In this document: piece after piece, positions 1-64,000 of the stretch
Position numbering within the stretch: position 1 is the first letter of the stretch
Layout of the letters: every line of letters starts with the position of its first letter
DNA from: Pseudoalteromonas espejiana DSM 9414
GTDB taxonomy: Bacteria > Pseudomonadota > Gammaproteobacteria > Enterobacterales > Alteromonadaceae
Direction of reading: 5' to 3'
Assembly (NCBI RefSeq): GCF_002221525.1
Contig: NZ_CP011028.1
Coordinates: 1,189,001-1,253,000 of the forward strand
Length of the DNA: 64,000 nucleotides
Notes under the pieces: generated by a model
Databases searched by the model: none
What the model was told of the DNA's origin: nothing
What the model saw: only the letters and a program-made list of their open reading frames with translations
Translations under genes and position numbers: made by a program

Positions 1-112
1 CTGCGTTAAAAAATTCTCATTTAGAACAACTAAATAGCGAATTTTTTCCTTGCTATCAACACGCTTTTCCATCCTCAAAATAGATCACTTAATTATGCGG
101 ATTGGTATTAAA
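1..112. repeat. Dispersed palindromic intergenic element, copy 1 (cut by window edge)
   Basis: The stretch reads CTGCGTTAAAAAATTCTCAT, then TTAGAACAACTAAATAG, and ends GCGGATTGGTAT near 110. A second copy at about 13332-13495 has the same order of blocks in the same orientation (CTGGGTTAAAAATCTTCAT, TTAGAACAGCTAGATA, GCAGATTGGTAT). The end is the inverse of the other copy's start (TACTAATCCGC), so the complete element has inverted ends and looks like a MITE or large REP-type unit. The left part of this copy lies outside the window. Confidence 0.6.
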
Positions 113-118
113 ATGAGC

Positions 119-964
119 TTAGCTTTCAATTAAGTCTTCAACACCAACAATCAACCATGGAGCATCATTTGTTGTTGAGCGCTCAAGGTGCCAAATTTCT
201 AAAATTGGCTCTTCTTTTTTATCACCTAAATCACGGTACTTACCTTTAAAGCGAACACTTACTTGCCAAGCACTCGCTGTTGTATCGGCGCGTACAAGTT
301 CTGCATCTATAAACATAACTTCAGTGTCTACACTTTCAATCGCTTCGCGTTCTGCTTTAAATTCTTGTGCTAACTCTGGGCTTAGGTATTCGGCCATTGT
401 TGTATAATCGGCATTGTTCCACGCTACTTGTAGCGTATGGTAGTGGCTACGTGCACCTTGTAGAAAGCCATTTACGTCAAAATTAGGTGGTAAGTTATAA
501 GGTACTTGTTCTGCGCTTGTACTTTGCTGAGCAAAACCATTATTAAGCGGCTGCTCAGGTGGAGCTTGTTTAAACGCATTTTGCCCCATATTACTACCAG
601 CAAGTTGCGGAGATTGTTTAGCGCGTATAAAGCCCATAATCAGCTTAAATATAATAAACGCAGCCCCTGCTAATAAAATCATTTCTAACAACTGAAAACC
701 TTCAAAATTATCACCTAACATTGCTGCAATTAACCCACCGGCTAAAAGTCCGCCTAATACCCCAGCCATAATTCCCTTTTTGTTTGACTTAGCTTTTGCG
801 CCCGGGGCTTGTGCTGCAGTGTCGGCTTTTTGCTTTTGTGCGGTTTGCTGAGTTGTTGGTGTTTTACCGCGTTTGCTACTACCAAACTTTTTACGTGCCT
901 GTGCATCAAAACTAGCGGTGCAAAGTAGTGCTAGTAATGAAAATATAACGATGAAGTTCTTCAT
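119..964 (-). CDS. Tim44-like domain membrane protein
   Basis: 281 residues. Residues 1-23 form a signal peptide or signal anchor (hydrophobic core, then AQA|RKK). Residues 25-62 are a polar Lys/Gln/Ala-rich linker. Two hydrophobic segments follow at about 65-83 (Gly-rich) and 91-112. The C-terminal half (about 160-280) has the pattern of the Tim44-like domain (an NTF2-type fold), with an LxxARxHY-like stretch and a terminal conserved Trp. In bacteria this family is widespread but poorly characterised; mitochondrial Tim44 is a distant relative. Monocistronic: the nearest gene upstream on this strand ends at 1129, behind a bidirectional hairpin terminator. Domain assignment is from the pattern seen; the molecular role is unknown. 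Confidence 0.8.
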   Translation of the reverse strand: MKNFIVIFSLLALLCTASFDAQARKKFGSSKRGKTPTTQQTAQKQKADTAAQAPGAKAKSNKKGIMAGVLGGLLAGGLIAAMLGDNFEGFQLLEMILLAGAAFIIFKLIMGFIRAKQSPQLAGSNMGQNAFKQAPPEQPLNNGFAQQSTSAEQVPYNLPPNFDVNGFLQGARSHYHTLQVAWNNADYTTMAEYLSPELAQEFKAEREAIESVDTEVMFIDAELVRADTTASAWQVSVRFKGKYRDLGDKKEEPILEIWHLERSTTNDAPWLIVGVEDLIES

Positions 965-1085
965 GAAATTCCTTAATTTAAATCGAGCCGGAATTATAAT
1001 TTACTTTGTTAAAGAACTTAATAAATTACTTTTAAAATCAATTTGAATGGCTGATAAGTAAACAGTGGCAATTATTTATAGGCAC

Positions 1086-1114
1086 AAAAAAAGCGCTTAA
1101 TTAAGCGCTTTTTG
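1086..1114 (-). terminator. Bidirectional-looking rho-independent terminator
   Basis: AAAAAGCGCTTAATTAAGCGCTTTTT is a perfect GC-centred palindrome with A/T runs on both sides. It lies 15 bases beyond the stop codon of the DUF3379 gene read leftward and isolates it from the Tim44-like gene. Confidence 0.85.
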
Positions 1115-1128
1115 AATTTAATGAAGGG

Positions 1129-1881
1129 CTATAGCCAGCGTATTGCACCGGTTACGCGTTCATTATAAACATTAATGGGTGCACCGGTATTGGCAACCAA
1201 AATGGTATCTGCTCTTGAGCCTCTATTTATGTGTCCTGCAAAGCGCTCATCATGAAAATCATCAGCGCCAAAGCCAAATGATTGATTTTCTGAAGGCACA
1301 ATAAACACCGTCATAGGGCCAAAGTCTGACTCAAAAATAAGGTGTAAGCCTTTTTCACCTTTAAAGTCGCAAAACATTGCATACGTAATTTTACCCGGCA
1401 GCTCTTCAATATGCGCACCTAGCAAGGCTAGCTTATCGTTTACACTTTGTAAGCTAATTGCATCGGTTTTATCAAGCGCACTGATTTCGTGATAAACATG
1501 GGTTAAAGCATGTTCACCAGCCTCATGAGCAATGTGTTGTTCAGTGCTAAAAAAGAATGCGCCAATAGCTACAAAAAAAGAAGCGGCAAGCGCTAAATGC
1601 ACACGGTCAAGCTTAAAACGCGAGCGGGCATCTACTACATTTTTACCGGCTGCTTGTTCTTCTTGCAGTGCTTTTTCTTTTAAAGAGGTATTTAAAAGAA
1701 TTCGTTCCGCAAGGTTGTCAGGCACGGGTACATCTAACGCGTCTTGAATTTGTTTATCAAAATCTTTCATATCGTTAATAAAGCTTTGTCTCTCTGAGCT
1801 TTCTTTCGCAAATTCTAAAAGCTCCTTTTCTAAATCGTTTGGCTGCGCAATAGTGCGGCGACGAAACTCAAGTTCATCCAT
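1129..1881 (-). CDS. DUF3379 family membrane protein, probable anti-sigma partner
   Basis: 250 residues. The N-terminal ~95 residues are charged and cytoplasmic-looking, with VPVPDNLAERIL resembling a short amphipathic anti-sigma-like helix. One transmembrane helix sits at about 96-113 (ALAASFFVAIGAFFFS). The remaining ~135 residues would be periplasmic, with His-rich stretches (HIAHEAGEHALTHVYHE). The start codon overlaps the stop of the ECF sigma gene by one base, so the two are translationally coupled. An ECF gene followed directly by a single-span membrane protein is the usual sigma/anti-sigma arrangement. The zinc HxxxCxxC motif of ZAS anti-sigma factors is absent. The anti-sigma role is inferred from context only; family membership is moderately sure. 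Confidence 0.7.
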   Translation of the reverse strand: MDELEFRRRTIAQPNDLEKELLEFAKESSERQSFINDMKDFDKQIQDALDVPVPDNLAERILLNTSLKEKALQEEQAAGKNVVDARSRFKLDRVHLALAASFFVAIGAFFFSTEQHIAHEAGEHALTHVYHEISALDKTDAISLQSVNDKLALLGAHIEELPGKITYAMFCDFKGEKGLHLIFESDFGPMTVFIVPSENQSFGFGADDFHDERFAGHINRGSRADTILVANTGAPINVYNERVTGAIRWL

Positions 1882-2438
1882 TATTTTGATGCCCCTTTAA
1901 GTTGTTCATCATCACGGCTTAAAGCCTCTTTAAGTTGGTTTCTGGCACGGTACAATCGAGTCATAACCGTGTTTTTATTTAAATCAAGGATCTCTGCTAT
2001 TTCCTCACCAGAGCAACCCATTACTACCTGAAGTAGTAATGGCTCTCTGTATTCATCTGATAGCAGCGCAATTTGGCGTTGTATAACTGTTTGTTCCATT
2101 TCATCATCTAACGAGTGACTTGTTTCATCAACAAGGGTGTCGTTTTCAACATCGCTATAATCAAACTGTTTACGTTCAAAACGACGGGCGTTTTCTCTGC
2201 GTAAAATAGTTAGTAGCCAAGGTTTAGCTGCTTTTTGATCTAAAAGTGAGTCGAGCGAGCGCCATGCACGCAAAAACGTTTCTTGTACTAAGTCATCTGC
2301 TATGTGTGGATCACGGCATAACCAATAAGCAAAGCGGTAAAGCTCCTTATTGTATACATGCACCAAGGCTTCATAACGCTTTTGTTTCTCTGCCATATCA
2401 ACTAAGACCTGATTATTTGATTTTTTCTTTCCAAGCAT
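1881..2438 (-). CDS. ECF-type RNA polymerase sigma factor
   Basis: 185 residues. Region 2 is at about 23-95 (LYRFAYWLCRDPHIADDLVQETFLRAW, the usual core-binding and -10 recognition helices). Region 4 is at about 125-175 (LLSDEYREPLLLQVVMGCSGEEIAEILDLNKNTVMTRLYRAR, helix-turn-helix). Region 3 is absent, as in ECF sigmas. Start choice is open: the ATG at 2438 has a weak Shine-Dalgarno, while an in-frame ATG at 2396 (MAEKQKRYEALV) is preceded by AGGT and fits the family better, giving 171 residues. It lies 64 bases beyond batD on the same strand, behind a hairpin, and is coupled to the DUF3379 gene. It probably directs its own operon and an envelope or stress response; the signal is unknown. Confidence 0.9.
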   Translation of the reverse strand: MLGKKKSNNQVLVDMAEKQKRYEALVHVYNKELYRFAYWLCRDPHIADDLVQETFLRAWRSLDSLLDQKAAKPWLLTILRRENARRFERKQFDYSDVENDTLVDETSHSLDDEMEQTVIQRQIALLSDEYREPLLLQVVMGCSGEEIAEILDLNKNTVMTRLYRARNQLKEALSRDDEQLKGASK

Positions 2439-2477
2439 AAGTACTTTTTTTAGTTAAAAATTATTATTTAATGCATG

Positions 2478-2518
2478 AAAAGACCTGTATTTATCAAATT
2501 AATTAATAAAGGTCTTTT
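2478..2518 (-). terminator. Terminator overlapping the batD stop codon
   Basis: AAAAGACCT at 2478-2486 pairs with AGGTCTTTT at 2510-2518. Read on the minus strand the stem is followed by TTTTC. The distal arm contains the last codons of batD, so termination is built into the end of the gene, separating the bat operon from the sigma-factor operon. Confidence 0.65.
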
Positions 2519-4167
2519 AATACAGCTTGTTGCGACGTCTTGCTTTGAGCTTGGTATTGCTCAATTAATTTAATAATAGCATTAAGATCGCTCTTTGTGC
2601 TGCCATTAGCATAAAGTGTAGCTTGTAGCTGGTTTATAAGTGCTGCTAGCTCCTCTTTATTTATACGGGCTACTAATGCATCTATGGCGGCTACATTTTT
2701 ACCTGTAATTAAACTAGCAACGTTATTTAACTCGCTATAAAACGCATTGTAATTGCCTGCTTTAGCAGCTTGCTTAAGTTTATTTAACGAAAGCGTAGTA
2801 GGGCCTTTAGGCGCCTCACTTATAATTTTTTGTTCATTTTTAGTAGAACGGGCTAACCAATAAAAAATTGCAGTAATAATCCATAAAATATAACCAAGTA
2901 CAGCAACAATAATTAACCACAGCGGTGTTTTATCTTGTGCAGCTTGTAAAGGGGGAGTTGATGCAGCTAAATTATCAGCTGTAGCAGGTTGTAAATTAGG
3001 CTCATTAGGCCCAGCCGAATTAGTATTTGCTAAAGGCTGGGTATTTGCCTGCGCACCACCTGTTACGGTTATTGTACGTTTAGGTAAAGTAGCATAGCTG
3101 ATGCGCTGCATTTTAGTGTTATACCAAGGTACGGTTATTTCAGGCAATGTATAGGTGCCTGCTTTTTGTGGTAATAGAGCAAACGACGCAGTTTGCTGTG
3201 ATACTACGCGGCCATTTCTAACGGCGTTATTAGTTTCAACATCATCCGGGTAACTACGAATACCTTCAATGGTATTCATGTTGATTTCTGGCAGCTGCTC
3301 TTTAGTTACACCTAGGGCGGTCAGTGTAATTGTACGGGTAATAGGGGTGCCAACTTCTACGGTATTTTCTTCAGGTTGCCATTGTTCATCTAAATTCACC
3401 AGCTCGCTTGGTAGCCATGCACCTTTGTAGTCAGCAGGAATTGGTTTAATTTCAAGTTGCTGGTCATCACCTAAAGCAGAAACTTCTAATTGGCGATAGT
3501 TTTGCTGTACTCGCCCTTGAAAAGTAGGCCCTGTAATCGTATAAACGCCGCTTTTTTGCGGTTGTAATAAATACTCACGGGTGATGACTAAATAGCGCTT
3601 ACCATCAACCAGTTCATAACTTTCTGTTTGCTTACCAAGTTGTGTAAGTTGTGCATCTTCCATACTTGGCGTGCTTAAGCTGCCATCAAGTAGCTCTTTA
3701 GCAAGGTAAAGCTTTATAGTGTAAACACCGGCTTCTTGAACAAATAACGAGTTGTTAGAGAGCTCAGTTTTTAAAAATATATCATTATTTTTGTCTGCAT
3801 CAGCAGCGCGCTTAGCTACTTTTAATTTAATTGGTTGTGAGCTTAAACCGGCAACACTAAAGGCTGGTATAGTGTATTCGCCCTCATTACGGGTCATTAA
3901 TTTAATTGACCACGTTGTTTGTTTATTTATGCTGCCATTAATAATATTAGTGCGTGTACTTAAGCTTGTAGGACCTACTACAAAGTCCTTTAGCAATACT
4001 GAGGTGTCGGGCTGCTCGCTTTTTATTGTGTCATCGACACTAATATTAAGCATAAAAAACTCACCGGCCAGTACTGGGTTTTTATCTACGCTTGCTTCTA
4101 ATTTGGTGGCGGCCCATGTTGGCATCGCACTTAATAGCAATAAACAGCAAAATAATCGCATTACCAT
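2503..4167 (-). CDS. batD: BatD family protein (aerotolerance operon)
   Basis: 554 residues. A signal peptide (1-19, ending TWA|A) is followed by a large beta-rich extracytoplasmic region (about 20-370) with the BatD pattern: an N-terminal LEASVDKNPVLAGEFF-type opening, repeated ITRTITL and PxIxVPWY stretches. One transmembrane helix is at about 415-438, and a C-terminal cytoplasmic helical region (about 455-554) follows. Bat proteins were named for Bacteroides aerotolerance; in other bacteria the operon is tied to envelope integrity or stress, and the biochemical role is not settled. The start overlaps the end of the batBC gene by 7 bases, indicating coupled translation. A serine/glutamine/asparagine-rich linker precedes the membrane helix. 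Confidence in the family is high; function is by context. Confidence 0.85.
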   Translation of the reverse strand: MVMRLFCCLLLLSAMPTWAATKLEASVDKNPVLAGEFFMLNISVDDTIKSEQPDTSVLLKDFVVGPTSLSTRTNIINGSINKQTTWSIKLMTRNEGEYTIPAFSVAGLSSQPIKLKVAKRAADADKNNDIFLKTELSNNSLFVQEAGVYTIKLYLAKELLDGSLSTPSMEDAQLTQLGKQTESYELVDGKRYLVITREYLLQPQKSGVYTITGPTFQGRVQQNYRQLEVSALGDDQQLEIKPIPADYKGAWLPSELVNLDEQWQPEENTVEVGTPITRTITLTALGVTKEQLPEINMNTIEGIRSYPDDVETNNAVRNGRVVSQQTASFALLPQKAGTYTLPEITVPWYNTKMQRISYATLPKRTITVTGGAQANTQPLANTNSAGPNEPNLQPATADNLAASTPPLQAAQDKTPLWLIIVAVLGYILWIITAIFYWLARSTKNEQKIISEAPKGPTTLSLNKLKQAAKAGNYNAFYSELNNVASLITGKNVAAIDALVARINKEELAALINQLQATLYANGSTKSDLNAIIKLIEQYQAQSKTSQQAVLKDLY

Positions 4168-6068
4168 GATTTTTCTACTCCTGTAGGGCGACGTTGATAT
4201 TGTCTTTTTTGGGCTTCTAATTGCATTTTATTCCGTAATAAAATTGCCGGGTCGTCCGGTACTTTTCTTAATAACTGATTGAGCTGCTGCGCTTTTTCTT
4301 TCTCTTCGTTGGTAAGCTCACGTGTCTGAGCTTGAGCAGCTTGTTGCTGTGCATTTTGCTTTTGCTCATCCGTTAATTCTTGCTCAGTATCATCTTGTGG
4401 CTGTGCGTTTTGCGGTTCTTGTTTAGCTTGTTCAGACTCTTTTTGTGCTTGCTCAGATTGTTGCTCTGCTTGCATGTCAGGTTCATTTTGCTTATCTGAT
4501 TGCGAGCCTGGCTGTGCATTTTGCTCTGAGTCTGATTGCTCATTTTTATCTTTATCAGGCTCGTCGGGCTTACCTTGCTGATCTTGTGATTGTTCGCCCT
4601 GGTTTTCACCTTCTTGAGATTCGCTTTTTTCACCATCGCTTTGCTGCTGATCTTGCTTTGATTGATCATTTTGCTGTTGGTTTTGCTCGTCTTGTGAATC
4701 GCCGCCTTGCTGGTTTTGTTGCTTTTGCTGATTTAAAAGCTGTTCAACAAGTGCTTGGTTGTCGGCGGCTTCACTAAAATCGCTTTGTAGGTTTTGTGCT
4801 TGTTTATAAGCGTCAATAGCCTGCTCAAGCTGGCCCGCTTTTGCAAGTGCATTACCATAATTGTATAAACCAGAGGCCGACTTATCTTTGCTAAACGCAT
4901 CAAGTGCTCCTTCAAAGTTGCCTTGCTGGTATAAAGCCGCACCTTTTAATTTACTTGAGTCTGCATTGGCTGCGCTTTCGAAGTCTTTATTTTTATAAGC
5001 ATCGAGCGCTTGCTGATCGGTATTTTTAAAAAACGCGGGTAGCTCTAGAGCATAAGCTTGTTGTTGTGGTAAAAAACTCAATACTAAAAAAGCACCTATA
5101 AAAGCTGCGTTTCTAAATAAATATAAACCTAAAGGCAATAAAATAAGTAAGCCATAAATACCTGCATCTATTCGCCAAAGCGCGTGGCTTTGCTTTTCAT
5201 CTTTTAACAGCTCGCTATTTGCATTTGGTGCAAACACTGCAATATCGCTACTGCTAGGTTGGTAGCTTGCATATTTGCCACCGCTGTTACTGGCAAGGCC
5301 TTTTAATTGCGATGAGTTAAGAGTGGGCACTACAATTTGCCCATAGCGGTCTTTTAAAAAGCCGCCTTCAGGTAATTTTATTGGCGCACCTTGGGCAGTA
5401 CCTACACCGTAAATATTTAAGCGGTATTGGCTGTTGTTAGAAAAGTTACTTACATCGCTTTGCTCAGTTTGATCTATGCCATCGGTAACTAAAATTATAT
5501 CGCCATCAATATAACCTGCTTGAGTTAAAAGCTCTTTTGCCATATCAAGCCCAGCTAACACATTAGAGCCTTTGTCAGGCATTATGTCGGGGCTCAAACT
5601 TGGGATTAAATTGGCAAGCGTAGTGGCGTCGTTAGTTAAAGGAGAAATAGTAAATGCGCTACCCGCGTAGGCAACTAAGGCTGTGTCGCCTTCTTTAAAT
5701 AGCTCAATCATATCGAGTGCTTTAAAGCGCGATTGCGTTAAACGGTTTGGTAAAATGTCGGTACTGTACATTGAATACGACATATCCATAACGATTACGC
5801 GCGCGCTTTTACTTTGAAATACGGGCACTTGTTTTTCTTCAAAACTAGGGCCTGCACTAAATAAAATACCCAAACAGCAAAACACAGCTATAAGCCAAAG
5901 TGGTTGGCTGGTTTTAGTGTTTGATTCGCTCATAATAAACGACGCCAAATGAGGAGCAATTAAGTTATCTGCTGTCGTTTTTTTATGTTTAATAAACGCA
6001 ACAAAAAATAGCGCTGCAGCAGGTATTAAAAGCCACAAAACAGCTGGGCGAATAAATTCGAAATCCAT
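4161..6068 (-). CDS. BatB-BatC fusion: von Willebrand factor A domain plus TPR protein
   Basis: 635 residues. A membrane helix is at 8-26 and a second near 57-72. A VWA domain (about 85-280) carries the MIDAS motif DMSYSMYS. A third and fourth helix lie near 297-335. TPR-like repeats (about 350-440) contain GNALAKAGQLEQAIDAYKQAQ. A 130-residue tail (about 455-590) is dominated by Gln, Asn, Asp, Glu, Ser and Lys, and is probably disordered. The fusion combines what are separate BatB and BatC in Bacteroides. It overlaps batA by one base (TAATG) and batD by 7 bases. A periplasmic or membrane-side scaffold role with BatA is inferred. The Gln-rich tail is low-complexity and likely length-variable between strains. 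Confidence 0.85.
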   Translation of the reverse strand: MDFEFIRPAVLWLLIPAAALFFVAFIKHKKTTADNLIAPHLASFIMSESNTKTSQPLWLIAVFCCLGILFSAGPSFEEKQVPVFQSKSARVIVMDMSYSMYSTDILPNRLTQSRFKALDMIELFKEGDTALVAYAGSAFTISPLTNDATTLANLIPSLSPDIMPDKGSNVLAGLDMAKELLTQAGYIDGDIILVTDGIDQTEQSDVSNFSNNSQYRLNIYGVGTAQGAPIKLPEGGFLKDRYGQIVVPTLNSSQLKGLASNSGGKYASYQPSSSDIAVFAPNANSELLKDEKQSHALWRIDAGIYGLLILLPLGLYLFRNAAFIGAFLVLSFLPQQQAYALELPAFFKNTDQQALDAYKNKDFESAANADSSKLKGAALYQQGNFEGALDAFSKDKSASGLYNYGNALAKAGQLEQAIDAYKQAQNLQSDFSEAADNQALVEQLLNQQKQQNQQGGDSQDEQNQQQNDQSKQDQQQSDGEKSESQEGENQGEQSQDQQGKPDEPDKDKNEQSDSEQNAQPGSQSDKQNEPDMQAEQQSEQAQKESEQAKQEPQNAQPQDDTEQELTDEQKQNAQQQAAQAQTRELTNEEKEKAQQLNQLLRKVPDDPAILLRNKMQLEAQKRQYQRRPTGVEKSW

Positions 6069-7054
6069 TAGTTAGGCTCCTTGAGTGCACGCAAAGTACT
6101 TATCATAACTTTTAAGCTAATGAGTAAAATAGCAATCAGTAGTGGGTAGAAAAATAGTGAGCTTTGTGGGCGAAATGTTTGTTCATCAGCACTTATTGGC
6201 TCTAATTTATCAAGCTCAGCGTATATTTGCTGCAGGCCGGCTACATCTTTTGCTCTAAAGTATAAGCCGCCGGTTTGCTCCGCTACTTGTTTTAGTAAGC
6301 TTTCATCTAAGCTGCCACCACTTGAACCGCCCATATTAAATAGGCTAAAGCCGCGTGGGTTATCTGAGCCTACACCTATGGTATATACTTTAATACCTTC
6401 TTCGCGGGCAAGAAGTAGGGCATCTTCTGGTTTTAAATTACCGGCTGTGTTTTGACCATCGGTTAAAAGCACCACAATTCGATTACTTTTATCTTTATTA
6501 GCAAAACGCTTTACCGATAAGCCTAGTGCATCGCCAATAGCGGTGGCGCGTCCTACCAAGCCAATTTGAGATTCGCTGAGCATTTTACTTACTGTTTTCA
6601 CGTCGCGCGTAAGTGGTGTTTGTAAAAATGCGGTGTCGCCAAATAATATCAGCCCAAGCCTGTCGCCTTGGCGCTGCTCTATAAAGTCGCTCAATACGGC
6701 TTTTACCATAGTGAGGCGGTCAACATACTGGCCGTTGTAGGCCATGTCTTGTTCGGTCATAGATCCTGATAAGTCAACCGCGAGCATTATATCGCGCCCT
6801 TCATTAGGTAATGAAATGGGCTCGTCTAACCACGTTGGGTTTGCAGCCGCTGTTACAAGTAATAACCATAAAATCCATTCAAAAACATTTAACTTACGTG
6901 CACCTTGCTCAAGGCTATGTGTGGTTAAGTTGTGTTTAGCAAAGCTAGGAATGCGAAGGCGCGTTTGTGCGCTAGTTGCAGCCGGTTTTAATAATAAAAG
7001 TAATAAAGGCAGTGGCAGTAACAAAAATAACCAGGGCCAGCTAAATTCAAACAT
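6068..7054 (-). CDS. batA: BatA family VWA-domain membrane protein
   Basis: 328 residues. Helices at about 5-24 (proline/leucine-rich) and 58-75 flank a short cytoplasmic stretch. The VWA domain (about 86-285) has an intact metal-ion-dependent adhesion site, DLSGSMTEQDM, with the downstream Thr (LQTPLTRD) and Asp (LLTDGQNTAG). A final helix is at about 303-322. The paired VWA proteins BatA and BatB are hallmarks of this operon and are thought to assemble with a MoxR AAA+ ATPase, which here is encoded 1.4 kb upstream in the same transcription unit. It overlaps the preceding DUF4381 gene by 8 bases. The assignment is secure by domain and context; substrate unknown. Confidence 0.88.
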   Translation of the reverse strand: MFEFSWPWLFLLLPLPLLLLLLKPAATSAQTRLRIPSFAKHNLTTHSLEQGARKLNVFEWILWLLLVTAAANPTWLDEPISLPNEGRDIMLAVDLSGSMTEQDMAYNGQYVDRLTMVKAVLSDFIEQRQGDRLGLILFGDTAFLQTPLTRDVKTVSKMLSESQIGLVGRATAIGDALGLSVKRFANKDKSNRIVVLLTDGQNTAGNLKPEDALLLAREEGIKVYTIGVGSDNPRGFSLFNMGGSSGGSLDESLLKQVAEQTGGLYFRAKDVAGLQQIYAELDKLEPISADEQTFRPQSSLFFYPLLIAILLISLKVMISTLRALKEPN

Positions 7055-7481
7055 GGACTGACTCCTTTAATTTAAATTGTTTAATACCTTGGCGAAACTT
7101 GTCGGTTAGTGCTTCGTTTGCTTGCTCGGTATTATAAAGGCTGAGTATTTCTTGTTCGCTAAAGCTTAAGCCGGTTAATGCATTAAGCGTAATGCACCAA
7201 TTAGTTGTTGATTGTGCAGCTAGACGTTTGTCGTAATACTCAATAACAAGGCGTTTTAAAATAATATGAAGGGTGAGCGGGTTTTGCTCTGTTTTACTTA
7301 AGTCTATTGCGTAACGTTTTGGCTTTTTAAATTTGTGATTTTTGTAAAACCAAAAAGCAGCTGCACAGATTGCTATAAATAGCACCGTAATGATAACCCA
7401 CCAAGCAGGGGCGAGTGGCCACCAACTTACTTGGCTTGGAGCTATTATGTCGTGCAGGCCGTCGAGTGGATTGGGTTGCAT
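7047..7481 (-). CDS. DUF4381 family membrane protein of the bat operon
   Basis: 144 residues. The N-terminal NPLDGLHDIIAPSQVSWWPLAPAWW followed by a single transmembrane helix (about 27-46) is typical of DUF4381. The C-terminal part (about 55-144) is predicted helical and cytoplasmic. Such genes almost always sit between the DUF58 and batA genes, as here. It starts 2 bases after the DUF58 stop and overlaps batA by 8 bases. No catalytic motif is visible. Function unknown beyond its operon membership. Confidence 0.8.
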   Translation of the reverse strand: MQPNPLDGLHDIIAPSQVSWWPLAPAWWVIITVLFIAICAAAFWFYKNHKFKKPKRYAIDLSKTEQNPLTLHIILKRLVIEYYDKRLAAQSTTNWCITLNALTGLSFSEQEILSLYNTEQANEALTDKFRQGIKQFKLKESVHV

Positions 7482-7483
7482 GG

Positions 7484-8428
7484 TTACTTTCTCACTAATT
7501 GCAGCTCAAGCGGGCTGGCTGCATTGAATGATATTAAATTAAGGCCAGATTTAGTTAAGCGATTAAGGCGAGTGCTAAATGTGTGTTCGGCATTTTTTGC
7601 AAAGCGTTCTCTAAAACTGTTATCCATTAGCGGAAGGGCAAAGTCTTGGTTATTTGCACTTACCGTAACCGTTTGTTTAAACGCAGGGAGCTGATGCTCA
7701 AACGGGTCACTTATATGACAGCCTATTAGTTCGCAGTGGCGGCTTAAAATTTCTAATTGCTTAAAGCTTGCATCATCTAAGGCATTAAAATCAGAGACTA
7801 AATACACTAAGCTGCCTGGTTTAGCTAAGTGGTTAAGGCGTTTTAAATTATCGCTAAAGTTGTTAGTGGCTTGTTTGTCTATATTGTTAAGTGCTTGTTG
7901 GTGGTTGTCGCATAGGTTATGGCAAAGTTTAAGAACGGCTTTTTCGCGTGCGCTTGGCTTAAGTTCTAAATGCGAGTGCTGGTTAAACACAATGCCGCCA
8001 ATTCTATCACCGCGCTGACACGCCGACCAAGCAACTAGCGCGCTAATGTGCGCAGCCTGTACTGACTTAAGCAGTAGCTTTGAGCCAAATAGCATAGAGT
8101 TTGAAAAATCAGTAAATACAAAAACTGGGCGCTCTTTTTCTTCTTGAAAAAGCTTTGTATGGGTTTCGCCGGTGCGCGCTGTTACTCGCCAGTCAATAGA
8201 GCGAATATCATCGCCTTGCTGGTAATGGCGCACTTCGGCAAACTCCATTCCTCGGCCTTTATGTGGCGCAAGGTATTGCCCAGTTAAACTATTTTTAATT
8301 TTAACTTTTGGTGCAAGCTCTAGTAACTGCGCTTTTGCTTTGTAATACATCAGCTCTTTTAGTGCTAAATTTACACCGTGGCTGTGGCTTTCTTTCAGCC
8401 ATGCCTGAGGGTCTAATTGTTTTTGCAT
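7484..8428 (-). CDS. DUF58 domain protein (VWA-like, MoxR-associated)
   Basis: 314 residues with no signal peptide or membrane helix evident. The DUF58 core is visible at about 50-130: LAPHKGRGMEFAEVRHYQQGDDIRSIDWRVTARTG and later VFTDFSNSM, a degenerate MIDAS-like DxSxS. DUF58 proteins accompany MoxR ATPases and VWA proteins and probably act as adaptors between ATPase and client. Spacing of 3 bases after moxR and 2 bases before DUF4381 shows a compact operon. Confidence in the family is high; its exact task is inferred. Confidence 0.85.
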   Translation of the reverse strand: MQKQLDPQAWLKESHSHGVNLALKELMYYKAKAQLLELAPKVKIKNSLTGQYLAPHKGRGMEFAEVRHYQQGDDIRSIDWRVTARTGETHTKLFQEEKERPVFVFTDFSNSMLFGSKLLLKSVQAAHISALVAWSACQRGDRIGGIVFNQHSHLELKPSAREKAVLKLCHNLCDNHQQALNNIDKQATNNFSDNLKRLNHLAKPGSLVYLVSDFNALDDASFKQLEILSRHCELIGCHISDPFEHQLPAFKQTVTVSANNQDFALPLMDNSFRERFAKNAEHTFSTRLNRLTKSGLNLISFNAASPLELQLVRK

Positions 8429-8431
8429 AAC

Positions 8432-9388
8432 TTAAGGTACGGCTACAAGTTCAACAATTCGGCTTATTACCTGATCTTTAGTAATGCCATCGGCCTGTGC
8501 TTCGTAGCTTAAAATAATACGGTGGCGCAGTACATTATGTACAACGGCTTGAATGTCATCGGGTGCTACAAAATCGCGGCCGTTTAACCAAGCGTGAGCA
8601 CGGGCACATTTATCCAGTGCAATAGTTGCACGTGGGCTTGCGCCAAATTCTATCCAACGACCCAGTTGCTCATCTAATTGCGCGCCTTCTCGTGTTGCAA
8701 TAATAAGCTGTACTAAATACTGTTCAAGAGGCTCGGCTAAATACAAACCTAAAATTGCTTGGCGGGCAGAAAATAAATCGCTTTGGCTAATTTGTTGTAA
8801 AACAGCTTGCTGCTCTTTTAATGCTTCACCTCGAGTTAGACGTAAGATGTCTAATTCGTGCTCGGCGCCCGGGTAACCAATACTTAAATGTAACAAAAAG
8901 CGGTCAAGCTGTGCTTCTGGCAGCGGGTAAGTACCTTCTTGCTCTAGCGGGTTTTGGGTTGCCATAACCATAAATAAATCGCTAAGCGGATAGGTATTTT
9001 TACCTACGGTAACTTGGCGCTCCGCCATGGCCTCTAGTAGTGCTGATTGTACTTTTGCTGGGGCACGGTTTATTTCATCTGCTAAAATAAGGTTATGAAA
9101 CAAAGGGCCTTTTTCAAATACAAACTCACTGGTTTGTTGGCGGTATATATCGGTGCCTGTTACATCGGCAGGTAATAAGTCAGGCGTAAACTGTACACGC
9201 TGAAACGAGCCTTCAATCCCTTTAGCAAGGGCATTAACAGCACGCGTTTTTGCAAGCCCTGGAGGGCCTTCTACTAATAAATGGCCATCGGCTAAAATGG
9301 CAATAAGTAGTGCTTGAGTGAGCTCTGGCTGGCCAATAATTTGTGTATCTAAGTACGTTTTTAATTGTGAAAATGCGTTAGCTGCCAT
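8432..9388 (-). CDS. MoxR-family AAA+ ATPase
   Basis: 318 residues. Walker A is GPPGLAKT at 41-48, Walker B is LILADEINRAP near 100-110, and sensor 1 is ATQNPLEQEGTYPLPEAQLDRF, the MoxR signature, with the typical C-terminal lid (SPRATIALDKCARAHAW). MoxR ATPases act as chaperone-like remodelers that usually work with VWA-domain proteins to load cofactors or assemble complexes. It is the first gene of the six-gene minus-strand operon ending in batD. The 329-base divergent region between it and fadI must hold its promoter. Family assignment secure; target unknown. Confidence 0.92.
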   Translation of the reverse strand: MAANAFSQLKTYLDTQIIGQPELTQALLIAILADGHLLVEGPPGLAKTRAVNALAKGIEGSFQRVQFTPDLLPADVTGTDIYRQQTSEFVFEKGPLFHNLILADEINRAPAKVQSALLEAMAERQVTVGKNTYPLSDLFMVMATQNPLEQEGTYPLPEAQLDRFLLHLSIGYPGAEHELDILRLTRGEALKEQQAVLQQISQSDLFSARQAILGLYLAEPLEQYLVQLIIATREGAQLDEQLGRWIEFGASPRATIALDKCARAHAWLNGRDFVAPDDIQAVVHNVLRHRIILSYEAQADGITKDQVISRIVELVAVP

Positions 9389-9645
9389 AATAAATAGACT
9401 TCCTCGTCAGCTGGGTTTGTACCTAATTAATTTTAGGTTATTAATACTGACCTAGTTATAAGGTTTATAAGTGAGTAACTCAAGAGTTAGACTTAATTTT
9501 TCAAAATAGTTCGTTATTTTTTAACGGTTTTTAGCGTACCACAAAACTTTGTAAAAACGCTTAAAAAAGCCTATTGTGGTAGTCAATATTAAGCACTATT
9601 TATATATTGGCATTTAGTGCTTTTGTATAAATTTGTGTTTATCTA

Positions 9646-9674
9646 TTGGCTTTAGCACACGGGTTGTTTAGAAT
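9646..9674 (+). promoter_or_regulatory. fadI sigma-70 promoter
   Basis: TTGGCT (9646-9651) and TAGAAT (9669-9674) are separated by exactly 17 bases. The start of transcription would fall near 9681, about 37 bases before the fadI ATG and directly in front of the FadR-like operator. Confidence 0.6.
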
Positions 9675-9685
9675 CGAGGAAAATA

Positions 9686-9702
9686 AACAGGTCAGACCTG
9701 TC
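9686..9702. promoter_or_regulatory. FadR-like operator in front of fadI
   Basis: AACAGGTCAGACCTGTC is a near-perfect palindrome around the core GGTCnGACC. The known gammaproteobacterial FadR consensus is AACTGGTCnGACCAGTT; only the base pair outside the core differs symmetrically (CT/AG to CA/TG). Placed just downstream of the likely transcription start and ending 15 bases before the ATG, it would repress fadI-fadJ when no acyl-CoA is bound. FadR itself is not in the window, so the regulator is inferred. Confidence 0.6.
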
Positions 9703-9717
9703 AGCGGGAGAGCATAA

Positions 9718-11028
9718 ATGTCTGAGCAAAACATACTAAAAACACCAAAGGGCGACCGTATTGCCATAGTTAGCGGCTTACGTACACCTTTTGCAAAACA
9801 AGCAACAGCGTTTCACCATGTACCAGCCCTAGATATGGGTAAGTTGGTGGTTAACGAAATGCTTGAACGATTAAATTTCGACAAGTCAGAAATCGATCAA
9901 CTTGTATTTGGTCAAGTAGTACAAATGCCAGAAGCGCCAAATATTGCACGTGAAATTGTTTTAGGTACGGGTATGCCAGTAGGCGTAGACGCGTATTCTG
10001 TATCGCGCGCATGTGCTACCAGCTTTCAGGCCATTGCTAATGTAGCTGAGTCTATTATGGCAGGCTCTGTAAATGTGGGTATTGCCGGTGGCGCCGACTC
10101 ATCTTCAGTACTGCCAATTGGTGTTAGTAAAAAATTGGCAGGTAGCTTAGTTGACTTAAATAAAGCACGTACCTTAGGCCAGCGTTTACAAATATTCTCA
10201 AAACTGCGTTTAAAAGATTTATTACCAGTACCCCCTGCGGTTGCTGAGTACTCAACAGGCCTTTCAATGGGGCAAACTGCTGAGCAAATGGCTAAAACAC
10301 ATAATATTAGCCGTGAAGATCAAGATGCGCTTGCACATCGCTCGCATTCACTTGCAACCCAAGCATGGGCAGATGGCAAGTTAAAAGATGAAGTAATGAC
10401 GGCGCACTTACCGCCATATAAAAGCTTTATTGAAGAAGATAATAACATTCGTAAAAACTCAACGGTTGAAGGCTACGCTAAACTTAAACCGGTATTTGAC
10501 CGCCAGCATGGCTCAGTGACCGCAGCAAACGCAACACCATTAACCGATGGTGCAGCAGCGGTACTGATGATGAGCGAAAGCAAAGCAAAAGCTCTAGGCT
10601 ACGAAATTTTAGGTTATGTACGTAGCTTTGCGTTTTCGGCTATTGGTGTAGAAAAAGACATGCTAATGGGTCCTGCGCACTCAACGCCTATCGCACTAGA
10701 TAGAGCGGGTATTACACTTGCTGATTTAGATTTAATCGAAATGCACGAAGCGTTTGCATCGCAAACACTTGCCAATATGAAAATGTTTGCATCAGATAAG
10801 TTTGCGCAAGAGCAACTTGGTCGTAGCAAAGCAATTGGCGAAATTAACATGGATAAGTTTAACGTTAACGGCGGCTCTTTAGCATATGGTCACCCATTTG
10901 CTGCAACAGGTGCTCGCTTAATTACGCAAAGCTTACACGAGCTTAAACGTCGTGGTGGCGGTTTAGCATTAACAACAGCGTGTGCTGCTGGTGGTTTAGG
11001 TGCAGCCTTTGTATTGGAGAGCGCGTAA
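9718..11028 (+). CDS. fadI: Acetyl-CoA acyltransferase (3-ketoacyl-CoA thiolase), FadI type
   Basis: 436 residues, the usual FadI length. It catalyses thiolytic cleavage of 3-ketoacyl-CoA in beta-oxidation. The nucleophilic Cys is C99 in [10 protein letters not shown], with the conserved [17 protein letters not shown] (catalytic His) and [12 protein letters not shown] (second Cys) near the C-terminus. The ATG has a GGGAG Shine-Dalgarno at 9706-9710. The stop overlaps the fadJ start (TAATG), giving translational coupling of the two subunits of the trifunctional complex. The order fadI-fadJ with the thiolase first and the operator in front distinguishes it from fadBA. Confidence 0.95.
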
Positions 11029-13250
11029 TGTCAGATTCAGTATTTAATTTAACGGTAGATGAAAACAAAATTGCCGTAGTAACCATTGATGTACCGGGTG
11101 AAAAAATGAACACCCTGCGCGACTCATTCGCTGATGACTTAAAAGCTTTACTTGAAGCGGCTAAGCAAGAGTCAGTAAAGGGGATGGTATTTATAAGTGG
11201 TAAAAGCGATAACTTTATCGCGGGCGCTGATGTAAAAATGCTTGATAGTGTGCAAAAGCGTGAAGATGCTTTAGCAATTAGTGAGCTTTGTCATCAAGCC
11301 TTTTTTGATATGACAAAACTACCTTATACAACAGTAAGTGCAATACATGGTGCGGCGCTTGGTGGTGGTTTAGAGTTTGCTTTAGCGTGTGATTACCGCG
11401 TAGGCACAGATAGCGATATTACTAAAGTAGGCCTTCCTGAAGTACAACTTGGTTTATTGCCAGGTGGCGGCGGTACGCAGCGTTTAACTAAAATTGTAGG
11501 CATTCAAAAAGCACTAGAGTGGATGCTAACAGGTAAGCAAATTCGTCCTAAGCAAGCTAAAAAAGCGGGCGTATTAGACGACGTTGTGCCACAAAGTGTA
11601 TTGTTAAAAGTCGCTAAAGAATTTGCAGCTAAGAAAAAGCCACAGGATAAAGAGCCTAAGCTTGATAAAGTAAGCAAGTTATTAGAGTCAAACCCGTTTG
11701 GCCGTAACTTTATCTTTAAAAAGGCGAAAGAAAACGTACTTAAAAAAACAGGCGGACATTACCCTGCACCGCTTGCAATTATTAAGGCTGTGCGTGCAAG
11801 TGTAGAGCTTGATAAACTAAAAGCATACAAAACAGAAGCTGAAAGCTTTGCCACACTTGTAATGAGTGATGAGTCTAAAGCGCTTCGTAGTATTTTCTTT
11901 GCAACCACTGAAATGAAAAAAGAGTGGCGCAACGACGATGCACCGGCTATTAGTAAAACAGCCGTTTTAGGTGGTGGCTTAATGGGTGCTGGTATTGCGC
12001 ATGTAAGCGCAGTAAAAGCCAAAGTACCTGTGCGTATTAAAGATGTAGCAGAGCAGGGCATTAGTAATGCCATGAACTACACCTACAAAATTTTAGATAA
12101 GCGCCTTAAGCGCCGTATTATGTCTAAAGCTGATATGCAGTTAACCATGAACCGTATTACCGGTACTACTGACTACAGCGGCTTTAAGCACATTGATTTA
12201 GTAATAGAAGCTGTATTTGAAGACCTAGCCTTAAAGCAAGGTATGGTTGCTGATATAGAGCAGCAATGTCAAAGCAATACTATTTTTGCTAGTAACACGT
12301 CATCACTGCCTATTTCACAAATTGCAGCACAGGCGCAGCGCCCTGAAAACGTGATTGGCCTGCATTACTTCTCGCCTGTTGAAAAAATGCCACTAGTGGA
12401 AATTATTCCTCATGAAGGCACTTCACAAGAGACCATTGCGCGTGTAGTTAACTTTGCTCGTAAGCAAGGTAAAACGCCAATTGTGGTAAAAGACATGGCT
12501 GGTTTTTACGTAAATCGTATTTTAGCGCCTTATGTTAATGAAGCGGCTAATTTAATGCTTGCCGGTGAGCCAATTGAAAAAATAGATGCAGCGCTTGTAG
12601 AATTTGGTTTCCCAGTGGGGCCGCTTGCTTTACTTGACGAAGTAGGGATTGATATAGGCTCTAAAATTGCCCCAATTCTTGAAAAAGAACTAGGCGAGCG
12701 ATTTAAAGCACCAGATGCATTTTCTCGTATGATTGATTCAAAACGCCTAGGCCGTAAAACGGGTCGTGGTTTTTATGAGTACGATAAAAAGAGCAAAAAA
12801 GTTGACGAGTCTGTCTATGAGCTATTAGGTGTGACACCTGCACCGCGTTTAAATAAAAGCGAAATTGCTAAGCGTTGTGTATCACAAATGCTTAACGAAG
12901 CCGTACGTTGTTTAGATGATGGCATTATTGCAAGCCCACGTGATGGCGACATTGGCGCTATATTTGGCATTGGCTTCCCACCGTTTTTAGGTGGGCCGTT
13001 TAGCTACATGGATAAACTTGGCGCAAGTAAAGTAAGCTCTGATATGTCTACTTTAGCAAACAGCAATGCGAACTTTGCTCCGTGCGATACGTTGGTTGCA
13101 ATGGCAAATTCAGGCGCTACATTTTACAATGTTCAAACAGCCACTGATGAGCCAAGCTCAGCTATAATTGAAGAGCAAGTAATACACGCTGAATCTTCTG
13201 ATAAGCAAAATGAAGAAAGCGTAGTAGAGTCGCCAAAACAAGACTCTTAA
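11028..13250 (+). CDS. fadJ: Fatty-acid oxidation complex alpha subunit FadJ
   Basis: 740 residues with the start taken at the ATG overlapping the fadI stop ([12 protein letters not shown]), rather than an upstream GTG inside fadI. The N-terminal enoyl-CoA hydratase/isomerase domain (about 1-200) contains IHGAALGGGLEFALACDYR and LPEVQLGLLPGGGGTQRL. The central NAD-binding 3-hydroxyacyl-CoA dehydrogenase domain begins at about 308 (VLGGGLMGAGIAHV), with the signature LHYFSPVEKMPLVEI and its two C-terminal helical parts. It performs the hydration and NAD-dependent oxidation steps and works with FadI. A ~30-residue acidic, Ser-rich tail (after about 710) is beyond the conserved core and may be lineage-specific. 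Confidence 0.95.
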   Translation: MSDSVFNLTVDENKIAVVTIDVPGEKMNTLRDSFADDLKALLEAAKQESVKGMVFISGKSDNFIAGADVKMLDSVQKREDALAISELCHQAFFDMTKLPYTTVSAIHGAALGGGLEFALACDYRVGTDSDITKVGLPEVQLGLLPGGGGTQRLTKIVGIQKALEWMLTGKQIRPKQAKKAGVLDDVVPQSVLLKVAKEFAAKKKPQDKEPKLDKVSKLLESNPFGRNFIFKKAKENVLKKTGGHYPAPLAIIKAVRASVELDKLKAYKTEAESFATLVMSDESKALRSIFFATTEMKKEWRNDDAPAISKTAVLGGGLMGAGIAHVSAVKAKVPVRIKDVAEQGISNAMNYTYKILDKRLKRRIMSKADMQLTMNRITGTTDYSGFKHIDLVIEAVFEDLALKQGMVADIEQQCQSNTIFASNTSSLPISQIAAQAQRPENVIGLHYFSPVEKMPLVEIIPHEGTSQETIARVVNFARKQGKTPIVVKDMAGFYVNRILAPYVNEAANLMLAGEPIEKIDAALVEFGFPVGPLALLDEVGIDIGSKIAPILEKELGERFKAPDAFSRMIDSKRLGRKTGRGFYEYDKKSKKVDESVYELLGVTPAPRLNKSEIAKRCVSQMLNEAVRCLDDGIIASPRDGDIGAIFGIGFPPFLGGPFSYMDKLGASKVSSDMSTLANSNANFAPCDTLVAMANSGATFYNVQTATDEPSSAIIEEQVIHAESSDKQNEESVVESPKQDS

Positions 13251-13281
13251 CAGCGAGCTTGCTGCTCAAATCGCTTAATTA

Positions 13282-13308
13282 AAACCGCATTTATATGCGG
13301 TTTTTTTA
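13282..13308 (+). terminator. fadJ terminator
   Basis: AACCGCAT / ATGCGGTT stem with a short TTAT loop followed by seven T's, 31 bases after the fadJ stop. Confidence 0.85.
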
Positions 13309-13331
13309 TGCCTGCTATTCACAGGTGCATA

Positions 13332-13495
13332 CTACTAATCCGCAATAATACTTAATCACTTTGATGGGCTAAACGTGTTGCTATCTGGGTTAAAAATCTT
13401 CATTTAGAACAGCTAGATACAAAAGTTTTTGCCTAGTTCTAGCGTAATTTTCTTAACGTTAAAGAGACCTCATATATAAGCAGATTGGTATAAAT
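13332..13495. repeat. Dispersed palindromic intergenic element, copy 2 (complete)
   Basis: About 164 bases bounded by TACTAATCCGC at the left and GCAGATTGGTAT at the right, imperfect inverted ends. Internal blocks TTAAAAATCTTCATTTAGAAC and CTAGTTCTAGCG suggest further self-pairing. Blocks are shared in order with the element at 1-112, and more loosely with 63512-63665. No coding capacity. It fills most of the gap between fadJ and the GNAT gene and resembles a MITE-type non-autonomous element. Confidence 0.65.
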
Positions 13496-13539
13496 TGTGT
13501 TAGCGTGATTACTAAGTACGCAGATAAATAAGGGTTTTA

Positions 13540-14049
13540 ATGCAGTTATTTACACCCAGATTGACAATGCGGCAGTTACAAAGCAGCGACTGGCCGTTAT
13601 TTTTACAGCTTCATAAAGAGCCACAAGTGCTGCGCTATTGCTACGATATGCCAAGCGAGGCGTTTGTGCGCAATCGGTTTGAGCAGCGTTTAGCTAAGTG
13701 GGATACAGACGCACAACACCCGCTTTGTTTTGTAGTATTAGATAAGCACACTAATAACGCGTTAGGCGTTACTGGCTTTACCTACGACCAAGTATATGCA
13801 GAGCTAGGTTACTTGTTTTTACCCCAATATTTTAATCAAGGCTTTGCTAGCGAATCATTACGTGCAGTGATTGAGTGGGCTTGGCAACAGTGTAACATTA
13901 ATCAATTTAAAGCAGTCGTCACTAAGGGGAATATTGGTTCAGAGAAGGTGTTACAAAAATGCGGTTTAACCCTAACGAGTATTAACCCACAATCGCATAC
14001 TATTAAAAATACACTGTATGATGACTTAATTTACTCGTTAAAGTTATAA
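13540..14049 (+). CDS. GNAT family N-acetyltransferase (RimJ/RimL-like)
   Basis: 169 residues. It opens with LFTPRLTMRQLQSSDWPLFLQLHKEP, the usual beginning of the RimJ/RimL-like acetyltransferase subfamily (PF13302 type). It continues with AELGYLFLPQYFNQGFASESLRAVIEWAW, the acetyl-CoA binding motif A region, and ends NIGSEKVLQKCGLTL (motif B). The usual R/QxxGxG/A loop is weakened to FNQGFAS, so acetyl-CoA contacts may differ slightly. The substrate cannot be predicted: members modify ribosomal protein N-termini, antibiotics or small molecules. Stands alone between the palindromic element and a convergent gene. Confidence 0.8.
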   Translation: MQLFTPRLTMRQLQSSDWPLFLQLHKEPQVLRYCYDMPSEAFVRNRFEQRLAKWDTDAQHPLCFVVLDKHTNNALGVTGFTYDQVYAELGYLFLPQYFNQGFASESLRAVIEWAWQQCNINQFKAVVTKGNIGSEKVLQKCGLTLTSINPQSHTIKNTLYDDLIYSLKL

Positions 14050-14053
14050 CATT

Positions 14054-14075
14054 CGGGGCTAGCAAGCTAGCCCGT
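14054..14075. terminator. Hairpin between convergent genes
   Basis: GGGGCTAGCAAGCTAGCCCG forms a tight, GC-rich stem between the convergent GNAT and YjbR genes, but neither side has a clear T run. It is probably a transcription stop or mRNA 3' end stabiliser. Confidence 0.4.
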
Positions 14076-14082
14076 AAAGGTG

Positions 14083-14469
14083 CTAGAGGTGTGCTTCAAT
14101 TACCTTACGATCTTTTTCTGGCATATTCTCAACAACTAAATTGAATGAATTATCAATCATTCTTTCAATCTCGCCCTGTGGAATAGAACCATCTAAAATC
14201 ACCGTATTCCAAAGCCGTTTATTCATATGATAGCCAGGGATAACTGCGGGGAAAATATCTCGTAATGCAAGTGCTTCATCGGGATCGCACTTTAAATTAA
14301 GCCACCAAATAAGATCTCCATCATCATTAACGTCGCCATCATTACCTAAGGCAAGAGTGGCAAACATTTTATGATTTACTTTATAAACATCAACCTCTTG
14401 AGCAAATGGTTTTGTAACTTGCACAAGTGGCTTCTTTACTAAATACTCATGTACTGTGTTTTGGTCCAT
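14083..14469 (-). CDS. MmcQ/YjbR family protein
   Basis: 128 residues. The pattern PFAQEVDVYKVNHKMFATLAL, then NLKCDPDEALALRDIFPAVIPGYHMNKRLWNTVILDGSIPQGEIERMIDNSFNLV, is that of the MmcQ/YjbR family (double-wing fold). Members were proposed to bind DNA from structure alone, and physiological function is not established. Single gene, convergent with the GNAT gene and divergent from efpL (194-base gap). Confidence 0.85.
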   Translation of the reverse strand: MDQNTVHEYLVKKPLVQVTKPFAQEVDVYKVNHKMFATLALGNDGDVNDDGDLIWWLNLKCDPDEALALRDIFPAVIPGYHMNKRLWNTVILDGSIPQGEIERMIDNSFNLVVENMPEKDRKVIEAHL

Positions 14470-14663
14470 GATCCAATCCTTGAAGTCATACTCGGTAGAG
14501 ATACCATAGCAGTTTTTTTGTCTTTTGATTATAGGTAATTAGTTTTAAATTAAAAATTTGCAAGTCAATACAACATGTAGCGCTAAAGAGACGTAATTTT
14601 AGTTGAACAAAACCCAGTTCGTGGTATGTTTCTGGCAATCAAAAAAATAATAGGAATACACAC

Positions 14664-15236
14664 ATGCCAAAGGCGAGTGAAGTTAAAAAAGGGACCGCGA
14701 TTGAGTTTAATAATCGTGTGTTAGTTGTTAAAGATATTGTGCGTTCAGTGCCACAAGGTCGAGCAGGCGGCAGTTTGTACCGTATGCGTTTATACGATGT
14801 AGTAACCGGTGCAAAAGTAGACGAAACATTCAAAGATAGCGACATGCTAACGCTTGCTGATTTAACTCGTCGCGAAGCCATGCTGTCGTACATTGATGGC
14901 GACGAATATGTATTTATGGATAACGAAGATTACACACCGTACAACTTAAATAAAGACGCCATAGCAGAAGAAATTCAATTCGTTAACGAAGAAACGCAAG
15001 GCGTACACGTTATTGTTATTGATGGCTCGCCAGTAGGTCTTGATTTACCATCAAGCGTAGAGCTTGTTGTTGAAGAAACCGACCCTTCAATTAAAGGCGC
15101 TTCTGCAAGTGCTCGTTCTAAACCCGCCAAGCTTTCTACTGGTTTAACTATTTCTGTACCAGAGCACATCTCTACAGGCGACCGCATTCGCATTAATACG
15201 GTTGAGCACAAATTTATGGGCCGCGCCGAAAAGTAA
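14664..15236 (+). CDS. efpL: Elongation factor P-like protein EfpL (YeiP)
   Basis: 190 residues. It has the three beta-barrel EF-P architecture and the YeiP-type C-terminus ([28 protein letters not shown]). The acceptor loop in domain I is [11 protein letters not shown], placing an arginine at residue 33, the same position as Arg33 of E. coli EfpL, rather than the modified lysine of canonical EF-P. EfpL relieves ribosome stalling at proline-containing motifs, with a spectrum overlapping EF-P. The Shine-Dalgarno before the ATG is weak (TAGGAATA). Terminated by a strong hairpin 15 bases downstream. The name is well supported by length, C-terminal signature and loop. Confidence 0.93.
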
Positions 15237-15250
15237 ATTAAACCGCAATA

Positions 15251-15278
15251 AAAAAAGCTGGCTGAGCCAGCTTTTTTT
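15251..15278 (+). terminator. efpL terminator
   Basis: AAAGCTGGCTGAGCCAGCTTTTTTT: an eight-base-pair GC-rich stem, then seven T's. Confidence 0.88.
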
Positions 15279-15323
15279 ATGCGTAATACTAACCTTACTA
15301 CTTAATCACTTTTTACTGTAGCC

Positions 15324-15452
15324 GTGAGTACGAGAGTTTTAGCTAAAGGGAGTAAAGTGCATACCATAAGGCGTTGGTTACTAACTGGCGCTTTAGTAGG
15401 CGCAGGGGGGTTTATCGAGTATGGGTATACACTCATAACAATATTGGCTTAA
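15324..15452 (+). CDS. Possible 42-residue small membrane protein
   Basis: An open frame from GTG at 15324 to TAA at 15450 lies in an otherwise empty 242-base gap. The translation starts MSTRVLAKGSKV, then HTIRRWLLTGALVGAGG, and ends FIEYGYTLITILA: a basic N-terminus followed by one hydrophobic, Gly-rich span, typical of small membrane proteins. An internal GTG at 15357 is preceded by AAGGGAG at 15346-15352 and would give 31 residues; this is the better ribosome site, although its spacing of 4 bases is short. No homologue recognised. The region just upstream (15284-15312) resembles the left end of the palindromic element, so this could also be non-coding. Confidence 0.35.
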   Translation: MSTRVLAKGSKVHTIRRWLLTGALVGAGGFIEYGYTLITILA

Positions 15453-15478
15453 TTGCCTGTATGTGGTGCCTAAAAGGG

Positions 15479-17737
15479 TTATTTAATTTGTGCTAAATGC
15501 TTATTAGCGCTAATTAAGCTAGGGGCAGATTTACTTTGTTGCTGCTTTAAAAACGCGGTGAATTCGTCTTTAGAAAGCGGTTTTGAATAATAATAACCTT
15601 GCACTGTTTCACAATTAAGTTTTTTAAGTATCTCTATTTGATTAGCTTGTTCAACCCCTTCGGCAACCACATGTAAATCTAGGTTTTGTGCAATAGTAAC
15701 AATTGAGTCGACCATATTGCGGCCACGTTCGGTTTTCATATCATCTATAAAGGCTTTATCAACTTTTAAAGTATTAAGCGGAAATTGCTTTAAATACGCC
15801 AATGACGAATAGCCGGTGCCAAAGTCATCCATTGCTAAATGGATACCACGGGCGCTTAAAGAGCGCATAATTGCAATAGCTTCTTGTGGGTCGTCCATTA
15901 CGGTGCCTTCGGTTATTTCAAGCTCTAAAAAGTAAGAAGGTAACTCGTTTTTTTGCAATATTACATCAATGCGCGTTGTTAAATCTGGCAAGCTAAACTG
16001 CTTGGCCGATAAGTTAACGGCTACGCGGCCGCTAAATAATCCATCGTCTAGCCATTGTTTTACATCTCTACAGGCTTTATTTAAAACCACTTCACCTATT
16101 TCAATTATTTGCCCAGTTTCTTCGGCTATAGGAATAAATACACCAGGGCTTATAATGCCTTTTTTGGGCGTTATAAAACGTACCAAGGCTTCCATACCTG
16201 TTAGTTTACCGGTACGGATATTCATTTTAGGTTGGTAATACACTTCAAAATGGTTTTCTTTCAAGCCAAAGCGCATTAAATTTTCTATTTGCAGGCGTTT
16301 AACCGCTTGGCGGTTCATGGTGTCGTTAAAAAATAGGTAGCTGTTACCTTTCTTTTTAGCATGATACATGGCTGTATCGGCATTTTTGAGTAATAGTTCT
16401 GGCGTATTGCCATCTTCAGGAAATAACACAATGCCTACGCTTGAGGTAATAGCGAGCTCATGGCCTGCCATTTTAAATGGGGTGGCAATAGCGGCTAAAA
16501 ACTGTTTTGCCATGCGAGTTATCACATGTATGTCGTTTGTATCTGCCATAACTAGGGCAAATTCATCACCCCCTAAGCGATAAAAAACATCGTTTTCACG
16601 GGTTAATTTATTTAATCGCATAGCTAATTTAGCTAATAGGCTGTCGCCTAGCTGGTGGCCTAACGAGTCATTAATTTTTTTAAAGTTGTCTAAATCAAAT
16701 ACTAATAATGCATGATGCGCATTTTGTTTTACCAGCTTTTGTAAGTCAGTAAAAAATAAGTTTCTGTTAGGCAGGCTTGTGGTGCGATCTCGGTTAGATA
16801 AGTTATGAAGTTGCGATTGCGCATTTTTACGCTCGGTTAAATCTGAGTAAACAATGACATAGTTAGTTATTTGATTTTGATCGTTTTTTATTTCATCAAT
16901 CGAAATTTCAATAGGAAGTAGCACCCGTTCGCTATTGCGCAATTTAACCTCTTGTTGAATGCGTTCACGTTCGCGCACGGTACTTTTTATATTATCTACA
17001 TAGGCTTTATCGTAGCCTGGTAGGTTAAATTCTTTTTTAAGGTATTGCTCTCTTACACCGCCAAATAGGGTTAAAAAGCTTGGGTTTATTTCAACTAAAT
17101 TAAAGTTTTTGTCATATATTGCAATTGCATCGGTGAGCGACTCTACACACTTAGCAAATAAGTTAAGGCGCTCTTCGGTTGATTTAAGCAAGGAAATATC
17201 GCGCACGGTGCCGGTCATTCTTAGTGGCGCTAAGTTAATGTCTTTTTCTATAATTTTTCCGCGGTCGAGCACCCAGTGCCAATGTCCAAAGGTGTCTTTA
17301 ATTCGATATGTGGCTTCAAAAAAAGCAGACTGTTCAGCAAAGTGCCTTTTAAGTAGGTGCTCTACACTTGCAATATCATGGGGGTGGATCAGGCTTTTAT
17401 TTGGCGGGAACCCCATTAACGTAGTTGAATCCATCATGTATTTATCATTAATGCGGATCACTTCGCCGGTTTTTATATTCCAATCCCAAAGTGTATCTCC
17501 GCTGCCTTCAACGGTGCTTTTTAAGCGCCTTTCAGACAAGCTGTGCTGTAAGCGTGAGCATTTTAATTTATAAATTACAAATAATAGGTATGGCAAAGCC
17601 AGCGCAAGCAAGGCACTGGCAATCATTAAAACAGTATTGGTATCAATATTAAAGGCATGTTCAAAGGCAAAAGCACTGGGTGCTAAGCTTAGTAACAACC
17701 AGTAAAAACCACATCTTATTGTTGTTATTTTTATCAT
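15479..17737 (-). CDS. Membrane PAS-PAS-GGDEF-EAL cyclic-di-GMP protein
   Basis: 752 residues. A signal-like helix (8-25) and a second helix (about 34-56) frame only a short periplasmic loop. PAS domain 1 (about 70-190, with DTLWDWNIKTGEV and WHWVLDRG) and PAS 2 (about 192-305) follow. The GGDEF domain has intact GGDEF at 389-393 and an intact inhibitory-site REND at 380-383. The EAL domain begins about 480 with EAL at 516-518, and DDFGTGYSSLAYLKQFP and the downstream catalytic region present. Both cyclase and phosphodiesterase sites look functional, so net activity cannot be told from sequence. Monocistronic, between the small ORF and the pitrilysin-like gene. Confidence 0.92.
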   Translation of the reverse strand: MIKITTIRCGFYWLLLSLAPSAFAFEHAFNIDTNTVLMIASALLALALPYLLFVIYKLKCSRLQHSLSERRLKSTVEGSGDTLWDWNIKTGEVIRINDKYMMDSTTLMGFPPNKSLIHPHDIASVEHLLKRHFAEQSAFFEATYRIKDTFGHWHWVLDRGKIIEKDINLAPLRMTGTVRDISLLKSTEERLNLFAKCVESLTDAIAIYDKNFNLVEINPSFLTLFGGVREQYLKKEFNLPGYDKAYVDNIKSTVRERERIQQEVKLRNSERVLLPIEISIDEIKNDQNQITNYVIVYSDLTERKNAQSQLHNLSNRDRTTSLPNRNLFFTDLQKLVKQNAHHALLVFDLDNFKKINDSLGHQLGDSLLAKLAMRLNKLTRENDVFYRLGGDEFALVMADTNDIHVITRMAKQFLAAIATPFKMAGHELAITSSVGIVLFPEDGNTPELLLKNADTAMYHAKKKGNSYLFFNDTMNRQAVKRLQIENLMRFGLKENHFEVYYQPKMNIRTGKLTGMEALVRFITPKKGIISPGVFIPIAEETGQIIEIGEVVLNKACRDVKQWLDDGLFSGRVAVNLSAKQFSLPDLTTRIDVILQKNELPSYFLELEITEGTVMDDPQEAIAIMRSLSARGIHLAMDDFGTGYSSLAYLKQFPLNTLKVDKAFIDDMKTERGRNMVDSIVTIAQNLDLHVVAEGVEQANQIEILKKLNCETVQGYYYSKPLSKDEFTAFLKQQQSKSAPSLISANKHLAQIK

Positions 17738-17792
17738 TTGTTTTATTACTACTAATTAACAAATGATAATCTAAATCATGCCTCTTGTAGAG

Positions 17793-20516
17793 TCAAAGAG
17801 ATTGCGAGCAAAGCGGCATTTTTTGCGATTTATTTACTTTAGCGCTACTTAATAACTCATACCTTGGTCTATCGTCTGCAAAAGTGGCAATTGCATAGGC
17901 CTTTATTTGCTCAAGGGTCAGCGCATGTAGGGCTTCTAACAGGCGTTTTTGCATATGAAATTCATGATCTTTATTACCTATAGCGAGCCAAAAACGCTGC
18001 GAACGTAAGCGCAAGTTTTTGTCTTTTTCGGCAATATGAGTGCCTAGCCCGTGTTTATGTTGTTGCCATGAGTCGTCATCTAAATCATCAATATTGGCAA
18101 TAAACTGGTTAATAAAATGATTATGCCTGTGTAAAAGCGCATGAGCTTCAAATTTAGGTGACTGTATATAAAATGCAATCCCTGCTCGGGTGTTAAAGGG
18201 CGCGTAACCCGTGCCAACTAAGTACCCTAGCTGCTGAGTTGTTCGCAGTTCATTAAAGTAATCTTGGTTTATTAAATGGTTTAGAGCCATTAATTTTACT
18301 TTTTCATCTACATCAGAGGTTTGCGCCTGATAATAAATAACCATAGCGTGGTCGCTGCATGCAAGCTCAAGCTCACAGCGAGTTACTTCATTAATTTCAT
18401 GCAAAGGGCGGGTTAAATCTTCGATTGCGGTGGCACTTTTTAAGTGTTCGCTTACTTTTTTATGAAAGTTTTCAGCATCACTTTGTTGCCAATTGCCATG
18501 TAAAAACGATTCAACATGCAAAGCTTTAAAAAAGTCTTGTCTAAATTCATTAAACTGCTGAAAACAGGTATTTTTAAGCGCAGTAGCTAGCTCATCGGGT
18601 TGAGGGTTCCAAGGCATTACTTTCGCGCCTAACACACTAAACAACTCGCTTACTGGCTTATTTTGGTTGCTGTTGCGCCAGTGCCTCACTAGTTGCTTTT
18701 TGTATTCAGCAAATCGACGAGCACATATATCTACATTAAATAGTGCATCAAGTAATTGTTCTACAAGCTCTAATTGGCTGGTAGAGAGGCCTGCGGTATG
18801 AAGCGTGAGTCCGCCTTGATGTGATGTTAAATGATAACTCAGCCCAGCAAGTTCTGCAGGGTAAAATTGCTCACCTACACTGTCCATAAATAAGTCGCTA
18901 AAAAGGCGGGTTAAGGCCATGTGTTTTACATCTTTTACAGCAAAGTGCGAGTCCATTGCTAAGTAAAAATGCCCTTTGGCGACTCTAAATGTGTTGTCTT
19001 GTTTAAACCAAAAGTCAAAACCGGGCTCTTTAACTAGCAGCTGAGGTTTAGTTTGTGGTTTTTCTACATCGTACAAAACAACCTCTTTGGTTAAGTACGG
19101 GTTTGCTGTAGGCAGCAACATGGTGCTTAATGGTTTATTTATATGAGCAAGGGACGCTAGCCAGTGCGGCGAAATGGCTTCAACTTTGTATGGGGTGTTA
19201 TACCACGCTGTTTTGTGTTCTGGCTCTACATCAGGGTGAATAAGCACTAAGCGCATGTTATGCGGCGTAAGCCACTGCATGGCCATTTCATGGGTGGTTT
19301 TTTTAAAACCTTCCATTAGGTAGTCGCCTTGCACATAGTTGGCTTCGTCGTAGTGCTGCATGTTTATGCTTAAATTACTTACCCAATCAATTAAACGAGA
19401 TTTCTCTTGGTTGTCAAAAGCAATTTGTAATAGGTTTTTTTTATCTTGGTATAAACGCGGTAACTTGTCGGTGTTATCGTTTATTAAGCAAATATACTCA
19501 AAGACTATTTCTATAATATCTTCAAAGTATTCAATACCTTCATCGGTAAGTGCCATACTAATGTTAAAGTCTTTAAAGTTACTGCCATTAATCCCGCCCC
19601 CAGCCGAAAGTGCATTAATCCAGCCTTGCTCCTTTAAAATAGAATATAAAGAGCCAGCACCTTCGTAGCCAAGCAGGTGGGCAATAAAACTCACGGTTTT
19701 ATGGCGATAAAAGTCATCAATATTTGGCATAGCAAAACTAACAATAAGTTTTTGCATGTGCTTATGCGGCTCTATATGAAGCACTTTGCCTATATCTTCT
19801 GGGCGGTACAAAGGTTCATTAATAGCGGGCTTAGCTTGGCCTTTATTGCCTTTGATAGGGCTAAAATAATGTGATGCCCATTTTTCTAATATATCGAGCG
19901 GTTCGTTAGCGCATATAACCAAAGTCATCCACTGAGCTTGATAGTGATTATTAAAAAAATCTCTGAGTTCGTCGCTTATACAGCGCTCTCTATCAGCAAG
20001 CGTTTGTAAATTGCCAACAGAAAACTTGGCAAATGGATGTGCTGGATTGACGGTTTCTTTATGGGCTTGGTAAATGCGCCTGCCATCGTCTTTTATTTTT
20101 AATTTAAACTCCGCTTCTATAGCATTACGTTCTTTTTCGGTTTCAGCTGGGTTTAATAATGGGGCTATAAAAAATCGGCTAAATTGCGCAAGCGCGCCTT
20201 TAATTTCTTGATTATTAATATCAAAGTAATAACAAGTGTGTTCGGTTCCGGTCCAAGCGTTAGTGTTACCGCCGGCTTGCGAAACAAAATTATTAAAGCT
20301 ACCAGAGTCTGGGTATTGGTCTGTGCCTAAAAAAAGCATGTGTTCTAAAAAGTGTGCGAGGCCTTGCCTATCAAGGGGGTCATCAAAATGGCCAGCATTA
20401 ACCGCCATAGAAGCAGCAGCTTTTGTTGAATCTTTGTCTTGCACTAATAATACTTTTAGCCCATTGTCGAGTGTAATGGCGCGGTATGCTCTGTTATCAT
20501 TGCGGCTGATATTCAA
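17793..20516 (-). CDS. M16 family zinc metallopeptidase (pitrilysin/insulinase-like)
   Basis: 907 residues. The inverted zinc motif HFLEHMLF (HxxEH) is followed by the third ligand region ERNAIEAEF. Four M16 repeats can be followed: active N-terminal, inactive domains, and a C-terminal domain with LRTTQQLGYLVGTGYAP, which is characteristic of the pitrilysin branch. E. coli Ptr is 962 residues and periplasmic; here no signal peptide is evident (MNISRNDNRAYRAITL), so a cytoplasmic location is likely. It degrades small proteins and peptides up to a few kDa. The ATG at 20516 has AGGAGCATC just upstream. Monocistronic; divergent from sixA. Confidence 0.9.
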   Translation of the reverse strand: MNISRNDNRAYRAITLDNGLKVLLVQDKDSTKAAASMAVNAGHFDDPLDRQGLAHFLEHMLFLGTDQYPDSGSFNNFVSQAGGNTNAWTGTEHTCYYFDINNQEIKGALAQFSRFFIAPLLNPAETEKERNAIEAEFKLKIKDDGRRIYQAHKETVNPAHPFAKFSVGNLQTLADRERCISDELRDFFNNHYQAQWMTLVICANEPLDILEKWASHYFSPIKGNKGQAKPAINEPLYRPEDIGKVLHIEPHKHMQKLIVSFAMPNIDDFYRHKTVSFIAHLLGYEGAGSLYSILKEQGWINALSAGGGINGSNFKDFNISMALTDEGIEYFEDIIEIVFEYICLINDNTDKLPRLYQDKKNLLQIAFDNQEKSRLIDWVSNLSINMQHYDEANYVQGDYLMEGFKKTTHEMAMQWLTPHNMRLVLIHPDVEPEHKTAWYNTPYKVEAISPHWLASLAHINKPLSTMLLPTANPYLTKEVVLYDVEKPQTKPQLLVKEPGFDFWFKQDNTFRVAKGHFYLAMDSHFAVKDVKHMALTRLFSDLFMDSVGEQFYPAELAGLSYHLTSHQGGLTLHTAGLSTSQLELVEQLLDALFNVDICARRFAEYKKQLVRHWRNSNQNKPVSELFSVLGAKVMPWNPQPDELATALKNTCFQQFNEFRQDFFKALHVESFLHGNWQQSDAENFHKKVSEHLKSATAIEDLTRPLHEINEVTRCELELACSDHAMVIYYQAQTSDVDEKVKLMALNHLINQDYFNELRTTQQLGYLVGTGYAPFNTRAGIAFYIQSPKFEAHALLHRHNHFINQFIANIDDLDDDSWQQHKHGLGTHIAEKDKNLRLRSQRFWLAIGNKDHEFHMQKRLLEALHALTLEQIKAYAIATFADDRPRYELLSSAKVNKSQKMPLCSQSL

Positions 20517-20651
20517 ATGATGCTCCTGAAACTAAACGTTTACTTGTTAACAACAGATGATAGCTTCAGGACAGCGAAAAAATAGCGAAAAGATTTACCT
20601 GAATATCATGAGAGAATTATTCTTTGGAATAATGGTTAATATAGCGGACAA

Positions 20652-20679
20652 TTGGGCAAACTGGCTACTGTTTTATATT
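20652..20679 (+). promoter_or_regulatory. Candidate sixA promoter
   Basis: TTGGGC (20652-20657) and TATATT (20674-20679), spacer 16. Transcription would begin near 20686, only about 14 bases before the sixA ATG, where no clear Shine-Dalgarno is seen, so the message may have a very short leader. Confidence 0.4.
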
Positions 20680-20699
20680 CATTAATCGGTTGATTTTTT

Positions 20700-21170
20700 A
20701 TGAAAACAATCTTAATTATGCGTCACGGCGAAGCGATACCGATGCAAGCTAACGACGCAGCAAGAAACCTGACTGAAAAAGGTCATGCAGAAGCAGAAAA
20801 AATGGGCTTATGGCTACAAAAACATTTTACTGTCGATGCGCTATTAGTAAGTCCTTACTCTCGTGCTCTGCAAACAGCTCAAGAGGTTGAAAAAAACAAC
20901 GTATTTAAATTTAGTGAAACCTGTAGCGATATTATTCCTGAAGGTAAACCACAAATAGCAGCTGACTACCTTGAGACACTAATTGCCACGCATCCGCAGT
21001 GTAATACGTGGCTAGTTGTGGCCCATATGCCAATTGTTAGTTATATTGTTGACCAACTTAGCCCTGGTAATATGCCTATTTTTAATACCGCAGCTATTGC
21101 CGTTATTCAATACGACGAAACTTCCCAGCGCAGCGAATATGTGAACATTAACGCACCTGCCAATATATAA
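20700..21170 (+). CDS. sixA: Phosphohistidine phosphatase SixA
   Basis: 156 residues. It belongs to the histidine phosphatase (RHG) superfamily: catalytic LIMRHGEA with nucleophilic His9, then LLVSPYSRALQTAQE and VVAHMPIVSYIVDQL with the second His. E. coli SixA removes phosphate from HPt domains (ArcB) and from NPr of the nitrogen phosphotransferase system. This window encodes a separate HPt protein at 40109, a conceivable but unproven target. Start ATG with poor ribosome site. It is followed after 15 bases by a RidA-family gene, probably in the same transcript. Confidence 0.9.
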   Translation: MKTILIMRHGEAIPMQANDAARNLTEKGHAEAEKMGLWLQKHFTVDALLVSPYSRALQTAQEVEKNNVFKFSETCSDIIPEGKPQIAADYLETLIATHPQCNTWLVVAHMPIVSYIVDQLSPGNMPIFNTAAIAVIQYDETSQRSEYVNINAPANI

Positions 21171-21185
21171 TTTAAAGAGATAAAA

Positions 21186-21536
21186 ATGACGATAGAACGC
21201 CTTCAAACGGGTGCGCGCATGAGCCGCATTGTAAAGCACAACGGCACCGTTTATTTATGTGGACAAGTTTGCGCAGATGCAGAAAAAGACATTAAAGAGC
21301 AAACGCAAACTATGCTCGACAAAGTAGAGCTGTTATTAAATGAAGCGGGTAGCTCTAAAAAGCATATGCTTAGTGCCACCATTTATGTAAAAAGCATGGA
21401 ATATTTTGCCGATATGAACGCTGTTTGGGATGCGTGGGTACCAGAGGGGCATGCACCTGCACGAGCTTGTGTAGAGGCTAAAATGGCGCGCGACGCCTTA
21501 CTTGTTGAAATTTCTGTTGTAGCGGCTGTTAAATAG
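21186..21536 (+). CDS. RidA/YjgF family protein
   Basis: 116 residues, full-length single-domain RidA fold. The conserved Arg/Glu region [19 protein letters not shown] contains the arginine that binds the substrate carboxylate in active enamine/imine deaminases. RidA proteins hydrolyse reactive 2-aminoacrylate-type intermediates; this sequence resembles the less studied RidA-like subgroups more than E. coli RidA (no typical IPYSQAV opening). Shine-Dalgarno AAAGAGAT before the ATG. Likely cotranscribed with sixA. Confidence 0.85.
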
Positions 21537-21546
21537 TCGCTCACTT

Positions 21547-22488
21547 TTACAAAAGTACAGCAAGCCAAAACGTAAAGCTAAATACACTTAGCACGGTAGA
21601 AAGAACGACTGCTCCGGCTAGTGTTGCTTGATGTTGTTTTAACTGGCTTGCGATTAAATATGCGTTTACGCCAACGGGTGATGCACTTAATAAAACTAAT
21701 ACGTTACGAATTTGCGTCTCTAGTGCAAATACATAGGTTGCTACTACAAACACACCTGCAGGCAAAATAAGTATTTTTAGTAATGAAGAAACAAGTGCGG
21801 GCTGCCAGTTAGCAGCAATTTTGTAAAACACTAAATTAGCGCCTAGCACAAATAAAGCACATGCAATAGCGGGGCTTGCGAGTAGCTCTAACGAGTTTGC
21901 TAAGTTCGCAAATAGCGTAACCCCTGATACATTTAAAATAAGGCCGGTACCAATACTCAGTACAATTGGGTTTAGAGCCATATTTTTTGCAAACTTCCCC
22001 CATGAAAAGTCATCAGCATTTCCTTTTGCGCCAATTAAATACGTTAACGCAAACAATAACGTGCTGTGAAAAGTGATGATCATAAATGCAATCGCTATCA
22101 TCTCTTTACCAAGCGATGCTATTACAATGGGAATGCCCACCAATACCATATTTGAATAACTACCCGCTAAGCCAAATACGCTATGCTGTTGATAGTTGGC
22201 CTGTTTAATATCCGCGGCTGGTTTAGATAAAAACACTCTATCGATTAAAATGCCTAAGGAAAATACACTTAACACAGGAATATAAAAACTTAAAAATGCT
22301 TCAAGGCTTATACTTTGATGTAAATCTATTTGTGACATATTAAGCATTAAAAAAGCAGGTAAACTCACATAAAAAGTAAATTTGCTTATCCCCGCAATGT
22401 GTTGTTGATTAAAAAACTTAAAAAAACAACATGTGTAACCTAGGGCTACTATAAAAATGAGCGGGAATATAATCGAAAAAATGTGCAC
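21547..22488 (-). CDS. AEC family transporter (auxin efflux carrier-like)
   Basis: 313 residues with about ten hydrophobic helices in two five-helix halves. The conserved opening PLIFIVALGYTCCFFKFF, the mid-helix GSYSNMVLVGIPIV and the C-terminal SASPVGVNAYLIASQL are the usual AEC signatures. The family exports small carboxylates or amino-acid-like anions; the substrate is not predictable. Convergent with the RidA gene (10 bases apart). It lies 15 bases downstream of smrB on the same strand and could share its transcript. Confidence 0.88.
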   Translation of the reverse strand: MHIFSIIFPLIFIVALGYTCCFFKFFNQQHIAGISKFTFYVSLPAFLMLNMSQIDLHQSISLEAFLSFYIPVLSVFSLGILIDRVFLSKPAADIKQANYQQHSVFGLAGSYSNMVLVGIPIVIASLGKEMIAIAFMIITFHSTLLFALTYLIGAKGNADDFSWGKFAKNMALNPIVLSIGTGLILNVSGVTLFANLANSLELLASPAIACALFVLGANLVFYKIAANWQPALVSSLLKILILPAGVFVVATYVFALETQIRNVLVLLSASPVGVNAYLIASQLKQHQATLAGAVVLSTVLSVFSFTFWLAVLL

Positions 22489-22503
22489 GTAAGAGCCTTT
22501 TAG

Positions 22504-23061
22504 TTAGCGCCTAAATTCATCGCTTTGCGGTAAATTAATTAAAATAAGTACCGCGCCTTTACCGCCATACTCTAATGGGGCTTGGTGCATGGCAATTACG
22601 TCTGGGTGCTGCACTAAATATTGAGGGATTTTATGCTTTAGTATACCGCCTCCAATGCCGTGCACTACACAAGCGCAGTAATAATGGCGTTTTTTACATT
22701 CGTGTATTAACCCAGCCAATTCATCTTTGGCTATTTCTTTATTTAATCCGTGTAAATCAAGGGTTAAATCGGGGGCAAAATCGCCACGGCGTAACTGCTT
22801 AGGCAAAAAGGTGTCTTCACCTTCTTTTACGTAATTTACGGTGCCATGAGTATCAATATCGGGAATATACTCATCTGAAAAATAAAATTCAGATTGTGCC
22901 TGCTTTTTTTGCTGGGCAAATTGCTTTGCTTGTGACACCTTAGGCTTTGTATCAAACCTATGGGTATCTTGTTTAAATACTTTAGCGCCTGTAATCGTTT
23001 GGCGAAAAAGGTCTATGTCGTCGTTGCTTAGGGACGATTGTGATGAGATGTCTTTTTTCAT
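22504..23061 (-). CDS. smrB: Ribosome rescue endonuclease SmrB
   Basis: 185 residues. The C-terminal Smr domain (about 98-178) has LDLHGLNKEIAKDEL and VVHGIGGGILKHKIPQYL. SmrB of E. coli cleaves mRNA between collided ribosomes. The N-terminal half is charged and contains the LFRQTITGAKVFKQD motif seen in SmrB proteins. Divergent pairing with prmB, 150 bases apart, is the conserved gammaproteobacterial arrangement and supports the name. Confidence 0.92.
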   Translation of the reverse strand: MKKDISSQSSLSNDDIDLFRQTITGAKVFKQDTHRFDTKPKVSQAKQFAQQKKQAQSEFYFSDEYIPDIDTHGTVNYVKEGEDTFLPKQLRRGDFAPDLTLDLHGLNKEIAKDELAGLIHECKKRHYYCACVVHGIGGGILKHKIPQYLVQHPDVIAMHQAPLEYGGKGAVLILINLPQSDEFRR

Positions 23062-23211
23062 AAATTTTACCTAAACAAAAAAACGTAAAAACGCAGCGCA
23101 AAAGGCGGTACAATACAAAACTGAGGGGCAATTGTAATTTGCTCAGCACTGTTAGGCAATGCAATCGTCATAAAGACTCAAACAGTCAGTAAGTTAAAAC
23201 AGGTAAAAAAT

Positions 23212-24147
23212 ATGAGTGATTTACAAATAGAAGAAGCAACACTTGATGAAGCTGTTGCAGAACTGTCAACGTTACATGACTGGTTACGCTGGACTACAAG
23301 CCAATTTGCAAGTAGTGGCATATTTTTTGGGCATGGTACAGATAACGCATGGGATGAAGCGGTAAGCTTATTACTCCCAGCGCTTAGTTTACCGGTAGAT
23401 GCACCTAAAGAATTAATGCATGCACGGTTAACAAGCACAGAGAAAAACCAACTTGCAGCGTTAATAGCAGAGCGTATAAACGACTGCACACCGGTCCCTT
23501 ATTTAACAAATATTGCATGGTTTGCAGGCATGCCATTTTATGTTGATGAACGAGTGCTAATTCCTCGTTCTCCATTTGCTGAGCTAATTGCTAACAAATT
23601 TGCGCCATGGCTTGAACAGCCGCAAAGCGTAAACCGTATTTTAGATTTATGTACGGGCTCAGCGTGTATTGCTATTGCCTTGGCACAAGCATTTGAAGAT
23701 GCACAAGTAGACGCGGTAGATATTTCGTATGAAGCACTTGAAGTTGCTGATATAAATATAAATGACTACTTGTTAGGTGAGCGTGTATTACCTATTCAGT
23801 CAGATGTATTTAGTGGTGTGCCAGGTCAAAAGTACGACCTAATAGTGGCAAACCCACCGTATGTTGATGCCGAAGATATGGCTGATCTACCGCGCGAATT
23901 TCATCACGAACCTGAACTTGGTTTAGCATCGGGGCACGATGGCTTAGACGTAACACGTACAATTTTAGATGAAGCAAGCGAGCATCTAACTGATAACGGT
24001 TTGTTATTTGTAGAAGTTGGCAACTCTATGGTACATATGGATGCATTGTATCCGGGCGCGCCGTTTGAATGGATTGAGTTTGAACAAGGCGGCTTAGGTG
24101 TATTTGTAATCAGCAAAGCGCAACTTGATGCGTATTTTGCAAAGTAA
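23212..24147 (+). CDS. prmB: Ribosomal protein L3 N5-glutamine methyltransferase PrmB
   Basis: 311 residues. Class I SAM methyltransferase with [29 protein letters not shown] (SAM-binding motif) and the NPPY motif in [17 protein letters not shown], which contacts the target glutamine. The N-terminal helical domain (about 1-100, [14 protein letters not shown]) matches PrmB rather than PrmC. It methylates a glutamine of ribosomal protein L3. Followed 60 bases later by aroC, as in Enterobacteria. Confidence 0.95.
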
Positions 24148-24207
24148 ACTTTAAGGCCGAGCCAAGCGCTCGGCTACTTTGGTAGTCATTAGGAATGAGG
24201 AAAGTTA

Positions 24208-25305
24208 ATGGCAGGTAATAGCATAGGGCAATTATTTAAAGTGTCCACCTTTGGTGAGAGCCACGGCGTTGCCCTAGGCGGCGTAGTAGATGGTACTCCC
24301 GCAGGCCTTGAGATCACAGAGGCCGACTTACAAATTGATTTAGATCGTAGAAAACCAGGGCAAAGCCGTTATACAACGCAGCGCCGTGAAGACGATCAAA
24401 TAAAAATTCTTTCAGGTGTTTTTGAAGGTAAGACCACAGGCACTAGCATTGGTTTACTTATCGAAAATACCGATCAGCGCTCAAAAGATTACGGCAAAAT
24501 TAAAGATGTATTTCGCCCAGGGCATGGCGATTATACCTATTGGCATAAATACGGCCTGCGCGATTATCGCGGTGGGGGGCGTTCTTCTGCTCGTGAAACG
24601 GCAATCCGTGTAGCGGCAGGCTCAATTGCTAAAAAATACTTAAAGCAGTTTCATGGTATAGAAGTAAAAGCATGCTTAAGCCAACTTGGGCCAATAAAAG
24701 CGGAAAGTTACGACTGGGATGAAGTTGAAAACAACTTATTCTTTTTCCCTGATGCAAGCAAATTAGAAGCGCTTGACGAGTACATGCGAGACCTAAAAAA
24801 ACAAGGTGACTCAGTTGGCGCTAAAGTTAAAGTAGTGGCGAGCAATGTACCTGTAGGGTTAGGCGAACCTGTATTTGACCGATTAGACGCTGAAATTGCG
24901 CATTCATTAATGAGCATTAACGCTGTTAAAGGCGTTGAAATTGGCGATGGTTTTGATGTAGTAGAGCAAAAAGGCTCAGAGCATCGTGATGAGCTAACCC
25001 CAGAAGGGTTTACATCAAACCATGCTGGTGGTGTTTTAGCGGGTATATCTACAGGGCAAGATATTATCGCCTCTATTGCGCTTAAACCAACATCAAGTAT
25101 TACTATTCCAGGTAAGAGCATTAATACCAGCAACGAAGCGGTTGAGATGATCACCAAAGGTCGTCATGACCCGTGCGTTGGTATTCGTGCAATTCCTATT
25201 GCTGAGGCAATGATGGCTATTACATTAATGGACCATTTACTGCGCCAACGCGGTCAAAACCCGCATGTAAACCACGAGCATGGCCCAATTAACGGCTCTG
25301 TTTAA
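24208..25305 (+). CDS. aroC: Chorismate synthase
   Basis: 365 residues, full length. The signatures [44 protein letters not shown] and [17 protein letters not shown] cover the EPSP- and FMN-binding regions. It converts EPSP to chorismate, the last shared step of aromatic biosynthesis. Preceded by AGGAATGAGGAAAGTTA and followed by a strong terminator, so probably cotranscribed with prmB. Confidence 0.97.
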
Positions 25306-25320
25306 GCGTTTATAACTATA

Positions 25321-25347
25321 AAAAAACGCGGACTACCGCGTTTTTTT
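25321..25347 (+). terminator. aroC terminator
   Basis: AACGCGG-ACTA-CCGCGTT stem followed by T's. Confidence 0.88.
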
Positions 25348-25425
25348 GTGCCTGTAATTTGCTTAAAAGCCTTTCAGGAGTTGTTCAAGTAAGCCCTATA
25401 TACTGTAAAAAGGAGGGGAGTAATC

Positions 25426-25803
25426 ATGAACGATAATATTAATGAACATTCACAGCTAAAAACCCAAGCAGCAATAGCGCGATTAGAACGCTTTAGTAAA
25501 TTAACTGATAGTAGCATTGGCATCCCTTTTACTAAATTTAATATAGGGCTAGAGGCTGTGATTGGCTTAATACCCGTAATAGGGGATGCAGCTGGACTTA
25601 TTTTATCAAGCTATGTGCTAATAGAAGCGCAGCGCTTAGGTGTGAGCAAGCGTATAAAGAGTAAAATGATTATCAATATGCTTATTGATTTTATAGGTGG
25701 CTTAGTGCCATTTTTTGGCGATATATTTGATGCATTTTTTAAAGCGAATACCCGTAACACGCGGCTTTTAAAAAAACACTTAAATAGCCAGCTAGCTAAC
25801 TGA
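25426..25803 (+). CDS. DUF4112 family small membrane protein
   Basis: 125 residues. It has two hydrophobic segments (about 43-68, GLEAVIGLIPVIGDAAGLILSSY, and about 85-107, INMLIDFIGGLVPFFGDIFDAFF), the repeated GLIPxIGD / GLVPFFGDxxD pattern of DUF4112. A strong Shine-Dalgarno (AGGAGGGG) precedes the ATG. Function unknown. Own promoter expected, because the aroC terminator lies upstream. Its stop codon lies inside an 11-base inverted repeat. Confidence 0.85.
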   Translation: MNDNINEHSQLKTQAAIARLERFSKLTDSSIGIPFTKFNIGLEAVIGLIPVIGDAAGLILSSYVLIEAQRLGVSKRIKSKMIINMLIDFIGGLVPFFGDIFDAFFKANTRNTRLLKKHLNSQLAN

Positions 25804-25843
25804 TACTAAAATCTATTTTTTAGTAATTTAAGTTTTAGTATCA
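25801..25843. terminator. Inverted repeat at the DUF4112 stop codon
   Basis: TGATACTAAAA (25801-25811) is repeated inverted as TTTTAGTATCA (25833-25843) with a 21-base AT-rich loop. The first three bases are the DUF4112 stop. It may end transcription or protect the mRNA; no T run follows directly. Confidence 0.4.
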
Positions 25844-25921
25844 AGAATGAAAAACAAAGTGTTGTTGGTTGTTTAATCACCTAGTAAAGTAGGAGCGTCT
25901 ATTCACTTTGGTAGTTACAAT

Positions 25922-26569
25922 ATGCAATTATTTATCGGTAAAAAAAACTACTCTAGCTGGTCATTACGCGCATGGTATTTAATGAGTAAATTTGATGTTG
26001 AATTTAGTGAAACCCAACTCATACTCGACACACCTGATTTTTACAACGAACTAAAAAATATATTTGCTGTGCAAAAAGTGCCAGCGCTAATTGATGGCGA
26101 TTTACAGGTATGGGATTCGCTAGCGATTTGTGAATATATTAATGATGCATACTTATCTGGTGCTGCCTGGCCAAAGTACATTACCCAAAGAGCTAAAGCA
26201 CGCGCGTTAAGCGCTGAAATGCATTCAGGCTTTATGGCGCTTCGTAATGAAATGCCAATGAACATACGCGCAACCCGTAAAGTAGAACTATCAAGCGAAG
26301 CACTAAAAGACATCGCTCGCATAGACGAGATATTTGCACAGCAACAAGATGTGTTTCCCAATGAATGGTTTTTTGGCGACTTTAGCATTGCAGATGCTAT
26401 GTATGCGCCTGTTGTACTGCGCTTAAAAACCTACCAAATTACGCTATCAGAGCAGGCGCAGCAATATTGTGATTTTGTAATGCGCTGCCCCGTATTGCAA
26501 ACATGGATTACGCAGGCACTAACTGAAACCGATATAGTAGAGTGCGACGAAGCAGGAAAAGACGTTTAA
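25922..26569 (+). CDS. Glutathione S-transferase family protein
   Basis: 215 residues. An N-terminal thioredoxin-like domain (1-80) opens with LFIGKKNYSSWSLRAWYLM, in which SSWSLRAW supplies the likely catalytic Ser. It contains the cis-Pro region KVPALIDG and the glutathione-binding ESLAIxEYI-like WDSLAICEYINDAYL. The all-helical C-terminal domain follows, with FFGDFSIADAMYAPVVLR. Substrate unknown. Located between DUF4112 and epmC, not in an obvious operon. Confidence 0.88.
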   Translation: MQLFIGKKNYSSWSLRAWYLMSKFDVEFSETQLILDTPDFYNELKNIFAVQKVPALIDGDLQVWDSLAICEYINDAYLSGAAWPKYITQRAKARALSAEMHSGFMALRNEMPMNIRATRKVELSSEALKDIARIDEIFAQQQDVFPNEWFFGDFSIADAMYAPVVLRLKTYQITLSEQAQQYCDFVMRCPVLQTWITQALTETDIVECDEAGKDV

Positions 26570-26608
26570 CACCCTCACCACTTTTACTTTAAAGGTAAAA
26601 GCCCGTAC

Positions 26609-26659
26609 AATTCGTCTCGTTTTTAGTGCGCTAATGTGGCGCTGCAACCGAGACGAATT
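26609..26659 (+). promoter_or_regulatory. Structured leader upstream of epmC
   Basis: AATTCGTCTCG (26609-26619) pairs perfectly with CGAGACGAATT (26649-26659). The 29-base loop contains a further GCGC...GCGC stem. The hairpin ends 11 bases before the epmC ATG. It could be a terminator of the GST gene without a T run, or a translational control element. Confidence 0.45.
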
Positions 26660-26670
26660 AATCAATTTTT

Positions 26671-27225
26671 ATGCATCAAATAGCTGACCTCATTTCAATT
26701 TTTGATTCTGCTTTTTACCAAAGCCACAACACACGCTTAGTTAAAGGCGATGATGAGCCTATTTATTTACCTGCCAATAATACAATTGCATTTAACCAGG
26801 TGGTGTTTGCCCATGGCTTTTACGCCAGTGCTTTGCATGAAATAGCCCATTGGCTTATCGCCGGAGCCGAGCGAAGAAAGCGTGAAGATTATGGTTATTG
26901 GTACTGCCCAGATGGGCGAGATAAGCAAAAACAGGCTGAGTTTGAAAACGTAGAAGTAAAACCACAAGCCATTGAATGGTTACTCAGTAAAGCTGCAGGG
27001 TTTGAATTTAACGTATCGGTAGATAATTTAAATGGTGAGCAAACTTGCCGATTTGATTTTCAGGCTAGGGTTCACCAGCACGTATTAATATTAATAGAGC
27101 AGGGTGTTAACGCACGTACACATACACTATTAAAAGCGCTAAGTAATTTTTATAACACGCCGTGGCCATTAACTGCTCAGCAGTTTAATTGGCGTCATCC
27201 TCAGGAGTTACAAAATGCAGTTTAA
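26671..27225 (+). CDS. epmC: Elongation factor P hydroxylase EpmC (YfcM)
   Basis: 184 residues. Characteristic ASALHEIAHWLIAGAERRKREDYGYWYCPDGRDKQKQAEFE, with metal ligands in HEIAH, and VKPQAIEWLLSKAAGFEFNVS. EpmC hydroxylates the beta-lysylated lysine of canonical EF-P. The EF-P paralogue EfpL in this window has Arg at that position and so is not a substrate. The last bases overlap the next gene by 11 bases, indicating coupling. The epmC-yfcL neighbourhood near aroC/prmB/smrB matches E. coli, here with the ATP-NAD kinase-like gene inserted. Confidence 0.93.
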   Translation: MHQIADLISIFDSAFYQSHNTRLVKGDDEPIYLPANNTIAFNQVVFAHGFYASALHEIAHWLIAGAERRKREDYGYWYCPDGRDKQKQAEFENVEVKPQAIEWLLSKAAGFEFNVSVDNLNGEQTCRFDFQARVHQHVLILIEQGVNARTHTLLKALSNFYNTPWPLTAQQFNWRHPQELQNAV

Positions 27226-28345
27226 GTTAGGCTTAATTATTAACCCTGTAGCAGGGCTTGGCGGCAGTGTTGCCTTAAAAGGCAGTGATGGTGAAAATAC
27301 AGCCGCAAAGGCCATTGAGTTAGGTGCACAAGCTAAGGCCAACAGCCGCACTCAAGCTGCGCTTGAAGTGCTATTACCTTATAAAAGCCAACTAACTATT
27401 TACACTGTAAATGGCGATATGGGCGAACACGCTGCAAAAGCGCTGGGTTTTAATGTTGAGGTTGTTTATAGCGCAAATACGCTAACAACACCTAACGACA
27501 CTGAAGCCGCTGCCAAAGTACTTAAAAACTTAGGTGTAGATTTAGTGCTTTTTGCAGGGGGTGACGGTACAGCACGTAATATTTGCCACGCCATAGAAGA
27601 TACCACCCCAGTGCTTGGAATACCCGCAGGCTGTAAAATTCACTCTGGTGTGTACGCTATTACACCTAAAGCCGCCGGCCGCGTAGTAGAAATGCTAGTA
27701 AAAGGCGAGCTAGTTACACTTGCTGATGCCGATGTAATGGATATAGATGAAGACGCTTTCAGGCAAGGTACGGTAAAAGCTAAGCGCTACGGTGAAATGC
27801 AAATACCAAGCGAAGTACGTTATGTACAAGCCGTTAAAAATGGTGGAAAAGAAACCGACGAATTAGTGCTTGCCGATATAGCCGCCCATGTAGTGAGCGA
27901 AATGGACGATGACACTTTTTATATCATTGGAAGCGGCTCAACCGTTGAAGCCATAATGCAAGAAATGGGACTTGATAACACATTATTAGGTGTAGATTTA
28001 ATTAAAGACCAAACCCTTATAGCGCAAGATTTAACGGCCAACCAACTACTTGATTACACTCGCAGTCACGCAACTCAACTCGTTATTACGCTTATTGGCG
28101 GGCAAGGCCATATATTTGGACGAGGTAATCAGCAATTAAGCCCTGAGCTTATCCGCGCTATTGGTAAAGACAATATTATCGTAGTGGCAACTAAAACCAA
28201 ATTACAAGCGCTGAATGGCCGCCCACTTATTTGTGATACAGGCGACAGCACTTTAGACGACGAATTAACAGGTTACATTAAAGTAACCACCGGCTATAAC
28301 GACCATATTATGTATGCTGTCGGTTATGATAACCAGGAGAAGTAA
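27215..28345 (+). CDS. ATP-NAD kinase family protein
   Basis: 376 residues. It opens LGLIINPVAGLGGSVALKGSDG and has the NAD-kinase signature LVLFAGGDGTARNI (GGDGT). The C-terminal half carries IGGQGHIFGRGNQQLSPE. This is the long ATP-NAD kinase-like family (COG3199 type), distinct from housekeeping NadK, and its true substrate is not established. Overlaps epmC by 11 bases and precedes yfcL by 4 bases, so the three form one operon. Confidence 0.85.
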   Translation: MQFKLGLIINPVAGLGGSVALKGSDGENTAAKAIELGAQAKANSRTQAALEVLLPYKSQLTIYTVNGDMGEHAAKALGFNVEVVYSANTLTTPNDTEAAAKVLKNLGVDLVLFAGGDGTARNICHAIEDTTPVLGIPAGCKIHSGVYAITPKAAGRVVEMLVKGELVTLADADVMDIDEDAFRQGTVKAKRYGEMQIPSEVRYVQAVKNGGKETDELVLADIAAHVVSEMDDDTFYIIGSGSTVEAIMQEMGLDNTLLGVDLIKDQTLIAQDLTANQLLDYTRSHATQLVITLIGGQGHIFGRGNQQLSPELIRAIGKDNIIVVATKTKLQALNGRPLICDTGDSTLDDELTGYIKVTTGYNDHIMYAVGYDNQEK

Positions 28346-28349
28346 CACA

Positions 28350-28625
28350 ATGAGTTTAGTGAATTATATTGATGCAGCCCAGCAATACTTTGATGATTTA
28401 GTTGTAAAAGCAACCGACGACGAGCTGTTTGCTGGCGGTTATTTACGAGGTCATTTTGACCTTGCTGTTGGTTATGCAGAAGTAGAAGAGTTAACAATTT
28501 CTATTGATGAGCTAAACGAAACCGTAGAGCAAAGCTTAGTTAAAGCTTATCGCAATGGCGAACTAAACGAAGAAGATAAAACACTGGTTGTGCGCCTATG
28601 GGAAGAAGTTAAAGCACTTGCTTAA
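28350..28625 (+). CDS. yfcL: YfcL family protein
   Basis: 91 residues from the ATG preceded by AGGAGAAG (MSLVNYIDAAQQYFDD). An upstream in-frame start inside the kinase gene is unlikely. Acidic all-helical small protein matching YfcL, including FAGGYLRGHFDLAVG. Function unknown. Third gene of the epmC operon, closed by a terminator. Confidence 0.88.
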   Translation: MSLVNYIDAAQQYFDDLVVKATDDELFAGGYLRGHFDLAVGYAEVEELTISIDELNETVEQSLVKAYRNGELNEEDKTLVVRLWEEVKALA

Positions 28626-28644
28626 CTAAACCTACCAAATACAT

Positions 28645-28679
28645 AAAAAAGCGGCTTAATATATTAAGCCGCTTTTTTA
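28645..28679 (+). terminator. yfcL terminator
   Basis: AAAAAGCGGCTTAATATATTAAGCCGCTTTTTTA: a 12-base-pair stem with short loop and T run. Confidence 0.9.
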
Positions 28680-28771
28680 TGCCAACGCTGTGCCTAAAAT
28701 AGATTTATTGGTTAATTTACTGTTGCATATTAATGGTATATTGTTACTAAAACCTAATTTGGGAGCTTTTA

Positions 28772-30328
28772 ATGAATAACAATAATCAAGCCGCAGTACC
28801 CTCGGGGCCCATTGCTCGCTTTTTAAATTTTGTGGAGCGTATTGGTAATAAGCTCCCCGATCCCGCCATTATCTTTTTATTTGCGATGCTACTTATTTGG
28901 GTGTGTTCGTGGTGGTTATCGGGCGTTAGTTTTGATGCCATTGATCCACGTACAGGCCAAGCCATTGTTGTAAATAACTTATTAGAGGGCGATTCACTCG
29001 CTTCGTTTTTATCCTCTATGGTAAAAACGTTTACAGGCTTTGCCCCATTAGGCGTGGTACTGGTTGCTATGTTAGGTGTTGGTGTAGCTGAGCACTCGGG
29101 TTATATCAATACAGGCCTTAAGCTCATGCTAAAGGTAACGCCTAAACAGTTACTAACACCGTCAGTTATTTTAGTTGCTATTGTAAGCCATACAGCAACC
29201 GATGCAGGCTATGTTTTAGTGATCCCTTTAGCGGGAGTTATATTTTTTGCTGCGGGGCGACACCCATTAGCGGGTATTGCAGCGGCATTTGCCGGCGTAA
29301 GCGGCGGTTTTGGAGCTAACTTTATTCCATCTGGAATAGACCCTTTACTGCAAAGCTTTACGCAAAGTGCGGCGCAAATTATTAACCCCGATATGTCAAT
29401 AAATCCCCTTAATAACTGGGCGTTCACTTCGGCTTCGAGCTTATTTATTGTGTTACTAGGCTGGTATATCACTGACAAAATAATTGAGCCACGTTTGAAA
29501 AACACGCCGCTTAATGAAGATACCCAAAACTTACCTGCGTTTGATGAAGCAAAAAGTGATGAAAAGCGCGCCTTTTTTATAGCCAGTAGCGTAATGATTG
29601 CAGGGCTTGTTTTATTAGCTTTTGTATCTGCTCCTGCCGATTCAGCAATGCGCAGTGCCGATGGCTCACTGACCAATTTTAGATCGCCCCTTATGCAATC
29701 TATTGTGCCGCTAATATTTTTATTATTTTGGATACCTGGTGCCGTGTATGGTTTTACTGTCGGTACCTTTAAAACGTCTAAAGATATGATAGACGCCATG
29801 AGCACCGCGATGAGTGGTATGGCTTATTACATTGTTATGGCGTTCTTTTGTGCGTTGTTTATTGCTGCATTTTCTAAGTCTAACTTAGGGGCGTTAATGG
29901 CCATTGAAGGGGCACAGCTTTTAAAAGCAATGGAGCTGCCTAGCGCCGTAACTGTTGTGGGTATTATATTTTTAACCGGCTTTGTAAATTTATTTGTTGG
30001 CTCAAGCTCAGCAAAGTGGGCGTTACTCGGGCCTATTTTTGTACCTATGCTTATGCAATTGGGTATATCGCCAGATTTAACACAAGCGGCGTACAGAATA
30101 GGGGATTCTAGCTCAAACATAATTACACCACTCATGCCGTACTTCCCACTGGTTGTGGTGTATTGCCAAAAGTATGTAAAAGACACCGGTATAGGCACGC
30201 TTATCGCACTTATGATCCCCTACTCAATCGCGTTTATGATTGGCTGGAGTATTTTCTTGCTAGGGTATTGGGCACTTGGTATTCCGTTAGGGTTAGATGC
30301 GAGTTACGTTTATCCGGCGTTACCTTAA
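28772..30328 (+). CDS. AbgT family transporter
   Basis: 518 residues, around eleven to twelve hydrophobic helices. AbgT hallmarks are IVSHTATDAGYVLVIPL, GGFGANFIPSGIDPLLQ, FVNLFVGSSSAKWALLGPIFVPM and SSSNIITPLMPYFPLVV. E. coli AbgT takes up p-aminobenzoyl-glutamate, and other members export sulfonamides and related compounds. No abgA/abgB hydrolase genes are adjacent, so a folate-salvage role is uncertain. Single gene, with GGGAGC as ribosome site and a hairpin downstream. Confidence 0.9.
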   Translation: MNNNNQAAVPSGPIARFLNFVERIGNKLPDPAIIFLFAMLLIWVCSWWLSGVSFDAIDPRTGQAIVVNNLLEGDSLASFLSSMVKTFTGFAPLGVVLVAMLGVGVAEHSGYINTGLKLMLKVTPKQLLTPSVILVAIVSHTATDAGYVLVIPLAGVIFFAAGRHPLAGIAAAFAGVSGGFGANFIPSGIDPLLQSFTQSAAQIINPDMSINPLNNWAFTSASSLFIVLLGWYITDKIIEPRLKNTPLNEDTQNLPAFDEAKSDEKRAFFIASSVMIAGLVLLAFVSAPADSAMRSADGSLTNFRSPLMQSIVPLIFLLFWIPGAVYGFTVGTFKTSKDMIDAMSTAMSGMAYYIVMAFFCALFIAAFSKSNLGALMAIEGAQLLKAMELPSAVTVVGIIFLTGFVNLFVGSSSAKWALLGPIFVPMLMQLGISPDLTQAAYRIGDSSSNIITPLMPYFPLVVVYCQKYVKDTGIGTLIALMIPYSIAFMIGWSIFLLGYWALGIPLGLDASYVYPALP

Positions 30329-30346
30329 CTTAAACCTTAATTTATG

Positions 30347-30373
30347 AACCTCACTCAATTGAGTGAGGTTTTA
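30347..30373 (+). terminator. AbgT-gene terminator
   Basis: ACCTCACTCAATTGAGTGAGGT is a perfect 22-base palindrome followed by TTTATA, between convergent genes. Confidence 0.8.
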
Positions 30374-30407
30374 TAGAAAAATACTGCAATGCAAAAAGAA
30401 GTTTTAA

Positions 30408-31010
30408 TTACCTTTCTAAATTTCTCACTATATAGCCAAACAAACTGGCCTCACCAACAATATACACATAATCGTTTTTGTTATTCATTATTGTAGATTT
30501 ATCGTCGTACCATCTAAAATCGTGTGTTTCGTTTGTTTTAGGATCTTTAAAGTATAAGCGAGTACAACTATTTTCATAATCCGTTCCACACTCTTGTACA
30601 TCCGTGAGGATATACTCCTTATACCAATAGTCGCCTTGCGTGTAGTAAGCCCATAACTCAATGGGGGCAGAGAGTAAAAAATAGAGAGTCGCATAGATTA
30701 ACAAAGGGAGTAATGGGTAGGTGAATATTAATGATAATTTAGTTTTTACACCTGACAAGCTATCTTTAAGGTGCTCTCTATAGTCACTGCAACGTCTATA
30801 TTTTTTGATAACAAGTACATGGAGATAGATAAATGATGCCCCGCAAAAAATAGGAAGCGCTATATAAAAAATAGCCTCATAAATTTTATTTTCGATAAAT
30901 GGCGGATCGGTAAAATCCATTAACATAAGCATGGCAATGCTCAGTATTGGAAAGCTTATTATTGCTGCAAAGAGCAAGTTGTCATAATATTTTTTCAATT
31001 TTGAATTCAT
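30408..31010 (-). CDS. Unrecognised membrane protein
   Basis: 200 residues. Hydrophobic helices at about 11-31, 43-66 and 96-120, with a basic loop (KKYRRCSDYREH) between the second and third. The C-terminal 75 residues are hydrophilic, contain two Cys (QECGTDYENSC), and end in a beta-rich stretch with several aromatic residues. I do not recognise the family. It lies alone between AbgT (convergent) and deaD (whose terminator lies upstream of it). Codon use and AT content look ordinary for the window, with slightly more AGA/ATA-type codons. Confidence 0.65.
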   Translation of the reverse strand: MNSKLKKYYDNLLFAAIISFPILSIAMLMLMDFTDPPFIENKIYEAIFYIALPIFCGASFIYLHVLVIKKYRRCSDYREHLKDSLSGVKTKLSLIFTYPLLPLLIYATLYFLLSAPIELWAYYTQGDYWYKEYILTDVQECGTDYENSCTRLYFKDPKTNETHDFRWYDDKSTIMNNKNDYVYIVGEASLFGYIVRNLER

Positions 31011-31072
31011 CCGTGAATCATAGTCGTGGTTTAGTTTACTGAATTTTTGTTTTTTACTGTAGCTTCAAAACA

Positions 31073-31107
31073 AAAAAACCTTGTCACTTTCGTGGCAAGG
31101 TTTTTTA
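31073..31107 (-). terminator. deaD terminator
   Basis: AAAAAACCTTG-CCACGAAAGTGA-CAAGGTTTTTT on the minus strand; strong stem with T run, 19 bases past the deaD stop. Confidence 0.85.
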
Positions 31108-31125
31108 CAACATAAGCTATAAAGC

Positions 31126-32943
31126 TTAGTTAGATGTGAAGCTCACAGGGCGACGTTCTTTACGAGGACCGCCACGCTTATCACCGCGTTGGTTGTCTTT
31201 GTTAAAGCTACGCTTTTTATCACCACTAGGGCGTTCAGAACGCTCACCACGTGGCTCAGCTGGGCCTTGATCTTGTGTAAGTGTCATACCCATTGGGCGT
31301 TTACAAATAAACACTTTTTGGAAGTGATCAAGTACATCTTTAGGCATGTTTTGCGGTAATTGTACCGTACTGTGACTGTCGTGAAGACGAATGTCACCAA
31401 TAAACTTGCTTGAGATATCAGCTTCGTTAGCAATAGCGCCAACAATATTTTTAACCTGTACGCCATGTTCACGACCTACTTCGATACGGTATGTATCCAT
31501 AGGGCCTGCATCGCGGCTGTTACGCTCGCGAGGTTTACGCTCAGGGCGGTCACCACGTTCGTTACGACGACGGTCATTACGATCGCCACGCTCGTTACGT
31601 GTATTACGCTCGTTACGAGGCTGAATCTTAACTTCTTCAACTTTAATAGGTGATTGTTGCTGTGCTAAACACAGTAATGCACCCGCTAAGTCTTCAAAAG
31701 AAAGATCTAATTTTTGTGCCATGTTAGCAGCAACTTCATTGAAGAACGTAATGTCTTTGTTTTCAAGCGCAAGCGTAAGCTTTTCTTGAAGTGCATTGAT
31801 ACGTTTTTCTTCAACTACTTTAGCTGTAGGTAGCTCAACTTGTGCAATTTCAGATTTAGTATGACGAATGATATTTTTAAGTAAATAACGTTCGTTATGC
31901 TTAACGAATAAAATTGCTTTACCAGTACGACCAGCACGACCTGTACGGCCGATACGGTGAACGTAGGCTTCAGAGTCTTGTGGAATATCGTAGTTTATAA
32001 CTAAGCTTAAACGGTCTACATCAAGACCACGTGCTGCTACGTCTGTTGCAATAACAACGTTTAGCATACCGCTTTTTAAACGGTCTACAGTGCGCTCACG
32101 CGCTTGCTGGTTCATGTCACCGTTAAGTGGAGCAGCAGAGAAACCTTCGCGCTCTAATAATTCAGCAAGCTGCACTGTATCGTTACGTGTACGTACGAAA
32201 ACAATAGCACCTTCATATTGCTCTGCTTCTAAGAAACGAACAATCGCTTTGTTTTTGTGTACGTGAGCATTCCAAAACACTTGCTCAACAGACGATACTG
32301 TAGAGTTACGCGCAGAAATATGAACCTGTTCAGGGTTATTCATATATTTGCTGCTGATGTTTTGAATTTGCTTAGGCATGGTCGCAGAGAAAAGACATGT
32401 TTGCTTTTCGCGCGGTGTTTTTTCCATGATGTTTTCTACATCATCGATAAAGCCCATACGTAACATTTCATCGGCTTCATCAAGTACAAGTGCTTGTAAA
32501 GCATCAAACTTGATAGTGCCACGGTTTATGTGATCGATTAATCGACCCGGAGTAGCAACAATAATTTGTGCGCCACGACGAAGTGCGCTTAATTGAATGC
32601 TGTAGCTTTGGCCACCGTATAGTGCTAATACTTCAACACCACGAGTACCTTTTGCATATTGTTCAAATGCCTCAGCAACTTGGATCGCAAGCTCACGTGT
32701 AGGTGTGAGTACAAGGATCTGTGGCTGTTTCACAGACGGGTCAATATTGTTTAATAACGGCAGTGCAAATGCTGCAGTTTTACCTGTACCCGTTTGTGCT
32801 AGTCCCAGTACGTCCTTTCTTTCTAGCAATAACGGTATACATTGAGCTTGGATTTCAGATGGTGTCTTGTAACCCAACTCTTCAACTGCCTTTAAAATTG
32901 CAGGAGAAAGATTTAGAGATTCAAACGTGACTGGTTCTGACAT
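31126..32943 (-). CDS. deaD: DEAD-box ATP-dependent RNA helicase DeaD/CsdA
   Basis: 605 residues. All helicase motifs are present: AQTGTGKT (I), PTRELAIQ (Ia), DEAD (II), SAT (III), ATDVAARGLDVD (V) and HRIGRTGRAGRTG (VI). A DbpA/DeaD-type RNA-binding fold lies at about 480-555 (YRIEVGREHGVQVKNIVGAIANEADISSKFIGDIRLHD). Two Arg/Asn/Gly-rich disordered stretches (about 445-480 and 565-605) flank it. DeaD acts in ribosome assembly and mRNA decay in the cold. The Shine-Dalgarno GAGGCG forms the 3' arm of a small hairpin, listed separately. Confidence 0.95.
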   Translation of the reverse strand: MSEPVTFESLNLSPAILKAVEELGYKTPSEIQAQCIPLLLERKDVLGLAQTGTGKTAAFALPLLNNIDPSVKQPQILVLTPTRELAIQVAEAFEQYAKGTRGVEVLALYGGQSYSIQLSALRRGAQIIVATPGRLIDHINRGTIKFDALQALVLDEADEMLRMGFIDDVENIMEKTPREKQTCLFSATMPKQIQNISSKYMNNPEQVHISARNSTVSSVEQVFWNAHVHKNKAIVRFLEAEQYEGAIVFVRTRNDTVQLAELLEREGFSAAPLNGDMNQQARERTVDRLKSGMLNVVIATDVAARGLDVDRLSLVINYDIPQDSEAYVHRIGRTGRAGRTGKAILFVKHNERYLLKNIIRHTKSEIAQVELPTAKVVEEKRINALQEKLTLALENKDITFFNEVAANMAQKLDLSFEDLAGALLCLAQQQSPIKVEEVKIQPRNERNTRNERGDRNDRRRNERGDRPERKPRERNSRDAGPMDTYRIEVGREHGVQVKNIVGAIANEADISSKFIGDIRLHDSHSTVQLPQNMPKDVLDHFQKVFICKRPMGMTLTQDQGPAEPRGERSERPSGDKKRSFNKDNQRGDKRGGPRKERRPVSFTSN

Positions 32944-32948
32944 TAATA

Positions 32949-32972
32949 CGCCTCAACGAATTTAAAGAGGCG
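32949..32972 (-). promoter_or_regulatory. Hairpin sequestering the deaD ribosome-binding site
   Basis: On the minus strand CGCCTC (complement of 32967-32972) pairs with GAGGCG (complement of 32949-32954) across a 12-base AT-rich loop. GAGGCG is the Shine-Dalgarno, 5 bases before the ATG, so this leader could regulate deaD translation. Confidence 0.45.
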
Positions 32973-33105
32973 CGCATTGTATAGGAAATACGAGGCAATT
33001 GCTTGTATAAATTACAACTAATTTGTATGTGATTGATGTTGGTCGAAATTTAACCAGTTTAATAATTTGATTTTTTAAACTGGTTAACAAGCTATATACA
33101 AAGCG

Positions 33106-33369
33106 TTATTTGTAAAGGCCTAGATTTTCTTTTGCGTAGGCTTCAAATTCAGTGAACCCACCAATATGAGTTTGATCTACAAAAATTTGTGGCACAGTTG
33201 GGCAAGGTTTGCCTGCTGATTTTTCAAGGTCAGCTTTGCTAATGCCTTCTTTGATAATATCGATGTAACGAAATTTAAAATCGTCACGTTCATTTGATAG
33301 TTGCTCGGCAACGTCTTTAGCTCGTACACAAAATGGGCAGCCTTCACGGCCAAAAATTACTGTTAGCAT
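33106..33369 (-). CDS. grxA: GrxA-family glutaredoxin
   Basis: 87 residues. Active site CPFC (Cys11, Cys14) where E. coli Grx1 has CPYC, with the TVPQIFVD cis-Pro loop and IGGFTEFEAYAKE. The glutathione-dependent disulfide reductase can supply ribonucleotide reductase and others. Ribosome site GGAGAGTA. Single gene; divergent from the response-regulator gene at 33636. Confidence 0.9.
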   Translation of the reverse strand: MLTVIFGREGCPFCVRAKDVAEQLSNERDDFKFRYIDIIKEGISKADLEKSAGKPCPTVPQIFVDQTHIGGFTEFEAYAKENLGLYK

Positions 33370-33496
33370 AGTACTCTCCTCAATTTAGTTACTATCATTT
33401 TAAATGATTAATCAATAATTTAAAGCGCAAAAAATCGATTGGTTAATTCTATTTTAACGCAAACCTCTAAAGTTATTCATTTGCTATGCATTTTGA

Positions 33497-33511
33497 ATTG
33501 CAAATTGCAAA
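33497..33511. promoter_or_regulatory. LuxO-type operator, site 1
   Basis: ATTGCA-AAT-TGCAAA. It matches the Vibrio LuxO site TTGCA-W3-TGCAA exactly in its 13-base core. It lies about 73 bases upstream of a candidate sigma-54 -24 box for the response-regulator gene at 33636. Three more copies occur in the next 7 kb. Confidence 0.65.
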
Positions 33512-33581
33512 AGTTTTCCCGACTAAACCCCCGATATATTTTTATATAAAGAAATTCATAGCCTTAATTGGACTTATTTTA

Positions 33582-33598
33582 GTGGCATATAAATTGAT
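33582..33598 (+). promoter_or_regulatory. Candidate sigma-54 promoter of the REC-protein operon
   Basis: GTGGCATATAAATTGAT fits TTGGCACRN4TTGCW with the GG and the -12 dinucleotide position correctly spaced (12 bases). The -12 GC is GA here, a real weakness. The start of transcription would be near 33609, 27 bases before the ATG. Confidence 0.45.
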
Positions 33599-33635
33599 TA
33601 TTAAAGCCATAAGCTAGATTAACTAGGATTTTGTG

Positions 33636-34673
33636 ATGAGTGATAACAGTCATGTTTTAGAAGTAATACAAGGGGTGATTGCACGTCATTGCCTAACAAC
33701 AGATAGTGATGTAGCTATTACACTTATAAATAAATTGCAGTGTAATTATATATGTTTGCAGGTATCACCAGAGCAAATGATCACACAATGCGAAGCGTTT
33801 ATTCTGCCTTCACTCTCCCAAGCCAAAAGTAGTTTTGTTTTAACAGTAGAAGCAAATTTACAAGGCATCAATATTAACTATTGGGTAGATGCCAACCCAA
33901 ATATGCACACCATTGATATCCATGGCTTATTGGCAACCAGAGAGCCAGTTTCATACGACGATATAAAAAAACAACACCTTACAGTACAAAGCCACAAATC
34001 CGACATAATTGAAAATCTTAACTTTTTATCAGAGGTAACAGAGCAAAATTATGGTTTTAATTTCTTATCATCAGGTGAGCAAAATCACGAACAACTTACC
34101 ATTAGTGATATGCGTCAACTTAGCGGGCAAGTGCTGTTAAACAGCTTATCGACTGCTAGCGCAACAGATAACACAATAAAACTCTGTAGTTTTGATGCTT
34201 TGAGCGATTTACAGGAGCACCAATTATCAACTCAAGCAATTTTAGCATGGCCATTCTTTGATACCGATTTAATCGCTGTTATGAGCACCTTGCAGGCTCA
34301 AAGTCGATTATCTGTGTTAGTTGCAGATGACAGTTTACCAAGCCAAGTGGCAACAAAGGTGATGCTGGAAATGCTGGGTTGCTCTGTGACATGTGCGGAA
34401 AATGGTTCAAGCGCCTTGTTAATTGCGCAACAAGAGTCGTTTGACTTGTTACTTTTAGATGAACGTATGCCAGGCATGTTTGGCAGTGACGTGGCGCAGC
34501 AGTTAAACAAACAAAATACGCCTAATAATGAAACACCAAAAGTGATTTTAACGGGTATTACAGAGGAGCAAGAAATTGCCCAGCTGTTTGATAAGGGAGT
34601 GACCCACTACCTTCAAAAGCCCGTTACAAAGGCAGTGCTAGAAGAGTTCATTAAGCCTTGGCAGGCTGCTTAA
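33636..34673 (+). CDS. Response-regulator protein with unknown N-terminal domain
   Basis: 345 residues. The start is taken at the ATG 7 bases after AGGA; a GTG one codon earlier is possible. The C-terminal receiver domain (about 228-345) has LVADDS (acidic pair), phospho-acceptor Asp275 in LLLLDERMPG, Thr in VILTGIT and Lys in YLQKPVT. The first ~225 residues match no family I know; they are mixed alpha/beta with no membrane segment or helix-turn-helix. It has no recognisable output domain, so it may be a phosphate sink, a single-domain relay or a protein-interaction regulator. First gene of an operon with the isochorismatase-like protein and the hybrid kinase. Confidence 0.8.
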   Translation: MSDNSHVLEVIQGVIARHCLTTDSDVAITLINKLQCNYICLQVSPEQMITQCEAFILPSLSQAKSSFVLTVEANLQGININYWVDANPNMHTIDIHGLLATREPVSYDDIKKQHLTVQSHKSDIIENLNFLSEVTEQNYGFNFLSSGEQNHEQLTISDMRQLSGQVLLNSLSTASATDNTIKLCSFDALSDLQEHQLSTQAILAWPFFDTDLIAVMSTLQAQSRLSVLVADDSLPSQVATKVMLEMLGCSVTCAENGSSALLIAQQESFDLLLLDERMPGMFGSDVAQQLNKQNTPNNETPKVILTGITEEQEIAQLFDKGVTHYLQKPVTKAVLEEFIKPWQAA

Positions 34674-34694
34674 AAGCAAATTAAGGAAAGCATT

Positions 34695-35288
34695 ATGAGT
34701 GATTTATCTAAAACAGCATTGTTACTTATCGGTTTTCAAAACGATTATTTTTCATCTGATGGAATCTTATATGAAGTTATTGAGGAGTCTTCAAGGGTGA
34801 CGGGAGTGGTAAACAATACATTGTCTTTGCTTGAGAGGCATATTGAAGATTTTGCACTGGTTCTCAGTACACCTATCCACTTTACACAAGATTACAGTGA
34901 ACTTAAAAACCCAATAGGTATTTTAAAAGTAATAGCCGAGGTTGGGGCATTTAAAGCCGGTTCTTATGGCGCGCAAGGCATTAAAGAGCTTGAAAAATAC
35001 GCTCAGCGTATTAAACAAATACCAGGCAAACGCGGGCTAAACGCTTTTACACATACAGAGCTTGGTGCTGCGCTAACTAAAAACAACATCACTGATATTG
35101 TTTTAGCGGGCACTGTTACCTCAATTTGCATAGATTCAACGGCGCGTTCAGCAGTTGAGCTTGGCTTTAATGTAACGGTTTTAAGTGACTGTACCTCGAG
35201 TAGAACACCATTTGAGCAATCATTTTATTGCGAAGAAGTTTTTCCTCTATACGCCACAGTGTGTAGCCATCAAGAACTAATTGACTAA
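34695..35288 (+). CDS. Isochorismatase-fold protein lacking the catalytic Asp
   Basis: 197 residues. Cysteine hydrolase (isochorismatase-like) fold, with nucleophile Cys145 (AGTVTSICIDSTARSA) and the triad Lys112 (PGKRGLNAF). The first strand reads ALLLIGFQNDYF, where active members such as nicotinamidase PncA have D in IVDVQNDF; here that Asp is Gly13. Asp17 corresponds to the second, structural Asp. The triad is therefore incomplete, suggesting a non-catalytic sensor or regulator, or altered chemistry. It lies 21 bases after the REC protein and directly before the hybrid kinase, so it may sense or bind a ligand for the signalling system (inference). Confidence 0.8.
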   Translation: MSDLSKTALLLIGFQNDYFSSDGILYEVIEESSRVTGVVNNTLSLLERHIEDFALVLSTPIHFTQDYSELKNPIGILKVIAEVGAFKAGSYGAQGIKELEKYAQRIKQIPGKRGLNAFTHTELGAALTKNNITDIVLAGTVTSICIDSTARSAVELGFNVTVLSDCTSSRTPFEQSFYCEEVFPLYATVCSHQELID

Positions 35289-35298
35289 TGAGGCGTAT

Positions 35299-38106
35299 AT
35301 GGAAGAGAAAGATGAGCTACAAGTTCAAGTACATTACGCGTTAATAGAGCAGCTTTCTGCTAATACGCGCAGGCAATCTAAGTTATTAGCATTACTAGAT
35401 GAGTGCGTGTTTGAATGCGATAAAAACTTAGCATTTAGTTACGTAAATGAAGCTTGGCAAAGTAAGCTCGGTTTTACATCCCCAATGCTAATAGGTAAAA
35501 AAATAACATCGCTGCTAACTAAGCAAGATGCTTTAAAACTTAGTGCGTATACATGCTCTGTACTTGATGGTGAATCAAATACCAGTTTAGAACTTAAAAT
35601 AAATAATAGTGATGGTTTAGCTAATTGGTTTGAGCTTCGTCTAGCGTGTGATGACAATGGTGGCTTTATAGGGTCGTTACACGACATCCAAAGACATAAA
35701 GATTTTCAGTATCTTCTCACCCAGCAGCAAGAGTACGCAAAGCGTTTATCTTTAGTCGCCAGCCACACAAATAATTTAGTTATTATTACCGACCAATTTG
35801 GCAAAATTGAGTGGGTAAATAAAAGCTTTGAAACATTAACCAGTTATAGGTGCGAGGAAGTTATAGGGCTGAGTCCTGGGAAATTACTACAAGGACCGAA
35901 AACTAATTTAGCATCTCGTCAGTTAATGTCTAAAGCGGTTAAAAATGGTCAGCCTTTTCAAATAGAAACAGTTAATTACGATAAATATAACAATGAATAC
36001 TGGGTTGCAATAGATGCCACGCCAGTAAAAGATGAAAACGATAAAGTTAGGCATTTTATAGCAATTGAAACAAACATTACGCAGCGAGTTAAAGCCGAAC
36101 AAGCAATGGCAGAGATAGAATACAACTATCATTCAGTGGTCGATAATATCCCTGAGATTGTTTTAAGGTTAGATGAGCAGGGTAAACTTTTGTTTATGAA
36201 TAAAGCGTGGCAAGACTTTTTTCAGATAGATATAGCCAAAAATATAGGCCTGCCAATTGATGATTTTATAGTTACTGAAGATGCGCAGCAGGTTAGGGAT
36301 GTTTTAAACCGGTATCAAAATGGACACCGCGGTATAGAGCGATTTGATGTACGTTTTACTAAGACTACAGGTGAAGAGAACTGGGTTGAAATGACCCTTA
36401 CGCCAATAAAGTCTTATAACGACGACAGCTTAACATCAATAGCAGCAACCGTTGTTGATATTCAAGAGCGTGTAGTGGCAGAGCAAATATTACTTGATGC
36501 TAAGCACCAAGCAGAAACCTTAGCCGAATCAAAAAGTCGTTTTATGGCCAATATTAGCCATGAAATACGTACGCCGCTTAATGCGGTAATAGGGTGTGCC
36601 GACATTCTGCACGACACTGGGCTAACTACTGAGCAAAAACGTTATACACAAATGATAAAAACAAGCTCAGATGCGTTGCTTAGTATTTTAGACGATGTTT
36701 TAACTTACTCGCGTTTTGAAGCGCAAGCTATCTCTATAGATAACCAACCCTTTAGCCTCGACACCTGCCTAGAAGAAGCAATCGATATTGTTAGCGAAAG
36801 CGCCGTACAAAAAGGCCTAGAATTAATATTCGATTTTTACCCCGATGTGCCTGCACAAGTAGTGGGGGATCATGTGCGGATTAGGCAAATTGCTATAAAC
36901 CTGCTTTCTAATGCAATTAAATTTACGCAAACCGGCTCGCTTATTATAAAAGCAAAATGTATAGAATTTGATAATAATAATTTTACCCTGCAACTTAGCA
37001 TTAAAGATACTGGGATAGGCATAGCTAAAAATAAACTTGATAGCATGTTTAAGCCATTTATTCAGTCAGACAACTCAATTACCAGAGAGCACGGTGGTAG
37101 TGGTTTAGGGTTAGCTATTTGCAAGCAAATATGTGATGCAGCTGGTGGGAGTATTTCGGTAAGTTCTGAGCTCAACAAAGGCAGTGAGTTTATTGTAAAT
37201 TACCCACTTTCAATTGATACAACCGACAGTGTGCAAAGGGAAGGGTTTTCGGCTAGAAGCAAAAAGCCGCAAGTATGGATATTTAGTGGCTACTCTATTT
37301 TAAATCAAGCGATAGAGCATATGCTAACGCGTCACTCGATTGGTTTTACCGGGTTTAGCGATATTAATGCGTTACCCAAAAATATTATCACACCGGACGC
37401 TATTGTTGTTACTAATAAAGATGATTTACTGACAGCCGAACATTTTTTAAAAAGTTATGACTGCCTAAATAAGCCCTGTCTTTTGTTTATAGATTTGCTT
37501 GGTAAAACTCAAAAAGCAGCTGTCCCTAGCGATGGAATGTTAAGAGTTAATGGCCCTTTTAAACCTTCACATTTACCTCGTGCTATTTCTATATTAGACG
37601 AACAGTTGTTTCATTTAGATATAATTTTTACGAATAAAAAAGATACAGCTATCAACGGGCAAAAAAAGGTTAATCAGCCATTTAAAGGTACGTATGTTCT
37701 TGTAGTTGAAGATAATAAAAACAATCAAATTGTCGTTAAACAACTCTTAGAGCAACAAGGCTGCTCTGTAGAAATAGCAAATAACGGACAAGAAGCACTC
37801 GAAAAAGTGCAATATCAAACAGTTGACCTAATTTTTATGGATATACAAATGCCAATTTTAGATGGTATTTCTGCAACAAAAAAAATAAGGGAGTTATCTA
37901 TAGTTACGCCAATTATTGCTTTAACGGCAAATGCAATTCATGGCGATAAAGAGCGTTTTATTGAAGCAGGTATGAATGACTATTTAGCAAAACCTATTAT
38001 TGGTAATAAGCTTAACGCGTTATTAGATAAGCACCTGCCTAAATTAAGTAACTTAAAACATACAAAACTTGAGCGTATGAGCGAAATATGGACGCTTTTA
38101 AAATAA
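35299..38106 (+). CDS. Three-PAS hybrid histidine kinase
   Basis: 935 residues. The ATG at 35299 has TGAGG five bases upstream; a TTG at 35281 overlapping the preceding gene is the alternative. No membrane helix is seen, so it is cytoplasmic. PAS domains lie at about 40-135, 150-270 (NLVIITDQFGKIEWVNKSFETLTSYRCEEVIG, flavin-PAS-like wording but no definite LOV Cys motif) and 280-400. HisKA has phospho-acceptor His421 (ANISHEIRTPLNAVIG). HATPase has NLLSNAIKFTQTG, DTGIGIA and GSGLGLAICKQI. A degenerate receiver-like segment spans about 660-775, and an intact receiver has Asp848 (LIFMDIQMPILDG). It lacks an HPt domain; the nearby HPt gene at 40109 is the likely next step. Confidence 0.92.
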   Translation: MEEKDELQVQVHYALIEQLSANTRRQSKLLALLDECVFECDKNLAFSYVNEAWQSKLGFTSPMLIGKKITSLLTKQDALKLSAYTCSVLDGESNTSLELKINNSDGLANWFELRLACDDNGGFIGSLHDIQRHKDFQYLLTQQQEYAKRLSLVASHTNNLVIITDQFGKIEWVNKSFETLTSYRCEEVIGLSPGKLLQGPKTNLASRQLMSKAVKNGQPFQIETVNYDKYNNEYWVAIDATPVKDENDKVRHFIAIETNITQRVKAEQAMAEIEYNYHSVVDNIPEIVLRLDEQGKLLFMNKAWQDFFQIDIAKNIGLPIDDFIVTEDAQQVRDVLNRYQNGHRGIERFDVRFTKTTGEENWVEMTLTPIKSYNDDSLTSIAATVVDIQERVVAEQILLDAKHQAETLAESKSRFMANISHEIRTPLNAVIGCADILHDTGLTTEQKRYTQMIKTSSDALLSILDDVLTYSRFEAQAISIDNQPFSLDTCLEEAIDIVSESAVQKGLELIFDFYPDVPAQVVGDHVRIRQIAINLLSNAIKFTQTGSLIIKAKCIEFDNNNFTLQLSIKDTGIGIAKNKLDSMFKPFIQSDNSITREHGGSGLGLAICKQICDAAGGSISVSSELNKGSEFIVNYPLSIDTTDSVQREGFSARSKKPQVWIFSGYSILNQAIEHMLTRHSIGFTGFSDINALPKNIITPDAIVVTNKDDLLTAEHFLKSYDCLNKPCLLFIDLLGKTQKAAVPSDGMLRVNGPFKPSHLPRAISILDEQLFHLDIIFTNKKDTAINGQKKVNQPFKGTYVLVVEDNKNNQIVVKQLLEQQGCSVEIANNGQEALEKVQYQTVDLIFMDIQMPILDGISATKKIRELSIVTPIIALTANAIHGDKERFIEAGMNDYLAKPIIGNKLNALLDKHLPKLSNLKHTKLERMSEIWTLLK

Positions 38107-38353
38107 AGCTGCTATCACCCATTTTTAGTGCTTAGTCTTGGTTTTAGGCTCTTTAGCTATAAATTAGGTAAAGGCTTTAAAAATGACGCTTTTATCAAAA
38201 TGCTAGAGAGGGCTTATTTATTATTCTTAAAATTGTATTTCTTCTATTTAAAGGCATGTAAACGGTAAAATAATTAAAAAACGGCACAAAAACTAATTAC
38301 TTTTAACTAACAACTAAAACTCACTTAGTTGTTAGGTATGTTTTTTAAATTGA

Positions 38354-38368
38354 TTTGCATTTTGCAAA
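38354..38368. promoter_or_regulatory. LuxO-type operator, site 2
   Basis: TTTGCA-TTT-TGCAAA: perfect 6-base inverted arms with 3-base A/T centre, containing TTGCA-W3-TGCAA. It is about 129 bases upstream of the -24 box of the following sigma-54 promoter, a usual distance for an enhancer-binding protein. Confidence 0.7.
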
Positions 38369-38494
38369 CCATAATGACACTTCACATTAACTACTCTAAT
38401 AAAGTTTAAATAAAATTTTCGTTAATCATTTTAATTTAAACTTAAACCTCTGAATTTTATGCTATTAAATTTTTTAATTAAAAACTTCGTCGTT

Positions 38495-38511
38495 TTGGCA
38501 CAGCCTTCGCA
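38495..38511 (+). promoter_or_regulatory. Sigma-54 promoter of the 96-residue membrane protein gene
   Basis: TTGGCACAGCCTTCGCA matches the consensus TTGGCACRN4TTGCW at all but one position, with GG and GC exactly 12 apart. Expected start near 38522, about 68 bases before the ATG at 38590. Best of the sigma-54 promoters in the window. Confidence 0.7.
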
Positions 38512-38589
38512 ATAGTACAGGTAAGTAAAGCGTTTTCATCGCTGATATGTAATCAAATTTAGTCGCTATTAATTTTAAAGGTACTCATT

Positions 38590-38880
38590 ATGCAAACAAA
38601 CACTAAAGTAAAACAGCAACCAAAAAAGATGTCTTTTGTATTAACACCTGAATTAATGGTTCTGTCTATTATTATCGTTGCTGCAGTAATAGTAGGTACA
38701 ACAGCGTTAAGAGGCACAGTGACAATTGAGCCCGTTAATAAAGCGAATACTGAAATTTTTGCTACTAAGTACAATTCATCTACCCCAAATACCAATGACC
38801 TTGAAAGTGAATCGTTAAATTTCGCGCAAAATATCGAACAGCAAAACGCAAATCAAAACACGCAAGGTTTGAATAACTAA
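38590..38880 (+). CDS. Unrecognised small single-span membrane protein
   Basis: 96 residues. A basic N-terminus (TKVKQQPKKMSF) is followed by one transmembrane helix (about 22-42, LMVLSIIIVAAVIVGTTAL). A ~50-residue polar Asn/Gln/Ser/Thr-rich tail would lie outside the cytoplasm. ATG preceded by AAAGGT at 38577-38582. No family recognised. It is the direct target of the best sigma-54 promoter in the LuxO-like locus and has its own terminator, so it is a monocistronic, specifically regulated message. An envelope or surface role is possible but unsupported. Confidence 0.75.
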   Translation: MQTNTKVKQQPKKMSFVLTPELMVLSIIIVAAVIVGTTALRGTVTIEPVNKANTEIFATKYNSSTPNTNDLESESLNFAQNIEQQNANQNTQGLNN

Positions 38881-38910
38881 TTAATACTTCTCCTTTAGTA
38901 TTTACTTTTC

Positions 38911-38943
38911 AGCTGGCTCTAAGCAATTAGGCCAGCTTTTTTA
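38911..38943 (+). terminator. Terminator after the 96-residue protein gene
   Basis: AGCTGGC and GCCAGCT arms with a 13-base loop, then six T's. Confidence 0.8.
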
Positions 38944-39027
38944 TGCTCTCTCAAAAATAGGCTTTTGTAATTAATTCACTCTCACCTAAAAATTAGCTTT
39001 AAGCCATCAACTTGCAATTCAGTGTGA

Positions 39028-39042
39028 TTTGCAAAATGCAAA
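39028..39042. promoter_or_regulatory. LuxO-type operator, site 3
   Basis: TTTGCA-AAA-TGCAAA, perfect inverted arms. It lies about 89 bases upstream of the candidate sigma-54 -24 box for the EAL gene at 39189. Confidence 0.7.
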
Positions 39043-39128
39043 AAAGTGTAACTAATTGAGGTTAGGTTTTTTTGTTTATGTAGCCGGTTGTTTTTAAAGA
39101 CTTTATTTTTATTTGTTAGGGGGCGAAT

Positions 39129-39145
39129 ATGGTCTGCAATTTGCT
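39129..39145 (+). promoter_or_regulatory. Candidate sigma-54 promoter of the EAL gene
   Basis: ATGGTCTGCAATTTGCT: perfect -12 element (TTGCT) and correct 12-base spacing from GG, but a weak -24 (TGGTCT for TGGCAC). Transcription would start near 39156, 33 bases before the ATG. Confidence 0.5.
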
Positions 39146-39188
39146 ATTTACAAGTAGTTCTCGTGAGTCATTAATTTTGGAGTAAATT

Positions 39189-40001
39189 ATGAATGCTTTT
39201 AATACCTTAGAGTCTATAAATACGGTCAATATGGCTCGGTGGCATGAACTTGAGCAAATAATGGCTCACTCTATGAAAAACCATTACTTTAAAATGGTAT
39301 ATCAACCACTTGTGTCGTTAACCTCGGGTCAACTTATGGGCTTTGAGTCTTTAGTTCGATGTGAGTCTCCTCGCTACGGTATTGTTGGACCTGATGAATT
39401 TATTCCGCATGTAGAACAGTCAGGAATGATACTCGATTTAGGTGATTGGATATTAGAGCAAACCCTGCACGACTTTAGCAAAATGAAAAAAATAGGGATG
39501 GAGGGCATCACTATTTCTTTAAATATTTCACCGGTACAAATTATTGAAGGTGATGTGTTTTCTAAGGTAATGAAGCTGCTAAGAAAACACAATGTTGATC
39601 CGGCTTCAATAAAAGTAGAATTAACTGAAACGGCTTTGATCCATAGCCCTCATAAAATTGCTAAAACCTTCGAGCAATTTAATAAAGAAGGTGTAAAGGT
39701 TTGGCTGGATGATTTTGGGACTGGCTACGCCTCGCTTGGCTTATTGAGGCAGTTTAATATTGATGGATTGAAAATTGACCGCAGCTTTATTAATGGAATT
39801 GCAACTAATAATGAAGACTTTACTTTATGCAGTGCGATTATAGCTATGGCCCAGCGATTAGGCTTAGAAACGATAGCAGAGGGGATTGAACAGCGAGAGC
39901 AATTACAAATCCTTGAACAGTTAGGCTGCGATGTAGCGCAAGGTTATTTATTAGGTAGACCAAGTAGTTTGGAAAATAGCACAGCAACGTGGGTTAAATG
40001 A
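39189..40001 (+). CDS. Stand-alone EAL-domain c-di-GMP phosphodiesterase
   Basis: 270 residues, an EAL domain with almost nothing else. The signature is ESL in GFESLVRCES (Glu retained, Ala to Ser). The remaining catalytic set is present: NISPVQ, VELTETALI, WLDDFGTGYASLGLLRQF, LKIDRSFI and ETIAEGIEQ. It should hydrolyse c-di-GMP to pGpG. The ribosome site TTGGAGTAAATT is good. Flanked by the LuxO-type operators at 39028 and 40024, so the LuxO-like activator probably lowers c-di-GMP through it. Confidence 0.9.
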   Translation: MNAFNTLESINTVNMARWHELEQIMAHSMKNHYFKMVYQPLVSLTSGQLMGFESLVRCESPRYGIVGPDEFIPHVEQSGMILDLGDWILEQTLHDFSKMKKIGMEGITISLNISPVQIIEGDVFSKVMKLLRKHNVDPASIKVELTETALIHSPHKIAKTFEQFNKEGVKVWLDDFGTGYASLGLLRQFNIDGLKIDRSFINGIATNNEDFTLCSAIIAMAQRLGLETIAEGIEQREQLQILEQLGCDVAQGYLLGRPSSLENSTATWVK

Positions 40002-40023
40002 TCTATAAAGTGGTATGTCTTGA

Positions 40024-40038
40024 TTTGCAAAATGCGAA
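40024..40038. promoter_or_regulatory. LuxO-type operator, site 4 (HPt/activator operon)
   Basis: TTTGCA-AAA-TGCGAA: one mismatch from the perfect palindrome, 70 bases before the HPt ATG. No sigma-54 boxes follow. Instead the operator overlaps TTGCAA (40025-40030), a possible -35, with TATTCT at 40047-40052 after 16 bases. The layout suggests autorepression of the HPt/activator operon. Confidence 0.55.
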
Positions 40039-40108
40039 AAACAACTTATTCTAAAAGTATAAAACATAAAATACAGCTGTTTAGCACAATAATAAATAAA
40101 GGCCTTTT

Positions 40109-40480
40109 ATGCCAATACCAGAAGAATACATCGATAATAGTATTACCCAGTCACATGTTTTGGCTCAGCTTGAGCAAGACGTTGGCTCACTTACGCTTGT
40201 TAGGTTGGTAAACTTATTTATTAATGAACTTGAAGAAATGCTTACACGCTTAGACGCTGCTATTGAAGAGCAAAATGTAGATAAAATTAAAGAGATAATG
40301 CATGTCCTTAAAAATTCTGCAGCGCTTTATGGAGCTATGACGCTCGCGGCCCTTGCAAGTCAGCTACATGATTCACCTCCTGTAAATATCAAAGAGAATA
40401 TTAGCGCTGCACAAATAGTTCAGCATAACTTAGAAAAAACCCATGATGCGTATCAGCTTATGGCAAAAAATATTACCTAA
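40109..40480 (+). CDS. HPt-domain phosphotransfer protein (LuxU-like role)
   Basis: 123 residues, a single HPt four-helix bundle. Phospho-acceptor His65 lies in IMHVLKNSAALYGA, close to the consensus HxLKGSAxxxGA. It would take phosphate from the receiver of the hybrid kinase at 35299 and pass it to Asp58 of the LuxO-like activator, 11 bases downstream. This mirrors the luxU-luxO relay of Vibrio, although there the order is luxO-luxU. AAAGG ribosome site. SixA, an HPt phosphatase family member, is encoded at 20700. Confidence 0.85.
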   Translation: MPIPEEYIDNSITQSHVLAQLEQDVGSLTLVRLVNLFINELEEMLTRLDAAIEEQNVDKIKEIMHVLKNSAALYGAMTLAALASQLHDSPPVNIKENISAAQIVQHNLEKTHDAYQLMAKNIT

Positions 40481-40491
40481 GAGGCTGTGCT

Positions 40492-41886
40492 ATGAATCAA
40501 ACCAAACAAAAAGCGTTGGTGTATGTAGTAGAAGATAGTATTGCTAGTGGTGCACTATATGCTAGCCAATTAGAGCAAGCGGGGTATGAATGTAAACATT
40601 TTACAGACGGTTACTCTGCATTAGTTGCTATAAAAGAAGTTATGCCGGATGTAATTGTACAAGATGTATGTTTACCAGATATAAGCGGGCTTGAAGTTCT
40701 TCAGTTTGTTAAAAAGCAACCTACCCCAGCTAATGTAGTGATGATAACTTCTAACAGTTCTATTGATGTGGCCGTTGAGGCTATGCGCTTAGGTGGCTTC
40801 GATTTTTTAGAAAAGCCATTTTCAGGCCAGCGCCTAGTTAGCGCGGTAGAAAGTGCCTCTACCCAAAAAGAATCATTACCTCAAAATGTTCCTCAAGAAG
40901 AGTCTCACAGCGCATCTGGGTTTATTGGTGAATCTTTAGCGATGCAAACAGTTTTTAGGCTGTTAGATAGTGCCGCTCGAAGTAAAGCATGCGTATTTAT
41001 TACTGGCGAAAGCGGCACAGGTAAAGAGGTATGTGCACAAACGTTACATGATGCAAGCCCAAGAAATAAAGGTCCATTTATCGCGATAAACTGTGCCGCT
41101 ATTCCTGCGGACTTATTTGAGTCAGAATTTTTTGGCCATGTTAAAGGCGCTTTTAGCGGTGCATTAAGTGATAGAAAAGGTGCGGTAGAAGTTGCAAACG
41201 GAGGAACTTTATTTTTAGACGAATTATGCGAAATGGAGCTAAACCTGCAAGCTAAATTATTGCGGTTTTTGCAAACAGGTGTATTTAATCGTGTGGGCAG
41301 TAGCGAAGTTTTACACAGTAATGTAAGGCTTGTTTGTGCAACTAACCGTAGCCCTGTTGTAGAGGTTGCTGAAGGGCGATTCAGAGAAGATTTATACTAT
41401 AGACTTAATGTTATTCCTGTTAAATTACCGCCACTGAGAGAGCGTGGTAACGATATATTGCTACTTGCTCGACATGTTTTAAAACAAAAAAGTGAGAGTA
41501 ATGCAAAGCAGTTTATAGGTTTTTCACCAGAGGTAGAAAAGCTGTTTTGTAATTATGACTGGCCAGGAAATATCCGAGAGCTACAAAACGTAATTGAAAA
41601 TACAGTTGTGATTAATGAAGGCGAAGTCATCGAGCTAGATATGCTACCTAGCTCATTCGGGGTTGACTCTACCGCTTCTGTAAAAACAGCGAGTACACTA
41701 CCTGCAAACAACCCCACACAAGCAGGTGCGCTAATGGGTGTACATGACATAGAGCCATTATGGCAAATAGAAAAGCGTGCTATTGAATCTGCTATAGAAA
41801 TTTGTGACGATAACATTCCACTCGCCGCTGCTTATTTAGGTGTAAGTGCATCTACAATATATAGAAAAATAAAAGGTTGGTCTTAA
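40492..41886 (+). CDS. LuxO-like sigma-54-dependent response regulator
   Basis: 464 residues. Receiver domain 8-125 with acidic Glu14/Asp15 and phospho-acceptor Asp58 (VIVQDVCLPDISG), where the word order also resembles LuxO. AAA+ sigma-54 domain about 143-375 with Walker A GESGTGKE (172-179), sigma-54 contact loop GAFSGA (219-224; usual GAFTGA) and GGTLFLDELCEM (Walker B). Fis-type helix-turn-helix at the C-terminus (NIPLAAAYLGVSASTIYRKIKGW), which resembles LuxO's ending. Three LuxO-type operators upstream of sigma-54 promoters in the same locus, and one in front of its own operon, support a LuxO-like specificity. No Qrr gene or LuxR-type target is in the window. Confidence 0.9.
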   Translation: MNQTKQKALVYVVEDSIASGALYASQLEQAGYECKHFTDGYSALVAIKEVMPDVIVQDVCLPDISGLEVLQFVKKQPTPANVVMITSNSSIDVAVEAMRLGGFDFLEKPFSGQRLVSAVESASTQKESLPQNVPQEESHSASGFIGESLAMQTVFRLLDSAARSKACVFITGESGTGKEVCAQTLHDASPRNKGPFIAINCAAIPADLFESEFFGHVKGAFSGALSDRKGAVEVANGGTLFLDELCEMELNLQAKLLRFLQTGVFNRVGSSEVLHSNVRLVCATNRSPVVEVAEGRFREDLYYRLNVIPVKLPPLRERGNDILLLARHVLKQKSESNAKQFIGFSPEVEKLFCNYDWPGNIRELQNVIENTVVINEGEVIELDMLPSSFGVDSTASVKTASTLPANNPTQAGALMGVHDIEPLWQIEKRAIESAIEICDDNIPLAAAYLGVSASTIYRKIKGWS

Positions 41887-42026
41887 CATCCCTCCACATT
41901 AGCGGTGTAATTAAAACGACACCGTGAGCAAAAAAACGTCTTGGTTACATTTTCATGGTTGAAATAAAAAAAGATACCCTAAGCTCTATTACTACACCCC
42001 AAGTTTAATAGTAAAAGGAGATCACA

Positions 42027-42557
42027 ATGAGTAACGTTAATTTACAACCAGCCAGCGTAATGCAGCCGTTAGTAGTAAGCGATTTAGATCACAATGATGT
42101 GAATATAGTTGACCGCGTAAGTGAAAAACCGTGGAAAATGATAGTGGTGTACAGAGGGCAGCATTGCCCTAAATGTACTGAGCAACTTAACGAATTAGCA
42201 ACCATGCATGATGATTTTTCTAAAGCCGGTGTTGAAGTTGTAGCAGTAAGTGCTGACAGTGAAGCACAGCTTAAAAAGCACTTTGAAAAAATAGATGTGA
42301 ACTTTCCGCTTTATTATAATTTGACTATAGAGCAAATGACTGACTTAGGTTTATACATAAGCGAGCCTCGTAGTGATGCCGAAACCGACCATCCATTTGC
42401 AGAGCCATGCATTATTGTTCTAAATGAAGATAACCAAGTTCAGATGCTAGATAAATCAAATAGCCCGTTTGTTCGCCCAAGCCTTAAGCAGGTATTAGCA
42501 GGAATTAAATTTTCACGGGAAAACGATTATCCAATTCGTGGTACGTTTATAAAATAA
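42027..42557 (+). CDS. AhpC/TSA-type peroxiredoxin-like protein
   Basis: 176 residues, thioredoxin fold. The active-site region is YRGQHCPKCTEQL, with Cys47 and Cys50 in a CPxC motif, the pattern of the YRGxxCPxC peroxiredoxin-like family rather than classical AhpC (PTVCP). VVAVSADSEAQLKKHF and FPLYYNLT follow, as usual for the fold. Probably a thiol peroxidase or oxidoreductase; reductant unknown. Monocistronic with AAAAGGAGAT ribosome site and own terminator. Confidence 0.85.
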   Translation: MSNVNLQPASVMQPLVVSDLDHNDVNIVDRVSEKPWKMIVVYRGQHCPKCTEQLNELATMHDDFSKAGVEVVAVSADSEAQLKKHFEKIDVNFPLYYNLTIEQMTDLGLYISEPRSDAETDHPFAEPCIIVLNEDNQVQMLDKSNSPFVRPSLKQVLAGIKFSRENDYPIRGTFIK

Positions 42558-42573
42558 TGAATACTAACGATTG

Positions 42574-42601
42574 AAAAGGGCACATTTTGTGCCTTTTTTT
42601 A
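42574..42601 (+). terminator. Peroxiredoxin-gene terminator
   Basis: AAAAGGGCACA-TTT-TGTGCC followed by seven T's. Confidence 0.85.
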
Positions 42602-42629
42602 TTATTTTAAAAATTTTTTACTTTATTTA

Positions 42630-42653
42630 CTTGAAAACAATTTTACTGCCCAT
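42630..42653 (+). promoter_or_regulatory. Sigma-32 (heat-shock) promoter of ibpA
   Basis: CTTGAAA (42630-42636) and GCCCAT (42648-42653) resemble the sigma-32 consensus CTTGAAA-N11-16-CCCCAT. Transcription near 42661 would give a leader of about 130 bases that holds the thermometer. Confidence 0.6.
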
Positions 42654-42763
42654 AAATAGTTTAGTGAGGACGCCTGATGGGTCCCAAACTAAACAGAAGT
42701 AATTGAAATTTATATTATTAATTTAATTATGTTGTGCTTGTTCAAACGAAAAGTTACAACATT

Positions 42764-42786
42764 ATATCGCTTATATATGAGGATAT
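42764..42786 (+). promoter_or_regulatory. ROSE-type RNA thermometer at the ibpA ribosome site
   Basis: ATATC-G-CTTA, loop TATA, TGAG-GATAT. The segment UCGCU (42767-42771) fits the ROSE motif U(U/C)GCU and pairs with the Shine-Dalgarno AGGA (42780-42783), leaving one bulged G (42769), the diagnostic ROSE arrangement. Melting at high temperature would free the site 8 bases before the ATG. Confidence 0.75.
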
Positions 42787-42790
42787 TATT

Positions 42791-43237
42791 ATGCGTACAG
42801 TAGACTTATCACCACTTTATCGTTCATTCATTGGTTTCGATCATTTAGCATCTTTAATGGATGCCGCGGCTCGCACAGACAAGCAGCCTAGCTTTCCTCC
42901 ATACAATATCGAAGCACTAGATAAAGACAAATACCGAATCACTATGGCTGTAGCTGGTTTTAGTGAAACAGAGCTGACTATTGAGTCAGAGAACAACACG
43001 TTAAAAGTTGCGGGCACTAAAGCAAATAAAGATGAAAACGCTGAGCGAAAATTTATTCATCAAGGCATTGCAGAGCGTAACTTTGAGCGCAAATTCCAAC
43101 TTGGGGATCACGTAAAAGTATTGGGTGCAGATCTCGCTAATGGTTTACTAAGCATTGACTTAGAACGCGAAATTCCAGAAGCACTCAAACCACGTAAAAT
43201 AGAAATTGGCGGTGGTAACCTACTCGAAGGTAAATAA
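42791..43237 (+). CDS. ibpA: Small heat-shock protein IbpA
   Basis: 148 residues from the ATG at 42791 (MRTVDLSPLYRSFIGFD, as in IbpA); an upstream in-frame start lies within the thermometer. The alpha-crystallin domain (about 36-130) has PPYNIEALDKDKYRITMAVAGFSETELTIE and ANGLLSIDLEREIPE, with the C-terminal IEI anchor motif (PRKIEIGGG). It holds unfolded proteins for refolding by DnaK/ClpB. Leader contains a sigma-32-like promoter and a ROSE hairpin. Only one Ibp gene here (no ibpB next to it). Confidence 0.95.
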   Translation: MRTVDLSPLYRSFIGFDHLASLMDAAARTDKQPSFPPYNIEALDKDKYRITMAVAGFSETELTIESENNTLKVAGTKANKDENAERKFIHQGIAERNFERKFQLGDHVKVLGADLANGLLSIDLEREIPEALKPRKIEIGGGNLLEGK

Positions 43238-43261
43238 TAACCGTTAAATTTTCCCTGGATA

Positions 43262-43285
43262 TAGCCGCCTCAATGAGGCGGCTTT
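43262..43285 (+). terminator. ibpA / photolyase convergent terminator
   Basis: AGCCGCCTCA-ATGAGGCGGCT stem followed by TTTTTAATTTTT, placed between convergent genes. Confidence 0.85.
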
Positions 43286-43292
43286 TTAATTT

Positions 43293-44849
43293 TTATAACT
43301 TATTTAAATTTGTTAAATAGTGCTTGGCTTGTGCTAGTGTTCGCTCTTTGAGTTGTTCATCTTGTTTGTCCCAGTTTTTGTAAACCATGCCTATGCGCGG
43401 GTTTTTCTCGAGTAAAGAGCGGTGTTTATTCATAAACTGCCAGTATAAGCTATTATATGGGCATGCTTTTTCACCTACTTTTTGTTTTACGTCGTATTGG
43501 CAGTTTTTACAGTAGTCGCTCATTTTATTAATGTAATTTCCGCTGGCTGCATAGGGTTTAGTAGCTATAATTGCATCATCTGCGAATTGGCTCATGCCAC
43601 GTGTATTTGGCATTTCAACCCATTCAATTGCATCAATGTAAACTCCTAAATACCAACTATCTACCTCATCAGGGTGTATACCTGTAAGTAAGCAAAGATT
43701 ACCAATAATCATTAATCGCTGAATATGATGGGCATACGCTGTTTCTAAGCTTTGCGTTAATGCATGGCTTAGGCAATTCATTTTTACATTTCCATCCCAA
43801 AAGTAAGTGGGGAGGGTCTGTGTGGCATTTAATTGGTTTTTATCTGCGTATTCAGGCATGTTTATCCAATATACGCAGCGCACGTATTCCCGCCAGCCAA
43901 GTATTTGCCTAATAAAACCCTCTACTTGAGAAATAGAAATCATGTCTTTATTGGCATTAAATTCCCGCAACACATATTCAATAACATACAGAGGGTGAAT
44001 TAACTTAGCATTTAGCGCAAACGACAAACGGCTATGGTACAGACTTGCGTTATTGTTTACTTGGTCAGTCATAGCATCTTGAAACTGACCAAAATGCTTA
44101 AGTAAATGCTCGCAAAAATAAGCAAGGCAACTTTGTGCTTGTTTACGTGTAAGCGGCCAAGGTACTTGGTTATTTTCTAGTTCACCAAAGTAGCTTACAT
44201 TGTGTTTTTTAAGCCGAGATAAAATAGAACTTACATCATTATTAAAGAGCTTAGGTTGCGGAATGGCTGCAATATCAGCTTTTTTAAATTTATTTCTATT
44301 ATTACTGTCATAGTTCCATTTTCCACCGTGTGGTTTATCGCCGTCCATAAGTATGTTGTATTGCTTACGCATAGAGCGATAAAAGTGCTCCATAGTGACA
44401 TGCTTATTTTTTTCAAAACGTTCTGTAATGCGCTCAAACGGCAACATAAAGTGCTCGGTATCAAAGGCAGTCACTTCAAATGTACTATTTTTTTTAAAAT
44501 CAGATAATTGTTTTTTAAGCCTATATTCGTCAGGGTATTGGTAGTGTATTTCTGTGCAGTTGTGAGTATTGGCAATACGCGTTAACAAATCTGGTAGTGT
44601 TTTATCTTGGCAGGTTTCATCTAAGCTAAGATGAAGCACATTATAATTTGCAGTTTTTAATGCAACAGCAAATCGCTCCATGGCATAAAAAAAAGCACAC
44701 AATTTTTGAACGTGGTGCTTAACATAATGTGTTTCTTGTTTTAGTTCTGCGATTAAATAAAGTGTGTCAGGGTCTTTTTCTTTAAACCAAGAATGTGACG
44801 CGTTAAGTTGGTCGCCTAGAATAAGACGCAATACTTTGAAGTTAGCCAT
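43293..44849 (-). CDS. FeS bacterial cryptochrome/photolyase (PhrB-like)
   Basis: 518 residues of the deoxyribodipyrimidine photolyase-related family (FeS-BCP). LRLILGDQLN at the N-terminus, and a FAD-binding helical half with GWREYVRCVYWINMPEY and HIQRLMIIGNLCLLTGI. Cysteines in EYVRCVYW, then YCKNC and EKACPYN (second and third 3 residues apart, third and fourth 13 apart) match the four ligands of the [4Fe-4S] cluster in PhrB. Members repair (6-4) photoproducts using a lumazine antenna. Monocistronic or cotranscribed with the globin-like gene 186 bases upstream on the same strand. Confidence 0.9.
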   Translation of the reverse strand: MANFKVLRLILGDQLNASHSWFKEKDPDTLYLIAELKQETHYVKHHVQKLCAFFYAMERFAVALKTANYNVLHLSLDETCQDKTLPDLLTRIANTHNCTEIHYQYPDEYRLKKQLSDFKKNSTFEVTAFDTEHFMLPFERITERFEKNKHVTMEHFYRSMRKQYNILMDGDKPHGGKWNYDSNNRNKFKKADIAAIPQPKLFNNDVSSILSRLKKHNVSYFGELENNQVPWPLTRKQAQSCLAYFCEHLLKHFGQFQDAMTDQVNNNASLYHSRLSFALNAKLIHPLYVIEYVLREFNANKDMISISQVEGFIRQILGWREYVRCVYWINMPEYADKNQLNATQTLPTYFWDGNVKMNCLSHALTQSLETAYAHHIQRLMIIGNLCLLTGIHPDEVDSWYLGVYIDAIEWVEMPNTRGMSQFADDAIIATKPYAASGNYINKMSDYCKNCQYDVKQKVGEKACPYNSLYWQFMNKHRSLLEKNPRIGMVYKNWDKQDEQLKERTLAQAKHYLTNLNKL

Positions 44850-45035
44850 AACAAACCTAAATTTGAATCATACGTAAGTATTTAATACAGCGATCTTATG
44901 TCTATTTTCATTATCAAGTAATAAAAGCGTTGCTAAGCAAGAGATGATATTGAATTGCGGGTTAGGGGATATGGGGGTAGAAGAATGCTAAAAGCTTAAC
45001 TGTTTTTGTAAACAACTAAGCTTTTAGCTTTCAAG

Positions 45036-45497
45036 TTATACTTTATTACTACGAAGCTCACTAATTTTTTGCTCAAGCGATACCACGTTAGATTTTTTAA
45101 ATAATGCTGTATTAGCAAAGCTTTCAAAGTATCTAAGTGCTTGTTGCCATGCCGATTGAGTTTGCGAAGTAAATAAACGTCCTAAATGTTCACTTAGCGT
45201 GTCATAAAAAGCATCACACAATATTGTAATGTCTTTGGCAGTTGCATTCATTTTTTTTAAATACTGTAAGTGGTGCGTCAAAAAAGGGGCAACAGAAGAC
45301 GGGTTATCTAAATGCCTTACAATACGCTCTAAAACACAGTACAAAATGTAGCTTTTCTCATTAAAGTAAGCTGCACTTGGGTACTGCATTGTAATGGCAG
45401 ATGCTTCAAGCTTGCCATGAAACCGTGCTGTAAAAGCATGGAAGTTAGGCTTGATTGCGTTCAAGCTTTTAATTAATTGTGGCTGATAAGTATTCAT
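45036..45497 (-). CDS. Globin-like protein (tentative)
   Basis: 153 residues, all-helical. The pattern FLTHHLQYLKKMNATAKDITILCDAFYDTLSEHLGRLFTSQTQSAWQQALRYFESF fits bacterial single-domain globins around the proximal-His F helix (HxxY, then ~8 residues to the G helix, later AWxxA). His76 would be the heme ligand. The B-E helix part is less clear, with no confident distal Gln/Tyr pair. If correct it may sense or detoxify O2/NO. It ends 186 bases upstream of the photolyase on the same strand. Name given from pattern only. Confidence 0.5.
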   Translation of the reverse strand: MNTYQPQLIKSLNAIKPNFHAFTARFHGKLEASAITMQYPSAAYFNEKSYILYCVLERIVRHLDNPSSVAPFLTHHLQYLKKMNATAKDITILCDAFYDTLSEHLGRLFTSQTQSAWQQALRYFESFANTALFKKSNVVSLEQKISELRSNKV

Positions 45498-45781
45498 TTG
45501 CTATCTCATTAAGTATTTATAATTTTTATTTTTATTTTTATCCACATCGGTGAGCCTTTATTATAGTGCTTAGCTCAAATATCGCACGTAATCTAAACGT
45601 AAAAAGCATAAAAATGTATCAGTTTTATGAATTTTAAATATTTAGTTAATTAATATGCTTTATTTTACGTAGCTTTTATGAGGGTAAATTTTTATTTTTA
45701 AAGCCGCCATAATCATAATACATACAGGCTAAGCTTAAAACGTAGGATCGGCGGTTTTATCAAACTTATTCGTTATTATGG
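45498..45781. other. Intergenic region without visible gene
   Basis: About 280 AT-rich bases between the leftward globin-like gene and the tRNA promoter. It would hold the globin-like gene's promoter. An imperfect GCCGCC...GGCGGT inverted stretch at about 45703-45755 (AAAGCCGCC and GGCGGTTTT) could be a terminator. No reading frame or RNA gene recognised. Confidence 0.5.
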
Positions 45782-45810
45782 TTGCTAATTACCCCGTACA
45801 TCCTTATAAT
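45782..45810 (+). promoter_or_regulatory. Promoter of the initiator tRNA / rimP-nusA-infB unit
   Basis: TTGCTA (45782-45787) and a perfect TATAAT (45805-45810) separated by 17 bases, then a GC-rich discriminator (AGCCGCC) typical of stringently controlled stable-RNA promoters. Confidence 0.8.
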
Positions 45811-45879
45811 AGCCGCCATTGTTTAGCGGTTAATTAACAGCTAACAGCGATATTGAATTTTAGGTTTAATATCTATTGG

Positions 45880-45956
<77 letters not shown>

Positions 45957-45993
45957 ATCTTTATAGTAGGTATAAACCTTACTAATTCTGTAT

Positions 45994-46020
45994 CGCGCAT
46001 TCTAAGTAATGCGCGTTTTG
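45994..46020 (+). terminator. Attenuator/terminator 1 after the initiator tRNA
   Basis: CGCGCATT-CTAAGT-AATGCGCG followed by TTTTG. First of three hairpins between the tRNA and rimP. Confidence 0.7.
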
Positions 46021-46111
46021 CGTTTAAGCTAATGTAGTTTAATTTGGTCAGTACTATGACCCGCAGCCAAGCTTGGCCTGAGGCCACACAGTTTTATGCT
46101 TTATTGGTGTG

Positions 46112-46140
46112 ACGCCCCGCTTGGTTCGGGGCGTTGTTGT
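46112..46140 (+). terminator. Attenuator/terminator 2 of the rimP leader
   Basis: ACGCCCCG and CGGGGCGT arms with loop CTTGGTT, followed by TGTTGT: a stable stem with a broken T run. Confidence 0.6.
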
Positions 46141-46197
46141 ATCTGCACCATTGATTTATGGCTTTGTCATTAAATCAAAACTTAAACTCAGTATTTT

Positions 46198-46218
46198 AGG
46201 GCTATAAGCCCTTTTTTT
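46198..46218 (+). terminator. Terminator 3 directly before rimP
   Basis: AGGGCT-ATA-AGCCC then seven T's, ending 9 bases before the rimP Shine-Dalgarno (GGAGGA, 46227-46232). Readthrough here would decide nusA/infB expression. Confidence 0.8.
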
Positions 46219-46237
46219 GTTTGTATGGAGGATTTTC

Positions 46238-46693
46238 GTGACAAAACTTGAGCAAGATTTATTAACCATGCTTACGCCTGCGGTAGAAATGTTAGGCTTT
46301 GAATTACATGGTCTTGAGTTTGTACAAGCAGGTCGCCATTCTACCTTAAGGGTCTACATTGACCATGAGGACGGAATATCAGTAGATAATTGTGCGGATG
46401 CGAGTCGCCAAGTAAGTGCGATTTTAGATGTCGAAGACCCAATTACAAACGAATATGATTTGGAAGTATCGTCTCCTGGTGTTGATCGTCCATTATTCAA
46501 ACAAGATCACTACGAGAAGGCGCAAGGAGAGGAAGTACGCGTGCGTACTAAGCTTCCACAAGACGGTCGCCGTAATTTTAAAGGCGACTTAGTAGCAGTT
46601 AGCAGTGATATGATCACACTTAAAAGCGATGGCGAAGAGCACTTAATCATGCTTAGCAATATCGAACGTGCGAACATCATCGCAAAGTTTTAA
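46238..46693 (+). CDS. rimP: Ribosome maturation factor RimP
   Basis: 151 residues from a GTG start with ideal GGAGGA five bases upstream; an upstream TTG in the terminator T-run is not credible. It needs [44 protein letters not shown] and [15 protein letters not shown], which define RimP. It acts in 30S subunit maturation. First gene of rimP-nusA-infB. Confidence 0.95.
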
Positions 46694-46731
46694 TTCGAGT
46701 GCGAAGGAATAGGGCAAGCGAGGCATTACCC

Positions 46732-48231
46732 ATGGCAAAAGAGATATTATTGGTTGCTGAAGCCGTTTCCAATGAGAAAGCGGTTCCAAAAGAAAAGATT
46801 TTTGAAGCTCTAGAGTTCGCTCTAGCGACAGCGACAAAGAAAAAACACGATGGCGAAATTGAAGTGCGTGTATCAATCGACCGTAAAACTGGTGATTACG
46901 ATACATTCCGTCGTTGGCAGATTGCAGAAGTTCAAGAAGATGGTTCATTAGAAAACCCATACAGCGAAATTACGCTAGAAGCAGCTCAAGTTGAAGAACC
47001 TGATTTGCAAATGGGTGATTATGTTGAAGAACAGATTGAATCTATCAAATTTGACCGCATAACTACACAAATGGCTAAGCAAGTTATCGTACAAAAAGTA
47101 CGTGAAGCTGAGCGTGCGCTAGTGGTAGAAGCATACAAAGATCAAGAAGGCGAGTTAGTAACTGGTGTGGTTAAAAAAGCCACTCGTGACGCAATCGTAC
47201 TTGATTTAGGTAACAACGCAGAAGCGGTTATTTACCGTGACGACATGCTGCCACGCGAAAATTTCCGCCCAGGCGATCGTATCCGTGGTCTTCTTTACGA
47301 AGTTAAGCCAGAAGCGCGTGGCGCTCAGTTATTCGTAACGCGTTCTAAACCAGAAATGCTGATGGAATTATTCCGCATTGAGGTGCCAGAAATTGGCGAA
47401 GAAATGATTGAGCTTCGTGCCGCAGCACGTGATCCTGGTTCTCGCGCTAAAATTGCCGTTAAATCTAACGACAAGCGCATTGACCCAGTAGGCGCATGTG
47501 TAGGTATGCGTGGTGCACGTGTACAAGCTGTATCATCAGAACTTGGTGGTGAGCGTGTCGATATCGTACTTTACGATGACAACCCAGCGCAGTTTGTTAT
47601 TAACGCAATGGCGCCAGCAGAAGTGGCTTCAATCGTAATGGATGAAGACACTCACTCAATGGATATCGCGGTAGAAGCCGATAACCTAGCACAAGCAATC
47701 GGTCGTAATGGTCAAAATGTTCGTTTAGCTAGCCAGTTAACTGGTTGGGAACTAAATGTAATGACTGTTGATGACATGCGCGCTAAAAATGAAGCTGAGT
47801 CAGATAAGTTAATTAACTTATTTACTGAAAACTTAGATATTGATGATGAATTTGCATCATTACTTATCAACGAAGGTTTCTCAACACTTGAAGAAGTAGC
47901 GTATGTACCTGCTTCAGAGTTTTTAGAAATCGATGGCTTAGATGAAGAAACTGTTGATGTGTTACGTTCACGTGCAAAAGATGCACTAACAACGAAAGCA
48001 CTTAAAACGGAAGAAAGCTTAGAAGGCGTAGAGCCAGCTGAAGACTTACTTGCGCTTGACGGTTTAGAACGTCATCTAGCATTTGTTATGGCAAGCAAAG
48101 GTGTAGTAACACTTGAAGACTTAGCTGAGCAAGGTATTGATGAATTAGTAGATATTACAGAGCTTTCGCCTGAACAAGCAGGTGAGTTAATTATGGCTGC
48201 ACGTAATATTTGTTGGTTCGCAGACGAGTAA
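46732..48231 (+). CDS. nusA: Transcription termination/antitermination factor NusA
   Basis: 499 residues from the ATG ([12 protein letters not shown]) 8 bases after GAGG; an upstream in-frame start adds 11 unlikely residues. The N-terminal RNA-polymerase domain is followed by S1 (about 133-200, [34 protein letters not shown]), KH1 and KH2 ([37 protein letters not shown]) and two acidic AR repeats at the C-terminus, as in E. coli. It binds the elongation complex and enhances or suppresses termination. The three hairpins ahead of rimP fit autogenous control by NusA. Confidence 0.97.
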
Positions 48232-48256
48232 TTTATTAACGGAGGTATTACACACT

Positions 48257-50914
48257 ATGGCAGAAGTAAATGTTGAAAAACTAGCCGGCGATATAGGTAC
48301 AACTGTTGATAAATTGCTACAGCAATTTTCACAAGCGGGTATCACTAAAAAAGCGGGTGACAACGTAACAGAAGCTGAAAAAGCGCAGTTACTTGATCAC
48401 TTAAGCAAATCGCATGGTGGTACTGGTTCAGATGGCCCAGCACGTATGACTTTACAACGTAAGAGCAAAAGCACATTAAGTGTTACAGGCTCTACGGGTA
48501 AAGCAAAAGCTGTTCAAGTTGAAGTTCGCAAAACACGTACTTACGTGAAGAAAAGCGCAATGGAGCAAGAACAAGAGCAACAACGTCTAGCCGCTGAAGA
48601 ACAAGCGCGTATCGAAGAGCAGCAAAAAGCTGCACAAGAAGCCGCTGAATTAAAAGCGAAACAAGAGGCAGAGCGTAAAGCAAAAGAAGACGCTGATCGT
48701 AAAGCCAAAGAGGAAGCTAAACGCAAAGCAGATGCTGAGCGTAAAGCTAAACAACAGCAGATGACCCCAGAGCAAAGTGCTAAGTCTGAGAAAGATCGCA
48801 TCGAAGCTGAGCGTCTGCAGAAAGAAGCAGAAGAGGCCGCATTGAAGAAAGCTGAAGAAGAAGCGAAACGTCAAGCAGAAGAGGCAAGAAAGCTAGCTGA
48901 AGAGAATTCAGCACGCTGGAAGAAAGAAGAAGAAGAACGTAAGAAACGCGAAGAAACAGCGGATCACCACCTTACGACTTCTACTTACGCACGTGAAGCA
49001 GAAGATGTTGCTGATGCGCGTGATGAGCAAGGTTCACGCCGTGCGAAGAAAAAGAAAAAAGCCCCAGCAAAAGATAAATTTGCAGGTGCTAAAGGCCGTA
49101 AAGGCAAGCTAAAAGCACCAACTTCACTACAGCATGGTTTCCAAAAACCAACGGCTGATGTTAAAAATGAAGTACGCATTAGCGAAACAATTACAGTAGC
49201 TGAGCTTGCATCGCGCATGGCTGTTAAAGGCGCTGAAGTTGTTAAAACAATGATGAAAATGGGTGACATGGTTACCATTAACCAAGTGATTGACCAAGAA
49301 ACAGCACAACTTGTAGCTGAAGAAATGGGTCACAAAGTTATCATCGTTAAAGAAAACGAATTAGAGCAAACAGTACTAAACGACCGTCATGAAGATGGTC
49401 AATCTGAGCCGCGTGCGCCAGTAGTAACTGTAATGGGTCACGTTGACCACGGTAAAACGTCAACGCTTGATTACATTCGTTCAGCTAAAGTTGCATCAGG
49501 CGAAGCCGGTGGTATTACACAGCACATTGGTGCATACCACGTTGAAACTAACGGCAACATGATCACGTTCTTAGATACTCCAGGTCACGCCGCGTTTACA
49601 TCAATGCGTGCTCGTGGTGCTAAAGCAACAGATATCGTAATCCTAGTGGTTGCAGCAGATGATGGTGTAATGCCACAAACTAAAGAAGCGGTACAGCATG
49701 CTCGCGCAGCTGGCGTTCCTTTAATCATTGCTGTAAACAAAATGGATAAAGAAGGCGCAGATCCAGATCGCGTTAAAAACGAGCTAGCTCAGCTAGACGT
49801 AATCCCAGAAGATTGGGGCGGCGATACGCAGTATGTTCATATATCAGCTAAAACAGGCTTAGGTATTGATGACCTACTAGAAGCTGTTCTTATGCAATCT
49901 GAGCTTTTAGAGCTTCGCGCTCCTTCAGAAGGCATGGCAGCAGGTGTTGTAATTGAGTCTCGTCTTGATAAAGGTCGTGGTCCGGTTGCATCTATCCTAG
50001 TTCAATCAGGTACCCTTAACCAAGGTGATATCGTACTGTGTGGTCTTGAATACGGCCGTGTTCGTGCAATGAAAGACGAAAACGGTAAAGACATTAAATC
50101 GGCTGGCCCTTCTATTCCAGTAGAGATTTTAGGTCTATCGGGTATTCCGGCTGCAGGTGATGAAGCGACTGTTGTTAAAGATGAGCGTAAAGCGCGTGAA
50201 GTTGCTTTATACCGTCAAGGTAAATTCCGTGACGTTAAACTTGCTCGTCAGCAAAAAGCGAAGCTTGAAAACATGTTTACTAACATGGCTGAAGGCGATG
50301 TATCTGAAGTTAACGTGGTACTTAAAGCAGACGTACAAGGTTCAATCGAAGCAATTTCAGATTCACTTACTAAACTTTCTACTGATGAAGTAAAAGTGAA
50401 GATTGTTGGCTCTGGCGTAGGTGGTATCACCGAAACTGACGCTACACTTGCTGCTGCATCAAATGCAATCGTAGTTGGCTTTAACGTGCGTGCTGATGCA
50501 TCTGCTCGTAAAGTGATTGATACTGAAAACTTAGACCTTCGTTACTACAGCGTAATCTACGCATTAATCGAAGAAGTTAAGCAAGCCATGTCTGGTATGC
50601 TTGCTCCTGAGTTTAAGCAAGAGATTATCGGCCTTGCAGAAGTACGTGACGTATTTAAGTCTCCAAAAATTGGCGCAATTGCTGGTTGTATGGTTACTGA
50701 AGGTACAATTAAGCGCAGCGCGCCTATTCGTGTTCTACGTGACAACGTGGTTATATACGAAGGTGAGCTTGAGTCACTACGTCGCTTTAAAGATGACGTT
50801 CAAGACGTTCGTAATGGCATGGAATGTGGTATCGGCGTTAAGAACTACAACGACGTTCGCGTTGGTGACCAAATCGAAGTATTCGAGACAGTTGAAGTAC
50901 AACGTACACTTTAA
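48257..50914 (+). CDS. infB: Translation initiation factor IF-2
   Basis: 885 residues. An N-terminal IF2-N domain (1-55), then a long highly charged Ala/Glu/Lys-rich coiled region (about 100-245). A second IF2-N-like domain is near 305-350, and the G domain starts at GHVDHGKT (394-401) with DTPGHAAF and [12 protein letters not shown]. Domains II-IV follow. GTPase that positions initiator tRNA on the ribosome, fitting its cotranscription with the initiator tRNA. Standard length for gammaproteobacteria. Confidence 0.97.
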
Positions 50915-50936
50915 TTACTCGTAAGCTAAGATTGTA

Positions 50937-50958
50937 AATGGGGGCTTTGCCCCCATTT
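50937..50958 (+). terminator. infB-rbfA intergenic hairpin
   Basis: AATGGGGGC-TTT-GCCCCCATT then TCTGT: strong stem with a poor T run, so probably partial termination or an mRNA-processing point between infB and rbfA. Confidence 0.6.
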
Positions 50959-51023
50959 CTGTATCCATTACTTAATTAACTTATTAATTTAATTCAATAG
51001 GTTATGATTTTAGGAAAACAATC

Positions 51024-51431
51024 ATGAGAGAATTTTCTCGCACTGATCGTGTTGCTCAGCAAATTCAAAAAGAAATTGCTGTTATTTTACAACGCGAAAT
51101 TAAAGATCCGCGCTTAGGCATGGTGACAGTGTCTGCGGTAGAAGTATCGCGCGATTTATCTTACGCAAAAGTGTTCATCACGGTGTTCAATACCGAAGAT
51201 GAAAACAAAGCAAAAGAAAGCGCAAAAATACTAAATGAAGCAACCGGTTATATTCGCTCGCTGCTAGGTAAGCGTATTCGTGCGCGTATCATGCCAGAGC
51301 TTAAATTTGTTGTAGATAACTCGCTAATGGAAGGGATGCGTATCTCTAACTTAGTAGATTCGGTTATTCGCGAAGATAACGCTAAGCATGTAAACGACGA
51401 AACAGATAGCGAAGAAGGCACTAAAGACTAA
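51024..51431 (+). CDS. rbfA: Ribosome-binding factor A
   Basis: 135 residues. KH-type fold with [48 protein letters not shown] and [26 protein letters not shown]. 30S assembly factor important at low temperature. Ends overlapping truB by one base (TAATG). The acidic C-terminal tail is usual. Confidence 0.96.
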
Positions 51432-52375
51432 TGGCAAGACGCAGTAAAGGCCGTCCGATTGATGGTATTTTGTTGTTAAACAAACCTCAAGGCATTTCAT
51501 CGAACAAAGCCCTACAGCAAGCTAAAGGTATTTACTTTGCGCAAAAAGCAGGGCATACCGGTGCGCTAGACCCACTAGCAACAGGCATGCTGCCTATTTG
51601 TTTTGGTGAGGCGACTAAGTTTACCCAATTTTTGCTCGACACTGATAAAACCTACGTAGTGCGCGCTAAATTAGGCGAGCGTACAACAACATCAGACTCT
51701 GACGGCGAAATTGTTAGCACCAAAGATGTTAATGTCACTATTGAGCAACTAAAAAGCGAAATTGCAGCTTTTTTAGGTGAGTCAGATCAGTACCCTTCAA
51801 TGTATTCTGCACTTAAATATGAAGGTAAGCCTTTGTATAAGTATGCGCGCGAAGGTATTGAAGTACCGCGTAAATGCCGAAAAATCAACGTGTTTAGCTT
51901 AACGCTAGATGAGTTTGATGAGCAAAACAACGAAGTACAAATGACCGCGCATGTATCAAAGGGCACGTATATTCGTACCATTGTTGATGATTTAGGCGAA
52001 AACCTAGGCTGTGGCGCGCATGTAATTATGCTGCACCGCTCAGCGGTTGGGCATTATCCTGCAGATAAAATGGTCACGCTTGAGCAGCTTGAGGCTCTAC
52101 TAGCAAAAGCCAAAGAAGAGGATGTTGCACCATCTACTTACCTAGATGAGTTGCTGCTACCAATGGATAGCGCCTTGGTTGATTTACCTGTGGTAGAAAT
52201 AACCAAAGAGCAGGGTGTTGGGTTTAGCCATGGTCAAGCTGTGGTGTTAGGCACCACTCTACCTGAAGGGGCAATTAAAGTACTTGCTGATGGTGTGTTT
52301 ATTGGCACCGGTGAGCGCAACCCCGATGGGCATTTAAAATCAAAGCGTGGCTTGTCTAATCAGCTTCCAGAGTAA
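51431..52375 (+). CDS. truB: tRNA pseudouridine(55) synthase TruB
   Basis: 314 residues. Catalytic Asp47 in GHTGALDPLATGMLPICFGEATKF, then YPSMYSALKYEGKPLYKYAREG and a PUA-like C-terminal domain. It makes pseudouridine 55 in the T-loop of all elongator tRNAs. Coupled to rbfA by a one-base overlap. Confidence 0.96.
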   Translation: MARRSKGRPIDGILLLNKPQGISSNKALQQAKGIYFAQKAGHTGALDPLATGMLPICFGEATKFTQFLLDTDKTYVVRAKLGERTTTSDSDGEIVSTKDVNVTIEQLKSEIAAFLGESDQYPSMYSALKYEGKPLYKYAREGIEVPRKCRKINVFSLTLDEFDEQNNEVQMTAHVSKGTYIRTIVDDLGENLGCGAHVIMLHRSAVGHYPADKMVTLEQLEALLAKAKEEDVAPSTYLDELLLPMDSALVDLPVVEITKEQGVGFSHGQAVVLGTTLPEGAIKVLADGVFIGTGERNPDGHLKSKRGLSNQLPE

Positions 52376-52383
52376 ACTTTAAC

Positions 52384-52411
52384 TTGTAGTTATTCTCATA
52401 GTTGGTAGAAT
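52384..52411 (+). promoter_or_regulatory. rpsO promoter
   Basis: TTGTAG (52384-52389) and TAGAAT (52406-52411) with 16-base spacer, then ACGCCCGC, a GC-rich discriminator. Transcription near 52418 gives a ~67-base leader to rpsO, in which ribosomal protein S15 autoregulation could act as in E. coli (not verified here). Confidence 0.6.
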
Positions 52412-52484
52412 ACGCCCGCTTAATCGTTTTGGCTGAATTAGTGATCGGCTAAAGCACCTATTAAATTTAACTTTTGGAGTTATT

Positions 52485-52754
52485 ATGTCACTAAGCAATC
52501 AAGAAAAAATCGATATCATTGCTAAATTTGCACGTGCTGAAGGCGACACTGGTTCACCTGAAGTACAAGTAGCTTTACTTACTTTTGATATCAACAAGCT
52601 TCAAGGTCACTTTGCTGACCACAAGCATGACTTCCACTCACGTCGTGGTCTGCTTCGTAAAGTAAGTACTCGCCGTAAATTGCTTGATTACCTTAAAGGT
52701 AAAGATATCTCGCGTTATACTGCGTTAATCCAAGAGCTTGGCCTACGTCGCTAA
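52485..52754 (+). CDS. rpsO: 30S ribosomal protein S15
   Basis: 89 residues, standard length. The [14 protein letters not shown] and [24 protein letters not shown] segments are S15 signatures. Binds 16S rRNA central domain. GGAGTTATT ribosome site. Followed by a terminator but in a conserved rpsO-pnp order. Confidence 0.97.
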
Positions 52755-52769
52755 GAACTTGATTACGAG

Positions 52770-52797
52770 AAAAGGAGCTTTATAGCTCCTTTTTTTG
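52770..52797 (+). terminator. rpsO terminator
   Basis: AAAGGAGCT-TTAT-AGCTCCTTTTTTT, 15 bases past the stop codon. Confidence 0.88.
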
Positions 52798-53083
52798 TGC
52801 CTAAATTTTGTAATTTAAAATCATCCATAATAGCTTTACCAGCTGGCTTTATGATGTTTTAAAATACTCATGCGTTTAACAAAACAACGAACTTTAGCGT
52901 TTTACCAGCACGAATATCTCTCCTTAAAAAACCTGCCTTAATTAAGCGAATTGCTATAAACCGTTTTATATAAAGTAATTGATAAATAATGAGATAAAAG
53001 CGATTACTTTTATCTTGGGGTAGACTCGCAATTTTACGTCGCTTTGGTATATACTATGCGCGTAGATAAATAGGTTATCTGCA

Positions 53084-53167
53084 GTCATTAAAAATTTTGC
53101 CAATTGTAGTACTTAATTGATTTCCAACTGAATACAATTATGTACTGTAATTGGCCCTTTTAATGAC
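53084..53167 (+). promoter_or_regulatory. Long leader hairpin of pnp (likely RNase III/PNPase autoregulation site)
   Basis: GTCATTAAAA (53084-53093) pairs with TTTTAATGAC (53158-53167), and inside it GCCAATTGTAGTAC (53099-53112) pairs with GTACTGTAATTGGC (53142-53155) except two positions. A ~25-base-pair stem ends 42 bases before the pnp start. In E. coli RNase III cuts a similar stem and PNPase degrades the product, repressing pnp. A possible -10 (TATACT, 53050-53055) lies just upstream. Confidence 0.7.
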
Positions 53168-53209
53168 ACTTACTTAATGAAATATAAAAACATTTAAGGA
53201 ATATTTTAA

Positions 53210-55336
53210 GTGCAAGCAATTATTAAAGAATTTCAACTAGGTCAACACACAGTTACCCTAGAAACAGGTGCTATCGCACGTCAAGCAGACGGCGCAGTAT
53301 TAGCAAGCATTGGCGATACTTCAGTACTTGTTACTGTTGTTGGTAAGCGTGAAGCTCAACCAGGTCAAGACTTCTTCCCACTAACAGTTAACTACCAAGA
53401 GCGTATGTACGCTGCTGGTCGTATCCCAGGTGGTTTTTTAAAGCGTGAAGGTCGTCCTAACGATGGCGAAACACTAATTGCACGTCTTATTGACCGTCCA
53501 ATTCGTCCACTTTTCCCAAATGGCTTCGTAAACGAAGTACAAGTTATTGCTACAGTTGTTTCTGTTAACCCTGAAATCCAACCAGATATGGTTGCGATGA
53601 TTGGTACTTCAGCTGCACTTGCTATCTCTGGTATCCCGTTCAGTGGTCCAATTGGCGCATCTCGCGTAGGTTACATCAACGGTGAATACGTACTTAACCC
53701 GACGCTAAAAGAGCTTGAAGAAAGCCAACTTGATTTAGTAGTAGCTGGCACTGATAACGCAGTATTAATGGTTGAGTCAGAAGCTGACGTACTTGCAGAA
53801 GACGTTATGCTTGGTGCTGTTGTATATGGCCATGAACAATCTCAAGCTATCATTACAGCAATTAACGAATTTAAAGCAGAAGCAGGCAAGCCTACATGGG
53901 ATTGGACTGCACCTGAGAAAAACGTTTCTCTTGAAGAAAAAGTAGCATCACTTGCATCAGATAAAGTAGGCGAAGCTTACCGCATTACTGATAAAGTAGC
54001 GCGCAAAGAAGCACTTGGCGTAGCTAAAGATGCAGTAATCGAAGCACTAACAGGCGAACTTGCTGAAGGCGAAACGCTTGATAAGCAAGAGGTTGGTAAA
54101 GTATTCGGTTCACTTGAGAAGAAAATTGTACGTGGCCGCATTGCTGCAGGCGAAAAACGTATCGATGGTCGTGAACCAGATATGATCCGTGCACTTGACG
54201 TAATGACTGGCGTATTACCGCGTACTCACGGTTCTGCTATCTTTACACGTGGTGAAACTCAAGCACTAGTGACAGCTACACTTGGTACAGAACGTGATTC
54301 ACAGTTAATCGATGATTTAACTGGCACACACAAAAACCACTTTATGCTTAACTACAACTTCCCTCCATTCTGTGTGGGTGAAACTGGTTTTGTAGGTTCT
54401 CCTAAGCGTCGTGAAATCGGCCACGGTAACCTAGCTAAGCGTGGTATTTCTGCTGTAATGCCTACACTTACTGAATTCCCTTACTCAATTCGTGTTGTTT
54501 CTGAAATTACAGAATCAAATGGTTCTTCTTCAATGGCTTCTGTATGTGGTACGTCACTTGCGCTTATGAACGCAGGTGTACCAATTAAAGCATCTGTTGC
54601 GGGTATCGCGATGGGCCTAGTTAAAGAAGACGAAAAATTCGTAGTGCTTTCAGATATCTTAGGTGACGAAGATCACTTAGGTGACATGGACTTTAAAGTA
54701 GCAGGTACTTCAAACGGTATCACTGCACTACAAATGGATATTAAGATTGAAGGTATCACGCAAGAAATCATGCAAATTGCTCTTAAACAAGCAAAAGCTG
54801 CACGTTTACACATTTTAGGTGTAATGGATGAAGCGATTTCTGCACCTTCTGAAGAATTATCAATGTTTGCTCCGCGCATCTACACTATGCAAATTCCTGC
54901 TAAGAAGATCGCTGAAGTTATCGGTAAAGGTGGCGCTACAATTCGTCAACTTACTGAAGAAACAGGCACTACTATTGAAATTGAAGACGACGGTACAATT
55001 AAAATTGCTGCAACAGACGGTGAAAGCGCACAAAACGCAATTACACGTATTGAGCAATTAACAGCAGAACTTGAAGTAGGTACTATCTACACTGGTAAAG
55101 TTGTACGTATTGTTGACTTTGGTGCGTTTGTAAACATTCTTCCTGGTAAAGATGGCTTAGTGCATATCTCACAAATCAGCACAGAACGTGTTAACAACGT
55201 GACTGACCACCTAAGCGAAGGTCAAGAAGTTAAAGTTAAAGTACTAGAAGTAGACCGCCAAGGCCGTGTACGTCTAAGCATTAAAGAAGCAATGGATTCA
55301 GCTGCACCAGCTGCTGATGAGTCAAAAGACGCATAA
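53210..55336 (+). CDS. pnp: Polyribonucleotide nucleotidyltransferase (PNPase)
   Basis: 708 residues, GTG start with AAGGA nine bases upstream. Two RNase PH domains (about 1-130 and 310-540), a helical linker, a KH domain ([26 protein letters not shown]) and a C-terminal S1 domain ([34 protein letters not shown]). Conserved active-site stretch [17 protein letters not shown]. 3'-5' phosphorolytic exonuclease of the degradosome. Standard length. Confidence 0.97.
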
Positions 55337-55373
55337 TTGCAAAACTTTAACCCGGCTATATTAGCGGGATAAT

Positions 55374-55403
55374 AAAAAAGGGGCTGTTTAGCCCCTTTTT
55401 TTA
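55374..55403 (+). terminator. pnp terminator
   Basis: AAGGGGCTGTTTAGCCCCTTTTTTT: seven-base-pair GC-rich stem and T run. Confidence 0.88.
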
Positions 55404-55476
55404 TGCTTTAATGAAACCTTATTAGACAAGGTCTGTCTTATTTTTATTGCGATATATCTTGGTATTAAGGATTTTA

Positions 55477-56355
55477 ATGATACTCAAACATTTAGCTTTG
55501 GCATCTTTTGCTATTTTGTCTTTAAGCGCTTGCCAAACAACGACCGAATCAAAGCCTACGCCAATAGTGAATGTGCCTTTTACAGCACCACTTGCCTCAG
55601 ACTTTAGAAGTGAAATTGCCATAGCTCGTTATTCTGAGCTATTAAACAGAGCCGATTTAAGCACCGAGCAACAAGCTAAACTTTATTACGACCGTGGGGT
55701 ATTATTTGATAGCTTAGGCATGACCACGTTATCGAGAATAGATTTTAATCGCGCGATAAAATTAAAGCCTGATTTAGCCGAAGTGTATAATTTTTTGGGT
55801 ATTCAACATACGCTTATGCAGCAATACGAAAAAGCCTATGAGTTTTTTGACTCAGCCTTAGAGCTTAACGAAGAGCATGAGTATGCTTATTTAAACCGTG
55901 GTATTGCTTTATATTATGGTGAAAGAGCAGGGCTTGCGCAAAGCGATTTTGACGAGTTTTTAGCGCGCTCACCAAACGATCCTTACCGTGTTTTATGGCT
56001 CTACCTTGCTCAATCGCAAGAAGATAAAACACAAGCACTAGAATCACTTAAAACTAACGCAGCGGCACTTGATGAGTCGCAATGGGCGTATCAGCTGATT
56101 TCGCTTTATACCGGTGATATGAGCGAACATGCGTTTTTATCTGGGATAAGCGATGGCGTTAAATCTGAGCAAGAATACGCACAGCGTTTATGTGAGGCAT
56201 ATTTTTACCTGGCAAAAATGCACCAAGCAGCGGGTGAGCAATTTTTAGCAGCTGATTACTTTAGGCTGGCACTAGCCACAAATGTGCACGAATTTATTGA
56301 ATATAAATATGCGCGCTTAGAGCTTGAGCTGATGGCTGGTGTTGACGCAAGCTAA
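55477..56355 (+). CDS. nlpI: Lipoprotein NlpI
   Basis: 292 residues from the ATG after AAGGA (MILKHLALASFAIL). Lipobox LSAC with lipidated Cys19. TPR repeats from about 55 (AKLYYDRGVLFDSLGMTTLSRIDFNRAIKLKPDLAEVYNFLG and the next repeat AYLNRGIALYYGERAGLAQSDFDEFLA). NlpI anchors to the outer membrane, and in E. coli recruits the protease Prc to degrade the peptidoglycan hydrolase MepS. The pnp-nlpI order is conserved. The end overlaps the next gene, a predicted metallopeptidase, by 17 bases. Confidence 0.93.
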   Translation: MILKHLALASFAILSLSACQTTTESKPTPIVNVPFTAPLASDFRSEIAIARYSELLNRADLSTEQQAKLYYDRGVLFDSLGMTTLSRIDFNRAIKLKPDLAEVYNFLGIQHTLMQQYEKAYEFFDSALELNEEHEYAYLNRGIALYYGERAGLAQSDFDEFLARSPNDPYRVLWLYLAQSQEDKTQALESLKTNAAALDESQWAYQLISLYTGDMSEHAFLSGISDGVKSEQEYAQRLCEAYFYLAKMHQAAGEQFLAADYFRLALATNVHEFIEYKYARLELELMAGVDAS

Positions 56356-57472
56356 ACGTTTAAGCACACTAGTTGGTTTGCTAATTAGCCTGCTTATTGC
56401 AGGCTCTAGCAACAAACTAAGTACCATTAGCTTTTGGCACGTAGTACACACTCAAGCCAACCCTCTACAAAGCTATTGGCAATTTCCCACTTACTTTACT
56501 GATAACCTTGCTCGCCTTCCCGAACTGACGTTAGCGTTTTTAGCGCGAAAAAACATTCCTGCTGCGCAATATAGTTACTCTATTAACCTTATTAATAATA
56601 AAAAAAATGACCAAGCAAAGCTGTATTGGCAACCGAGTATTACTCATATTAGCCCCGCTCAGCGACAACAATTAGCTGACCTGTTTTTAGAGCAATCACG
56701 TTGGGGTGATTTAATATTATTAAAGCAGCAAAACTTATTGCCTAAAGGCAATGCATATAATCATTTAGCACTTCATACCTCAACGAGTTACAAGCGTATT
56801 CCCACTGCTTTTTTAAATGAGCTAGGCTTTACGGCTTTAAACTCATTATCGGCTGTTAATAACGCCTGTACCTACAATGTGCTGATGTTAGGTATTCATC
56901 GCGAAGGGCTGTTTAAATTACATGACTTCACAACACAATTTAATAAAAATCCAGAGCCACATAAGGGCGTATTTTGTTTTAGCAAACCTGTATACGCTGC
57001 GGATGCATTAAGCTGTAAAAATACTCTTTCCATGGCAAGTTGTAAGTGGAAAAACACAACCCTTAAAGCTAGAGCGACTAAAGGGTTTGATTACACCGTT
57101 ATAATGAGTAAAAGCGGTACAGCTAATGTTGTGGGTAAAAAAATGCAGTTAAGTAGCGCTGCCAACTACCCCGTTTTTTTACACGAGCTAATGCACTTTA
57201 GCGGCTTTGAAGATGAATATCCTTTAGCGGCGAGTAAACAAAAGTGGCTGTGTGCTAAAAAAGGTTTTGTTGCACCTAATTTATATATTTCACAAGGTGA
57301 AACTGCGCCAACAGGCTGGTACAAAAGTGAGAGTTGCCAGCAAGGGGGCGTGGCATATAAGCCGAGCGAGCATTGGTCAATAATGCAGTATCAACAACTA
57401 GGTTTATCAAAGAGGTACAGGGCGTTGTGGAAGGCACAAATACAACTACAGCAACCCTTAACCCTTGATTAA
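56339..57472 (+). CDS. Putative secreted zinc metallopeptidase (M64-like motif)
   Basis: 377 residues; starts GTG at 56339 or TTG at 56342, inside the nlpI end. An N-terminal hydrophobic helix (about 8-24, LSTLVGLLISLLIAGSS) acts as signal or anchor. Near the middle-to-end lies HELMHFSGFEDEY (His282, Glu283, His286, Asp292-Glu293-Tyr294). This HExxHxxGxxDEY string resembles the metal site of M64-type and related secreted peptidases, where Glu or Asp is the third ligand. Six Cys (residues ~180-340) fit disulfides of an exported protein. No named family matched otherwise. Coupled to nlpI, so it may act in the same periplasmic hydrolase-control pathway (inference). Confidence 0.6.
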   Translation: MLTQAKRLSTLVGLLISLLIAGSSNKLSTISFWHVVHTQANPLQSYWQFPTYFTDNLARLPELTLAFLARKNIPAAQYSYSINLINNKKNDQAKLYWQPSITHISPAQRQQLADLFLEQSRWGDLILLKQQNLLPKGNAYNHLALHTSTSYKRIPTAFLNELGFTALNSLSAVNNACTYNVLMLGIHREGLFKLHDFTTQFNKNPEPHKGVFCFSKPVYAADALSCKNTLSMASCKWKNTTLKARATKGFDYTVIMSKSGTANVVGKKMQLSSAANYPVFLHELMHFSGFEDEYPLAASKQKWLCAKKGFVAPNLYISQGETAPTGWYKSESCQQGGVAYKPSEHWSIMQYQQLGLSKRYRALWKAQIQLQQPLTLD

Positions 57473-57626
57473 AATTAAATCGAATAGGCTTGCTATCTAT
57501 AGACAAAATGGCCGTTTATAAGTATAACTGTACGTATTAATGTCGTTTAAAAACAGACAGTAAAAGCATCTTTTCGTGATGTTTTAAACGTAAGGATAAA
57601 CTTATGATTATAAAAGGCCCTACATT

Positions 57627-60419
57627 ATGACTTTGCTCTGGATACCTTTGTTATCCTTAATTGGCAGTGTTATTTCTTCATGCACCGGCAAACTATCTCG
57701 TACGCAAGCTGCAGCTGTCACTGTTCTTGCTCCGTTAACCGCTTTGGGTATTACGCTTTACCATACTCCAGCTATTTTAGCGGGTGAAACGATTCGTTAT
57801 GCTGTGACCTGGATCCCCGCTGTGGGGCTCGATTTATCATTTCGTCTCGATGGCTTAAGCCTGTTGTTTATGTTTATGATTTTAGGCATAGGCATACTGG
57901 TTATTGCCTATGCGCGTTACTACCTCAGTCAAAACGACTCATTAGCCAAGCTTTATAGTTACTTATTACTATTTATGACGGCAATGCTTGGCATTGTTAT
58001 GTCAAATAACGTGATTCAACTATGGCTGTTCTGGGAGCTAACTAGCATAAGCTCGTTTTTATTGATCAGCTATTGGTGGCATAAAACAGAGGCCCGAAAG
58101 GGCGCACGTATGGCATTGGCTGTAACTGGTGCCGGTGGTTTAGCGTTATTGGCAGGCTTAATGTTAGTTGCCGATATAGTAGGTAGCTACGACCTTGATG
58201 TAATTCTAGCAAGTAAGGCAATTGTACAATCTCACGACTTATACGAAACTGCACTTGTGCTAGTACTACTAGGTGCGTTTACTAAGTCGGCACAGTTCCC
58301 GTTTCATTTTTGGTTACCGCATGCCATGGCAGCGCCTACGCCTGTCAGTGCTTATTTGCATTCAGCGACAATGGTAAAAGCGGGTATATTTTTATTAGCG
58401 CGTTTTCATCCCGTATTGTCTGGCACCGACACGTGGTTTTTATTGGTTGGTTTAACAGGGTTAGCCACATTACTATTTGGCGCTTACATTGCTTTATTTA
58501 AACACGATTTAAAAGGGCTACTCGCTTACTCTACAATTAGCCATTTGGGCTTAATAACCTTATTGCTAGGCCTTGATACTGAGCTTTCTACTGTGGCGGC
58601 AATATTTCATATTATTAACCATGCTACTTTTAAAGCCTCTTTGTTTATGGCTACAGGTATTATTGACCATGAAACCGGCACGCGAGATATGCGTAAGTTA
58701 AACGGTATGTGGCGTTATTTACCTTACACCGCAACGCTTGCAATGGTAGCTGCAGCCTCTATGGCGGGCGTACCATTATTAAACGGCTTCTTATCTAAAG
58801 AAATGTTTTTTGCCGAAACCCTACATCAGCAAGTACTTGGCTCTATGTCGTGGTTAATTCCGGTGTTAGCAACAATTGCAGGGGCGTTATCGGTGGCTTA
58901 TTCATCACGCTTTATTCACGATGTATTTTTTAATGGTGAGCCTATTGATTTACCGCGCCAGCCGCATGAAGCACCGCGTTATATGCGTCTTCCAATAGAA
59001 GTATTGGTGGTTTTGTGTGTGTTGGTGGGTATGTTTCCGCACTTTTCAGTCGATGGCATTTTATCTGCCGCGTCTTTAGCTGTGCTTGGCCAAAAAGTGC
59101 CAGAATACGAGTTGGCTATATGGCATGGTTTTAATTTACCATTATTAATGAGTGCAATGGCTGTAGTGGGTGGTTTGTTTATTTATATAAACCGTAAATA
59201 CCTATTTCAATTTCAGGCGTCATTACCGCCACTCAATGCTAAAAAAACCTTTGAGGTAGTTGTCCTTAGAGTTATCAATTGGTGCCAAAACAGAGTAAAT
59301 ACTATCGAAAATGGCTCATTACAACGCTATATTTTTGTAATGCTGGCGGTGGTGTTATTGTGCGCCGGTTGGCCATTATTTGAAATGCAACAATTAGCAG
59401 GCAGTATGCCAAGTATTCCGGTTGATGTGCATAATGCTATTGGTGCAGGCCTGCTTATTATAGGTGCATTTGCTACTGTAATTTGGCATCGCTCTCGCGT
59501 AGTCGCATTATTAATGATTTCTATTGTAGGGCTTATGGTGTCAGTTGCGTTTACGCGTTTCTCAGCACCTGATTTAGCGCTTACACAATTAACAGTTGAA
59601 GTAGCTACCGTTATTTTATTAATGTTGGCATTGTTTTTCTTACCTCAACATACACCTAAAGAGTCTAGCTCGTTAAGAGTATTACGAGACTTAGGAATAG
59701 CCTCAACATTAGGTGTGGTGGTTGCAAGTATATGTTATGCGCTACTTACACGTCCGCTTGAATCAATATCTGACTTCTTTATCGCCAATGCTAAAACAGG
59801 CGGTGGCGGAACGAATGTAGTAAACGTTATATTAGTTGATTTTAGGGGCTTTGATACCTTAGGTGAAATCACTGTTTTAGGTATTGCTGCACTGGGCATA
59901 TTTAAAGTGCTGTCGCGCATTCCATTGTTTATGCCAGCAAGTGATGGTGAAGGGCGTCCGTGGGCGCGAGAACGTCACCCTATATTACTTGCTAGTATTT
60001 CGCATAGCTTATTACCGCTTGCTTTATTAGTGTCGGCTTATATTTTCTTACGTGGTCATAATTTACCTGGCGGTGGCTTTATTGCAGGTTTGGTTACATC
60101 AATTGCCTTTATATTACAGTACATGGCTCATGGTTCAGCCTGGATAAGTGAACGCTTTGCTGTTAACTACCGTAAAATTATTGCCTCAGGTATTGGTATT
60201 GCCTTATTCACGGGTGTAGGTAGCTGGTTTTTTGATAGGCCATTTTTAACCACGTGGTTTGACTATTTTGATATTCCATTTATTGGCAAAACAGAGCTTG
60301 CTAGCGCGATTGTGTTTGATTTAGGCGTATACTTAACCGTGGTTGGCGCCACGTTAATGATATTAGCAAGCCTTGGCAACATGACAGCAGATACCCAGAA
60401 AAAAGAGGTAAATATTTAA
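57627..60419 (+). CDS. Multisubunit cation/H+ antiporter, fused A and B subunits
   Basis: 930 residues. The N-terminal part is MrpA/NuoL-like with about 16 helices, proton-path segments [24 protein letters not shown] and [32 protein letters not shown], and [17 protein letters not shown]. The C-terminal ~150 residues are MrpB-like, with [15 protein letters not shown]. The fusion is the PhaAB/ShaAB type of pseudomonads and marine gammaproteobacteria (six-gene version). It exchanges Na+ and/or K+ for H+ as a seven-polypeptide-equivalent complex. First of six consecutive overlapping genes. Confidence 0.93.
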
Positions 60420-60772
60420 TGGAGTTATTGTACGCATCGTGCGTTGGAGTATTAGTTAGTTGCGGTGTTTTTTTACTGCTCAGAGCGCGTACGTTTCCGG
60501 TAGTGCTTGGACTTACTATGATTTCGTATGCAGTTAACTTATTTTTATTTTCTGCAGGGCGCTTAACAATTAATAAAGCGGTTGTGCTAGGTACTGGTGC
60601 CGATTACGCAGATCCGCTACCTCAAGCTCTGGTACTTACGGCCATAGTTATTGGTTTTGCTATGACGGCATTTGTGGTTATTTTAGCTATTCGTGGTCGT
60701 GCTGATTTAGGCAGCGATCATGTTGATGGACAAATAATAAAAAGCGCTACCGATAGCAAGGAGCAAAAATGA
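60419..60772 (+). CDS. Cation/H+ antiporter subunit C
   Basis: 117 residues, NuoK-like with three helices. It shares one base with the end of subunit AB (TAATG) and overlaps subunit D by 4 bases. Conserved ALVLTAIVIGFAMTAFVVILAIR marks MrpC/PhaC. Confidence 0.93.
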   Translation: MELLYASCVGVLVSCGVFLLLRARTFPVVLGLTMISYAVNLFLFSAGRLTINKAVVLGTGADYADPLPQALVLTAIVIGFAMTAFVVILAIRGRADLGSDHVDGQIIKSATDSKEQK

Positions 60773-62286
60773 TTCAGCATTTAACCTCTTTGCCAATTTT
60801 ATTACCAATGCTGGCGGCAGTAATATTGCTTTTACCACCGTGTGGTAAAAGTTTACGTATTCGCCGTATAGCCTCGTCAATTATGGCTGTAATCACGTTT
60901 ATTGCTAGTGCACTGCTTTTAATCCATGTGCATAACAGTGGTATAAATGTATATGCTATTGGTAATTGGTCAGCGCCTTTTGGCATTGTGCTGGTAGCCG
61001 ATATGCTTTCTACTTTATTAGTTGCTCTTACCTCTTTTCTGGGAGTGGGAGTCATTTTATATGGGTGTGCGGGTGATGATGCAAAAGGTAATTTTTTTCA
61101 CCCTCTCGTTCACTTTTTAATATTAGGGGTTAATGGGGCGTTTTTAACAGGCGATCTATTTAATGTATTTGTATTTTTTGAAGTATTGTTGATAGCCTCG
61201 TACTCATTACTTATGCATGCCGGAGACAAGCAGAACACCCGTGCAGCGCTTCAGTATGTAATATTAAACTTAGTTGGTTCAAGCGTATTTTTAATAGGTT
61301 TAGGCATTTTATATGGCGTGCTTGGTACCTTGAATATTGCTGATATGGCTCAAAAAGTGGCGCTATTAACGGGTGACGATGTTTATTTAGCGAAAGCCGG
61401 CGGTTTGCTGTTGTTGGTCGTATTTGCCTTAAAAGGTGCATTATTACCTTTGCACTTATGGCTGCCTAATACGTATGCAAGTGCAAAACCTGTGGTTGCG
61501 GCGTTGTTTGCAATTATGACTAAAGTTGGTGTGTACGCAATGCTGCGCGTTTATACAGTAATATTTGGTGAACAGGCAGGCGAGCTTGAGCATATGGCGC
61601 AATCTTGGCTTTGGGGTTTAGCCATTGCTACTATCGTGGTGGGTGCAATTGGTGTTATGGCTGCGCAAGATTTACGTAAATTAACGGCAAATTTAGTGGT
61701 TGTATCGGTAGGAACATTAGTGGCTTTAATTGCGCTTCAAAATATCACTGCTACTGCCGCATTATTATATTATTTGGTTCACTCTACTTTAGTTAGTGCA
61801 GCTTTGTTTTTGTTAGCGGATTTAATTGGCACGCAAAGGGGAAAAGTAGGAGATAGACTCGTACCAGGGCGCGCTGTACACCAACCTTACTTACTTGGTG
61901 CATGTTTTATAATTGCAGTATTAACGGTAGTGGGAATGCCACCGCTTTCAGGCTTTGTAGGAAAAATTTGGATCCTCAAAACAACCTTAAACAGCGAACA
62001 AGCTATGCTGTTTTGGCCTGTGTACTTAATTACTAGCTTTGTTTTGTTAGTTGCACTTTCACGAGCAGGCACGAGTTTATTTTGGGAGCGAAAAGGTAAA
62101 AAAACTGAAAGCACCGACGGCGTTAATGCTCACCCATTACAAGTTGTAATTATTGTTGGATTACTTGCTTGCTCGCCATTATTGGTTATCTTTGGTGGCC
62201 CAATTAGCGACTATATGATTAGTGCAGCTACTCAGTTACACGACATTAATAATGGCATTGATGCCGTAATGAAGGGAGGCAAGTAA
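60769..62286 (+). CDS. Cation/H+ antiporter subunit D
   Basis: 505 residues, NuoN/NuoM-like with about 14 helices. Proton-path Glu/Lys-containing FFEVLLIASYSLLMHAGDKQNTRAALQYVILNLVGSS and ALKGALLPLHLWLPNTYASAKP. Overlaps C by 4 bases and E by 1 base. Confidence 0.93.
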   Translation: MIQHLTSLPILLPMLAAVILLLPPCGKSLRIRRIASSIMAVITFIASALLLIHVHNSGINVYAIGNWSAPFGIVLVADMLSTLLVALTSFLGVGVILYGCAGDDAKGNFFHPLVHFLILGVNGAFLTGDLFNVFVFFEVLLIASYSLLMHAGDKQNTRAALQYVILNLVGSSVFLIGLGILYGVLGTLNIADMAQKVALLTGDDVYLAKAGGLLLLVVFALKGALLPLHLWLPNTYASAKPVVAALFAIMTKVGVYAMLRVYTVIFGEQAGELEHMAQSWLWGLAIATIVVGAIGVMAAQDLRKLTANLVVVSVGTLVALIALQNITATAALLYYLVHSTLVSAALFLLADLIGTQRGKVGDRLVPGRAVHQPYLLGACFIIAVLTVVGMPPLSGFVGKIWILKTTLNSEQAMLFWPVYLITSFVLLVALSRAGTSLFWERKGKKTESTDGVNAHPLQVVIIVGLLACSPLLVIFGGPISDYMISAATQLHDINNGIDAVMKGGK

Positions 62287-62822
62287 TGAGGTTACAAGCT
62301 CGTTTTCGTTGGTTGCCAACGCCGTTTCGTAGTTTCTTTTTATTTGTAATCTGGTTACTACTCAATAATAGTGTATCGCCAGGTCACCTAGTATTAGCTA
62401 CTTTTTTAGCGATTTTTATACCGTTATTAAGTTTTTCATTACGTGACCCTCAACCTTTAATACTAAAACCTGGTTTGGCGTTAAAGCAGTTACTTATAGT
62501 GCTTTACGATATTGTGGTGGCTAATTTACAGGTTGCCTTATTAATAATTGGCCCTGCCAAAAAGCTGCGTCCTGCTTTTGTAAAAGTACCCATAGATTTA
62601 ACGCACGATATGCCGATTACTATTCTTGCTAGCTGTGTGTCACTCACGCCTGGTACAGTCAGTGCCGAGGTGTATCCCATCCCAGAATCGCTTAGTGAAG
62701 GTGAAAAGCCAACGCAGCGTTATTTACTTATTCATGTGCTCGATTTAAAAGATGAAGAGGCACTTATTAAACAAATTAAACAACGCTATGAAACTCCCCT
62801 GAAGGAGATTTTTCAATGTTAG
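62286..62822 (+). CDS. Cation/H+ antiporter subunit E
   Basis: 178 residues. N-terminal helices and the conserved SCVSLTPGTVSAEVYP of MrpE/PhaE. The final bases overlap subunit F by 7 bases. Confidence 0.9.
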   Translation: MRLQARFRWLPTPFRSFFLFVIWLLLNNSVSPGHLVLATFLAIFIPLLSFSLRDPQPLILKPGLALKQLLIVLYDIVVANLQVALLIIGPAKKLRPAFVKVPIDLTHDMPITILASCVSLTPGTVSAEVYPIPESLSEGEKPTQRYLLIHVLDLKDEEALIKQIKQRYETPLKEIFQC

Positions 62823-63085
62823 ACACTGTATTACTTATTGTTTTTTCAATGATTGGCTTATCGCTGTTACTTAACTTATGGCGCTTAATTATTGGCCCAT
62901 CGGTACCAGATAGAATTTTAGCCTTAGATACCATGTATATAAATGTTATTGCGCTAATTATTTTATACAGCATTAGCATGGGCACAGGCTTGTACTTTGA
63001 GGCCGCGCTGCTTATAGCAATGTTAGGTTTTATTAGTACTGTTGCGGTATGTAAGTATTTACTGCGCGGCGATATAATTGAATAG
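62816..63085 (+). CDS. Cation/H+ antiporter subunit F
   Basis: 89 residues, three helices. Contains WRLIIGPSVPDRILALDTMYINVIALI, the MrpF signature. ATG inside the end of subunit E with GAAGGAGAT upstream. G follows 9 bases later. Confidence 0.92.
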   Translation: MLDTVLLIVFSMIGLSLLLNLWRLIIGPSVPDRILALDTMYINVIALIILYSISMGTGLYFEAALLIAMLGFISTVAVCKYLLRGDIIE

Positions 63086-63094
63086 GATTTAAAA

Positions 63095-63427
63095 ATGATA
63101 AGCGAATGGGTTGTATCTATACTGCTACTTTTTGGTGGGCTATTTATTTTAATTGGCTCACTAGGTTTAATAAAATTACCTGACTTTTATATGCGCTTAC
63201 ACGGCCCAACCAAAGCCACCACATTAGGTATGGCCAGTATATTAATTGCGGCTATGGTATTTTTTGCCAACTCTGAGCATGGTTTTAGTGTTAAAGAAAT
63301 TTTAATCACCGTATTTTTGTTAATTACCGCGCCAATAAGTGGCTATATGCTAATCAAATCAGCTATTCATCATAAGTTAAAAGCAAAAGAGGGCACTAAA
63401 GGGCTCGATAACATAGAAGAAGATTAA
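63095..63427 (+). CDS. Cation/H+ antiporter subunit G
   Basis: 110 residues, three helices. GLIKLPDFYMRLHGPTKATTLG is the MrpG/PhaG signature. Last gene of the operon, followed by a strong terminator. Confidence 0.92.
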   Translation: MISEWVVSILLLFGGLFILIGSLGLIKLPDFYMRLHGPTKATTLGMASILIAAMVFFANSEHGFSVKEILITVFLLITAPISGYMLIKSAIHHKLKAKEGTKGLDNIEED

Positions 63428-63443
63428 CCTTATAAGGGTAACT

Positions 63444-63481
63444 AAAAGGCCAAATAAATGTGTTTTATTTGGCCTTTTTTG
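63444..63481 (+). terminator. Antiporter operon terminator
   Basis: AAAAGGCCAAATAAA and TTTATTTGGCCTTTT arms with a short loop, then T's. Confidence 0.9.
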
Positions 63482-63511
63482 TATTTGCTCAATTGCAAAG
63501 TGCTCGAGCCA

Positions 63512-63665
63512 CCAATATTAGTTCGCAAGAATACTTAACTATTTTGAGTAGCTAAACCTGACGCTAGCAATGTTCAAAGTAGCTCATCTAAAGCTACTAA
63601 ATAACAAATTATTTGTTTATGTTGATTTATTATCCTCAGGTCAGGTTAATTACCTATTATTGCGT
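63512..63665. repeat. Degenerate copy 3 of the palindromic intergenic element
   Basis: AATATTAGTTCGCAAGAATA, then CTTAACTATTTTGA and a TAGCTAAAC block parallel the left half of the copy at 13332 (TACTAATCCGC, AATACTTAATCACTTTGA, GGCTAAACG). AGTAGCTCATCTAAAGCTACT follows where copy 2 has the CATTTAGAACAGCTAG block. The right end (TATTATTGCGTAT) is only loosely like GCAGATTGGTAT. Probably an old, diverged copy. Confidence 0.4.
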
Positions 63666-63718
63666 ATCGTTTTTAATCATGTGAGTATGGTGCCAATTTT
63701 ATATTTAAGGATAAAACA

Positions 63719-64000
63719 ATGACTAAAACATTATTACTTTCACTACTGATTTTTTCAGGCAGCGTATTTGCCGATCAAGCATCAAAGCAGCAAAAAATAG
63801 ATGAGCTAATAAACGTAATGAACATGGATGCCATGGTTGACTCAATGTACGGGCAAGTTGAAGGCATGATGAAAAATATGTCTGCGCAAATGGGCGTTAA
63901 ACCTTCTGAGCAAGCTATTTTTGATAAGTACTACGCAAATATGACCAATGTGCTAAAAACCGAAATGAGCTGGGCTAAAATGCAGCCAATGATGGTAAAT
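63719..64000 (+). CDS. DUF2059-type exported protein (truncated by window end)
   Basis: 94 codons seen, still open at the edge. Signal peptide MTKTLLLSLLIFSGSVFA|DQ, then a Met-rich helical start of the DUF2059 type (KIDELINVMNMDAMVDSMYGQVEGMMKNM). AAGGATAA ribosome site at 63708-63713. Function unknown; periplasmic by signal. Confidence 0.7.
   Translation, partial: MTKTLLLSLLIFSGSVFADQASKQQKIDELINVMNMDAMVDSMYGQVEGMMKNMSAQMGVKPSEQAIFDKYYANMTNVLKTEMSWAKMQPMMVN

Follow-up and report, generated by a model that had tools for sequence, protein, structure and literature searches.

A third LuxO/SypG-type phosphorelay that probably drives a divergent Tad pilus and a c-di-GMP phosphodiesterase in Pseudoalteromonas espejiana

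The signalling locus

The window analysed here, a stretch of 64,000 nucleotides from Pseudoalteromonas espejiana DSM 9414, contains a compact locus of seven genes, all on the forward strand, and the open reading frames and domain searches place these genes and their domains where the initial annotation had put them. REC1 (33636-34673), which joins an unassigned N-terminal region to a C-terminal receiver domain, is followed by ISO (34695-35288), an isochorismatase-fold protein recognised by domain search, and by HK (35299-38106), a hybrid kinase with three PAS domains, HisKA, HATPase_c and a receiver domain, no HPt domain and, judged by eye, no membrane segment. The remaining genes encode PIL2 (38590-38880), a pilin-like protein of 96 aa; EAL (39189-40001), a stand-alone EAL protein with intact phosphodiesterase active-site motifs; HPT (40109-40480), a LuxU-like phosphotransfer protein with an Hpt domain in Pfam; and ACT (40492-41886), a LuxO/SypG-like sigma-54 activator that has the receiver, AAA+ and Fis-type helix-turn-helix domains and the GAFTGA-type loop of a sigma-54 response regulator. 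No polysaccharide genes occur among the seven.

Two of these proteins depart from their nearest relatives. At the positions that we take to form the Asp-Lys-Cys triad of isochorismatase hydrolases, Gly replaces the usual catalytic Asp in all nine aligned orthologues of ISO, with Lys and Cys kept, leaving the triad incomplete; in 3kl2, the closest PDB relative, Glu occupies the Asp position. PIL2 had been described as a membrane protein of 96 aa, and its gene is confirmed, but its identity changes: it is a pilin-like paralogue of the pilin of a distant Tad locus (45% over 47 aa, E=2e-10), matches no Pfam or NCBIfam family and, in an alignment of 12 sequences including its own, lacks the Gly before the pilin motif.

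Operators and sigma-54-like promoters

The four LuxO-type operators of the initial annotation were recovered at their places on the forward strand. Operator 1 (ATTGCAAATTGCAAA, 33497-33511; one mismatch) precedes the REC-isochorismatase-kinase operon; operators 2 (TTTGCATTTTGCAAA, 38354-38368) and 3 (TTTGCAAAATGCAAA, 39028-39042), upstream of PIL2 and EAL, respectively, are exact copies of TTTGCA-N3-TGCAAA; and operator 4 (TTTGCAAAATGCGAA, 40024-40038; one mismatch) lies upstream of HPT in a conserved sequence block. As had been claimed, they fit the Vibrio LuxO core, given as the UAS_LuxO motif TTGCAWWWTGCAA in the accessible part of a published source (PMC10162802), and this sequence stands before sigma-54-like promoters here, as is characteristic of LuxO. 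In a weight matrix built from the sites of six relatives, the four operators score 21.8-23.6 bits against 11.64 for the next-best site in the 64 kb, the matrix not being independent of them because the relatives' sites are orthologous. Searches allowing one or two mismatches yielded no more sites in the window than in shuffled sequences, and the signal therefore resides in near-exact sites; looser matches, at chance level in both window and genome, were discarded as evidence.

Of the three sigma-54-like promoters proposed earlier, also on the forward strand, those of PIL2 (TGGCACAGCCTTCGCAA, 38496-38512; score 17.0) and EAL (TGGTCTGCAATTTGCTA, 39130-39146; score 15.5) are good, but that of REC1 (TGGCATATAAATTGATT, 33583-33599; score 14.5) is imperfect, with no GC at -12. 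Across the 12 loci compared, the REC1 promoter carries TTGA or TTGT at -12 with a spacing of 70-71 bp in 11 of 12 loci, and the best match in G063 is a different site; PIL2 and EAL promoters score 15.5-17 and 15-16, respectively, in all 12. No sigma-54-like promoter follows operator 4 in front of HPT in any of the 12 loci. This operator overlaps a possible sigma-70 promoter, in which TTTGCA (40024-40029) would serve as the -35 element, 17 bp from TATTCT (40047-40052), and it most likely marks autorepression. LuxO represses its own expression in Vibrio. In the 12 signalling loci and the 12 Tad loci compared, all operator kinds but one of the six have a sigma-54-like site behind them, within narrow spacing ranges. 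By chance, scores of at least 16.5 and at least 15 arise in an 85-nt stretch in 17/4000 and 223/4000, respectively, and the REC1 and secretin promoters, taken singly, have scores that chance could produce.

A distant Tad-type pilus locus

About 650 kb from the signalling locus, at G000:C1:1866682-1877970, lies a divergent Tad pilus locus. One operon runs from a pilin gene (PIL1) through cpaB, cpaF, tadB, tadC and a large pilin-like gene to a kinase gene, whose product, at the operon's end, is a second, membrane-spanning hybrid-kinase-like protein; the other operon consists of the secretin gene and tadD. The ATPase is of CpaF/TadA type, matching CpaF in the PDB at E about 1e-70, and its best NCBIfam model, TIGR03819, gives 291 bits, below the cut-off of 373. 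An RcpA/CpaC secretin (best PDB match RcpA), CpaB (E=5e-11; 42 bits, below the NCBIfam cut-off of 71) and TadB/TadC (two T2SSF proteins by Pfam, with no NCBIfam match) are likewise present. PIL1 and the large pilin-like protein match no Pfam or NCBIfam family, and within the Tad locus itself no tadZ, tadE/F/G, tadV or prepilin peptidase gene was seen. PIL1 occurs in only one of 369 genomes of a class-wide sample, its own, and has matches in 10 of 395 genomes of a family sample, of which four are weak and lie inside frames of about 900 aa of another genus and one (G063) is to PIL2 only.

The operator ties the two loci together. Exact TTYGCAWWWTGCRAA occurs five times in the 4.5 Mb genome (control pattern, twice), three times in the signalling locus and twice before the two Tad operons, that is, nowhere but in the two loci. 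Exact TTTGCANNNTGCAAA is found three times, twice in the signalling locus; at up to one mismatch it has 24 sites genome-wide, against 24 for the reversed control pattern. Seven of the sites with up to one mismatch have an A/T-only spacer, and six of these, counted from the list, belong to the signalling or Tad locus. The seventh (G000:C1:2214895), before a TonB-receptor-like gene, was excluded, since no good sigma-54-like site lies nearby (the best candidate, 316 bp on, scores 14.5); another operator-like site, C1:2562210, falls within a coding frame. An equal density of the operator throughout the genome, which the initial annotation had named as an outcome against its reading, is not seen for near-exact sites in this genome. 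The targets proposed within the locus remain likely, but the predicted regulon extends beyond the 8.4 kb, its other conserved targets being the two Tad operons.

In relatives, the share of exact TTYGCAWWWTGCRAA sites falling in the two loci, among the matches listed, is 5/5 in G008, 4/4 in G005, 4/4 in G015 and 3/4 in G013. At least one exact operator (and up to six) is also present in 50 of the 94 genus genomes that have no activator, and in several carriers the exact operator is no more frequent than its reversed control (G013, 4 vs 5; G015, 4 vs 4; G086, 4 vs 4; G090, 4 vs 5); placement, not number, therefore counts as evidence. Within the genus, operators stand at corresponding positions in 12 signalling loci and in 12 Tad loci, which bears out the conservation check suggested at the outset. 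Raw best upstream matches cover 12-15 of 15 letters before REC1, PIL2, EAL and HPT in all 12 signalling loci (G087 and G091 left aside), with at least 14 of 15 at the operator 1 position, and 13-15 of 15 before the pilin and secretin genes in all 12 Tad loci (G063 and G091 left aside).

Proposed mechanism

We propose, with a probability of roughly 0.78, that a third LuxO/SypG-type phosphorelay directly drives the divergent Tad pilus, the operon of its own sensors and the genes for a pilin-like protein and a c-di-GMP phosphodiesterase, with repression of its own expression as a probable further effect. The proposal draws on the sequences: on the genes, operators and promoter-like sites and their conservation, the linkage in other genera, a separate activator clade and the lack of a Qrr match. 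The signalling locus would form the regulatory part of a bipartite Tad-pilus system, in which the PAS hybrid kinase, perhaps together with the hybrid-kinase-like protein of the Tad operon, would pass phosphate to the LuxU-like HPt and from there to the receiver Asp of the activator. Once phosphorylated, the activator would bind TTTGCA-W3-TGCAAA and drive sigma-54 promoters of five targets: the REC-isochorismatase-kinase operon, in a positive feedback; the genes for the 96-aa pilin-like protein and the EAL protein; and the pilin-to-kinase and secretin-tadD operons of the Tad pilus. Control of the relay's own sensor operon and of the EAL gene, already put forward in the initial annotation, is regarded as likely. 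The activator would sit over its own promoter and thereby repress itself. In the presumed ancestor all genes formed one cluster; the Tad block would later have come to lie ~650 kb away, with PIL2 in its old place. The pilus, which is predicted to be made, may serve surface attachment together with lowered c-di-GMP.

A bolder version, which we regard as doubtful, holds that this third LuxO/SypG branch, not described before, is dedicated to the divergent Tad pilus and has moved with it between marine gammaproteobacterial families, and that PIL2 in the membrane and ISO in the cytosol would sense the state of the pilus, giving the relay feedback control of pilus production and c-di-GMP breakdown.

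Distribution and linkage

An orthologue of the activator is present in 14 of 108 genomes of the genus, carriers that are not independent of each other; 13 of the 14 have the Tad secretin (broken in two), and no full-length match exists in the other 94 genus genomes. In other lineages, which appear to span six genera, signalling and Tad genes are clustered; a single cluster with the Tad genes is seen in G087, Psychromonas, Pseudomaricurvus, Spongiibacter, G348 and G985. Several loci are degraded or incomplete. In G091 the secretin is broken and the pilin finds no match; in G068 the secretin is split, the cpaB match stops early, and cpaF, tadB and tadC are without a match in the 14 kb examined; the activator of G005 ends after about 317 residues, with the operators retained; and a Marinobacter fragment (L155) carries the activator alone on 7.5 kb.

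It might be supposed that the main targets of the relay are c-di-GMP and its own sensors, and that the Tad operons are a secondary capture or one output among several. Four genomes, G063, G965, L149 (Marinomonas) and L150 (Psychromonas), have the activator and lack both the Tad secretin and the pilin, and they keep REC, EAL (split in G965) and HPT, as this supposition would have it; in Psychromonas and Marinomonas, moreover, the downstream genes include a pair for a binding protein and a hybrid kinase, which in L147 and L150 is preceded by an operator. However, the earliest branches of the activator tree (Spongiibacter and G087/G091, under a midpoint root that serves for drawing only and with a long-branch warning that includes Spongiibacter, L151) have clustered Tad genes or a broken secretin, and Marinomonas retains, adjoining EAL, a short vestige similar to the large pilin-like gene. 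Loss of the Tad genes therefore fits better than their late capture, and we consider the supposition improbable.

The activator and its relation to LuxO

The relay could also be the ordinary LuxU/LuxO quorum-sensing relay of the genus, acting via Qrr sRNAs, with the operators of mRNA genes as side targets. The best NCBIfam matches of HPT and ACT are indeed LuxU and LuxO, the best PDB match is LuxO, and the operator is that of UAS_LuxO. The scores, however, fall below the curated cut-offs, HPT reaching 50.2 bits against 140 for LuxU (NF041948) and ACT 583 against 800 for LuxO (NF041946), a cut-off that a match exceeds in 11 of 197 genomes of the order. In the tree, ACT belongs to a clade of 16 rows (100/100), apart both from the clade of six LuxO rows (100/100) and from Syp-like regulators; the labels "VibSyp", "PalSyp" and "mid" are our own, and L201 (VibSyp) falls outside the other three VibSyp rows. 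The LuxU/LuxO-like make-up proposed earlier has the support of domain and family matches, but the activator is better placed as sister to LuxO and the Syp-like regulators than as LuxO itself. Its loop reads GAFSGA (five) or GSFSGA (four) in nine ACT-type rows and GAFTGA in nine others. Putative orthologues of 47-51% were rejected as the same regulator: three of their loci (L109, L110, L111) are polysaccharide loci by eye, and the tree sets them apart.

No Qrr match was found in six of six genomes with an ACT-type activator, against four in each of two LuxO genomes, with 150 of 206-675 first-look candidates scored per genome. This outcome agrees with the claim of direct action on mRNA genes, and the idea of a Qrr hidden in the gap 38107-38589 was dropped. 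Given, in addition, the Tad secretin in 13 of the 14 genus carriers (two broken), an ordinary LuxO relay is very improbable. That the operators belong to another regulator and lie near the activator by chance is hardly credible: binding by the activator is a prediction, and in other Pseudoalteromonas comparable operators lie near the locus of a Syp-like paralogue, but the next-best match to the activator in its own genome reaches only 39% identity, the operators accompany activator genes across apparently six genera, and the recognition helix of ACT resembles that of LuxO.

Comparison with known systems and significance

The proposed phosphorelay shares with the Vibrio LuxU-LuxO system an HPt protein paired with a sigma-54 activator, the UAS TTGCAWWWTGCAA, as far as the available text describes it (PMC10162802), and a similar recognition helix. 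It differs in having no Qrr match, predicted direct mRNA targets, a separate clade, the GAFSGA/GSFSGA loop and a PAS kinase inside the same gene group. In Vibrio fischeri, the available part of the same source describes SypG, of the RscS/SypF/SypG system, as driving syp polysaccharide genes from the UAS TTCTCANNNTGMDWN (PMC10162802); both systems combine a LuxO-type activator, hybrid kinases and HPt with surface-structure genes under sigma-54 promoters, but the predicted output of ACT is a Tad pilus and not a polysaccharide, its clade is separate, and its UAS is unlike TTCTCANNNTGMDWN as that text gives it. A Syp-like locus was also recognised by eye in other Pseudoalteromonas.

Tad/Flp pili are regulated by PprAB in Pseudomonas aeruginosa and by CtrA in Caulobacter, neither of which is a LuxO-type sigma-54 activator. 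In Pectobacterium, an OmpR-type two-component system regulates them; it resembles the present case as a linked two-component regulator of the tad locus but is not of LuxO type, and the available part of the report mentions no linked EAL or HPt gene (PMC3767616). In Aliivibrio salmonicida, mutation of litR, rpoQ or ainS raises the expression of many tad genes, and tad expression thus depends on a cascade that contains LuxO; according to the available parts of the two studies, however, the effect runs via LitR, RpoQ and AinS and is indirect for LuxO, the operon is canonical, with tadV, tadZ, tadF and tadG, and a direct LuxO-type operator at tad is not mentioned (PMC6420764, PMC6499059). Among the matches listed in the full-text literature, which includes few subscription papers, none describes direct control of a Tad locus by an activator of the LuxO type. 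The nearest published case, as far as those parts describe it, is that of A. salmonicida, where quorum sensing controls tad indirectly (PMC6420764, PMC6499059).

The predicted regulon is small and precise (six operators, five promoters) and therefore testable with one deletion strain. It would join quorum-sensing-type phosphorelays, Tad pili and c-di-GMP, subjects that are usually studied apart. An almost identical operator code appears to serve Vibrio sRNAs, the polysaccharide of Syp-like systems and the pilus predicted for ACT, which suggests at least three rewirings of one type of regulator.

Operators at the signalling locus and at a distant Tad locus

The initial annotation described a signalling locus of seven genes, encoding a REC protein (REC1), an isochorismatase-fold protein (ISO), a three-PAS hybrid kinase (HK), a 96-aa protein (PIL2), an EAL protein, an HPt protein (HPT) and an activator, with four LuxO-type operators before REC1, PIL2, EAL and HPT; gene calls, domain assignments and an operator search found all of them as described. 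Scored with a weight matrix derived from sites of six relatives, these operators reach 21.8-23.6 bits, and the next-best site in the 64 kb reaches 11.64; a loose operator search of the window gave chance level only. The genome-wide scan that the annotation had proposed found exact sites at this locus and before two Tad operons. The 4.5 Mb genome, on two contigs, contains three exact copies of TTTGCANNNTGCAAA, two of them at the signalling locus, and five of TTYGCAWWWTGCRAA, three of them there, against two for a reversed control pattern. The other two exact TTYGCAWWWTGCRAA sites (G000:C1:1875052 and 1878093, own genome) precede two operons of locus L058.

Operon 1 of L058 encodes, in order, a 129-aa pilin-like protein, a CpaB-like protein, a CpaF/TadA ATPase, two T2SSF proteins, a 388-aa protein with an N-terminus similar to the 129-aa protein, and a hybrid-kinase-like protein (HK2), whereas operon 2 begins with a secretin and ends with a TPR protein. 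Because the ATPase matches CpaF structures (E about 1e-70) and the secretin is closest to RcpA, L058 is, by homology, classed as a divergent Tad system. HK2 (L058 686-3538) has PAS_7, weak HisKA and REC matches in Pfam and no HATPase domain there, and may be a phosphatase or a degenerate kinase. PIL2 shares 45% identity over 47 residues with the pilin-like protein (E=2e-10), and the Gly that precedes the hydrophobic stretch of the pilin is replaced in PIL2 by Ser or Asn, suggesting that PIL2 may stay in the membrane.

Conservation and distribution

Of the 108 genomes of the genus, 14 carry an activator orthologue (at least 63% identity). The Tad secretin occurs in 13 of these carriers; in the exception, G063, neither secretin nor pilin was found. 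The secretin is split in G068, where the Tad genes are damaged, and broken in G091, which gave no pilin match. Among the 94 non-carriers, the best secretin match (E=2.6e-17) covers only part of the secretin domain. Outside the genus, eight activator genomes were searched for secretin and pilin; both were found in five and neither in three (G965 and the genomes of L149 and L150). Activator carriers without intact Tad genes are the chief finding that counts against a role confined to the pilus.

Conservation of the locus, a check named in the annotation, bears the operators out: they lie at like positions in 12/12 signalling loci (those of the carriers other than G087 and G091), with best upstream matches of 12-15/15 letters before each of REC1, PIL2, EAL and HPT, and matches of 13-15/15 precede both pilin and secretin in 12/12 Tad loci (carriers other than G063 and G091). 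The argument rests on like positions in orthologous loci, not on match frequency against chance. Exact operators occur in 64 of the 108 genomes, namely all 14 carriers and 50 of the 94 others, with up to six in non-carriers (G040, G043), some near a Syp-like paralogue; in carriers G013, G015, G086 and G090, operator matches are no more numerous than those of the reversed control. Carriers are distinguished by operator placement: among the matches listed for five carriers, the two loci account for 21 of the 22 sites (5/5, 5/5, 4/4, 4/4, 3/4). G005 is a natural loss of the regulator: next to two transposase-like ORFs, its activator gene breaks off at about residue 317, with the operators kept (L107 344-2890).

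Promoters and proposed mechanism

Sigma-54-like sites follow the operators in 12/12 loci for PIL2 (score 15.5-17, 112-127 bp from the operator), EAL (15-16, 84-87 bp; 74 in G068), pilin (16.5-17, 71-73 bp; 61 in G087) and secretin (14.5-17, 60-61 or 73 bp). Of the three such promoters first proposed, those of PIL2 and EAL stand, and that of REC1 is imperfect (14.5, with TTGA or TTGT at -12, 70-71 bp, 11/12 loci). In 4000 draws of 85-nt stretches of unrelated own DNA, 338 scored at least 14.5, 223 at least 15, 115 at least 15.5, 17 at least 16.5, and two scored 17. Upstream of HPT, no sigma-54-like site was found in 12/12 loci (best scores 7.5-11); the best-conserved block, the operator and the bases after it, looks like a sigma-70 promoter with the operator as its -35, from which we infer autorepression of HPT-activator.

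Judging from the domains, phosphate would pass from the kinase through HPt to the activator. REC1, ISO and HK appear to share one regulator-controlled operon, and the regulator would thereby control its own sensor operon in positive feedback. In EAL, motifs that we take to be catalytic (ExLxR, the Asn motif, ELTE, DDFGTG, KID, AEG[IV]E) are kept in 10/10 orthologues, own included, and QGY in 9/10 (QGF in L149). In ISO, the usual catalytic Asp is replaced by Gly in 9/9 sequences, and the protein may therefore bind instead of cleaving. Elsewhere in the window lie an ordinary ribosomal S15 leader RNA (52425-52541) and an ordinary tRNA-Met (45880-45956).

Identity of the activator

In a maximum-likelihood tree of 42 sequences, which has long branches, the activator falls in a 16-row clade (support 100/100) apart from LuxO (six rows, those over the NCBIfam cut-off), Syp-like proteins of other Pseudoalteromonas (seven rows) and three Vibrio-like Syp candidates. 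Its two Pseudoalteromonas sub-lineages do not join, a pattern that would fit transfer between lineages. The recognition helix resembles that of LuxO, for which the published upstream activating site is TTGCAWWWTGCAA (PMC10162802). Unlike the nine non-clade rows read, all with GAFTGA, the nine clade members read have GAFSGA (five) or GSFSGA (four). With 150 of the 206-675 first-look candidates scored per genome, the six activator genomes gave no Qrr match, against four apiece in two LuxO genomes. In three loci of other Pseudoalteromonas (L109, L110, L111), a 47-51% paralogue is found among what, by eye, are the STAS, export and HPt genes of a polysaccharide locus; TTGCA-N3-TGCAA sites are also present, and these loci amount to a Syp-like system in a genus other than Vibrio.

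Quorum sensing is already known to be linked indirectly to a canonical tad operon: in Aliivibrio salmonicida, many tad genes are up when litR or rpoQ is mutated (PMC6420764), and genes up in an ainS mutant include the tad operon (PMC6499059). In Vibrio harveyi biofilm, a tad locus was induced and luxO slightly lower (PMC10820411). Binding of a LuxO-type activator at a Tad locus is not described in the passages considered from these three papers or of PMC3767616, PMC10162802 and PMC2680268.

Linkage of signalling and Tad genes

The two loci are joined in G087, with the order REC1-ISO-HK-secretin-tadD-pilin-cpaB-cpaF-tadB-tadC-large pilin-like-HK2-EAL-HPt-activator; tadD and the pilin gene are separated by an ORF that by eye looks TnpB-like (L122 4794-6020). 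In G348 the order is the same, HK2 lacks a full match, and the pilin-cpaB pair occurs twice; the two copies, with identical match statistics (L193 16223-19655), are apparently a recent duplication. The signalling and Tad halves adjoin each other in G985, and the activator adjoins Tad genes in Psychromonas SP041, Pseudomaricurvus alcaniphilus and Spongiibacter thalassae.

Psychromonas, Marinomonas and G965 carry, close to the activator, genes for a membrane hybrid kinase and for a periplasmic binding protein that by eye resembles PhnD (L147 12168-15773; L150 11870-15497; L149 5129-8772; L203 4611-8256), a layout like LuxP/LuxQ; an operator and a sigma-54-like site precede the pair in L147 and L150.

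Linkage apparently spans six genera, four named and the genus groups g8 and g326, and the window locus looks like a G087-type cluster minus the Tad block between kinase and EAL, with PIL2 in its place.
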